Shown here: piece after piece, positions 1-37,005 of the stretch | Layout of the letters: each line of letters opens with the position of its first letter | Numbering within the stretch: the stretch's first letter is position 1 | NCBI GenBank assembly: GCA_030621515.1 | Contig: JAUXHN010000018.1 | Coordinates: 1-37,005, forward strand | DNA from: Deltaproteobacteria bacterium | GTDB lineage: Bacteria > Myxococcota_A > Polyangia > JAAYKL01 | Direction: 5' to 3' | DNA: 37,005 nt | The notes under the pieces: model-generated | What the model was told of the DNA's origin: nothing | Database searches by the model: none | What the model saw: the letters and a program-made list of their open reading frames with translations, nothing else | Translations under genes and position numbers: made by a program

Positions 1-411
1 GATCCTTGCACGGTAACCGTTTTTTTTAGCGACATCATCTACGATGTAGACTGCTATTGTTGCTATGATCACTCGCTGACCGTCTTCGGAGTGGATACTT
101 CGGGAGAAGTGAACCTGACGGTGCAGCTGCACGACCTGACAGTGGATCTTTCGGCGGAGCCCGAGGGCATCCGCTGCAGGATAGAGGACGCCTCGATGAT
201 CGACTTGTGGGGATTCGGATGCGTGGGCGGCATCCTTCATAGTGACTGCGTGCCCGGCGTCACCGATTGTGGGGCGGGCTATTCGTGCGAGACCTACTCC
301 CCCTCATTTTCCGGTGGGATCTGCAAGCGCACATGTGCCGTCGACGGCGATTGCTTGCTGGATGTCTTCGAATGCGTGGGTAATCTCTGCGAGATCGTTG
401 AACCGCTCTAG
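1..411 (+). CDS. Cys-rich secreted protein, C-terminal part (5' truncated)
   Basis: Reading frame 1 is open from the first base of the window to a TAG at 409-411, so the true start lies upstream; a GTG at 91 is only an internal candidate. The visible 136 residues are strand-rich at first and then carry a Cys-rich tail (about 11 cysteines in the last 65 residues) with spacings such as CGAGYSC and CAVDGDCLLDVFEC. Such C-x-n-C modules are common in exported and surface proteins of Myxococcota-like bacteria and are presumably disulfide-bonded outside the cytoplasm. No catalytic motif is recognised and the function is unknown. It converges on imuB with 19 bp between the two stops. Confidence 0.65.
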   Translation, partial: DPCTVTVFFSDIIYDVDCYCCYDHSLTVFGVDTSGEVNLTVQLHDLTVDLSAEPEGIRCRIEDASMIDLWGFGCVGGILHSDCVPGVTDCGAGYSCETYSPSFSGGICKRTCAVDGDCLLDVFECVGNLCEIVEPL

Positions 412-430
412 AACAATACCTTCTACATTT

Positions 431-1936
431 CTACTCCACCTCCCCCTGCAGGAACCACCGGCGGCGCTTTTTGTCGTAGTAGACCCACAGGATCTTGCCG
501 CTCGCGGTTTGCGCGAAGTGGTACTCCCTTTGAATCTCCTTGTGCCACCATCCTCCCGAGATGATGTACGGACCCACGATATTGGACACTGGCTCGTGCT
601 CCAGGCCGCGCAGGTGGACCCCGTTGGGACCGGCCACCGGGCGAGCGTTCATCGGGACGGGGCGCGTGTAGATGCGGCGTACGAGGGTGAGGGCCCCCTT
701 CCGAGCACGGGCCTCCCCGTCCCTCCGGGTTTTTGGGGAGGAAGAAGAGCCCAGCTGTTCCCATCGGAACTGTGCCTCGGGCAGGTGGCCCTCGGTCAGC
801 ATGGCGCGCACCACCGAGTCGTGTCCGTACCGTGCCCGGATCCGTTCGAATGCCTTGTCGGCGGCGACGGGATCCCGTTTTCCATGATCGGAAAAGAGGC
901 GCAGTTGCTTTGGGGTGGCCTCCACCGTGCGCGCCGCCAGTGCCACCTCGATCACACCGGCCCGGAGCGTTATCGATTCGAGCCGCAGTCTGACCAGATT
1001 CGCGATCTGGAGTTCGTCGAGGGTCGGCGCGGCCGGCCGGATCCGCTCCACCACATCGCCGGCGTGATCGAGCGTCAGCTCCATCTCCAGTTCGGTTATC
1101 GCTTCCCCGCGGGCGGCGACCGCGCGGAGCATCGGGTTGAGCATTCGCTTGATGAGAAAACCGAGACGCTCGGAGTCGGTGTCCGGAAGGTCGAGCTGGG
1201 CGCGCTGGACGATCGGCTCTGTTACCGCATCGGGTTGGAGCGGCGTCCACAGGTTGCCGCTCGCCATCTCGTGGAGCCGATGTGTCCGTGCGCCGAAGCG
1301 CTCCATCAGGCCGGACGCGGGCAAGGCCAGGAGTTGCTCAACCGTGGTCACGCCGAGCTTGCCCAGATCGTTGCGAACGGTCGGGGGCAATCCCAGCATT
1401 GAGAGGGGTGTCATGCGCGCGGACGCAATCTCCTGCTCGGGGTTTTCCGAGACGATCTCACCACGTCCGTTGCGCGCCAGGGCGTACGTGCCGAACCTGG
1501 TGAACCCCACCGCCACGGTCGACTCGAAACCATTCTTTTTGAGCGAGTCGTTGATGGCCTTCGCCCACTTTTTGGGCGAGGAGTAAATTTTGCCCATGCC
1601 GGCCGCATTGAGCCAGAACACTCCCGGTTCGTCCACGGCGGCCTCGACATCCGGGGTGAATCGTCCGAGCCTTGTTTTGATAAGCCCGGTCACGTCATCG
1701 ATCGTCCGGATGGAGATGGTACCGGCGCAAAGATCGGGGCAAAGCGACAGGGCGGAAGCATAGCGCTGGCCGGGCAGGATGCCCGAGCGCCGGGCGATTT
1801 GGTTGATCTGCAGGATCTCTCCGAAGGGAGTGTCGTGGCTCACCACCGCCGTGGGGCAGCCGCTCCAGTCCCGGTGGTCGCCGACCAGAATCTGCAGCGC
1901 CAGCGAGGGAACATCAACGCAGGCCAGCCGGTTCAC
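431..1936 (-). CDS. imuB: ImuB-like inactive Y-family DNA polymerase
   Basis: 501 residues. The N-terminal half follows the Y-family polymerase fold (palm, fingers, thumb; for example CVDVPSLALQILVGD and GLPPTVRNDLGKLGVTTVEQLLALP, the latter a helix-hairpin-helix thumb), followed by a little-finger-like region and a long C-terminal extension. The metal-binding acidic residues of active polymerases are not conserved: the usual D-x-D near the start reads CVDVPS, and the usual S-x-DE reads VDEPGVFWLNAAG. That is typical of ImuB, a non-catalytic hub linking the beta clamp, ImuA and the error-prone polymerase DnaE2 in SOS mutagenesis. The ATG at 1936 lies inside the end of imuA (23-bp overlap), indicating translational coupling. 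It is the last gene of a lexA-imuA-imuB operon and no dnaE2 follows. Confidence 0.88.
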   Translation of the reverse strand: MNRLACVDVPSLALQILVGDHRDWSGCPTAVVSHDTPFGEILQINQIARRSGILPGQRYASALSLCPDLCAGTISIRTIDDVTGLIKTRLGRFTPDVEAAVDEPGVFWLNAAGMGKIYSSPKKWAKAINDSLKKNGFESTVAVGFTRFGTYALARNGRGEIVSENPEQEIASARMTPLSMLGLPPTVRNDLGKLGVTTVEQLLALPASGLMERFGARTHRLHEMASGNLWTPLQPDAVTEPIVQRAQLDLPDTDSERLGFLIKRMLNPMLRAVAARGEAITELEMELTLDHAGDVVERIRPAAPTLDELQIANLVRLRLESITLRAGVIEVALAARTVEATPKQLRLFSDHGKRDPVAADKAFERIRARYGHDSVVRAMLTEGHLPEAQFRWEQLGSSSSPKTRRDGEARARKGALTLVRRIYTRPVPMNARPVAGPNGVHLRGLEHEPVSNIVGPYIISGGWWHKEIQREYHFAQTASGKILWVYYDKKRRRWFLQGEVE

Positions 1937-2585
1937 GGCACGGTTCCGTGTGGCGCCAGTTCGCGGCCCAGAGCTTGTCCTTGATGATGCGTATCTCGAT
2001 TACCCCCCTGCGGTCCCCCCGGAAGATGGAGGAGGGCTTGCCCCCTCTCCTCGCCTCTGCGCGCAGGGATACCAGCGGGCCGAGCCTGCCGGAGTCGTGA
2101 GGATCGCCGGTGAGCAGGATGACGGCGGTGTCGTGTTTTTTTGCCAATCCCGCAAATCGTGCCGGAACTCCACTCCCGATACGGGCTCCTTTTCCGACCT
2201 TGCCAATGAGGTCCATCACCACCAATCCGAACGCGCCGGAACGGATCAAAGTGTCGGCCGCTCTGGGGATATCGTCGACGAGCGGCAGGCGGACCACGGG
2301 CATCGAGTCCAGGTCCACTCCTCCCTCGGCTGCGTCGGGCGGGAAGAAGCTCGAGTGTGTGGTTGTGATCCAGGCGGTGCTCTCGCCCTGTCGTTGAGCG
2401 TCACGTACCACTCCGAACGCCGCGGTGAGGCGGGCGGGCGCAGAGACTGATAAGATCTCCACGAGGCGGCCCGCGAGGGTGTCGCGTCCCCACCTTCTCT
2501 CCTTCTTTCGCTTGTGAGGGATGTCGCCTCGGCGCAGGTACCTGGCGGCGATCAGGTCGTCGAGCTTTGTCGCGACATCGGGCAC
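1914..2585 (-). CDS. imuA: ImuA-like RecA-related protein
   Basis: 223 residues with a RecA/ImuA-like core: LAGRLVEILSV (strand before the P-loop position), GESTAWITTTHSSFFPPDAA, then the Walker-B-like strand GAFGLVVMDLIG and a downstream VILLTGDPHDSGRLGPLVSLR segment. The P-loop is degenerate: where RecA has GPESSGKT, this protein has SVSAPARLT, so ATP binding is doubtful, as in many proteobacterial ImuA proteins. ImuA family members partner ImuB and DnaE2 in damage-induced mutagenesis. The start is a GTG at 2585, one base after the lexA stop codon, and the 3' end overlaps imuB by 23 bp, so the three genes form one tight unit. The family call rests on this context as much as on similarity. 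Confidence 0.8.
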   Translation of the reverse strand: MPDVATKLDDLIAARYLRRGDIPHKRKKERRWGRDTLAGRLVEILSVSAPARLTAAFGVVRDAQRQGESTAWITTTHSSFFPPDAAEGGVDLDSMPVVRLPLVDDIPRAADTLIRSGAFGLVVMDLIGKVGKGARIGSGVPARFAGLAKKHDTAVILLTGDPHDSGRLGPLVSLRAEARRGGKPSSIFRGDRRGVIEIRIIKDKLWAANWRHTEPCREPAGLR

Positions 2586-2586
2586 C

Positions 2587-3204
2587 CTATTTCTCCAGGT
2601 ATCGCCGCACCTCGATCACCTTGCCCAGCAGGGAGAGATCGCCTGCGGCGGGAACGATGGGTTCGAACGCGGGATTGGCCGGATGGAGCTCGACCCGTCG
2701 CCTGCTTTTTTTGAGGAGCTTGACCGTGGCCTCTCCGTCCACCAGGGCCACCACGATGTCTCCGGAGTCGGCGGTTGGCTGGCAGCGAACGATGACCACG
2801 TCCCCCGGGAGGATGCCCGCGTCGATCATGCTCTCGCCTGTGACCTTCAGAGCGAAGAGTTCGTCACCTGAGCCGGCGCTCTGCACGCCTATATACCCTC
2901 CGTCCGGATCCTCGATGGCCTCGGTGAGGGCGCCCGCCTGCACCTGGCCGAGTAACGGCACCGGTGCGAAGGGGGGCGTCAGGGGGGGGCCGGGGAGCCG
3001 ATATCCCCGCGAAACGCCGGGCTCCTTGGTGAGTTTGCCCTCCTCCACCAGGATCTCAAGATGTTCCCGGGCGGACTGGACCGACCGGAATTTGAAAGCC
3101 TCCTGAACTTCGCGTACGGTGGGCGGACGTCCGGCGATCAGCCGCTCGCGCATGAAACGCAGCACCTGTCGTCGCGTTTGCCCCGGTGGTGTTCTCGCCG
3201 CCAT
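2587..3204 (-). CDS. lexA: LexA SOS repressor
   Basis: 205 residues from the ATG at 3204. Residues 1-70 form a winged-helix DNA-binding domain (RPPTVREVQEAFKFRSVQSA), and residues 80-205 the S24 self-cleavage domain. Visible catalytic features are the Ala90-Gly91 cleavage site (QVQAGALTEA), Ser125 in GESMIDAG and Lys162 in EATVKLLKK. LexA represses DNA-damage genes and cleaves itself when stimulated by the RecA filament. A longer reading frame starts at 3249, but that ATG lies inside the predicted promoter and operator, so 3204 is preferred; an AAAGG lies about 14 nt upstream of it. It is the first gene of the lexA-imuA-imuB operon, implying autoregulation and SOS control of imuAB. Confidence 0.92.
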   Translation of the reverse strand: MAARTPPGQTRRQVLRFMRERLIAGRPPTVREVQEAFKFRSVQSAREHLEILVEEGKLTKEPGVSRGYRLPGPPLTPPFAPVPLLGQVQAGALTEAIEDPDGGYIGVQSAGSGDELFALKVTGESMIDAGILPGDVVIVRCQPTADSGDIVVALVDGEATVKLLKKSRRRVELHPANPAFEPIVPAAGDLSLLGKVIEVRRYLEK

Positions 3205-3239
3205 AATAAAAACAACAACCTTTCTTTTTGCTGTTTTAT

Positions 3240-3268
3240 TGCATACCATACAAATGTCTGGTAATCAA
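3240..3268 (-). promoter_or_regulatory. lexA promoter with candidate LexA box
   Basis: On the minus strand TTGATT (3268-3263) and TATGCA (3245-3240) are 17 bp apart, a plausible sigma-70-type promoter. The spacer is filled by an imperfect palindrome at 3244-3263, with arms TACCA and TGGTA and inner ACA/TGT matches (8 of 10 positions symmetric). An operator between -35 and -10 of lexA is the expected site for autorepression. The sequence is not an E. coli-type box, but LexA sites vary greatly among deltaproteobacteria. The operator role is inferred from position and symmetry. Confidence 0.5.
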
Positions 3269-3532
3269 TGCCGACCTTGCCGATTTTCTCCTTCCCGGAG
3301 AACCCGGTGTCGGGAGGAGGCCGCCGCTAGCCACGGCATTCAGAGCCCCTCCCGATATCGGAAAATTATGCGTGTCCAATTAAGGCATCTTCCGGCTTTC
3401 GTCCTCGCCCGCAACCTCGGCTTACCCAGCGTAATGCCTCGCCCGCGTACTGCGGGCGCGCACGAAATCTGCCCCAATTGGCCAAGCATGGTCGTGAAAT
3501 TTCATTTTCTCTCAAAAGCCGTCGCGTGATAT
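3269..3532. other. Intergenic region between lexA and the GT2 gene
   Basis: About 264 bp between divergent genes. The only clear structure is a short GC-rich hairpin at 3440-3458 (7-bp stem CGCCCGC/GCGGGCG, 5-nt loop) without a following T-run, so it is not a standard terminator. No convincing promoter for the downstream glycosyltransferase gene, no RNA gene and no ORF was recognised. Confidence 0.4.
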
Positions 3533-4303
3533 ATGGCTTCGATGTTCGACGGGAAGACAATCGCGGTGGTGGTGCCGGCGTACAACGAGGAGCGCCTCAT
3601 AGTTAAGGCCGTATCCCTGGTGCCGGATTATGTCGACCATGTGATAGTCGTCGACGATGCCAGCACGGACGACACCCGCGGCGCGCTTGCGAGCGGGGTG
3701 ACCAGGGAAGGGCTGGAGTACCTGCGTCACGAGTTCAATCTCGGAGTTGGCGGCGCCATCGTCACCGGGTACGCGCGCGGCCTCGAGATCGGAGCCGACG
3801 TGATCGCGGTCATGGCGGGGGACGCCCAGATGGATCCGGATGAGTTGCCGGTCCTGTTGAAGCCGGTAGTGAGAGGTGTCGCCGACTACGCAAAGGGAGA
3901 TCGACTCTCGTGGGTCGGGGTGTTTCGGGTGATGCCCCTGTTTCGATTCGTGGGAAATCACGTTCTGTCAGTGCTGACCAGGTTCACCTCCGGTTACAAA
4001 AACGTGCGCGACTCCCAGTGCGGGTACACGGCGGTGAGCGCCGCCGCCCTCGGTCGCCTCGACCTCGAAGATCTGTACGCCAGGTACGGGTTTCCCAATG
4101 ACATTCTGGCTCACCTCCATTCCGTGGGCGCCTCGCTGGCCCAGGTGACGGTCCGCCCCATCTACGAACAAGAATGCTCGGGCATCTCCTTGTTCACGGC
4201 CCTTGTTCGCGTTCCCATGGTGTTGTTGCGTTCCTTCCTGCGCCGCAGGCGACGCGAATCCCATAATCGTCGCAATCTGCTGGAGGCGGCCCGCCGGGCG
4301 TAG
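3533..4303 (+). CDS. Family 2 glycosyltransferase (dolichol-phosphate mannosyltransferase-like)
   Basis: 256 residues, GT-A fold glycosyltransferase family 2. The start of the fold reads IAVVVPAYNEERLI, followed by the nucleotide-sugar-binding VIVVDDASTDDT (Asp41/Asp42) and an acidic metal-site region MAGDAQMDPDEL (Asp97-Asp101). The later segment DSQCGYTAVSAAAL resembles polyprenyl-phosphate glycosyltransferases. A hydrophobic stretch near residues 225-238 is followed by an Arg-rich tail (FLRRRRRES), suggesting peripheral or weak membrane attachment. It probably transfers a sugar from an NDP-sugar to a lipid or glycan; the substrate cannot be read from the sequence. A second in-frame ATG lies 9 bp downstream. 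The next glycosyltransferase begins 3 bp after its stop, so the two are cotranscribed. Confidence 0.85.
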   Translation: MASMFDGKTIAVVVPAYNEERLIVKAVSLVPDYVDHVIVVDDASTDDTRGALASGVTREGLEYLRHEFNLGVGGAIVTGYARGLEIGADVIAVMAGDAQMDPDELPVLLKPVVRGVADYAKGDRLSWVGVFRVMPLFRFVGNHVLSVLTRFTSGYKNVRDSQCGYTAVSAAALGRLDLEDLYARYGFPNDILAHLHSVGASLAQVTVRPIYEQECSGISLFTALVRVPMVLLRSFLRRRRRESHNRRNLLEAARRA

Positions 4304-4306
4304 GAC

Positions 4307-5527
4307 ATGTCGACGTCGTCCTGCGCAGGCTTCATCACTACCTCGTTTCCCAGGTATCGGGGCGATCCGTCCGGTTCGTTCGTTCACGGGCTGGCCGCGG
4401 CGATGGTGGCCCGTGGGCATCGGGTGGAGGTCGTCGTTCCCCAACCTGACGGGCCGGACGATTGGAAGAGCGACGCGAGTTGGCTGCGCGGTGTTCGTGT
4501 GTTTTCCGCCGCGTACGTTCGACCCAGGAGATTTCAGCGGTTGTTTTTCAACGCCGGCGCGCCGGACAATCTCTTTGACATGCCCCGGTTGTGGGGGCTG
4601 GTTCCCCCCGCCATGGCGGGGCTCTACCTTGCCGCTCTGCGAAGATCCCGGCGATGGGACGGCGTGATCAGCCACTGGCTCGTGCCGAGCGCGCTGATCG
4701 CCGGTGGATTGCCCCTCGGGAAGAAGCGTCACCTGGCGACAGGTCACTCGGGAGACGTGCATATGATCCGGCGATCCCCCTTGAGGAATCTCCTGGCCCG
4801 CGCGGTGATCCGATCTGCGGACAGGGTGGGTTTTGTTTCGGAGCAACTCAGGAGCGAATTCGAAGATGCGCTCGGCCCCCGGCTTGCTGCGCAGAATTCG
4901 GAGCGGCTCATTATAACCCCGATGGGTGTGGATCCGGAGTGTCTTCAGAGTCGGCGGAACCGCGACGTTATCAGGGAGGAGCTGGGCCTGGATCGTTTCA
5001 CGGCACTCTTCCTCGGACGACTGGTTCCCATCAAGGGAGCGGATTTGTTGATCGAAGCGCTGGCAGGACTCCGGGAAATGCAGCTCGTAGTAGCGGGGGA
5101 CGGACCGCAACGGGAGCGACTGGAACGGGCGGCGTCAGCAAGAGGGGTGGACGCGCAATTTCTGGGGGAGGTGGATCAGGAGACGCGAGCGGATCTGTTT
5201 GCCGCGAGCGACGTGCTGGTTGTTCCGTCCCGTGAGTTTGGCGATGGACGCCACGAGGGAATCCCTCTGGTAGTGATCGAGGCGATGTCCGCCGGGTTGC
5301 CTGTTGTGGCGGCGGATACGGGTGCCATCGGTGAGATCGTGAAGGACGGGGAGACGGGCTTGCTCGCGCGTTCACACGAACAATCCGCGTTGTGCGATGC
5401 AATTTCTAAAATCGCGGCCGATGAAGCGCTCAGGCGAAGACTGAAATCCGCCGGACGGGCGGCTGTTCGCGACAGGAGCTGGGAAACACAGGTCGGTCTG
5501 TTCGAAGAACTCCTTTTCAATCCGTAG
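4307..5527 (+). CDS. Family 4 (GT-B) glycosyltransferase
   Basis: 406 residues with a two-domain GT-B layout. The N-terminal acceptor domain opens with SFPRYRGDPSGSFVHGLA, typical of GT4 enzymes. The C-terminal donor domain contains FLGRLVPIKGADLLIEAL, LVVAGDGPQRERLE and the E-x7-E motif region HEGIPLVVIEAMSAG followed by LPVVAADTGAIGEIV. GT4 enzymes are retaining transferases that add sugars to lipid-linked glycans, exopolysaccharide or LPS. It starts 3 bp after the GT2 gene, and the pair probably act in one surface-glycan pathway. No other glycan genes are nearby, so the product is unknown. It is full length for the family. Confidence 0.88.
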   Translation: MSTSSCAGFITTSFPRYRGDPSGSFVHGLAAAMVARGHRVEVVVPQPDGPDDWKSDASWLRGVRVFSAAYVRPRRFQRLFFNAGAPDNLFDMPRLWGLVPPAMAGLYLAALRRSRRWDGVISHWLVPSALIAGGLPLGKKRHLATGHSGDVHMIRRSPLRNLLARAVIRSADRVGFVSEQLRSEFEDALGPRLAAQNSERLIITPMGVDPECLQSRRNRDVIREELGLDRFTALFLGRLVPIKGADLLIEALAGLREMQLVVAGDGPQRERLERAASARGVDAQFLGEVDQETRADLFAASDVLVVPSREFGDGRHEGIPLVVIEAMSAGLPVVAADTGAIGEIVKDGETGLLARSHEQSALCDAISKIAADEALRRRLKSAGRAAVRDRSWETQVGLFEELLFNP

Positions 5528-5536
5528 AACCTGCCC

Positions 5537-5565
5537 TTGACTTATAGTCAGTTCAACCTTAGATA
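5537..5565 (+). promoter_or_regulatory. Candidate promoter for the 5650-7298 gene set
   Basis: TTGACT (5537-5542), a 17-bp spacer and TAGATA (5560-5565) lie just after the GT4 stop codon. The -35 is good and the -10 is weak (3 of 6). It would place the REP-like hairpin at 5589-5609 in the 5' leader. Confidence 0.3.
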
Positions 5566-5583
5566 AGGGCGGCTCGCCATCAT

Positions 5584-5619
5584 CTTCCCCTTCCCCTTGC
5601 AGGGGAAGGCCGGGATGGG
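5584..5619 (+). repeat. REP-like palindromic repeat, copy 1
   Basis: A 36-bp element containing a perfect 9-bp stem (CCTTCCCCT / AGGGGAAGG, 5589-5609) with a 3-nt loop, followed by CCGGGATGGG. An inverted copy with one mismatch, in the loop, is at 26824-26859. The layout resembles intergenic REP-type elements. It lies 30 bp upstream of the ATG of a small gene. Confidence 0.7.
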
Positions 5620-5649
5620 GTTAGTGTGCCCGAACGGAGGAGAAATACC

Positions 5650-5859
5650 ATGGATCCCAGAGAATGGCTTTTCGACAAGCGGGTCATCAGGCGTAACCTG
5701 GAGAAGGGCGTGCTCACCTGGAAGTCTTATAAGGAATACATGAAGTCCACGCCCAACCTCGTGAACGAGTATGAGGTGATCGACCTCGAAGCCAAGGATG
5801 ACGAGGAAGCGGACGACCCGGAGGAGGCGGAAGCTGCCGAGAAGATCGCCGAGGAATAG
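5650..5859 (+). CDS. Small acidic protein of unknown function
   Basis: 69 residues from the ATG at 5650, which has a strong ribosome-binding site GGAGGAG 7 nt upstream. The N-terminal half (DPREWLFDKRVIRRNLEKG, then WKSYKEYMKSTPNL) is basic and amphipathic with the look of a folded helical domain. The C-terminal third is almost entirely Asp/Glu/Ala (residues about 46-69). No family is recognised. It precedes the DUF1844 gene by 13 bp and lies in the same short operon as the DegP-like protease. It may be a cytoplasmic protein-binding or nucleic-acid-mimicking factor, but nothing in the sequence settles this. The strong ribosome-binding site and tight spacing support it being real. Confidence 0.72.
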   Translation: MDPREWLFDKRVIRRNLEKGVLTWKSYKEYMKSTPNLVNEYEVIDLEAKDDEEADDPEEAEAAEKIAEE

Positions 5860-5872
5860 AGGGGGGTTTTAG

Positions 5873-6205
5873 ATGGGCGAAGATCAGGAAAAAAAGAATC
5901 CGACGCCGGACAGCGAAGAAAAATCCGATCCGGAAGTGCCCATAGACTTCACTACTTTCATTCTGTCATTGAGTTCGTCTGCGGCCTTCCATCTGGGCCT
6001 CGCTCCCCATCCCGAGCAGAAGGACTGCTGCACCAACCTGACCATGGCGAGGCAGACCATCGATATCCTGTCCGTTTTGCAGGACAAGACAAAAGGAAAT
6101 CTGACCGGCGAGGAAGAGCGGTTGATGTCGGAGATTCTCTACAACCTGCGGCTGGCCTTCGTCGAGATTTCGCAAAAGTGTGGATGTTCGGAAAGTGCTC
6201 AATAG
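5873..6205 (+). CDS. DUF1844 family protein
   Basis: 110 residues. An acidic, charged N-terminal tail (residues 1-24) precedes the conserved DUF1844 core: IDFTTFILSLSSSAAFHLG, then LTMARQTIDILSVLQDKTKG and LTGEEERLMSEILYNLRLAF. The family is widespread in deltaproteobacteria, Acidobacteria and relatives; its biochemical role is unknown. Two Cys pairs (DCCTN and CGCSES) might bind metal, but that is speculative. A GGGGG tract precedes the ATG. Its 3' end overlaps the protease reading frame by up to 26 bp, so translation of the two is likely coupled. Confidence 0.85.
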   Translation: MGEDQEKKNPTPDSEEKSDPEVPIDFTTFILSLSSSAAFHLGLAPHPEQKDCCTNLTMARQTIDILSVLQDKTKGNLTGEEERLMSEILYNLRLAFVEISQKCGCSESAQ

Positions 6206-7298
6206 GTCATTCCTTTATATTGTAGTTGTTCTCGTTCTGGCGGGGTGCCGTCCCGTCGAGGAGAAGCAACCCGCGCCGGAGTCGTCCGGCGGCGGCGGGA
6301 CCACGGTGAAGGTGGTGTACCCCAACGTGCCTGGCTCCTTTGTGTCCACGGCCAAGAAGGTCAGGCCTTCGGTGGTCAACGTTTTCACCGCCCAGATCGT
6401 CAGGGACCGTCCGCGAACGGGACTGCACGGGTTCGAGGAGTTGTTCGGATTGCCCCAGCGGGAGAGGATCCAGCGCTCCCTGGGGTCGGGTTTCATAATC
6501 GACGCCCAGGGGTTTGTGCTGACCAACTACCATGTAGTGCGCGGCGCCAGCGAGATCCTGATCCAGCTGGAGGACGGGCGCGAGGTGCCGGCGGTTCCCG
6601 TGGGCGCAGACGCCGGGATTGACGTGGCCCTGTTGCACGTACAGGAAACAGATCTCTCCCCGGTGAAGCTCGGGAATTCACAGGAGCTCGAGGTGGGCGA
6701 GTGGGTGGTGGCCATCGGCAACCCGTTCGGTCTTTCGCACACGGTGACCGCGGGAATCGTCAGCGCGGTGGGACGGGATTATCGCGATATGGGCATGGGC
6801 CAGCGGGGTTACCAGAACTTCATCCAGACTGACGCTTCCATCAATCCTGGTAACTCGGGTGGTCCGCTGGTCAACGTGGCGGGCGAGGTGGTCGGCATGA
6901 ATACATCCATTGCGGCGGCGGGTCAGGGGATCGGCTTCGCGGTTCCCATAAACATGATCAAGATGATCCTCCCCCAGCTCAAGCGGACCGGTCGGGTGGT
7001 GCCCGCGTGGATAGGGGTCGGTATTCGCGACCTGGACGCGCAGGCCAAAACGAAGACCGGGGCTGCGTTCGGGGTGATGGTGACCGAGGTGTACGACAAG
7101 GGTCCCGCCGCCGTGGGAGGAATGAGAGCGGGAGATGTCATCCTCCGTTTCAACGGCGTGACGGTACAGGATGCCACCGAGCTTGCCTGGATGACGAACA
7201 CCGCCGGGGTCGGTCGCACGATCGCCATCCAGATCCTGCGGGACGGCCGCCAGATGGAAGTCAAACTCCAGGTTCACGCCAATCCTTTTTCCAGATGA
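6180..7298 (+). CDS. DegP/HtrA-family serine protease, lipoprotein
   Basis: 372 residues from a GTG at 6180; a second in-frame GTG at 6195 has a slightly better upstream purine tract. The N-terminus is a lipoprotein signal with lipobox VLAGC (Cys23 in the longer form). The trypsin-like domain spans about residues 60-265 with the catalytic triad His118 (TNYHVV), Asp148 (AGIDVALL) and Ser226 (PGNSGGPL). One PDZ domain follows (about 275-365), so it resembles single-PDZ DegS-type proteases more than two-PDZ DegP. It presumably degrades or senses misfolded envelope proteins from a membrane-anchored periplasmic position. It is the last gene after DUF1844 and converges on folC with only 3 bp between the stops. 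Confidence 0.9.
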   Translation: MDVRKVLNRSFLYIVVVLVLAGCRPVEEKQPAPESSGGGGTTVKVVYPNVPGSFVSTAKKVRPSVVNVFTAQIVRDRPRTGLHGFEELFGLPQRERIQRSLGSGFIIDAQGFVLTNYHVVRGASEILIQLEDGREVPAVPVGADAGIDVALLHVQETDLSPVKLGNSQELEVGEWVVAIGNPFGLSHTVTAGIVSAVGRDYRDMGMGQRGYQNFIQTDASINPGNSGGPLVNVAGEVVGMNTSIAAAGQGIGFAVPINMIKMILPQLKRTGRVVPAWIGVGIRDLDAQAKTKTGAAFGVMVTEVYDKGPAAVGGMRAGDVILRFNGVTVQDATELAWMTNTAGVGRTIAIQILRDGRQMEVKLQVHANPFSR

Positions 7299-7301
7299 TG
7301 C

Positions 7302-8525
7302 TCACATTCTGATAGGTGGATCGCAGTGCTCGCCCAGAAGTATTCGTCTGGCTTCACCGACGGTGAAGAGGGATCCGGTCACAAGGACGGTTGCGCAGCC
7401 GGTGTCCTTCGCCATCTCGAGGGCGGTCCCCACGTCGGGAGTCGCTGCGGTGTTCCATCTTGTTGAGAACGCCTCGTGATCGAACGCTCTGGGGATCGGA
7501 GGTGGGGCCAGGATTATTCGCGCACAGATTGACGACAGGCGATCGAACATTGCGTCCACGGGTTTGTCCGAGGCGGCGCCGAATATGATCACGTCGGGAT
7601 GTTCATCGCGCTCACAGAGGGCATCGAGGAGGGCGTCGACGGCCTCCGTGTTGTGCGCGCTGTCCAGAATGAACCGGGGTTGTCCCTCCAGGATCTCGAA
7701 ACGCCCCGGCCAGCGGGCGGATGGAAGCGCGTCGATAAAGGCGCCCCTGTTCATCCTGGGGTCGACGAGGCCCAGCTGTGCGAAGACGGCCGCCGCAAGC
7801 GCCGCGTTCTCTCGCTGATGCTTCCCGGGCCACGGCACGTGGAGATCGTCCGATACGAAAAAATCTCTGCCGCAAATATGCAACGGGGCTTTTCGTTCGG
7901 ACGCAATATGCACCACCTCGTCGAGGGCGTCGCCGGTCATGGGTCCGCAGAACAGCGGAACCCCCGGTCGTGCGATGGAGGCCTTCTCTGCGGCGATCTG
8001 TCTGATGCTGTCACCCAGGACGGCCGTGTGATCCATTCCGATGGAAGTGATGGCGCACGCGGACGGATGGGTGATCGATGTGGCGTCCAGCCTTCCGCCG
8101 AGACCTACTTCCATGACAGCAAGATCGACGTTTGCCTGTGCGAACATCTCCAGGGCGGCGAGGGTTGCGACTTCGAAGAAAGTGAGAGGTATTCCTCCCG
8201 GACCCTCCGTGAGGGCGAGGACGCGTTCGAGGGTTTCTCCCAGGGGTTCCGTGGGAACCTCGAGACCGTCGATCATGATTCTCTGGGAGAACCGGTGCAG
8301 GTGAGGTGAGGTGAAGAGACCCACTTTCAGCCCCGCTCTTCTCGCGGTGTGATCGATCAAGCAGGCGACCGAGCCCTTGCCGTTCGTGCCGGCGATCTGC
8401 GCCACGGTGAGGCCTTCATGGGGAGAACCCAGCGCCCTCGCCGCCCTGTCGACACGGTCGAGTCCGAGCAGCATTCCACGGGATGCGAGGTCGTAGGTTT
8501 TCTTGAGCGTATTGGAGTAGGGCAT
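7302..8525 (-). CDS. folC: Folylpolyglutamate/dihydrofolate synthase FolC
   Basis: 407 residues, normal for the family. The Mur-ligase-like ATPase P-loop is GTNGKGSV (about residues 46-53). It is followed by the folate-enzyme motif FTSPHLHRFSQRI, the EVGLGGRLDATS segment, and TSIGMDHTAVLGDS with the metal-binding His. The C-terminal domain begins after the PGRFEIL and ILDSAHN motifs. The enzyme adds glutamate to dihydropteroate and/or tetrahydrofolates in folate metabolism. It lies 10 bp downstream of the cyclic-nucleotide-binding regulator gene on the same strand and is probably cotranscribed with it. Confidence 0.92.
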   Translation of the reverse strand: MPYSNTLKKTYDLASRGMLLGLDRVDRAARALGSPHEGLTVAQIAGTNGKGSVACLIDHTARRAGLKVGLFTSPHLHRFSQRIMIDGLEVPTEPLGETLERVLALTEGPGGIPLTFFEVATLAALEMFAQANVDLAVMEVGLGGRLDATSITHPSACAITSIGMDHTAVLGDSIRQIAAEKASIARPGVPLFCGPMTGDALDEVVHIASERKAPLHICGRDFFVSDDLHVPWPGKHQRENAALAAAVFAQLGLVDPRMNRGAFIDALPSARWPGRFEILEGQPRFILDSAHNTEAVDALLDALCERDEHPDVIIFGAASDKPVDAMFDRLSSICARIILAPPPIPRAFDHEAFSTRWNTAATPDVGTALEMAKDTGCATVLVTGSLFTVGEARRILLGEHCDPPIRM

Positions 8526-8535
8526 GGGCAGGGTC

Positions 8536-9174
8536 TTATTTATACTGCTCCTTCATCTTGAGGAAGCTGAGAAAATCGTCGATGTCCTCGATCTTGCTGA
8601 TGACCCAGTCGTTGCCGTCGAGCTGAATGAACCCGGCGCCGGTCAACTTGAGCATTATCTCCCTGACCTCCTCTTCTTTCAAGCCCACCTGTTCGGCCAT
8701 GGCGTCATAGTCCGCCTTGAAACGCAGCGGCTCTCCGTCCTCGGATTGGTGGATCTTGGCGAGCCGTTTCAGGTTTTCGATGACCCGCTCCGCCGAGCCG
8801 CGATAAAGGAGAACTTGGATGAGGCTGTCGGCGGACTCGAGCCTCCTTGCGAGCTTCCTTATCAGGCGCAGCGCGATCTCGGTGTTGTGCACGATCATTT
8901 CCTCGAGGACGCGCACCCCCACCACGAGCAACTCAGCGTCTTCGTCTACCACCGCATTTGCTGATCGAGGTTGGTCCGTGAGGATTGACATCTCGCCGAC
9001 GAACTCCCCGGCGCCGAGAACCGCCAGGGTTTTTTCCACGCCGCGCGACTCGACGATTATCCGTACCGCACCCGATCGGACCACAAACATCTCGGTACCT
9101 TTTTCGCCGGCATTGAAGAGAACTTCGCCTGCTTTTGCGATTCTCCCGTACTTTGCAAAAAGCGGATCGCCCAT
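8536..9174 (-). CDS. Crp/Fnr-type cyclic nucleotide-binding regulator
   Basis: 212 residues. Residues about 5-120 form a cyclic-nucleotide-binding beta-roll (GEVLFNAGEKGTEMFVVRSG and the phosphate-binding cassette-like GEFVGEMSILTDQPRSA, including the conserved Gly-Glu and Arg). A long helix (RKLARRLESAD) links it to a C-terminal winged-helix-like region (DYDAMAEQVGLKEEEVREIM). The arrangement is that of CRP/FNR transcription factors, although the recognition helix is acidic and may not bind DNA in the usual way. Ligand and targets are unknown. A GGAGG ribosome-binding site sits just upstream of the ATG. It is the promoter-proximal gene of a pair with folC and is divergent from the receiver-domain gene at 9345. 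Confidence 0.82.
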   Translation of the reverse strand: MGDPLFAKYGRIAKAGEVLFNAGEKGTEMFVVRSGAVRIIVESRGVEKTLAVLGAGEFVGEMSILTDQPRSANAVVDEDAELLVVGVRVLEEMIVHNTEIALRLIRKLARRLESADSLIQVLLYRGSAERVIENLKRLAKIHQSEDGEPLRFKADYDAMAEQVGLKEEEVREIMLKLTGAGFIQLDGNDWVISKIEDIDDFLSFLKMKEQYK

Positions 9175-9266
9175 CTAAACCTCCTGATGGATTCGCGACG
9201 GATTTTAAACCAGATTGCATGGTTACGCTCGCTTTTTAAGTCGTCAATGTGTAACAGTTCGTTTTC

Positions 9267-9296
9267 TTGACGAAAACTAGCAGTTAAGTTTAGGAT
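9267..9296 (+). promoter_or_regulatory. Promoter for the receiver-domain gene and serS
   Basis: TTGACG (9267-9272), an 18-bp spacer and TAGGAT (9291-9296) lie in an AT-rich divergent intergenic region. The predicted transcript would begin near 9303, about 40 nt before the TTG start at 9345. Confidence 0.5.
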
Positions 9297-9344
9297 TTAG
9301 CGTTCGTGTCACTCGGATGGCGGATTTTCGCCAGGGAGGGTTCC

Positions 9345-10349
9345 TTGTCCAAAAAATCGATTTTGTGTGTCGATGACAGCGCAACGATGCGTACCATCGT
9401 GGAGAAGACTTTCTTCGCCGAACCGTACAACGTCGTAACGGTTCCGTCCGGTGAGGCTGCTATCGAGAAGGCAAGGCAAATCCAGCCGGACTTGATTCTC
9501 GCCGATGCCGGGATGGTCGGGGTGACGGGCTACGATGTCTGCAAGGCCGTTCGGGAAGAGGCCGGCATCGGGAACATTCCCGTCATCATCATGAGCGGCG
9601 TTTCCAGCCCTTACGATGAAAACAAGGCGAGGGATGTGGGTGCCACTGACCACATTAAAAAACCCTTCGACACCACCAAGCTGATCGAAAAGGTCGCCGA
9701 GCTTTGCGCCGCTGCCGCACCGGCCGGTGCGCCGGAAAAACCGAGAATTTCGCCCACCCCCCGGAAGATCGCGCCGGCAACGCCGAAACCGGCACCGGCC
9801 CAGGGGGCGACGTTGCACGCTTTCCCGAACCCGGTTGCGCAAAAAGCGCCTGTTGCTCCGCCTGTCGTTCCGCCTGTCGTTCCGCCTGTTGTTCCAGTGT
9901 TTCCCAAGCCCATCAGGCAGGCCTCCCCCAAGGAAACCATGGAGTTCGGCGCGATGGCCGCTTCGGAAAAACCAAAGCGGGAGAAAGTCGTTCCCATTGA
10001 GATCGACGAGCAAGCCGGGGACGATGCCGACATCCAGGTGGGGACCCTCGCGGAGCTTGCCCAGATGAACGAGAAGGGTGAGACGTTGGAGCCCACCCAC
10101 GAGGTGGATGCCATAGAACTCGATGAGCCGGTTGCTCCCGAGACTCCGGCGGAGAAACCGGCGATAGAAGAGATGATCGAGACGGCCGCCGCCGATGTGG
10201 CCGCGAAGGTCGGAGGTCTCACGTCCGAGCAAGCGGAAGCGATTCGCACGCTCACGGCGGAGGTCATCGAGCAGGTGGTCTGGGAAGTCGTCCCGGATCT
10301 CGCCGAAACCATCATCCAGGAACGAATCGACAAGCTGCTGGAGAAGTAG
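9345..10349 (+). CDS. Response-regulator receiver protein with Pro-rich linker and conserved helical C-terminus
   Basis: 334 residues from a TTG at 9345, chosen because GGGAGG lies 5 nt upstream and the receiver domain begins at once (SKKSILCVDDS). An upstream GTG at 9306 is possible but lacks a ribosome-binding site. The receiver domain (1-120) has Asp10/Asp11, phosphoacceptor Asp54 (ILADAGM), Ser84 and Lys106 (KKPF), so it looks phosphorylatable. Residues 125-200 are Pro/Ala-rich with repeated PPVV units (12-bp DNA repeats near 9856-9892). The C-terminus (about 265-334) is helical and ends VVWEVVPDLAETIIQERIDKL, a segment I associate with output-less deltaproteobacterial receiver proteins. 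There is no HTH or enzyme domain. serS starts 10 bp downstream. Confidence 0.85.
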   Translation: MSKKSILCVDDSATMRTIVEKTFFAEPYNVVTVPSGEAAIEKARQIQPDLILADAGMVGVTGYDVCKAVREEAGIGNIPVIIMSGVSSPYDENKARDVGATDHIKKPFDTTKLIEKVAELCAAAAPAGAPEKPRISPTPRKIAPATPKPAPAQGATLHAFPNPVAQKAPVAPPVVPPVVPPVVPVFPKPIRQASPKETMEFGAMAASEKPKREKVVPIEIDEQAGDDADIQVGTLAELAQMNEKGETLEPTHEVDAIELDEPVAPETPAEKPAIEEMIETAAADVAAKVGGLTSEQAEAIRTLTAEVIEQVVWEVVPDLAETIIQERIDKLLEK

Positions 10350-10359
10350 GCTTCCGCAC

Positions 10360-11637
10360 ATGTTGGACATCCATCGAATTCGCAACGAGACGGAGAGCGT
10401 GAAAAGCGGTCTTGTCAACGTTGGATTCGATCCATCGGTGATCGACAACGTGATCGTTCTGGATGGGGATCGACGCGAAACCCAGAAGGAGGGCGATCGA
10501 CTCCGGGCCGAGCTGAACGCTGCGTCCAGGAACATCGGCAAGGAGAAGGATCCCGATCGCCGAAAGGATCTCATCGACGCGGTTTCAAAGGTGAAGCAGG
10601 CGATCAAGGACAATGACGCCAGGGTTCCGCGTCTGGAGAAGGAATTGCGCGACCTCATGCTCTCCATACCCAACATTCCGCTCCGGGAGGTTCCGGTCGG
10701 TTCGGGTGATGAGGCCAACTCGGTCGAAAGCGAGCACGGCGACAAGCCGAGCTTCGATTTCGAGCCGAAACCCCACTGGGAGTTGATGAGCGATCTGGGT
10801 ATTATCGATTTCGAGCGCGGTCAGAAGGTTTCCGGGTCGCGGTTTTACTTCCTGCGCGGTGAGGGAGCTCGCCTGCAGCGGGCGCTCATCGCCTGGATGC
10901 TCGACGTGCATACGGAGGAGCACGGGTACGAGGAGCTCTACGCACCTTGCATGGTTCGCGCGGAGTGTCTGGTGGGCACCGGCAACCTTCCCAAATTCGG
11001 AGAGCACCTGTACCGCGATATCGAGGAGGACTTCTGGTTCATTCCCACCGGCGAGGTTCCGGTGACAAATTTCTATCGGGAAGAGATCCTGGATTGGGAG
11101 GCGCTTCCGCTGCGACACGTGACCTACACACCGTGCTTCAGGCGTGAGAAGATGAGCCATGGGAAGGACACCCGCGGCATCAAGAGAGGGCATCAGTTCG
11201 ACAAGGTAGAACTCGTACAGTTCGTCCACCCGGATCGGGGAAGGGACGCCCTCGACGAGTTGACCGGCCATGCGAGGAAAATTCTCGAAATGCTGGGGCT
11301 TGCGCACAGAGTGGTCAGTATCTGTACCGGAGATTTGTCGTTTGTATCCGCCATCAAGTTCGACCTGGAGGCATGGTCTCCGGGGTGCGAGGAATGGCTG
11401 GAGGTGTCGAGCTGCAGTCTGTTCCAGGATTTTCAGGCTCGTCGGGCGAGGATCAGGTTCAAGGACGAGAACGGAAAGAACCGGTTTGTGCACACCCTCA
11501 ACGGATCGGGGCTGGCGCTGCCGCGGGTGGTGATCTCGATAGTTGAATCATATCAGAGGGCGGACGGTTCCATCACCGTTCCCGGGGTGCTACAGCCCTA
11601 CATGGGCGGTCTCGAAGTGATAACTCGCAGGGATTGA
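10360..11637 (+). CDS. serS: Seryl-tRNA synthetase
   Basis: 425 residues from the ATG at 10360. The N-terminal long coiled coil that binds the serine tRNA extra arm covers about residues 25-105. The class II catalytic core has motif 2 in TPCFRREKMSHGKDTRG followed by HQFDKVELVQF, the serine-binding TGEVPVTNFYR segment and motif 3 in LNGSGLALPRVVISIVESYQ. It charges tRNA-Ser (and initiates selenocysteine-tRNA synthesis where that pathway exists). Length and motif order are normal. It begins 10 bp after the receiver-domain gene, so it probably shares that promoter, and it converges on the carD-like gene with 3 bp between the stops. Confidence 0.95.
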   Translation: MLDIHRIRNETESVKSGLVNVGFDPSVIDNVIVLDGDRRETQKEGDRLRAELNAASRNIGKEKDPDRRKDLIDAVSKVKQAIKDNDARVPRLEKELRDLMLSIPNIPLREVPVGSGDEANSVESEHGDKPSFDFEPKPHWELMSDLGIIDFERGQKVSGSRFYFLRGEGARLQRALIAWMLDVHTEEHGYEELYAPCMVRAECLVGTGNLPKFGEHLYRDIEEDFWFIPTGEVPVTNFYREEILDWEALPLRHVTYTPCFRREKMSHGKDTRGIKRGHQFDKVELVQFVHPDRGRDALDELTGHARKILEMLGLAHRVVSICTGDLSFVSAIKFDLEAWSPGCEEWLEVSSCSLFQDFQARRARIRFKDENGKNRFVHTLNGSGLALPRVVISIVESYQRADGSITVPGVLQPYMGGLEVITRRD

Positions 11638-11640
11638 GAT

Positions 11641-12135
11641 CTACTCGAAGATGGCCAGGATTTCCTTTTCGATAGTGGCTTCCTTTTTTCTCAAAGAGAA
11701 GGCCAGCTCGGTCATCAGGAGAGAGCGTGCCGTATCGAGAAGGCGCCTCTCGCCGAAGGATAGTTCCTTGCCCGACCGCAGGCGGTAGAGATCCCTCAAG
11801 ACCCGGGCGACATCGAAGGGCGAGCCGCTCTTCAGCATCTCCATGTACTCTCGATAACGTCGATTCCACGGTTGGGTCTTCACGGCCACTTCATCGGTCT
11901 TCAAGATGTCTACGACTTTCCTGGCATCTTTTCTGGAGATGAGGGGCCTCAAGCCGGCAGCGGCAGCGGTTTCGACCGGGACCATTATCTTCATGTTGTT
12001 TTCCAGAATCTCGAGAACATAAAAGGAGCGTTTTTGGCCGCCCAGGGAGCGCATCTGAATAGCGGTGATCTCTCCCACTCCGTGGGCCGGGTAGACCGCC
12101 TTGTCGCCTTTTTTGTAAGTTTTTGCAGTAGCCAT
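11641..12135 (-). CDS. CarD/CdnL-family transcriptional regulator
   Basis: 164 residues from the ATG at 12135. A TTG at 12168 would add 11 residues but the family normally begins just before KKGDKAVYPAHGVGEI. The N-terminal RNA-polymerase-interacting Tudor-like domain covers about 5-65 (YPAHGVGEITAI, then FYVLEILENNMKIMVPV). The C-terminal helical DNA-binding domain follows, with the typical WNRRYREYMEMLKSG and LSFGERRLLDTARSLLMTELA. CarD/CdnL proteins bind the RNA polymerase beta subunit and stabilise open complexes at many promoters; in Myxococcus CdnL is essential. An AGGAG lies 14 nt upstream of the chosen start. It is a monocistronic gene with a long AT-rich upstream region. Confidence 0.9.
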   Translation of the reverse strand: MATAKTYKKGDKAVYPAHGVGEITAIQMRSLGGQKRSFYVLEILENNMKIMVPVETAAAAGLRPLISRKDARKVVDILKTDEVAVKTQPWNRRYREYMEMLKSGSPFDVARVLRDLYRLRSGKELSFGERRLLDTARSLLMTELAFSLRKKEATIEKEILAIFE

Positions 12136-12182
12136 CAGATTAATTGCAACTCCTGAACGTGTTTCCAATATATCTCCAAGAA

Positions 12183-12214
12183 AAACAGTTTCTCCGCCAC
12201 CCGAGATACTGTTT
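12183..12214. repeat. Inverted repeat upstream of the CarD-like gene
   Basis: AAACAGT (12183-12189) and ACTGTTT (12208-12214) form perfect 7-bp arms separated by 18 bp, about 50-80 bp upstream of the CarD-family start. The spacing would suit a dimeric regulator on one DNA face or a weak hairpin. The role is unknown. Confidence 0.35.
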
Positions 12215-12432
12215 CAAACGGGAACGAAAGATAGCATGCGGGCCAATGAGGGTCAACGCGTGTAGTGCGTTAGTGAGAGGAGGTTGTAGGTGAATGTAGG
12301 ATACACCCTGCGTATGTCGCGGCGCGGAAACGGACTTGGGAGCGTCCTTTCCGGTGTATTGAGCCAAACTGTGGTCGGTAATTTCATTGAGATAACGATG
12401 CCTTATGCATATTGAGGTTGCAAATAAAGGAC

Positions 12433-12461
12433 TTGACTTTTTAATACAGTACCAATAACAT
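12433..12461 (+). promoter_or_regulatory. Promoter of the TPR/FHA (Glt-like) operon
   Basis: TTGACT (12433-12438), a 17-bp spacer and TAACAT (12456-12461) are followed by a markedly AT-rich leader of about 120 bp before the ATG at 12586. The 12215-12432 stretch before it shows no ORF or RNA gene that I recognise. Confidence 0.5.
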
Positions 12462-12585
12462 ACGCGAAAATATAAAACATAACTTGTTGAAATTAATAAT
12501 CAAAATGACATCAGCTCGATAAATGCGCAAGGCATAAAAAGCACCGGATTCAGACGATTTGACAATACAAGTAAAGGGGACGGCC

Positions 12586-14307
12586 ATGATTGGAAAGCGA
12601 CTTCTCACCAGCGGGTTGGCTCTTGCGGTTCTCCTCACCCTCGGGGTAGTGGCGAGTGCGCAGGACATGGTGTTCACGACCTCGGATACCGGAAGCGTGG
12701 CGGCGCCGCCACCACCGCCTTCCGGACCACCGAGCGAAGCCCTGGCGAACGCGCTGAGGCTTTACCAGCAGGAGCACTACGGCCAGGCGGCCGTACAGTT
12801 TCAGAGGATTGTGCAGGGCGAGACCGGAGACCAGCCGGCCAACGTCCAGAAGGCGCAATTCTTCCTGGGCAAGTGCTTCTACCACCTGGGTTTCTTCCAG
12901 GCGGCTCTCGGCGTTTTCGAGGAGATAGCCATGATGTCCACGGGGCATCTCTATTTCCAGACCACGCTGCAATGGCTGGCGCAGCTGTCTCGTGAGCTCC
13001 CCGAGCCCGCAGGAATCATCGGGCTGGTCGGCCGTTACGGCGACTCGGTCTCGGTGTTGCAGGAGTTCAACAAGAAAGAGACAAGTGATCTTTACAATGA
13101 ACTTCTCTACCTCATGGGTCGTTACTGGTACCAGCAGGGCGAGTTCGCCAAGGCCCGGGATTTCTTCCTGGAGATTGACAAGAGTGATTCATCGTACGTA
13201 AGCGCGGTGTTCTTTGCCGGCATCACGTTTGTGCGTGAGCGCAAGGCCCAGCCCTCGACCAAGGCGTTTTTATCCATTGTCGACAAGTACGAAGACATTC
13301 TTTTTCTTTCCGACGAGGAGGAGCGTTTCCTGAATCTGGCCTGGTTGTCGCTGGCGAGAATCTATTATTCCACCAAGCACTGGGACAGCGCAGTGGAGGC
13401 CTGGAACCGCATTCCCCAGTCGTCCGAGTATTACCTGGATGCCCAGTTCGAGGAATCGTGGGCGTATTTCCAGGTGGACATGTACGACCGCGCGTTGGGC
13501 AATATCCACACCATGAACTCCCCGTATTTCGAGGGCTATTTCTATCCGGAGTCGGTCATTCTCAAGTCGGTCATCTTTTTCGACCAGTGCTTGTATGAGG
13601 ATGCTCAGGAAACGGTCGTCAAGTTCACCAACAGGTATGAGCCTATCCAGAGGGAGCTGCAGGCTACCGTGACCAAGTTCCAGGACAACCAGCAGTTCTT
13701 CGAGTTCCTGCGCAAGATCCGGCAGATGCACGAACAGGGCGAGCTGGATAAAAGTCTCGAGGGCAGCGTGTCCGTCGGCACCGACGGCGCCTCCGGCAGT
13801 GCCGGCACGGCGCAGCAGCCCGAGAAGATAATGGGATTGTCTCCCGAGGTGCTGGCTGTCATCAAGGGCGCCCTCGACGACCGCACGCTTCTTCGCAATC
13901 TCGAGTACGTCGAGGTGCTCGAGTCCGAGGAGAAGAAGCTGGCCAAGATGCCTCCGCAGTTCGTGAACGCGGCGGCCGGGCAGCGGATCATCCAGGATAT
14001 CGCCACCGCCAAGTCAGTGGCCATCGACAACACCGGGAACCTTGCCCGGTCCAGGTACGAGCGCCTGTTGGTCGAGATTCAGGATCTGCTCAATCAAACC
14101 ACGCGTATTGAGATCGAGATCCTCAAGGCCCTTCGTGGGGAACTGGACCTCGAGATTCAGACGGAGCAGGAGACCACGGGGCCGGTTGTTCAGCAGTCCG
14201 AGATCAAGAGCGACGCCGAGCATGTGATCTGGCCGTTCGAGGGTGAGTTCTGGCGTGACGAACTGGGGTACTATCGGCAGCCGGTTGCCAGCCGGTGTGG
14301 GAGGTAA
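12586..14307 (+). CDS. Exported TPR protein (GltC-like)
   Basis: 573 residues from the ATG at 12586 (AAAGGGGAC upstream). A Sec signal peptide ends near SAQ (about residue 26), then a Pro-rich spacer (APPPPPSGPP) precedes helical repeats. TPR-like units are visible at ALANALRLYQQEHYGQAAVQ, LLYLMGRYWYQQGEFAKARD and LAWLSLARIYYSTKHWDSAV. A low-complexity Ser/Gly/Ala patch (about 395-415) precedes a helical C-terminal region. It probably acts as a periplasmic scaffold. It leads a five-gene operon whose architecture resembles the Myxococcus Glt motility complex, and its best analogue there would be the periplasmic TPR protein GltC; this is inference from architecture. A TTGACA at 12559 lies in the leader. 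Confidence 0.78.
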   Translation: MIGKRLLTSGLALAVLLTLGVVASAQDMVFTTSDTGSVAAPPPPPSGPPSEALANALRLYQQEHYGQAAVQFQRIVQGETGDQPANVQKAQFFLGKCFYHLGFFQAALGVFEEIAMMSTGHLYFQTTLQWLAQLSRELPEPAGIIGLVGRYGDSVSVLQEFNKKETSDLYNELLYLMGRYWYQQGEFAKARDFFLEIDKSDSSYVSAVFFAGITFVRERKAQPSTKAFLSIVDKYEDILFLSDEEERFLNLAWLSLARIYYSTKHWDSAVEAWNRIPQSSEYYLDAQFEESWAYFQVDMYDRALGNIHTMNSPYFEGYFYPESVILKSVIFFDQCLYEDAQETVVKFTNRYEPIQRELQATVTKFQDNQQFFEFLRKIRQMHEQGELDKSLEGSVSVGTDGASGSAGTAQQPEKIMGLSPEVLAVIKGALDDRTLLRNLEYVEVLESEEKKLAKMPPQFVNAAAGQRIIQDIATAKSVAIDNTGNLARSRYERLLVEIQDLLNQTTRIEIEILKALRGELDLEIQTEQETTGPVVQQSEIKSDAEHVIWPFEGEFWRDELGYYRQPVASRCGR

Positions 14308-14312
14308 CGGGT

Positions 14313-17300
14313 ATGATTCGCAATATCGGATTGTTCACGTTCGTCGCTGTGACGGCGGCTTGCCTGGTCCTTTTGACTGCGAACCGGGCCGAGGCGGAGA
14401 AGAAATCCTCAACCCTAGCGGACGAGGAGGTCTGTATCCCCAAGGCGGTGGAGAAGAGGGTTCTCGGTTGTCCCGAGGACATCGATCTCGCCAAGGGAAA
14501 GCTCGGCGGTGCTGTCGGAACGAGCAAGGCAAAAAAGAAGAAGAAAAAAAAGAAGGGGATTGAGGGACCAAGCCTCGAGAAAGGTTTTGTCCAGAACATC
14601 ATTGAGTCCTCTTTCAAGCGCAAGCGCGAGGTTCGCAAGCTCGATATCCTCAAAAAGGAAATCAAGCTGATCCTTCGTCTCGCCAAGCAGACGTCCAACG
14701 AGAATCCCGAGAAGGCGGAGATCCTCAAGCGCCTGGCCGACGCCTACAAGGAAATGTACGATCAAATCAACTTCATGGCGCGCGGCCTCGAGGAGAAGAT
14801 TTTCCGGCAGAAGAGCAAGAAGGAAAAGGCCAAGATGAAGGCCCAGCAGAAGGCTCTCGACAAGAAAGCCAATGCTTACCGGGAAAAATCTATCAAGGCA
14901 TACGTGGAGATTCGCAACCACTTTCCGGACTATCCGGATTACGACGAGATTCTCTTCGCCATCGCCTACGAGATCGACCAGATGGCCGCCCAACAGGAGA
15001 ACAAGAAGAAGAAGGCAAGTTACCGGGAGCGTGGCCGGATATTCTATCAGGAGCTGATCCGCAACTACCCGCGTTCCAGGTTCATCCCACATGCGTGGAT
15101 GGCCTTCGGCGAGTATTATTTCCACGAGGCGATGGACGTCGAGAGGGCGATGCGCGCTTACGAGAAGGTGGTCGAGTGGGGAGAAGAAAACAATCCCAAC
15201 TACGTGGTCGCCATGTACTACCAGGCATGGTGTCTGTTCAATCTTCAGGAATTCAAGAAGACCATCAACCAGTTCAACAAGGTGATTCAATACGCCGAGG
15301 CGAACCCGGAGCACCGTGAGGCACAGGTGGTGGCCAAGCGCTCGCGCATGGAAATGGTCGGAGCGTTTTCCAAGATCGGCAACCCGGCCCAGGCGTGGAA
15401 GTTCTTCCAGCGGGTCGGGGGCAAGCTGGCCCATGCGATGCTCGATAAGCTCGCCGGCCTTTATTACGACGACGGTCATTGGGCCGACGCCATCATCGTG
15501 TTCCACCAGCTCGAGAAGCTGGAGATCGAGAACTACCGGGGCAACGGTGGCGACGACCTGTGCCACTACCAGACCATGGTCACCAATGCGGTTATCAGCT
15601 CCAGGCCAAAAGACGAGCAGGTTGTCGAGATCAAGCGTCAGATCGGACTGTCACAGAGATTCGCCAGCGAGAAGCACGATGCCGCGAAGATCAAGAAGTG
15701 CAACCAGGACTCCATTGCAATAGCCTGGGACCAGTCGACCCAGTGGCACCTTGAGGCCGTGGGCAGCGAGTCCGCGCCAGGCACAAAAGATCACGACACA
15801 ATGCATTTGTGCATCGCCATGTACGACGAGATTCTGTCCAAGTATCCCAAGCTGGACGACATCGAGGTCGAAGGCTTCGATGATAAAACCAGACCCAGCC
15901 GCTACCGCGTTGCGTTCTACAAGGCGGAGCTGTACTGGACCATGGAAGACTGGGCAAACTGCGCGCCCTCCTTCGACGCTGTTGTCGATATGGATCCCAC
16001 CGGGGAGTACACATCCAGCGCGGCCTATGCGGCGGTGCTTTGCTACAACAAGGTTTACGTCAAGGAGCGTGGCGACAAGGACCGTAGCCGAAAGCACAAG
16101 CTCAAGACCGCCGACAAATCCGGCTTCAAGTGCGACAAGACCTGCAAGAAGTGCAAGAAAAAGGAATGCAAGGGCAAGAAGGGAAAAGATAAAAAGAAAT
16201 GCTTCAAGAAGTGTGAAAAGGGCGAAAGAATCGTCCTCGAAGTCAGCCCGCTCACCCCTCTCGAGAAGGGCATTCTCAAGTCATACAACCGATATGTTTG
16301 TTTTGTTACCAAGGGAGAAGATCTTATTAACATCAAATATCGGCGAGCCAGAATCTATTATGAGGCAAACATGTTCGTCGAGGCGGCGGTCCTGTTCAGG
16401 GATATCGCGGTCAATCATTCCACGGACGAGATAGCTGTCTACGCGGCCAACCTCTACCTCGATTGCCTGAACGCTCTCGGGAGCATGGTCGAAAAACCGA
16501 TCCCCTCTTGCTACGACAACCTCTCGGACATCGTCGACCTGTTCATCGACACCAGCAAGAAGCCGGGCGTGGACCTGATGAAGGACGAGGATTTCGCCGG
16601 CCAGATCAAGTCGCTGAAGGTGGGCGTCATGCGGAAGAAGGCGGAGTCCCTCACCATGCGCAGCCGCTTCAAGGAGTCGGCGGAGATCTATCTCGATATT
16701 TATCGAAATTATTCAGGTGTCTACGATGAGCGTGGAATGTGCGAGGTGCTGTTCAACACAGCCATCAACCTGGAGTCCGCGCGTCTCGTCATGTCCGCCA
16801 TCAAGGTGCGCGAAAAGATGATCGAACTCTACCCGAAGTGCGAGCACTCCAAGAAGGCTGCGTACTTCATCGGACAGAACTACCACGCGCTGCAGTCATT
16901 CTCCATGGCGGCCGACAACTACGTGTCATTCGCCAAGAAGTACTCCGGCGAGGACGAGGCCCCCGAGGCGCTCTCCAACGCGGTCATGTTTTACATCGGC
17001 CTCGGCAAGCCGGACAGGGCCTTCTCGACGGTCAAGACTTTCGAGAAAAACTATTCCGGGCGTCGGACGGCCGAGACGGCCACGGTAGTGTTCAGCGCCG
17101 GCTATATTTACATCAATGATGATGAATGGGAAAGATCGCGCAAATGGTACACCTCGTACCTGAGGCGCTACTCCAAGGCCAAGCTTGTCGACGAACAGGT
17201 TCAGGCCAACGTGATCATCGGTGATACGTACTGGAATGCAAGGCGGAGAGACACGGCCAAGGCTCTCAAGTACTACAAGAAGGCCGTGGCTGTTCATGAC

Positions 17301-18167
17301 AAGGGCAAGGCTACGGTCACGGTGAACAAGCGCAAGGCCGCCATGCTCATCGCTGTTGCGAAGGCCAAGTACTACATTGCCGAGGTCAGGTATTTTGCGT
17401 TCAAGAAGGTCAAATTCCCTGATTTCGTCGGCTCCAGGAAGACCTCGGACAAGATCGAGAGATGGTGGAAGAAGGAACAGGGTCCGGAGAAGATCAAGGC
17501 CATGGAGAAGTGGGCCAAGGACAGGCGTCGACTTGCCAGGTGGGGGTACTACGACGAGAGCAAGTCAAGGCGCGATCAGATGAAGGAAGTCAAGAAAGAA
17601 GAGAAAAAGGAAGCTCTCGACATCCAGTTCACTTACTGGGGGGTGCACAAGCTCAAGCCGTGGATCGAAAAGAAGGCGGCTCTTCTGGAAGAGACCACCA
17701 AGCTGTTCGCCGAGGTGGCAGCGGTTCACATCCCCGAGTGGGAGATGGCGGCCGCTGCACGTGCGGGTGATATGCAGCTGCAGTTCATGAACGCGCTCTA
17801 TGATTCCCCGCTTCCGCCGTCCTTCAAGGGCGATCAGGAACTCATCGACATCTACCGCACCGAGATGGACAAGAAGGCGGAGCCTTACCGTAAAGGCGCC
17901 GTCGGCGGTTTCGCACACTGCCTCAATATCTCCACCAAGGTCAGGTGGTTCAATGAGAACTCTCTGCGTTGCGAGCGCGAGCTCAGCAAGCTGGAGCCTC
18001 TGAAATATCCGATATCACAGGAGATACGCGTGCAACCGAAGTTTGAGTTCAGTTTCTGGTCCAGGCCCGAGCCCGTGCTGGCGCTCGAGACCGAGGCCGA
18101 GAAGCGAGAGAAGAAGTTGACTGCATCTGCGGCTGAGATTTCTGCCAAGTCCGCAGAATCGAAGTAG
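14313..18167 (+). CDS. Very large exported TPR protein (GltD/AgmU-like)
   Basis: 1284 residues from the ATG at 14313, with a GGGAGG ribosome-binding site that overlaps the end of the previous gene. A signal peptide is followed by cleavage near AEA (about residue 29). A lysine run (KAKKKKKKKKG) sits near residue 75. Most of the remainder is helical TPR/HEAT-like repeats (for example HAWMAFGEYYFHEAMDVERA and AAYFIGQNYHALQSFSMAAD). A Lys/Cys-rich insert at residues 607-634 contains six cysteines. Size, export and position match GltD (AgmU), the roughly 1200-residue TPR protein of the Myxococcus gliding complex, but identity is inferred. It is codon-typical for its neighbours apart from AAG-rich stretches. 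Confidence 0.82.
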   Translation: MIRNIGLFTFVAVTAACLVLLTANRAEAEKKSSTLADEEVCIPKAVEKRVLGCPEDIDLAKGKLGGAVGTSKAKKKKKKKKGIEGPSLEKGFVQNIIESSFKRKREVRKLDILKKEIKLILRLAKQTSNENPEKAEILKRLADAYKEMYDQINFMARGLEEKIFRQKSKKEKAKMKAQQKALDKKANAYREKSIKAYVEIRNHFPDYPDYDEILFAIAYEIDQMAAQQENKKKKASYRERGRIFYQELIRNYPRSRFIPHAWMAFGEYYFHEAMDVERAMRAYEKVVEWGEENNPNYVVAMYYQAWCLFNLQEFKKTINQFNKVIQYAEANPEHREAQVVAKRSRMEMVGAFSKIGNPAQAWKFFQRVGGKLAHAMLDKLAGLYYDDGHWADAIIVFHQLEKLEIENYRGNGGDDLCHYQTMVTNAVISSRPKDEQVVEIKRQIGLSQRFASEKHDAAKIKKCNQDSIAIAWDQSTQWHLEAVGSESAPGTKDHDTMHLCIAMYDEILSKYPKLDDIEVEGFDDKTRPSRYRVAFYKAELYWTMEDWANCAPSFDAVVDMDPTGEYTSSAAYAAVLCYNKVYVKERGDKDRSRKHKLKTADKSGFKCDKTCKKCKKKECKGKKGKDKKKCFKKCEKGERIVLEVSPLTPLEKGILKSYNRYVCFVTKGEDLINIKYRRARIYYEANMFVEAAVLFRDIAVNHSTDEIAVYAANLYLDCLNALGSMVEKPIPSCYDNLSDIVDLFIDTSKKPGVDLMKDEDFAGQIKSLKVGVMRKKAESLTMRSRFKESAEIYLDIYRNYSGVYDERGMCEVLFNTAINLESARLVMSAIKVREKMIELYPKCEHSKKAAYFIGQNYHALQSFSMAADNYVSFAKKYSGEDEAPEALSNAVMFYIGLGKPDRAFSTVKTFEKNYSGRRTAETATVVFSAGYIYINDDEWERSRKWYTSYLRRYSKAKLVDEQVQANVIIGDTYWNARRRDTAKALKYYKKAVAVHDKGKATVTVNKRKAAMLIAVAKAKYYIAEVRYFAFKKVKFPDFVGSRKTSDKIERWWKKEQGPEKIKAMEKWAKDRRRLARWGYYDESKSRRDQMKEVKKEEKKEALDIQFTYWGVHKLKPWIEKKAALLEETTKLFAEVAAVHIPEWEMAAAARAGDMQLQFMNALYDSPLPPSFKGDQELIDIYRTEMDKKAEPYRKGAVGGFAHCLNISTKVRWFNENSLRCERELSKLEPLKYPISQEIRVQPKFEFSFWSRPEPVLALETEAEKREKKLTASAAEISAKSAESK

Positions 18168-18177
18168 GAGGTTACCC

Positions 18178-19758
18178 ATGCTGAAGAACGCAAAAATCAT
18201 CGTTCGGGTTACCGGGATTCTGATAGCGCTCGTGGTTCTCGGTTGCGGCGGCGCCAAGGTGAAGGGCGTAGACGGAGAGACAGGTGGAGTGGACGCCGAT
18301 GGCAAGCCAATCATCACCAAGGAAGCGCGAAAGGACTTCGACAGGGCAGTCGAGGCCTATAAAGAGGCCAAGAAAGAAGGCTGGAACGAGAAAAACTGCG
18401 AGTCCGTGGCAAAGAAATTCAGGGCCGTGGCCAAGGGGCACAACAACATGGTGGAAGCCATGTACAACGTTGGTTGCATATACGATGAATGCAAGATGAA
18501 GGACAAGGCGAAGGCCGAGTTCAAGAACACACTCAAGAAGCACGAGAAGCATCAACCGTCCATGATCCACCTGGCAATCCTCGCCCTCGAGGCGGGTAAG
18601 GATGAGGACGGGCAGGCAAAGCTGAAGGAGGCCATCCTCGCCGGCCGCAACACGCTCGAGGCGGTGCCGGCATACAACCTGGCCGCCACAATCCTGCGGG
18701 CCAAGGCCAAGGAGGGCGACGGGGAGGCCTGGAAGAAGGCTCAGAAGAACCTGCGAACCGCCCTGGCCATCGATTCCAAGTATATGCCGGCGTTATACCA
18801 ATTGACGATGCTCTATTACGACATTGCAGTGGAGTTGAAGAAGCCGTCGTACCTGACCCTGGCCAGCCTGGTGTTCAATCAGGCGGTCAAGCTCGATCCT
18901 GAGTACGCGCCCAACTATCACGCGCTGGGGCTCATCAATCTCCAGAAGAACGAGCTGGTCGAGGCCCTCAAGGCGTTCGAGGCGGCTTTTCAGAAGGACC
19001 CGAACCTCTACGAGGCCTACATGAGCTTCGGCGCCATCAACCTGAACTTCCGGGGTTATGTCGAATCGAAGAGCGCTTTTGAAAAGGCTATTGGGCTCAA
19101 ACCGGGTAGCTACGATGCACACATGGGGCTCGGAGTGGCGGCCCGCGGACTGGGCGACTTCACGCTCGCCAAGGCGGAGTACAAGAAGGCCGCGGAGATC
19201 AATCCGGCCAGAACCGATTACATCTTCAATCTCGGGCTGTTGGAGATGGACTACACCAACGACGGCACGCCGGAGGGTTACGCAAAGGCGAGCAAGGTCT
19301 TCGAGAAGTTCCTGAAGAAGGCGACCAAGGCTCACAAGAAGGATCCTGACGGCAGGAGGGGCAAGCAGATCTCCTGGTACAAAAAGGCGGAGAGACGCAT
19401 CAAGTCATGCAAGAAGGCCGAGAAACAGATCCGCGAGGCCCTGAAGGAGATGGCCGAGCTCGAGAAGATGGCTGCCGAGCAAGCCGTGATCGCCAAGGAA
19501 GCCGAGGACATGCAGAAGAAGGCCGAGGAGCTCGCCAAGGAAGAGGCCGCGGGTAAGGTTGCCAAGGGTGAAGAAGTGGACGAGGCGGCCATCGAGGCGG
19601 AGCTCGCGGCGGAGGAGAAGGCCGCGGAGGAAGCGGCCAAGGCCGAGAAGAAGGCCAAGAAGGCCGAGAAGGAAGCCGAGAAGGCCGAGGAAGAGGCCGA
19701 GAAGGATAAAAAGACTGCCGAGGACAAGGAAAAAGGTTCCGTGGACCTGGAGGGATAA
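18178..19758 (+). CDS. TPR lipoprotein (GltE/AglT-like)
   Basis: 526 residues. AGGAGG lies 6 nt upstream of the ATG. The N-terminus is a lipoprotein signal with lipobox VLGC (Cys23). Classic TPR motifs occupy about 60-360: YAPNYHALGLINLQKNELVE, PNLYEAYMSFGAINLNFRGY and SYDAHMGLGVAARGLGDFTL are consecutive 34-residue units. The C-terminal 130 residues form an Ala/Lys/Glu coiled coil (KAEKKAKKAEKEAEKAEEEA) ending in a charged tail. The architecture is that of AglT/GltE, a TPR lipoprotein of the Myxococcus gliding machinery thought to reside at the outer membrane. It is expected to dock with the large TPR protein encoded upstream. The functional assignment is inference. Confidence 0.82.
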   Translation: MLKNAKIIVRVTGILIALVVLGCGGAKVKGVDGETGGVDADGKPIITKEARKDFDRAVEAYKEAKKEGWNEKNCESVAKKFRAVAKGHNNMVEAMYNVGCIYDECKMKDKAKAEFKNTLKKHEKHQPSMIHLAILALEAGKDEDGQAKLKEAILAGRNTLEAVPAYNLAATILRAKAKEGDGEAWKKAQKNLRTALAIDSKYMPALYQLTMLYYDIAVELKKPSYLTLASLVFNQAVKLDPEYAPNYHALGLINLQKNELVEALKAFEAAFQKDPNLYEAYMSFGAINLNFRGYVESKSAFEKAIGLKPGSYDAHMGLGVAARGLGDFTLAKAEYKKAAEINPARTDYIFNLGLLEMDYTNDGTPEGYAKASKVFEKFLKKATKAHKKDPDGRRGKQISWYKKAERRIKSCKKAEKQIREALKEMAELEKMAAEQAVIAKEAEDMQKKAEELAKEEAAGKVAKGEEVDEAAIEAELAAEEKAAEEAAKAEKKAKKAEKEAEKAEEEAEKDKKTAEDKEKGSVDLEG

Positions 19759-19761
19759 AAA

Positions 19762-19782
19762 AAGTTCTTTTTAAGGGAACTT
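19762..19782 (+). other. Weak intercistronic hairpin
   Basis: AAGTTC and GAACTT (6-bp stem, extendable by G-U pairs) lie just after the TPR lipoprotein stop codon. No T-run follows, so it is more likely a processing or attenuation structure than a terminator. Confidence 0.3.
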
Positions 19783-19846
19783 ATTGAAAAGTAGATTGTC
19801 TATCGCTGCGGAAGCGCGATTTGCAAGGAGAAGGAAGGGAAGAAAA

Positions 19847-20089
19847 ATGAAGATCCTCACTGGCATTGTGGCTGGAGTAGGTTTCATGCTTCTGGTCGGC
19901 TCAGCTTTTGCGCAGGTTTCTTACGCGGAGAAAACCGAATACTCATTCGATGACGATGTGGTCACAGGCGACCTCGTCAGACCGGATGGGGAGTTGACCG
20001 TTGTTCGTAAGAAGGGAAAACAGCGAAGCCTGATTCGGGTGCGTCAGCATTTCATTCCGGAGATGCTGAAGTCCGTGGAGGACATCTAG
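19847..20089 (+). CDS. Small exported protein of the Glt-like operon
   Basis: 80 residues from the ATG at 19847 (purine-rich AAGGAGAAGGAAGGG upstream). A signal peptide ends near AFA (residue 22). The mature protein is only about 58 residues: a EKTEYSFDDDVVTGDLVRP segment, a basic patch (RKKGKQRSL) and the ending FIPEMLKSVEDI. I recall short proteins with this FDDD-GDLVRPDG pattern beside AgmX/TPR genes in myxobacteria, but cannot confirm it here. It has no cysteine and no membrane segment after the signal. Its place between the TPR lipoprotein and the FHA/TonB-like gene suggests a periplasmic accessory subunit of the same complex. Confidence 0.75.
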   Translation: MKILTGIVAGVGFMLLVGSAFAQVSYAEKTEYSFDDDVVTGDLVRPDGELTVVRKKGKQRSLIRVRQHFIPEMLKSVEDI

Positions 20090-20158
20090 TCCGAATCGGG
20101 AAATCGGTGGTTTGAGAAGGGTTGGTTCGCCAGCCATGAACAAAGATAGGAAAAGGCC

Positions 20159-22060
20159 ATGAGTGCACTGACAATCAATTTCAAGATCCTCAAAGATGGT
20201 GAAATCGTCAAGGAGGAGTCTCTCTCCAGGGACGTGATCAAGATTGGCAGGATGGCGTCAAGTCACTTGCAGATTGACGATGAAGGCATCTCGAGGATGC
20301 ATGCGGTCATCGAGGTATCCGGACCTGATGATGTGCACATTATCGACCTCGGGAGCGCCGAGGGGACTATTGTCAACGGCAAGAAGGTAAACAAATCTGT
20401 TCTGGCGAGTGGGGATAAGGTCACCCTCGGCGGAGTGGAGATCGAGGTGACCTTCTCGGCCGGAGTGCAAGAGGCAGCCGCGCCCGTGGCCCGGGCCGCC
20501 CCTCCGCCAGCGCCTCCGATGGCGCCGATGTTTGCGGCTCAGGCCGCCGCTTCGTCGCCCGCAGTGCCGGCTGCGGTTCCATCCACCGTCGGCGTTACCG
20601 CCGGGTCGATGTTCATAGATCTGAACACCGTGGAGGATGTCAACAAGCAGGCCATCGAGGTTGTGGTGATGTGGAACGGGTCTGTGCTTCAGGTCAAGCA
20701 TTTCAAAGCAGACGAAAAGAAGCCCGAGAACTTCTATATTGGTGAGGATTTCACCTGCGATTTCCCGATCCCCGCAGAGGAACTGAAGGGAGCCACAAAG
20801 GTTCCGCTGGTCGTCAACCACGTCGGAGGCGGGGCCACTGTCAGCATCCTTCCGGGCGGAGCCGGTGATGTGACCCACGAGGATGGTAAGCGGGTTTCGC
20901 TGGCGGACATGGTAAGCGGGGGTCAGGCGCAGTCGTCGGCCGAGGTTCCCGGCGGGTACAGCTTCGCGTTGCCTCCCAAGGCCAGAACAAAGATGGACTT
21001 CGGTCCGTGGACGTTCCTTGTAAATGCCGTACCCAACCCAAAGAGATTCGTGGCCCCCATTCAGCTGGATTGGACGTCGCAGATTTACACCGGGTTCTCC
21101 ATGATCCTGCACGCTGTGTTTCTGTTCCTCATCTATTTCATCCCGCCGGATCCCGAAGGCCTGTCTCTCGACTTGCTCGATGAGAACAACCGGTTCATCA
21201 AGTACATGCTCAACCCTGCGGAGATTCAGCAGGACGAAGTTCCCGAGTGGTTGAAGAAAGACAAGAAAGACGAGGAGCAGGGCGGTAAAGGAAAGCGTCA
21301 TAAGGGCGAAGAAGGCCAGATGGGTAAGCGCGACTCCAAGAAGACCGACAACCATTACGGGATCAAGGGGCCAAAGGACAACCCGAACCCGCACATGGCG
21401 CGCTCAATGGCCAAGGAGATGGCAAAGTCTGCCGGTATCCTCAGCTACCTTTCGGCGGCAAATGCACCCACATCGCCATTCGGTCAGGACACGGCTCTCG
21501 GTATCGATCCCGAGAACGCACTGGGCGCCCTGATGGGCAACCAGGTCGGCGAGAACTTCGGCTACGGTGGTCTCGGACTGCGCGGTACCGGTCGTGGCGG
21601 TGGCGGTACCGGTGAGGGCACCATCGGATTGGGTAACCTCAACACCATCGGTCACGGCGGTGGCGGCGGATCCGGTTCCGGGTACGGACGCGGCGCGGGC
21701 GGCCTCGGCGGGCGGCGCGGCAGGGCGCCCAGAATTCGTTCCGGCGCGGCGATGGTCAAGGGCTCTCTGTCCAAGGAAGTCATCCGAAGGATCGTTCACA
21801 GGCACATCAACGAGGTCAAGTTCTGCTACGAGAAGCAGCTTGCCCAACGCCCGGACCTGTCGGGTCGTGTCGCAATCAAGTTCATCATCTCCGGTACGGG
21901 AGCTGTCCAGATGGCCGCCGTTGCTTCATCCACATTGGGCAACGCCCAGGTCGAGAACTGCATCGCCCAGGCGGTGCGTCGGTGGACCTTCCCGCAGCCC
22001 GAGGGTGGAGGAATCGTCATCGTGACATATCCCTTCATGCTCACATCGCCGGAGGGCTAG
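20159..22060 (+). CDS. FHA-TM-AgmX/PglI (TonB-like) envelope protein, GltG-like
   Basis: 633 residues from the ATG at 20159. Residues about 5-100 are an FHA phosphothreonine-binding domain (VIKIGRMASSHLQIDDEGISR then MHAVIEV; NGKKVNKS). An Ala/Pro-rich linker and a second cytoplasmic region follow. A single transmembrane helix lies near 312-331 (FSMILHAVFLFLIYFI), then a charged Lys/Glu region and a Gly-rich linker (450-525). The C-terminal 100 residues are an AgmX/PglI-type TonB-like domain (EVKFCYEKQLAQRPDLSGRV and CIAQAVRRWTFPQPEGG). This is the architecture of GltG in Myxococcus, which couples a cytoplasmic FHA domain to periplasmic TPR proteins. It closes the five-gene operon. Confidence 0.88.
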   Translation: MSALTINFKILKDGEIVKEESLSRDVIKIGRMASSHLQIDDEGISRMHAVIEVSGPDDVHIIDLGSAEGTIVNGKKVNKSVLASGDKVTLGGVEIEVTFSAGVQEAAAPVARAAPPPAPPMAPMFAAQAAASSPAVPAAVPSTVGVTAGSMFIDLNTVEDVNKQAIEVVVMWNGSVLQVKHFKADEKKPENFYIGEDFTCDFPIPAEELKGATKVPLVVNHVGGGATVSILPGGAGDVTHEDGKRVSLADMVSGGQAQSSAEVPGGYSFALPPKARTKMDFGPWTFLVNAVPNPKRFVAPIQLDWTSQIYTGFSMILHAVFLFLIYFIPPDPEGLSLDLLDENNRFIKYMLNPAEIQQDEVPEWLKKDKKDEEQGGKGKRHKGEEGQMGKRDSKKTDNHYGIKGPKDNPNPHMARSMAKEMAKSAGILSYLSAANAPTSPFGQDTALGIDPENALGALMGNQVGENFGYGGLGLRGTGRGGGGTGEGTIGLGNLNTIGHGGGGGSGSGYGRGAGGLGGRRGRAPRIRSGAAMVKGSLSKEVIRRIVHRHINEVKFCYEKQLAQRPDLSGRVAIKFIISGTGAVQMAAVASSTLGNAQVENCIAQAVRRWTFPQPEGGGIVIVTYPFMLTSPEG

Positions 22061-22090
22061 ACCCTTTCAAAACACCATCCTGGAAAGGTC
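22060..22090 (+). terminator. Possible terminator after the FHA gene
   Basis: GACCCTTTC (22060-22068) pairs with GAAAGGTC (22083-22090), an 8-bp stem with one bulged C and a 14-nt loop, directly after the stop codon. The following CCGTCTTCTCCC is pyrimidine-rich but not a clean T-run. Confidence 0.35.
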
Positions 22091-22138
22091 CCGTCTTCTC
22101 CCTGAATTAGTAACAGCACCAATACGAAGATAGGAACG

Positions 22139-22166
22139 TTGACACGCGTTCACCCCTTGTTAAAGT
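22139..22166 (+). promoter_or_regulatory. hisS promoter, possibly giving a leaderless mRNA
   Basis: TTGACA (22139-22144), a 16-bp spacer and TAAAGT (22161-22166) end only 7 nt before the hisS ATG, so transcription would begin at or beside the start codon. No Shine-Dalgarno sequence is visible upstream of that ATG. Confidence 0.5.
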
Positions 22167-22173
22167 CCGTCCA

Positions 22174-23433
22174 ATGAACAGCTTGAGAACCGTCAAGGGA
22201 ATGCACGATATCCTGCCGAAGGAGATGCCCAAGTGGCATTTCCTGGAGGGAACCTTTCGTGAACTGGTCGGCAGGTTCGGTTACCAGGAGATCCGAACAC
22301 CCGTAGTGGAGCCGCTCGAGCTCTTCGTACGCGGGATAGGTGAGGTCACCGATATCGTCGAGAAGGAGATGTACGCTTTCGAGGACAAGGGCGGCGCCAG
22401 GCTCGCGCTTCGCCCCGAGGGGACAGCCTCGGCCATCCGATCGTACATTCAGCACAACATCGGCGGACAGCAGCCGATCACCAAGTTCTACTATATCGGC
22501 CACATGTTTCGCCGCGAGCGCCCCGCAAAGGGGAGATACCGGCAGTTCTACCAGGCCGGCGCCGAGCTGATCGGAGTGGAGGAGCCCACTGCGGATGCAG
22601 AGATAATCGACATGGCTGTGCAGTTCGTGGAGGCCCTGGGAATTGAGAATGTCAGCGTTCAAATAAACAGCCTGGGCGATCAGGAGACGCGCCCGCTGTT
22701 TCGAGATGCGCTTGTCGAGTATTTCACCGGGGATTTGAACAAGCTGTGCCCGGATTGTCGACGAAGACTCCAGACCAATCCCTTGAGAGTGCTCGATTGC
22801 AAAGTACCGGATTGCGTGGAGGCGGCAGCGGGGGCACCGTCTGTGCTGGACCATCTCACGGGGGAATCCGCCAGTCATTTCAATGAGTTGAAGAGACTAC
22901 TCGGTGAAAACGGGACGCCGTATCAGGTGGCGCCGAAGATGGTGAGAGGCCTCGACTACTATACCAGGACGATCTTCGAGATACAGGGCGAATCAGATAC
23001 CCTGGGATCGCAGGCCACGATCGTCGGCGGCGGACGTTACGACAATCTGGTGAAGGATCTCGGAGGAAAGCAGACTCCTACAATCGGGTTTGCCTTTGGA
23101 ATAGAGAGGCTGCTCCTCATGTTGGGTCCAGGAGCTTCCATCGCTGTGCGACCCACGATCTACGTTGCGGGTATAGGTGATGGAGGGCTGGACAGGGCGA
23201 TTGCCCTGGCCAGGACCTTAAGGAAGGCGGGAAACAAGATCGAGGTGTCGTACAGGGAGGGAAGCCTGAGGTCGCAGTTGAAGCGCGCGGATCGTTACGG
23301 ATCGATCATCGCGATTATCGCTGGAGAAGACGAAGCGGCGCGAGGCAAAGTGACCTGGCGAAACATGAAGGACGGATCTCAGGAAGAAGTGTCGTTGTCT
23401 GACCTTGACAAGCGCCTGGAGGCGCACAAGTGA
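22174..23433 (+). CDS. hisS: Histidyl-tRNA synthetase
   Basis: 419 residues, full length. The class II core starts with RTVKGMHDILP. Motif 2 is in YYIGHMFRRERPAKGRYRQF, followed by QAGAELIG. The histidine-specific signature is MVRGLDYYTRTIFEI, and motif 3 is PTIGFAFGIERL. The C-terminal anticodon-binding domain covers about 325-419. It charges tRNA-His. The insertion region holds cysteines CPDCRR and LDCKVPDC, a possible zinc site seen in some bacterial HisRS. The following gene overlaps its stop codon by 4 bp (GTGA), so the two are translationally coupled. The upstream region lacks a ribosome-binding site. Confidence 0.96.
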   Translation: MNSLRTVKGMHDILPKEMPKWHFLEGTFRELVGRFGYQEIRTPVVEPLELFVRGIGEVTDIVEKEMYAFEDKGGARLALRPEGTASAIRSYIQHNIGGQQPITKFYYIGHMFRRERPAKGRYRQFYQAGAELIGVEEPTADAEIIDMAVQFVEALGIENVSVQINSLGDQETRPLFRDALVEYFTGDLNKLCPDCRRRLQTNPLRVLDCKVPDCVEAAAGAPSVLDHLTGESASHFNELKRLLGENGTPYQVAPKMVRGLDYYTRTIFEIQGESDTLGSQATIVGGGRYDNLVKDLGGKQTPTIGFAFGIERLLLMLGPGASIAVRPTIYVAGIGDGGLDRAIALARTLRKAGNKIEVSYREGSLRSQLKRADRYGSIIAIIAGEDEAARGKVTWRNMKDGSQEEVSLSDLDKRLEAHK

Positions 23434-25238
23434 CAGACAGATACACTACCGTCGCATTGTCGGCTTTCATGCTGGCGATCATCTTCCTGCCATTCCCGGC
23501 TGTGGCCGATGATTTCGAGGAGGAAGCAGGCTTAGAGGAACCCGACGACGAGAAGGGTGGGAAATCTTCCGGCAAGGGCGCTGTCGGGTTGGACGGCATC
23601 GAGTTGAAGGAACTGGAGGAGGACTACGAGCCTAAAATCAAGCGGTTCATTATTCCGCCCTACTACTCCGAGAAATCCGAGCACGTTTCCACGACGGCCA
23701 TTTTTCCGCTGTTCTACTCCAGGCAGAGAACCGGGGAGGGTGCCCGAAAAGACCTTGGGCTCTTGCCATTCTACTGGAGATATCGCGAGGGGCCTTCGAG
23801 CGCCGACGTGTATTTCCCGTTTTATTGGCGTTTTCGAGATCCGGAGTTCAAGACGGATATCATTCCACCAGTTTACTACAATCGAGACGATCATGGATAC
23901 AACCTGGGCCTGGCGCCGCTCGTATTCCTCGGAAAAGACGAACGACGCAAGTCCGAGTATCAGGTGTTGCCGCCTTTGTTCTGGAACTTCAAGAACAAGC
24001 ACGGCGGGTTCATGTGGGCGGGATGGTACTACGATTACCGAAATCGCGGCGACAGCGATCGCGGCATTCCGCCACTGTTCTTTGCAGGCCGCAACAGGGA
24101 CAAGACATACTTGACGGTATTGCCCCCGCTCTTCTGGCGATTCACCGACGAGGTGAACTACAAGACCACAACAGTGCTACCGCCCTTCTTCTTCAGGACC
24201 AGGGAGACCGGCTGGAGTGCCGGCCTTGTGCCGTTATTGTATTTTGCCAGGGATGAGAACTGGGCGAGAACGCTGATCACACCTCTCTATTATGGAAGCA
24301 GGTGGGGTAAAGGTCGAAGCCACTATTTTCCACTGTTGCTCTCTTACTATCGTCACGCCCCCAACCTTTCTCAGGGTGGCGTCGCGATCTTTTATCACTG
24401 GTACGAAAAGGAAGGCGACTATCTCAAGATGTACTCGCCCCTGCTGTGGAGATTTGGCAACGAGCGGACCGACGACAGGAGTTTGCTGGTTCCGCCGATC
24501 TTCTACAAGCGCGACACACCGGTTTCCGACGACACCATGGTCGGGCTCGTTTACTGGAATTTCCACGAGCACTATCGGGAGCGCACCTTTGCGCTCATGC
24601 CCATCTTCGGTCACAACTGGAGCCTGCACGAGAAAAGATGGCGCACATGGGTGGCGCCGACCTTCGACGTCGGGGTTCACCCGGACGGCTATCACGCGCG
24701 CATTCATCCGATCTTCTACCTGGGCCGTGGAAAGCGGGACAACCACTTGGTGCTCGCGCCGATCTTCTGGCGATTCGTGGATGAGGAAGACAGGAACACG
24801 GTTGTTTTTCCCCTGATCTGGAACTTCCGGGATCTGGCGCACAACTCTCTGGACAGGGCGTTCTTCCCGCTCTGGTGGCAGTTCGACGATTATCGCCGCC
24901 ATGACTACAAGCGTGTGTTCTTCCCGCTGGTGTGGGACTTCAACGATGAGAAGAACGAAGAGAGGTCCACGGTCGTGTTGCCGCTGTTCTGGAGAGATCG
25001 CGATCCTGTCAGCACCATGACCGGGGTCTTCAATGTTGTCTTGCACAAGGGCGAGATCAAGGAGAACCCCTTCTGGACGTTCCAGATCTTCCCGTTCATT
25101 GCGATGGGAAAACCGCCCGCGCCACAAGGTGCTTACTGGTCGTTCCTGGGCGGACTCGCCGGCTGGCGCCGCCAGGGCAGCACCAAAGAGTTGAAAATCC
25201 TCTGGATACCCTTCGACCTGACCAAGGACGAGGAATAG
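23430..25238 (+). CDS. Exported protein made of about two dozen aromatic PLFWRF-type repeats
   Basis: 602 residues from a GTG overlapping the hisS stop. A signal peptide (AVA, about residue 26) is followed by an acidic, Gly/Lys-containing spacer (27-70). From about residue 70 to 560 there is a tandem array of roughly 18-20-residue units, each with a hydrophobic-Pro-Leu-aromatic-aromatic core and an Arg/Asp turn: IFPLFYSRQR, YFPFYWRFRD, VLPPLFWNFKN, VLPPLFWRFTDE, LAPIFWRFVDEE, VFPLIWNFRD, FFPLVWDFND. The pattern suggests short beta hairpins, as in a beta-solenoid or an outer-membrane barrel. No known family was recognised. Coupling to hisS may be only transcriptional convenience. Confidence 0.8.
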   Translation: MTDRYTTVALSAFMLAIIFLPFPAVADDFEEEAGLEEPDDEKGGKSSGKGAVGLDGIELKELEEDYEPKIKRFIIPPYYSEKSEHVSTTAIFPLFYSRQRTGEGARKDLGLLPFYWRYREGPSSADVYFPFYWRFRDPEFKTDIIPPVYYNRDDHGYNLGLAPLVFLGKDERRKSEYQVLPPLFWNFKNKHGGFMWAGWYYDYRNRGDSDRGIPPLFFAGRNRDKTYLTVLPPLFWRFTDEVNYKTTTVLPPFFFRTRETGWSAGLVPLLYFARDENWARTLITPLYYGSRWGKGRSHYFPLLLSYYRHAPNLSQGGVAIFYHWYEKEGDYLKMYSPLLWRFGNERTDDRSLLVPPIFYKRDTPVSDDTMVGLVYWNFHEHYRERTFALMPIFGHNWSLHEKRWRTWVAPTFDVGVHPDGYHARIHPIFYLGRGKRDNHLVLAPIFWRFVDEEDRNTVVFPLIWNFRDLAHNSLDRAFFPLWWQFDDYRRHDYKRVFFPLVWDFNDEKNEERSTVVLPLFWRDRDPVSTMTGVFNVVLHKGEIKENPFWTFQIFPFIAMGKPPAPQGAYWSFLGGLAGWRRQGSTKELKILWIPFDLTKDEE

Positions 25239-25248
25239 CCTTTTCTCT

Positions 25249-25277
25249 TTGATTTGGTGGTATCCTGTCATTATGTT
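25249..25277 (+). promoter_or_regulatory. Promoter of hicBA
   Basis: TTGATT (25249-25254), a 17-bp spacer and TATGTT (25272-25277) precede hicB. The ribosome-binding site GAGGT (25286-25290) is 6 nt before the ATG. HicB-type antitoxins usually repress their own promoter, so an operator is expected here; none is evident. Confidence 0.5.
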
Positions 25278-25296
25278 TTTATAAAGAGGTGGCAGG

Positions 25297-25512
25297 ATGC
25301 GAAACGAGTTTACAGCGATAGTCGAAAAAGAAGGCGAATGGTTTATCTCTTACTGTCCGGAGATCCCGGGAGCGAACGGCCAGGGGAAAACCCAGAAGGA
25401 GTGTATCGCAAACCTCGCCGATGCGATTTGCCTGATTCTGGAGGATCGCAGAGCAGATTCTCTTCAGGGCATTCCAGACGACGCGATCCGTGAAGTAGTC
25501 ATGGTCGGATGA
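25297..25512 (+). CDS. hicB: HicB-family antitoxin
   Basis: 71 residues, matching the short HicB form. The core is the HicB-like RNase-H-type fold: FTAIVEKEGEWFISYCPEIPG, then GQGKTQKECIANLADAICLILEDR. There is no obvious C-terminal HTH or ribbon-helix-helix DNA-binding domain, so autorepression may need the toxin complex or another factor. It would bind and neutralise HicA. The ATG has a good ribosome-binding site, and the stop codon overlaps the hicA start (ATGA), giving antitoxin-first order with translational coupling. Confidence 0.88.
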   Translation: MRNEFTAIVEKEGEWFISYCPEIPGANGQGKTQKECIANLADAICLILEDRRADSLQGIPDDAIREVVMVG

Positions 25513-25694
25513 AGCGTTCGGCTCTTCTCAGACATCTTCGACGTTTCGGGTGTCACTTGAAGAGGGAAGGCCGTTCACACTCGCTGTGGATCAACCCGAG
25601 CACCGGTCATGTCGAGGCCGTTCCCCGCCATACCGAGATTCCCGATCGACTGGCAAAGAAAATCTGTCGATTGCTTACCATTCCAGAGATCTGA
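25509..25694 (+). CDS. hicA: HicA-family mRNA interferase toxin
   Basis: 61 residues, the normal size of HicA. The dsRBD-like fold is recognisable from MKRSALLRHLRRFGCHLKREG, then the catalytic-histidine motif GRSHSLWINPSTG and the conserved VPRHTEIPDRLAKKI tail. HicA toxins cleave mRNA in translation-dependent or -independent fashion and cause growth arrest until neutralised by HicB. The key His in GRSH is present, so the toxin looks intact. It overlaps hicB by 4 bp. Confidence 0.9.
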   Translation: MKRSALLRHLRRFGCHLKREGRSHSLWINPSTGHVEAVPRHTEIPDRLAKKICRLLTIPEI

Positions 25695-25775
25695 GCTTAA
25701 TCTGCCTGCCTCACCCTGATTTCGTCATCCAATTTGAAGGTCGAAAATCTCGCCATAGCGCGAAGCGCGACGGCG

Positions 25776-25799
25776 GACAAACGTCAAAAGACAAACGTC
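25776..25799. repeat. Direct repeat GACAAACGTC x2
   Basis: GACAAACGTC occurs at 25776-25785 and 25790-25799, separated by AAAA; the outer GGAC/GTCC ends also make an inverted symmetry. It lies in the otherwise empty 25695-25857 stretch between hicA and the lipoprotein gene. Similar short elements occur next to REP-associated transposase genes in other genomes, but no transposase is present here. Confidence 0.45.
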
Positions 25800-25857
25800 C
25801 CCAATCAATGTTAAAATACTCTCACGTTCACAACGAAAGGATGGGGCAATTCGATAT

Positions 25858-26544
25858 TTGCTTTTGACGGTACTGGCAGCAGCCGTGATTTCAACGGGTT
25901 GCTGGTCCATGCAAGAAATCGTTGTCGGGAACGATACCGGTGCCAACACTGACACCGACGGGGACAGCGATTCCGACGGGGATTCCGATTCCGACGGGGA
26001 CGTTGATACCGACGCTGACGGCGATACGGACACGGACACCGACGTGGACACCGATGCGGACACTGATACAGGCACGGATACTGGCCCCAACTGCACCCTA
26101 GGGGAGTACAGCGGCTATTTCGTTATTGCCACACAATCGGATGTCGCTACCCTCGCGGGATACACATCGATATCGGGATATCTGCATATCGAGTGCCCTT
26201 CGTTCACCGACCTGAGCGAATTGATTTGTCTCACCTCGGTAGGGAGTTTGGAAATCTACGACAACCCCGCTCTCACCAATCTGGACGGCCTGAGCGGAAT
26301 CACCTCGGTGGGCGAGGCCTTGGAAATCGGCTACAACGACGTCCTCACCAACCTGGACGGGCTGAGCGGGCTGAGCGGCATTACCTCGGTGAATGGGTAC
26401 TTGGGGATTTTGTACAACGCCGTCCTGCCCGATTGCGAGGTGTGCGAACTGCTGGACCAGCTCACCAGCGTCCCAATTTCGATAGATCTTCATACCAACC
26501 TCGACGACACATGTACGCCGGTTCCGGCGAACTGTCCCCCTTGA
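25858..26544 (+). CDS. Asp-rich lipoprotein with leucine-rich (receptor L-like) repeats
   Basis: 228 residues if translation starts at the TTG at 25858. A lipobox-like VISTGC is followed by an extreme low-complexity segment of about 45 residues made of Asp with Thr, Ser, Gly and Ala (DTDGDSDSDGDSDSDG), which may bind calcium or act as a flexible spacer. The C-terminal half has repeats of about 25 residues (LTSVGSLEIYDNPALTNLDG, ITSVGEALEIGYNDVLTNLD) like receptor L-domain leucine-rich repeats, with a Cys-containing cap. It is probably a surface-displayed outer-membrane lipoprotein. The start is doubtful: an ATG at 25841 with AAAGG before it is in another frame, and adding one G to the following GGGG would give MGAIRYLLLTVLAAAVISTG, a better signal peptide. 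Confidence 0.7.
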   Translation: MLLTVLAAAVISTGCWSMQEIVVGNDTGANTDTDGDSDSDGDSDSDGDVDTDADGDTDTDTDVDTDADTDTGTDTGPNCTLGEYSGYFVIATQSDVATLAGYTSISGYLHIECPSFTDLSELICLTSVGSLEIYDNPALTNLDGLSGITSVGEALEIGYNDVLTNLDGLSGLSGITSVNGYLGILYNAVLPDCEVCELLDQLTSVPISIDLHTNLDDTCTPVPANCPP

Positions 26545-26574
26545 AACGAGGCCCCCGGACATTCGGCGGGAGAA

Positions 26575-26784
26575 GCACATCAGGGGAAGGGCGCGGTGCA
26601 GATGTACCTTATCGGAGTACATCAGGGGAAGGATGCGGTGCAGGTGTACCTTGTCGAAGTACATTAGGGGGATGGCTCGGGGCAGGTGTACCCAGGCAAA
26701 GTACATCAGGGGAAGGGCGCGGTACGGGTGTACTTTGCCGGAGTACATCAGGGGGATGTCTCGGGGCAGGTGGTTCGAAGAATA
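26575..26784. repeat. 42-bp tandem repeat, five copies
   Basis: Units begin at 26575, 26617, 26659, 26701 and 26743. Each starts GTACATCAGGGG (first copy GCACATCAGGGG, third GTACATTAGGGG). The repeat is exactly 42 bp, and the end-to-start junction forms a palindrome with TGTAC and GTACA arms around about 9 nt. Alternate units are more alike (copies 3 and 5 share GGGGGATG and TCGGGGCAGG; copies 1, 2 and 4 share GGGGAAGG and CGCGGT), and copy 5 decays after about 30 bp. The period is a multiple of three, so reading frames run through it on both strands, but none has a plausible protein or ribosome-binding site. Confidence 0.85.
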
Positions 26785-26805
26785 AATGTGGACTTTTGTC
26801 CCATA

Positions 26806-26821
26806 AATGTGATTTCACATT
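26806..26821. repeat. Small hairpin between the tandem repeat and REP copy 2
   Basis: AATGTG and CACATT form a 6-bp stem with a 4-nt ATTT loop directly before the second REP-like element. A GGAC-TTTT-GTCC mini-palindrome lies 10 bp upstream. The role is unknown. Confidence 0.3.
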
Positions 26822-26823
26822 AT

Positions 26824-26859
26824 CCCATCCCGGCCTTCCCCTGCGAGGGGAAGGGGAAG
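26824..26859 (-). repeat. REP-like palindromic repeat, copy 2 (inverted)
   Basis: This is the reverse complement of 5584-5619 with a single difference, in the 3-nt loop. The stem is again a perfect 9 bp. It lies 45 bp upstream of the ATG of the coiled-coil gene, so both copies sit shortly before a small gene of unknown function. Confidence 0.7.
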
Positions 26860-26904
26860 TTAGTGGAGGCCGGATTTAACCCCAAAAACAAAAAGGAGAA
26901 AACC

Positions 26905-27219
26905 ATGGCCAGGCAATCTTTCGCGGAAAAAATGAACGACTCCAAGCTCATGATCTCCGGAGTGAAACAGCAATCGGACAGACTGACCAGGAGAGGGCTG
27001 GATTCGAAGTTCGTCGAAAAGTACGAGCGGATTTTCGGCGACGTCCAGAAACTGGACAAGGAACAGGAGCGGTTGAAGGCGAATCTGAAAACAAAGACCG
27101 AAACGCTGCAACAAAAAGCGAAGGAGATGAAAGCTCTCTATTCGGAAGCGAAAAAGATCGTGAAGATCGAGATGAAGAACAGCGCCTGGCGGGAGTTCGG
27201 CATTCAGGACAAGAGATAG
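26905..27219 (+). CDS. Small coiled-coil protein of unknown function
   Basis: 104 residues from the ATG at 26905, which has AAAAAGGAG 7 nt upstream. An open frame extends further upstream but runs through the tandem and REP repeats and is rejected. The protein is highly charged and helical with no signal peptide. Residues about 45-90 (VQKLDKEQERLKANLKTKTE, LQQKAKEMKALYSEAKKIVK) show heptad spacing typical of a coiled coil, and the C-terminus ends SAWREFGIQDKR. No family is recognised. It is followed by a good rho-independent terminator, so it is probably a monocistronic gene. Confidence 0.75.
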   Translation: MARQSFAEKMNDSKLMISGVKQQSDRLTRRGLDSKFVEKYERIFGDVQKLDKEQERLKANLKTKTETLQQKAKEMKALYSEAKKIVKIEMKNSAWREFGIQDKR

Positions 27220-27298
27220 GCGAACGTATTTGCAATTGGCAACGCGGAGTCTAAGTGCTAAAAGAGAAATATACCCGCCAGTAGCGTGCTGCTGGTTC

Positions 27299-27330
27299 AA
27301 AGGTCGCCCTTGTGGCGGCCTTTGCTTTTT
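27299..27330 (+). terminator. Rho-independent terminator of the coiled-coil gene
   Basis: AAAGGTCGCC (27299-27308) and GGCGGCCTTT (27314-27323) form a 10-bp stem (one G-U pair) with a 5-nt loop, followed by GCTTTTT. It is the clearest terminator in the window. Confidence 0.8.
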
Positions 27331-27346
27331 ATAGGAAAGTTCGTTT

Positions 27347-27973
27347 GTGAAAACCTTCGTCTATGTCGATGGCTTCAATCTCTACTACCGAGCCCTGCGT
27401 GGCAAGCCCTACAGGTGGCTCAACCTCAAAGAGCTTGTTCGCCGGACTTTGGGGGATCGCAATCAAATAGCGGTCATCAAGTACTACACGGCTCGTGTCT
27501 CGGGAAAACAAGATCGTGATGCGCCGAGACGACAGCAGGCCTATTTGGACGCCATACAGACTATTCCCGAAGTGCAAATCCACTATGGCCGATTTCTGGC
27601 CAAGACCATCCGACGACCGTTGGTCAAACCACAGGCAGGGCAGCCGGTTTTTGTTGAGGTGCATCATAACGAAGAGAAGGGGTCGGATGTGAACCTCGCC
27701 GCCCATCTGCTCCACGACGGGTGGAAAAACGAGTACGAGGTAGCGGTTGTTATCTCCAACGACACTGATCTTTGTGAGCCGATTCGTCTCGTCAAAGAGG
27801 ACCTGAAAAAGCCTGTCGGCATTATTTGCCCAGCGGCAAGCTGTGCGCCGCAGCTAAGGGCTGTGGCAACGTTCGTGCGGCATCTCTCACGCTCACGTCT
27901 CTCTGGTTCGCAGTTTCCAGATGTCTTGCTACGAAGCGATGGCCATCAGGTAACAAGACCCGACAGTTGGTAA
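27347..27973 (+). CDS. NYN-domain (PIN-like) ribonuclease family protein
   Basis: 208 residues from a GTG at 27347 with AGGAAAG 8 nt upstream. The NYN fold is shown by FVYVDGFNLYYRAL (Asp8), GSDVNLAAHLL (Asp114) and VVISNDTDLCEPIRL (Asp139, Asp141), the acidic residues expected to bind metal for RNA cleavage. Proteins of this DUF88/LabA-like group are thought to be ribonucleases or RNA-processing factors; the substrate is unknown. It is separated from the coiled-coil gene by a terminator and converges on lptD with 22 bp between stops. The codon mix looks less GC-rich than in flanking housekeeping genes, in keeping with an accessory stretch. Confidence 0.85.
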   Translation: MKTFVYVDGFNLYYRALRGKPYRWLNLKELVRRTLGDRNQIAVIKYYTARVSGKQDRDAPRRQQAYLDAIQTIPEVQIHYGRFLAKTIRRPLVKPQAGQPVFVEVHHNEEKGSDVNLAAHLLHDGWKNEYEVAVVISNDTDLCEPIRLVKEDLKKPVGIICPAASCAPQLRAVATFVRHLSRSRLSGSQFPDVLLRSDGHQVTRPDSW

Positions 27974-27995
27974 CTGATTACAACCATATGCGGAT

Positions 27996-30059
27996 TCACA
28001 GGCCAAGAAGGTTCAGTGTGGCCATGACGTCGGGAAACGGTGTGTCGATTCTGTGAGACGCGACGAGTCCCGCACGGATGCAACCGCATGCTGAACGCAA
28101 CTCGAGGCCGTACCAGAGCGCGTGCAACCGGGGATCCGGGACGATGCCGACACTCGCCCCTGCATGAGCGTGGATCACCCTGGTAAAAGCCACGGAAACC
28201 TGCTCGAACAACTCCATCGAGTCCTCGAGTTGTCTCGTCCAGGGTCGGGTCATCGGCGGTCCAACGGCAGCCGACCACCCCCTGTCCAGATGCGCGCCGC
28301 GTCCGGGGCCGTACCAGGAGCCTCCGGTCGTCACGGTGTTTCCCCTTCCATCGGTCGTGGAGATCTCCAGGCGGGTTGCGCTGATCCTGGAGGCTTTCTG
28401 ATCCCAGGAACCGCTTCCCCGAAAGAAGAGCCAGCTGGGTCCCAGCGAAAGGTCGGCGAAGAGATAGGCGGGTCCGAAAGGATCGGCCCAGCCGGGCAGA
28501 TCGAACCTCTGAGCTATCTCCAGGGATAGATGAGGCGTCAAGTCGCCGTCGTTTTTCAAAGTGGTCTCTATGCCGCTCTCGAGGCCGTGGCCGCGCTCAA
28601 GCCGGTCGAGCATATCAACGGTCCACGGGGGTGAGCTCCCGGAGATCCAGGGGGTGATGCGATACCTGGCGAAGGGTGTGACGATATGGCGCACGCCGGC
28701 CGGTCGGCCGATGAACGGAAGATCGATCTGCGCCGTGGCAAACATCAGGTGCCGCGTGTGATCGTCGCTTGATGATCCGTCGACAAGCCAGATCTGGTGA
28801 AATGTAGAGGCGTCGACCTCGGTTGCGAAGGGTCCGATCCTGTGAGGGATGGAGATGGATGGAGCCCCGGACACGCGAAAGTGGGGCAGGGCGAGGCCGT
28901 CGTTCGCGTCCTCGAACGGAACAGACCGAGGTGTGTCATACCTTGCCAGGGCCAGATCGAGCCGGGGGAATATCGGGGACCGGTTGCTCGAGGGGAGCGC
29001 CGAGCCGGTGATCAGGGTGACGGGCGCGAGGACATCTCCTCTGAGATGATCTGCCTCGTCGAAGGTCTGGTGAAGCGTCACCTGGCTTTCGAGGATGAGG
29101 TTGTTTCCCTTCATGGTCATGAGCGCCCTGCTCGTTGTATGAGTGAGCGCGCGATCGAGCGGCTCGAAGGAGAGATCGTCGATGACTTTGCGATCTGTGA
29201 CCACGTCGGTATCGACCGCCAGGGTCGCACCTTTGAGATCGGGAAAGAAATGCAAACGGGCGCGTGCATGGTTTCGCGGAGCATCGAGGAGATGGTCGAT
29301 GCGAAGGTCCGCGCTCGGTGTAATGACCCTGGAATATGTTTCCAGGCCCTGTGACGTTCGGGCGGCGACGTGCCCCTGGAGGATCAGGTCCTTCCTCACG
29401 GGGATTTGACCGGCCGGTCCGAAGATGAAACCGCCGCTCTCGCTCCATCCCAGGCGAGGGGGCAGGAAACCGGGCTTGTCAGGAGGGCGGAGCCTTAACC
29501 ACGGGAGAATTGCGATCTTCGTATCGCCGATGCGCAAGATCGGTCTTTCGAGATCCAGATCTCCCGACCGGTGGACTTCGATTGCTCTCGCCTCGATCTG
29601 ATATCCGGACGGAGCATGCGGGCAAGCGGTCGCCCTGGCGGCCACGATTCGACAACCGCCCTCCTGACATACCAGGTGGTCGCCGGATACTTTGACCACA
29701 CCGGACGGAGTTTTGATCTCGAATCGGGGAAAGGCGAGTTCGAGTTGCCCCTCCCCTGGATTGATCGCGCCCGCCGCCGCGTTCAGCTCCAGTTGATGCC
29801 ATGTGATGCTTCGAGGGGCTGATATCTCGATGGCGCCTGAATCGAGATCCAGCATCGCCGAGCGGCAGGTCAATTCCAGATCGCCGACCTTCAGGAGGAC
29901 TCCGTCGCGGGCGATGACCGATCCTGCGTCCGGATCAAGAACCAGTTGTTCGGCTTCGAGATGTACGTGGGTGGTTGAGTATTCCTCGGACGCCGCATGT
30001 CCGCCGCCAAGGAAGGCTGCAAGGCCCAGGAAAACGCCTAAATATCGCGAGAATCTCAC
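27996..30059 (-). CDS. lptD: LPS-assembly outer-membrane protein LptD
   Basis: 687 residues from a GTG at 30059. A signal peptide ends near HAA (about residue 23). Residues 30-200 form the OstA/LptA-like jellyroll (HLEAEQLVLDPDAGSVIARD, YQIEARAIEVHRSGDLDLER), followed by the LptD junction AILPWLRLRPPDKPGFLPPRLG and a C-terminal beta barrel. Cysteines at 131, 136 and 146 and a near-C-terminal pair (Cys658, Cys660 in ACGC) recall the interdomain disulfides needed for E. coli LptD assembly. LptD places LPS in the outer leaflet. It is shorter than gammaproteobacterial LptD, as is common in deltaproteobacteria. It follows the 30124-30771 gene by 64 bp. Confidence 0.8.
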   Translation of the reverse strand: MRFSRYLGVFLGLAAFLGGGHAASEEYSTTHVHLEAEQLVLDPDAGSVIARDGVLLKVGDLELTCRSAMLDLDSGAIEISAPRSITWHQLELNAAAGAINPGEGQLELAFPRFEIKTPSGVVKVSGDHLVCQEGGCRIVAARATACPHAPSGYQIEARAIEVHRSGDLDLERPILRIGDTKIAILPWLRLRPPDKPGFLPPRLGWSESGGFIFGPAGQIPVRKDLILQGHVAARTSQGLETYSRVITPSADLRIDHLLDAPRNHARARLHFFPDLKGATLAVDTDVVTDRKVIDDLSFEPLDRALTHTTSRALMTMKGNNLILESQVTLHQTFDEADHLRGDVLAPVTLITGSALPSSNRSPIFPRLDLALARYDTPRSVPFEDANDGLALPHFRVSGAPSISIPHRIGPFATEVDASTFHQIWLVDGSSSDDHTRHLMFATAQIDLPFIGRPAGVRHIVTPFARYRITPWISGSSPPWTVDMLDRLERGHGLESGIETTLKNDGDLTPHLSLEIAQRFDLPGWADPFGPAYLFADLSLGPSWLFFRGSGSWDQKASRISATRLEISTTDGRGNTVTTGGSWYGPGRGAHLDRGWSAAVGPPMTRPWTRQLEDSMELFEQVSVAFTRVIHAHAGASVGIVPDPRLHALWYGLELRSACGCIRAGLVASHRIDTPFPDVMATLNLLGL

Positions 30060-30123
30060 CAGGAGAGGCTATCACAATTGGCCGCGCATGTTGCCTATCC
30101 GACCACGCATGGGTGAGGGAGCT

Positions 30124-30771
30124 TTACTGCTGGGGCGGGATCTCATCGTTGATGATCGGCGTAACCTCGGCATGGGGTGTGCCGAAACCCTTGAACGAAG
30201 GCCTGTCGCCGAAGTCTCCGCCGATCGGGTATTGCCCGGCCGGGAAATCGATGAACATATAGTGGTATCCATCCTTGTCCGCGAACTGGGTGATCGCGGC
30301 TTGCGTCGACACCTTGTACTCTACTGCCAGTTCAACGGACTTGCGTGTACGTTTCAGGTAGGCGCGTCGAACAGGGGTGTTGAAGTGAATTGTCACGAGT
30401 GGGTTGCGGTTGTTTGTGAGATGGACCCTGGCGTCCTTGAATTTCAGGTAGAGCCTGTTTTTCTTGTCGGTTTTTGTGTACTCGAGAGGTCTGGTTGTCT
30501 GGAGAAAGATGCGAGATCCTCCGTCTGGACGCATGACGAATCCGGGCCAGGTTACCCATGTGCCGGGCTTGTCCTTCAGTTCCTCCACCCTTGGAAGCGT
30601 GTTGCCGTTTCCCGGAGTGGTTCCGTGATAGGATTGCCCGAGGATAATCCCCTCGCCGTCTGAACTCTGCGCGGTTGACCAATCATTTTGCGACTGCGCA
30701 AATGCAAGCCCCGCCGCCAAGACCAGCAGCACGGCAGTGAAGACTGTTGCCGATACGAGTACCCGAGACAT
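30124..30771 (-). CDS. Secreted protein of unknown function (AMIN-like beta domain?)
   Basis: 215 residues with a perfect AAGGAGG 8 nt before the ATG. A signal peptide ends near AFA (residue 25). The mature protein begins with a Gly/Ser/Asn-rich segment and then a strand-rich domain (WPGFVMRPDGGSRIFLQTTR, KNRLYLKFKDARVHLTNNRN, RRAYLKRTRKSVELAVEYKV), reminiscent of AMIN domains that bind peptidoglycan-associated partners, followed by a Pro/Gly-rich tail. There are no cysteines and no membrane segment. It lies between dnaA and lptD on the same strand. An envelope role is likely; AMIN membership is tentative. Confidence 0.72.
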   Translation of the reverse strand: MSRVLVSATVFTAVLLVLAAGLAFAQSQNDWSTAQSSDGEGIILGQSYHGTTPGNGNTLPRVEELKDKPGTWVTWPGFVMRPDGGSRIFLQTTRPLEYTKTDKKNRLYLKFKDARVHLTNNRNPLVTIHFNTPVRRAYLKRTRKSVELAVEYKVSTQAAITQFADKDGYHYMFIDFPAGQYPIGGDFGDRPSFKGFGTPHAEVTPIINDEIPPQQ

Positions 30772-30796
30772 GACTGAACCTCCTTGGTACTAATGG

Positions 30797-30802
30797 ATCA
30801 TA
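30797..30802 (-). promoter_or_regulatory. Candidate -10 element for the 30124-30771 gene
   Basis: On the minus strand, TATGAT preceded by GGG lies about 26 nt upstream of the ATG, within the AT-rich 63-bp gap after dnaA. No good -35 is visible, so readthrough from dnaA is an alternative. Confidence 0.3.
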
Positions 30803-30834
30803 CCCGGAATTCGGACTTTAGAAAAAAATTTGGA

Positions 30835-32160
30835 CTAAAAACCGAGGAGCCGCTCGAGGGCCACGACCTTGTTTCTGACGTTGGCGTCTTCACCAACCAA
30901 TTTGTCGATCTTCCGAAAGGCCGCGAGAGCGGTGGTGTGATCCTTGCCGCCGAAGCGATTTCCGATCTCCGGGTAGGAGGTGTTGAGACCCTTGCGGCAG
31001 AGGTACATCGCTACCTGCCGGGGGAATGAAACGGATCGCTGGCGTTGGTGTCCGGTAATGTCACTCATTGAGATGTTGAAGTGCTTGCAGACGGTTTGCT
31101 GTACGTTTTCGACGGTGAGGACGGTCTGGTGCAGCGCGATCACTTTCTTGAGCGTTTCGGTCGCGAAATCCAGATCGATGCCCCGGTTTTCCAGTGATGC
31201 GTGAGCAGCGAGGTTGATGAGTGAGCCTTCGAGTTCCCTGACGTTCGACTTGATGGACGTGGCGAGGAACATGGCGACGTCGTTCGGCAATGGGATGCCC
31301 TCGGCGTCGGCCTTTGCCTTGACGATGGCGAGTCTGGTTTCAAGGTCCGGCGCCTGGATATCCGCGATGAGGCCCCACTGGAAGCGCGATCGGAGGCGCT
31401 CCTCGAGCTCGGGGATCTCATGGGGGTACTTGTCGGATGTGAGAACTATCTGCTTGCCGTCTTCGTAGAGCGTGTTGAAAGTGTGGAAGAACTCGTCCTG
31501 CATCCCATCCTTGCCGCCGATGAACTGGATGTCGTCGACCAGGAGAACATCGCAGTTCTTGCGGTACTTGCGGCGAAATGCATCCATCCTGTTGTTGCGG
31601 ACGGACGCCACGAAATCGTTCATGAGTTCTTCGGATGACACGTAGATTACGTTCTTGGTAGAGTCCTTTGCATAGACACTGTTTCCAATGGCGTGGAGCA
31701 GGTGCGTCTTGCCGAGCCCGACTCCGCCGTAAATGAATAGGGGGTTGAAATTGGTGCCTGTCTTGTCGACGATTGCCAGGGACGCTGCGTGGGGGAGCCG
31801 GTTGAAAGAGCCGACAACGAAGTTCTTGAACGTGTACTTGGGGTTGAGCCTCGACAGTCTTTTCACGCCTCTCTGGGGTTTCGGTTCTGCGGGAAGCTCC
31901 TCTTGGACAGCCCGCAATGAGTCATTCTTCGAAAGAGAGAAGTCCACCTGGATTTTCATGCCGGTCTGAACCAGCATGGCTTCCTTGATGAGTTCGAGAT
32001 AGTTGTTCGACAACCATTCCCTGAAGAAGTTGTTCGGAACATGAAGAATGAGCCGGTCGTCGATGAGATCGGCCTCTGCAATCGGGATGAACCAGTTGTC
32101 GAAAACCTGTTCGCTCAATTTACCTCTGATCCACTCTTTTGCTTTTTCCCAGGATTCCAT
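30835..32160 (-). CDS. dnaA: Chromosomal replication initiator DnaA
   Basis: 441 residues from the ATG at 32160, with AAGG 6 nt upstream. The open frame continues upstream through the putative origin and is not used. Domain I covers about 1-75 (WEKAKEWIRGKLSEQVFDNW). A short linker is followed by the AAA+ domain III with Walker A GGVGLGKTHLLHAIG, Walker B VLLVDDIQFIGGK and the arginine-finger region LEERLRSRFQWGL. Domain IV contains TGHQRQRSVSFPRQVAMYL and the DnaA-box-binding GGKDHTTALAAFRK, where GGRDHTT is more usual. It initiates replication at oriC, and the 32161-32726 region upstream has matching features. It is transcribed towards the secreted-protein gene and lptD. Confidence 0.96.
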   Translation of the reverse strand: MESWEKAKEWIRGKLSEQVFDNWFIPIAEADLIDDRLILHVPNNFFREWLSNNYLELIKEAMLVQTGMKIQVDFSLSKNDSLRAVQEELPAEPKPQRGVKRLSRLNPKYTFKNFVVGSFNRLPHAASLAIVDKTGTNFNPLFIYGGVGLGKTHLLHAIGNSVYAKDSTKNVIYVSSEELMNDFVASVRNNRMDAFRRKYRKNCDVLLVDDIQFIGGKDGMQDEFFHTFNTLYEDGKQIVLTSDKYPHEIPELEERLRSRFQWGLIADIQAPDLETRLAIVKAKADAEGIPLPNDVAMFLATSIKSNVRELEGSLINLAAHASLENRGIDLDFATETLKKVIALHQTVLTVENVQQTVCKHFNISMSDITGHQRQRSVSFPRQVAMYLCRKGLNTSYPEIGNRFGGKDHTTALAAFRKIDKLVGEDANVRNKVVALERLLGF

Positions 32161-32194
32161 TTGAGCCTTATTGTGTTGACAGTTAGGCAACACC

Positions 32195-32203
32195 TTTTCC
32201 ACA
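32195..32203 (+). promoter_or_regulatory. DnaA box 1
   Basis: TTTTCCACA fits the relaxed DnaA-box consensus TT(A/T)TNCACA. It lies 35 bp upstream of the dnaA start, so it could also mediate dnaA autoregulation. A weaker CCATTCACA follows at 32207. Confidence 0.55.
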
Positions 32204-32561
32204 GAACCATTCACAGCGGAGCAGTTGTTCAGTGTCGGACAAGTCCTTACTTCCCCCCTTGACATTGTCGCGTTCAAATGCGATCTGGCAGCGGTAGCAA
32301 GGGTTGTAACCTGACTCACCGTTGGTAACAGTTTTTTCCAACGGCAAACAACCAGAAAATGCACAAATCGGCCATCTTGGCGTTTTGGTTCGTTTTTTTT
32401 TATTAAAAAAAATATCAATCCGTTTCGTGCCGGTTTGTAATGTCGTCAGATTGTTCGCCGTGCTGTTAACTAGCTGGAATTTAACATATAAATGCCAACC
32501 AAATTGTAATGTAAAAATGTCAACACCAAAATTGCCAAAAAAACAATCGGGGGTTTGTGCT

Positions 32562-32570
32562 GTGGAAAAG
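32562..32570 (-). promoter_or_regulatory. DnaA box 2 (inverted)
   Basis: TGTGGAAAA is the exact reverse complement of box 1 and lies on the far side of the AT-rich core. Confidence 0.55.
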
Positions 32571-32726
32571 AAAGACGGGTTTTGCATTGTTTTTCTCAAT
32601 ACCCGGTGTGTTCAATAGCTGCTGAATTGACCGCATCAGGTGTGAATCTGTTCAGCAAGGAAGCCGGCCCGCAGAGGTTGGCCGGAAAATGGACTTTGTT
32701 CTTTTCGTATTGATACGCTTTGTTCC

Positions 32727-33665
32727 ATGAGATTTGGAAACCCGCGTTTGATAAGCTTGGTATCGTGTGTCGGTTTTATCATTGTGTTGGCAGTGGCGAC
32801 ATGCGCAGTGGGTGAGGAACCGCTATACGGGACTTCCAGGACGATGGATCCCAGGACCCTCGGATTGGCGGGGGCTTCCCTGGCCACGCCCTCCAGTGTT
32901 TCAGGCCTGTACCTGAATCCGGCCACCATCGCCATGGCTCATATTTATCACTTGAACCTGATGTACCAGTTCACGGGGCAGGAAAATCTGCACATGGGCG
33001 GGATCGCGATCGTCGATTCCGTGACGTCGTCGACAATTGCGGCGGGTCTGGCGGTCAACTACCTCGCCGCCAATCACGATCACACCCACCACCAGTCATG
33101 GGACGGGAGGTTGGCTGTAGGTGGGAATATTGGAGATGTGTTCTTCATCGGCCTGACAGGGCGGTATATTCGAGTGGAGCACGATCTGAAATCGGCGGAT
33201 CGCGGGCCGAACGGTCGACCGGCCATGCCCTCGTCCGGGAGCCAGCAAGTAGACGGATTCACGTTTGATGCGGGCGCCGCGCTGAATGCCGGAAATGTCC
33301 TGCGCATCGGCGTGACCGGTTATAACCTGAGCAACACGGATAGCATTTACGCGCCCTTGCAGCTCGGGAGCGGTGTGGCGGTCTCTCTGGTTGAAATGTT
33401 GAACATCGAGGCGGATGTTGTTTTCGATTTCACCAGCCACGAGAAGGTGAACGAGGAAATACGCACAGGGCTCGAGCTCCTCGTTGCGGGGCGGGTTCCA
33501 TTGCGATTGGGTTACCTTCACGATGTTTACTACCACATCAACTCCATCGCCGCCGGCGTGGGCTATGTCGACAAAGCGTTTGCCATCGATCTCGGCTACA
33601 GCCATGAGCTGAGGCAAGGCGGAAGATTTCAACTCGCCTTGGGTTTACGTATCTTTATAGGCTAG
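32727..33665 (+). CDS. Outer-membrane beta-barrel protein (PorV/PorQ- or FadL-like)
   Basis: 312 residues. A signal peptide ends near VGE (about residue 29). The mature N-terminus reads TLGLAGASLATPSSVSGLYL followed by NPATIA, a pattern shared by PorV/PorQ-type and FadL-like barrels. The remainder alternates in beta-strand fashion (LHMGGIAIVDS, GLAVNYLAANH, FFIGLTGRYIRVE, VLRIGVTGYNLSN) and ends with a typical barrel strand (FQLALGLRIFIG). The function may be a passive channel or secretion-associated porin. It is divergent from dnaA across the putative origin and precedes the ECF sigma gene. Confidence 0.78.
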   Translation: MRFGNPRLISLVSCVGFIIVLAVATCAVGEEPLYGTSRTMDPRTLGLAGASLATPSSVSGLYLNPATIAMAHIYHLNLMYQFTGQENLHMGGIAIVDSVTSSTIAAGLAVNYLAANHDHTHHQSWDGRLAVGGNIGDVFFIGLTGRYIRVEHDLKSADRGPNGRPAMPSSGSQQVDGFTFDAGAALNAGNVLRIGVTGYNLSNTDSIYAPLQLGSGVAVSLVEMLNIEADVVFDFTSHEKVNEEIRTGLELLVAGRVPLRLGYLHDVYYHINSIAAGVGYVDKAFAIDLGYSHELRQGGRFQLALGLRIFIG

Positions 33666-33740
33666 AATCCTCAAATCGAGGATCGTCACGGCGGGAACAA
33701 ACGCCGAGATGTGCGCCTGTCACGTTGCAGGGGAGTTCAG

Positions 33741-34328
33741 GTGGTTGAAAACGCTGAAAAGCGGCTTGTTCGAAAGTTGAAGGCCCGGGCGCCGGGCGCC
33801 TTCGAGAGCCTCATCGAGAACCACCAATCATCAGTGTTCAACTTGCTGTACCGCATGCTCGGCAACCGCGAAGAAGCCGAGGATCTCGCCCAGGAAGTCT
33901 TCATCACGGTCTTCAAGCAAATAGAGGCGTTCAGGGGTGACTCGAGCCTGGCCACCTGGATCTACCGGATCGCATCCAATCACTGCATTAATCGGAAGAA
34001 GTATCTTGCCAGGAGACGGCACTACGACAGCAAGTCCCTCTTTGATCTGGAAGATCGAGTGCAGCCGGCCCAGGGGAAATCGCCCATATCGGGGCATGTA
34101 CCGAGGCCGGACGAAATGGCAGAAGGGCTTCAGATGGAGCGCCTCGTACAGGAGGCGATCTCCGGGCTGGACGAGGAGCATCGCCTGGTCCTCGTGTTGA
34201 GAGACATTCAGAATCTCAGCTACGAGGAGATCGCGGAAATTGTCGATGTTCCGGCAGGCACTGTGAAGAGCCGGTTGCATCGAGCGAGAATGGCGCTAAA
34301 GGAAAAGCTGGCGCAGCATTTGAGGTAG
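33741..34328 (+). CDS. ECF-type RNA polymerase sigma factor
   Basis: 195 residues from a GTG at 33741, chosen because AGGGGAG lies 5 nt upstream; a GTG at 33711 is in frame but lacks such a site. Sigma region 2 (FESLIENHQSSVFNLLYRML, AEDLAQEVFITVFKQI, then SLATWIYRIASNHCINRKK) and region 4 (LVLVLRDIQNLSYEEIAEIV, VPAGTVKSRLHRARMALK) are clear, and there is no region 3. A longer linker (about residues 105-135) separates them. It directs RNA polymerase to stress or envelope promoters. The anti-sigma gene starts 2 bp after its stop. Confidence 0.93.
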   Translation: MVENAEKRLVRKLKARAPGAFESLIENHQSSVFNLLYRMLGNREEAEDLAQEVFITVFKQIEAFRGDSSLATWIYRIASNHCINRKKYLARRRHYDSKSLFDLEDRVQPAQGKSPISGHVPRPDEMAEGLQMERLVQEAISGLDEEHRLVLVLRDIQNLSYEEIAEIVDVPAGTVKSRLHRARMALKEKLAQHLR

Positions 34329-34330
34329 TC

Positions 34331-34747
34331 ATGGACCATGATCGCGCAAGAGAACTATTCACCGCATATCACGATGGAGAATTGTCCATTGGCGAAGTCG
34401 AGGAACTGGAGTCCCACCTTGCAGCCTGTGAAGCTTGCTCGGCGGAGTGGGATACCTATCGCAGGACCATGGAGGAGATATCGGGCCTGCACAAGTTCGC
34501 CGCTCCTGTGGGAATGACCGAGGCGGTCGAACAGAAGATCAAGCGGCGTAGCAAGGGCAGGTTCTTCAGTGAGCAGCGCTCCTTCAGTACTCAGTTTGCG
34601 ATAGTTTCCTTCATCCTCATCCTGCTGTTCATGTTGGCCTACCTGGTGATGACCGAGGTTACGGAGATTACTGTGCTGGAGGAAGACGATCCGGTCACCG
34701 ACGGGAAAACCACTACGGCGCAGGAGAGAGACGCAGGGGCAAGATAA
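34331..34747 (+). CDS. Zinc-finger transmembrane anti-sigma factor
   Basis: 138 residues. The N-terminal anti-sigma (ZAS, zf-HC2) domain has the metal ligands His29, Cys33 and Cys36 (ESHLAACEACSAEW). A transmembrane helix follows at about 89-108 (FAIVSFILILLFMLAYLVM), leaving a short acidic extracytoplasmic tail of some 30 residues. It should hold the upstream ECF factor inactive at the membrane until released by proteolysis or redox change. It lies 2 bp downstream of the sigma gene. Its last 35 bp overlap the end of the oppositely oriented FecR-domain gene. Confidence 0.88.
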   Translation: MDHDRARELFTAYHDGELSIGEVEELESHLAACEACSAEWDTYRRTMEEISGLHKFAAPVGMTEAVEQKIKRRSKGRFFSEQRSFSTQFAIVSFILILLFMLAYLVMTEVTEITVLEEDDPVTDGKTTTAQERDAGAR

Positions 34748-35918
34748 GCTCGATCGCTCCGCCCGAAGGTGGCGGAAAGACCATCCCCTGAAATGCCCTG
34801 GACAGACAGGTTTCGAGCTCGGGCCACTTCTCGGTGCCCTTCAGGCGAACTTTCGAGACATGCCCCTTGCTGTTCACGTCGAGTCGGGCGGTCACCGAGA
34901 TGGTTGTATACAGAGATGGAAATCTCTGCAGAGATGTCTCGTAACAACTGGTGAGCTTGGGCCTGGTGTGGTTCATGACCTCGCGGACGACACGTTTTGA
35001 TAGTGTTCCTGCGGGGCGGTAGAGCTTGTTCTCCAGCGCGCCCGCGTCAACGTGGATCGGATCTTCTGTGAGAGATGGGGCCTTCATGAGGGGGAGGAGT
35101 CGTTGCCGGTTGATGGTCGATGGGGAATCCGGCAATCGCCACTTGTCGGCGACGAGCGTAATCTGTTCCGTATCGGAGATTGGCAGGACCTCGCCGGATC
35201 GGACGCGTATCTTCGGGTTCTCGCCGCTATCGATGGAGAATTCAACACTGCCGGAGAAGATGGCGAACGAGGCGCCGGCCGCAAGAACGATCAACTCGCT
35301 TTCGAGAGCGCCTGGTGGAACGGTAATGATGAAGATACCTCTTTGCAGGCTGACGGTCGGGGTCTGAACGTTGGATGATACCAGGTTCAACGCCGAGGAA
35401 GGACCCATCTCCAGTCGTGCATCGGGCCCCAGGGCGAGGCGAACGCCTCCGTTGTCGTCGGTGCCGACCAGGGCTCCGCAGTGAAGATCGGCGCCCTTCG
35501 GAGGACAGTGAGTTGCCCCAACGGTGTCGACGACCGCGATCTTCAGTTGCTCCGGGAGGATCGTGGAGGGTGTGGAATGTGGCAAATGCGTCACATTGAG
35601 ATCAGGCACAAGGAGAATCAGGACCACAGCTGCTGCGGCTGCCGCAGTCAGGGCCAACGGGAACCATGCTACCCCGGCTGTTTCGGTTTCTTTCACCTGA
35701 CGGATCGCGCGCTCTATCCCCGCGTCGATCACGCTCCAGTCCGGCTCGTCAGGAGCAAGAGCGTCGGCGGCGGCATCCCTGAGCGCCGACAATGTTGAGA
35801 CCTTCTTTGCACATGCCGGGCATCCGACAAGATGAGCGTTCAGGCGAATCCTGTCGTCATCGGCGAGGTCGTGGTTGACGAGTGCGAAGGCCTCGCGGTC
35901 TTTGAGGCATCGCGTCAT
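34713..35918 (-). CDS. Anti-sigma/FecR/TonB-like fusion protein
   Basis: 401 residues with an uncommon domain order. Residues 1-45 are a zf-HC2 anti-sigma domain with His29, Cys33, Cys36 (AHLVGCPACAKKV). A transmembrane helix lies at about 85-105. Residues about 130-245 are a FecR-like periplasmic domain (GGVRLALGPDARLEMG, SLQRGIFIITVPPGALE, FAIFSGSVEFSID). The C-terminal 95 residues resemble the AgmX/PglI TonB-like domain (RPKLTSCYETSLQRFPSLYT and LETCLSRAFQGMVFPPPSGG). It presumably senses an envelope signal through the FecR/TonB-like parts and controls the adjacent ECF sigma. Its ATG overlaps the sigma stop (ATGA), so the two are coupled. Confidence 0.85.
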   Translation of the reverse strand: MTRCLKDREAFALVNHDLADDDRIRLNAHLVGCPACAKKVSTLSALRDAAADALAPDEPDWSVIDAGIERAIRQVKETETAGVAWFPLALTAAAAAAVVLILLVPDLNVTHLPHSTPSTILPEQLKIAVVDTVGATHCPPKGADLHCGALVGTDDNGGVRLALGPDARLEMGPSSALNLVSSNVQTPTVSLQRGIFIITVPPGALESELIVLAAGASFAIFSGSVEFSIDSGENPKIRVRSGEVLPISDTEQITLVADKWRLPDSPSTINRQRLLPLMKAPSLTEDPIHVDAGALENKLYRPAGTLSKRVVREVMNHTRPKLTSCYETSLQRFPSLYTTISVTARLDVNSKGHVSKVRLKGTEKWPELETCLSRAFQGMVFPPPSGGAIELILPLRLSPAP

Positions 35919-36568
35919 CTGGATTCCCCCTCGAAGAGCGAGCCTTCGAACGCGGGTTCCTTTGCGAGGCGCTCGTAAAAGGTCTTGCGGGCGTAAAACA
36001 ACCTCGTGCGCACGGTCAGTGCGGGCGCGCCGACAACCCCGGCGATCTCCCGGGACGACATTCCCTGAAAATCCGCGAGGATCAACACCAGCCTCTTTTT
36101 TGGGGCCAGTGTATCCAGAACTCTTTGTACTGCGGCTTGCCGATCCCCGAGCATGGCCTCCTGTTCCGGGGTATCGGGGCCCTCGTCGAGATTCAGGGCA
36201 ACGTTGCGGGTGGGGTCGTCATTGAAATGAAGGCGAACCCTTCGACCTTTTTTCCTGATGTACTGGAGGGTTACGTTGAATGCTACCCTGTGGATCCAGG
36301 TGGAGAGCTTCGACGTTCCCTTGAAGCCGTTGATGGACTTGAAAACCTGGAGAAAGGCGTCCTGGACCACTTCGTCGCGGTCGGCGGAGTTGTTGATCAT
36401 CCTGGACACGACACCATACACGATCAGGCGATGCGCGTGATAGATCTCGCGAAATGCATCCGAATCACCTGCCTTGCAGCGCGCCACGAGGTCCACATCA
36501 GGATCGTGGGCCTTGTCCGTATCGGGGTGAAAGGTGTATTCCATGAATACTGCAACGGCGGCTACCAT
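35915..36568 (-). CDS. ECF-type RNA polymerase sigma factor
   Basis: 217 residues from the ATG at 36568, which has GGAGG 11 nt upstream; an in-frame ATG at 36544 lacks a ribosome-binding site. Region 2 reads FREIYHAHRLIVYGVVSRMI, RDEVVQDAFLQVFKSING and LSTWIHRVAFNVTLQYIRKK. Region 4 reads LILADFQGMSSREIAGVVGA then LTVRTRLFYARKTF. No region 3 is present. It pairs with the FecR-type anti-sigma gene downstream (4-bp overlap). Its leader can form a stem-loop that masks the ribosome-binding site, so translation may be controlled as well as activity. Confidence 0.92.
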   Translation of the reverse strand: MVAAVAVFMEYTFHPDTDKAHDPDVDLVARCKAGDSDAFREIYHAHRLIVYGVVSRMINNSADRDEVVQDAFLQVFKSINGFKGTSKLSTWIHRVAFNVTLQYIRKKGRRVRLHFNDDPTRNVALNLDEGPDTPEQEAMLGDRQAAVQRVLDTLAPKKRLVLILADFQGMSSREIAGVVGAPALTVRTRLFYARKTFYERLAKEPAFEGSLFEGESR

Positions 36569-36579
36569 GGTTCTGTTGT

Positions 36580-36610
36580 CCTCCGGTTTCGATATATTTG
36601 TTGCCGGAGG
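36580..36610 (-). promoter_or_regulatory. Stem-loop covering the ECF sigma ribosome-binding site
   Basis: Perfect 7-bp inverted repeat CCTCCGG/CCGGAGG with a 17-nt AT-rich loop. On the minus-strand mRNA the 3' arm contains the GGAGG Shine-Dalgarno of the ECF gene, so the 5' arm would pair with it. It could act as an RNA thermometer or other translational switch if transcription starts upstream of 36610. Confidence 0.5.
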
Positions 36611-36645
36611 CAGCCGTGCCGTTCACCATGAAGAATAACCCATAG

Positions 36646-36675
36646 TTGTACTTGACCGAAACCATCTCTGATAAA
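36646..36675 (+). promoter_or_regulatory. Candidate promoter of the PLD-family gene
   Basis: TTGTAC (36646-36651), an 18-bp spacer and GATAAA (36670-36675) end 14 nt before the ATG at 36690. An overlapping TTGACC at 36652 is an alternative -35. No Shine-Dalgarno is visible, so the leader would be very short. Confidence 0.3.
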
Positions 36676-36689
36676 ATGATCATATTGAA

Positions 36690-37005
36690 ATGATCGATAA
36701 GGGAATCAATACCTCAGGGGAAGAGCAGACCAGGGATTCGTGGGCGAGGTATTGCCTTTACCAGGATATCGTTTCGGACTCCCACGACGTAACCCTATTG
36801 ATCGATGGTGCGCAGGCGTTTCCATCCATGATCGAGGCTATTGAGGGAGCCCAAAAGACTGTCCTGATGGACAGCTACATCTTTAACGATGATTCGGTCG
36901 GAAAGATGTTCGCTGCGGCCCTCGGTGAACGCGCGGAGGCCGGAGTCGCCGTGTATCTGATCGTCGACGGTTTCGGGACGATCAACGTGTCGGCGTCTTT
37001 CTTCG
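36690..37005 (+). CDS. Phospholipase D/cardiolipin synthase-like protein, N-terminal part (3' truncated)
   Basis: Open from the ATG at 36690 to the end of the window (105 residues visible). The sequence VTLLIDGAQAFPSMIEAIEG, then TVLMDSYIFNDDSVGKMFAA and GVAVYLIVDGFGTINVS, matches the region before the first HKD motif of cardiolipin synthase-type PLD proteins; the HKD catalytic motifs would lie beyond the window. No N-terminal transmembrane segments are present, as in ClsB-like forms. It is divergent from the ECF sigma gene. Such enzymes make cardiolipin or other phosphatidyl transfers at the inner membrane. Confidence 0.75.
   Translation, partial: MIDKGINTSGEEQTRDSWARYCLYQDIVSDSHDVTLLIDGAQAFPSMIEAIEGAQKTVLMDSYIFNDDSVGKMFAAALGERAEAGVAVYLIVDGFGTINVSASFF

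Follow-up and report, generated by a model that had tools for sequence, protein, structure and literature searches.

The genes of the Myxococcus xanthus Agl/Glt machinery are arranged in the clusters G1 (gltD-J), G2 (gltK-B-A-C) and M1 (aglRQS), with the AglRQS genes being unlinked to the glt genes. In the Myxococcus model, GltG and GltJ are TolA/TonB-like arms that are brought into cyclic contact with the outer-membrane proteins GltA/B by the flow of protons through AglRQS, and GltG binds AglR (PMC5349195, PMC3169522). The single AglRQS of M. xanthus drives both Glt and Nfs (PMC3858216). Related gene sets include the Group B core of Gammaproteobacteria and Geobacter, in which gltC, D, E and G are clustered with aglRQS (PMC3169522), and the expanded core clusters of Bdellovibrio (Bd0828-0838; four sets), which are without GltI and GltJ (PMC3169522). 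GltF was considered a later "Group A" addition by Luciano et al. 2011 (PMC3169522).

Here, we analyzed a locus that is probably the gltC-D-E-F-G operon of a Glt-type machine, for which gliding would be the likeliest use and which would most likely be driven by the C2-type AglRQS of a coexisting core system. The window, that is, the whole stretch of 37,005 nucleotides analyzed, comes from a metagenome-assembled genome (MAG; 4.64 Mb, 346 contigs, 95.9% complete), the named relatives of which are MAGs of Myxococcota or "Deltaproteobacteria"; to our knowledge, there is no cultured organism from its family.

A gltC-D-E-F-G operon and its conservation in Myxococcota

Five consecutive genes on the plus strand occupy positions 12586-22060 and, as described in an earlier note on this DNA, encode an exported TPR protein, a 1284-residue exported TPR protein, a TPR lipoprotein, a small exported protein and an FHA-TM-TonB-like protein. 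The start of the locus given there, 12433, is not a start codon but the beginning of a promoter-like match upstream of gltC (TTGACT-17-TAACAT, 12433..12461, + strand; a consensus match only), the start codon of gltC having been set from ortholog length. The gltC homologue (12586..14307, +) encodes an exported TPR protein of 573 aa with a signal peptide, matching NCBIfam NF033756 (4.6e-72; 243 bits, cut-off 450), and is followed by the homologue of gltD (agmU; 14313..18167, +), the 1284-aa product of which also has a signal peptide. The gltE (aglT) homologue (18178..19758, +) encodes a TPR lipoprotein of 526 aa with the lipobox LVVLGC and a match to NF033758 (4.4e-26; 92 bits, cut-off 225), whereas the gltF (cglF) homologue (19847..20089, +) encodes a small exported protein of 80 aa with a signal peptide and a match to NF033764, the model for CglF = GltF (E 1.3e-18, or 8e-19 from the likely start; 67 bits, cut-off 90). 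The last gene, a gltG (pglI) homologue (20159..22060, +), encodes a 633-aa protein with an FHA domain, one transmembrane (TM) helix and a TonB-like C-terminus that matches NF033760 (5.6e-135; 451 bits, cut-off 650). The successive intergenic gaps are about 5, 10, 88 and 69 bp.

Although four of the five genes match dedicated NCBIfam Glt models, all four scores fall under the equivalog cut-offs, so that GltC, GltE, GltF and GltG are to be regarded as homologues rather than certified equivalents and may have drifted in function. For GltG, none of the 189 sampled Myxococcota genomes passed the NF033760 cut-off, and the window protein, at 451 bits, is near the best of them (472 bits). The gltD product yielded only TPR-type/ybgF-like matches in the profile libraries at E 0.001 or better, with no Glt-specific model matched; the gene was named gltD because of its position, size, signal peptide and homology to the gene flanked by gltC and gltE in syntenic operons (e.g., E 7e-218 against the GltD of L216). 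The lengths of the D, E, F and G products are similar to those of M. xanthus (1191, 471, 89 and 640 aa, respectively; PMC3169522). Overall, the profile matches, which exceed generic TPR/TonB similarity for all but GltD, together with the synteny support the match to GltC, GltD, GltE and GltG and the trans-envelope reading put forward in the earlier note, and identify the small exported protein as a GltF/CglF homologue.

The same gltC-D-E-F-G arrangement was seen in more than 25 further Myxococcota loci, distributed across the class; within the family, 10 of the 13 relatives have a GltG with 66-98% identity to that of the window. The tight spacing that had been pointed out as a peculiarity of the locus is evident, but neither the compactness nor the linkage of gltC is special, because this gene order is common in the phylum. 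The GC and GC3 contents of the operon are in line with those of the adjoining genes, and there is thus no sign of recent transfer. Downstream of gltG, members of the window's family have hisS and then a family-specific exported gene; in class relatives outside the family, gltG is followed by a gene for a TPR lipoprotein (~290 aa) and then by one for a GltI-like TPR protein of ~2960 aa or longer, an order found in the Myxococcus G1 cluster, unlike in nfsA-H (PMC3169522, PMC3858216). Two neighbors were considered as further Glt components and rejected: what follows gltG in class relatives is not GltH, as this gene encodes the TPR lipoprotein of about 290 aa rather than an outer-membrane protein (OMP), and exp602, downstream of hisS, is a family-specific neighbor with no library match and a model pLDDT of 31. 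An OMP_myx_plus-like gene upstream of gltC, corresponding to the placement of GltA/B in M. xanthus G2, was found in none of the loci checked. Upon iteration, the GltE profile began to pick up general TPR proteins, and its matches off the canonical position were disregarded.

Glt components outside the window

The observation that the window contains no GltJ-type and no AglRQS gene holds, with genes for MotA/ExbB, ExbD and a GltJ-architecture protein lying on other contigs, but the lack of motor genes in the window is normal, since M. xanthus likewise has AglRQS at a separate locus. An OMP_myx_plus pair, assigned as GltB-GltA-like by family, pairing and order, is encoded on contig C234 and is intact in the congener G002 (locus L272); the GltA/B-like OMPs are likewise paired in most relatives. 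Contig C235 carries a GltI-like frame of 3890 aa (38% identity over 1214 aa) adjoined by a TPR lipoprotein gene (7.6e-67), so that in the window's family the module flanking gltG in class relatives has moved to another locus. In addition, a protein of GltJ architecture, with a zinc ribbon, a GYF region and the tail, is encoded on contig C3 (8.3e-32), and MglB (1.6e-25) is encoded beside a Ras-like GTPase on contig C12, the pair representing the MglA/MglB polarity switch. Given these homologues of GltA/B, GltI, GltJ and MglB/MglA elsewhere in the genome, the window operon looks like a part of a dispersed, nearly complete Glt machine rather than a primitive core.

Thus, as in the M. xanthus Agl/Glt system, homologues of C, D, E, F and G are present in order, and those of A/B, I, J and MglBA are found elsewhere in the genome; unlike in M. 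xanthus, gltC is joined to gltDEFG, AglRQS of the M1 clade is absent, and the scores are under the equivalog cut-offs. An alternative that we consider unlikely, although it deserves serious attention, is that the operon is part not of a gliding machine but of a surface-transport system, Nfs-like or other, that moves polysaccharide or protein over the surface. GltA-H have syntenic paralogues in the Nfs proteins (PMC3858216), nfsA-H resembles the window operon in forming one contiguous C-D-E-F-G block, and Nfs shares its motor with another complex, as we propose here; the missed equivalog cut-offs and a polysaccharide-export EpsE/Wza-like gene in the C2 Agl/Glt cluster of the same genome are also compatible with such a role. 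However, Nfs has no counterparts of GltI and GltJ (PMC3858216), whereas the operon runs into gltI in class relatives, and the source genome encodes GltI- and GltJ-like proteins as well as MglBA. The locus is best described as a real Glt operon, a member of a known machine that is common in its phylum.

Agl/Glt sets of the source genome

The source genome holds three Agl/Glt sets, namely, the window operon (system I), an ancestral-type core (system II) and a set on contigs C316 and C241, joined via an identical contig-end overlap (system III). System II is intact in the congener G002 (L205), where it comprises a 261-aa gene, GltC-, GltD- and GltE-like genes, AglR-Q-S, a GltG-like gene, 221-aa and 443-aa genes, and the EpsE/Wza-like gene; in the source genome, it is split over contigs C257, C15 and C12, with AglRQS on C15/C12. 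System III contains genes for MtsD/CglD-like lipoproteins, AglRQS, a GltG-like protein, an OMP, GltC- and GltD-like proteins, and a sigma-54/FHA regulator; the lipoproteins near its AglRQS are of the thrombospondin type and match MtsD and, weakly, CglD (5e-12).

The earlier note had suggested that the window operon could be an ancestral or repurposed envelope machine, which does not appear to be the best reading. The content of the Group B core, with GltC, D, E and G clustered with aglRQS, is that of L205 and of the source genome's own C257/C15/C12, whereas the window operon has no motor genes and includes the Group A component GltF, and hence is not a Group B core. Judged by gene content, then, it is system II, a different locus with its own AglRQS, that fits the ancestral description. 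The presence of several Agl/Glt sets in one genome and of some of the group A genes is reminiscent of Bdellovibrio, but unlike in Bdellovibrio, I- and J-like genes are present here and the motor is unlinked.

Putative motor-contacting motif of GltG and AglRQS clades

In GltG, the cytoplasmic FHA domain spans residues 27-91 (PF00498, 5e-17), the single TM helix is located near residue 310, and the C-terminus matches myxo_SS_tail (1.5e-32). Structure prediction yielded a TonB-like domain for the tail (pLDDT 81), and among the folds in the PDB, this model is closest to TonB C-terminal domains (E 2.5e-3; probability as high as 1.00). The TM helix bears the S-x3-H (SxxxH) motif, in the sequence GFSMILHAVF, which in TonB and TolA is the motor-contacting TM motif. 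The conserved His of the motif is mentioned in PMC12204202. Within the family, this His is retained in all 11 GltGs and the Ser at position -4 in 10 of them, and the retention of both the TM motif and the tail suggests that GltG has been selected to engage a motor. The tail fold and the TM motif are shared with the TolQRA and ExbBD-TonB systems, from which the Glt machine differs by the FHA domain, the TPR partners and AglRQS-type motors with two ExbD-like subunits. The idea that SxxxH marks the motor type was also considered but rejected, the motif being present in M1 genomes as well (G022, G030, G038) and missing in many others.

All AglR homologues of interest are encoded in R-Q-S triplets, and the maximum-likelihood tree of AglR consists of four clades: C316-type, M1, C1 and C2. 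The M1 clade (support 100/99) is formed by stand-alone triplets, and those close to GltG in L071 and L099 also belong to it; the C1 triplets are stand-alone and lie back-to-back with M1 in L207, L208 and L212; and C2 is the AglR clade of system II. M1 was still recovered as a clade in the tree without outgroups (100/99.7), and placement of the family's C2 AglRs within M1 was rejected (p-AU 0.012). Because its triplets are stand-alone and widespread in the class, we infer that M1, in a tree that does not include the M. xanthus sequence, is the clade of M. xanthus AglRQS.

Among 39 genomes, M1 was detected in 17 (one a fragment), C2 in 20, both in none and neither in 2 fragmentary genomes. This mutual exclusivity is strongly structured by phylogeny and so represents far fewer than 39 independent events, the Fisher p of 3e-9 being overstated because phylogeny is ignored. 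A search of the source genome for motor and GltA/B genes, as had been suggested, carried out family by family or protein by protein, recovered the GltA/B-like pair and AglRQS triplets of the C2 and C316 types, which are the motors available to the window GltG, but none of the M1 clade; M1 triplets were likewise not found in 19 relatives carrying C2. An assembly gap could explain the absence of M1 from one MAG but not from 20 genomes, and the usual motor counterpart seems to have been lost from the source organism's family. Judged from these gene inventories, the unusual point is the lack of M1-clade AglRQS in the whole genome rather than in the window alone. The GltG of system I is present in 15 C2 genomes, including the source genome; two family members, G010 and G013, have C2 without the window-type GltG, and C2 therefore surely has its own cognate complex.

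A Glt machine with a probably shared motor

Because M1 is missing both here and from the 19 relatives in which the motor of the core cluster is retained, the window complex most likely uses the C2 AglRQS (C15/C12), and such sharing has a precedent in M. xanthus, where AglRQS serves two complexes. We infer that the products assemble into one envelope-spanning machine. GltG would be an inner-membrane protein that contacts a TolQ/ExbB-type motor through its TM helix and carries the TonB-like domain at the end of a periplasmic arm; GltC, D, E and F would form a periplasmic and outer-membrane TPR scaffold; GltA/B (C234) would provide the outer-membrane barrels; and the cytoplasmic portion would be contributed by GltI (C235), GltJ (C3) and MglB/MglA (C12). 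If the machine works as in the Myxococcus model, protons passing through a pentamer:dimer motor would cause GltG to push cyclically on the outer-membrane part, so that a load at the surface would move, with gliding being the most likely use. A tentative extension of this scenario is that in several families of Myxococcota the Glt complex lost its dedicated AglRQS and was recoupled to the coexisting core-type motor, that is, underwent a motor swap such that one motor came to serve two outer-membrane machines.

The absence of M1 AglRQS from the source genome and 19 relatives could also mean that the complex has no motor at all and persists, after losing the M1 one, as a static scaffold in the envelope or a platform for adhesion. 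Such a relic is improbable, considering that the GltG TM motif and tail are retained, that the operon is conserved in the family, and that the genome holds two other AglRQS triplets. Equally doubtful is a partnership of the window complex with the C316-type AglRQS. Apart from C2, it is the only AglR triplet in the genome, and adhesin-like lipoproteins are encoded nearby; but C316 already comes with GltG-, GltC- and GltD-like genes and an OMP of its own, and was seen in fewer M1-less genomes than C2. A chance neighborhood of generic TPR and TonB-like genes, to which the purely TPR-type library matches of GltD might point, is refuted by the four specific profile matches and the phylum-wide synteny.

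With coupling to C2 as the preferred reading, the distinctive aspect of this Glt operon lies at the genome level, in the dispersal of the components, the missing M1 motor and the likely sharing of a motor. Since Luciano et al. 2011, it has been an open question how motors are matched to envelope complexes and how a gliding machine arose from a core of unknown function, and in the lineage described here, a Glt-type machine, an ancestral-type core with its motor and a third set coexist without the usual motor. If motor sharing is real, the AglR-GltG interface would be testable by comparison of the M1 and C2 lineages. More broadly, these findings suggest that uncultured relatives of this organism may glide.

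Other genes of the window

With a start that overlaps the end of hisS (the gene 3' of gltG), there lies a forward-strand gene (23430-25238) for a 602-aa exported protein rich in repeated aromatic motifs (PLFWRF/PFYWRFR), and this position after hisS is kept only in the window's own family. Searches of Pfam and NCBIfam gave no matches for this protein, and its structure was poorly predicted (pLDDT 31). Farther along, the forward-strand gene at 32727-33665, which has a weak match to the PorV/PorQ family (38 bits against a cut-off of 90), possibly encodes an outer-membrane protein. On the reverse strand, an anti-sigma-factor-like zf-HC2 protein (34713-35918) ends in a TonB-like myxo_SS_tail, as does GltG, and its gene adjoins an apparent ECF sigma gene recognized by inspection (35915-36568); the zf-HC2 protein may be a sensor of envelope signals.

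Related proteins and gene sets elsewhere

The GltG tail recurs, at 58% identity, at the C-terminus of a vWA-type protein matching the marine sortase target family (L051, 2-1327), whose gene is incomplete, running off the end of contig C141 of the source genome. A GltG paralogue lacking the FHA domain (L060, 8364-9932, contig C29 of the source genome) is 46% identical to GltG outside that domain and carries SxxxH in its transmembrane segment; similar FHA-less copies occur in other class members.

A complete core-type Agl/Glt cluster in congener G002 (L205, 3586-18315) contains an EpsE/Wza-like export gene as well as AglRQS and is similar to the Luciano Group B core (PMC3169522); its source-genome loci are L053, L204 and L052. 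Several class members (L207, L208 and L212) carry the stand-alone M1 and C1 AglRQS triplets divergently, back to back, with AglR duplicated in some. In a third Agl/Glt-like set (L050 and L054, source-genome contigs C316 and C241), AglRQS has three lipoproteins as neighbours, which match MtsD and show a weak similarity to CglD; this set may represent a surface adhesin system.
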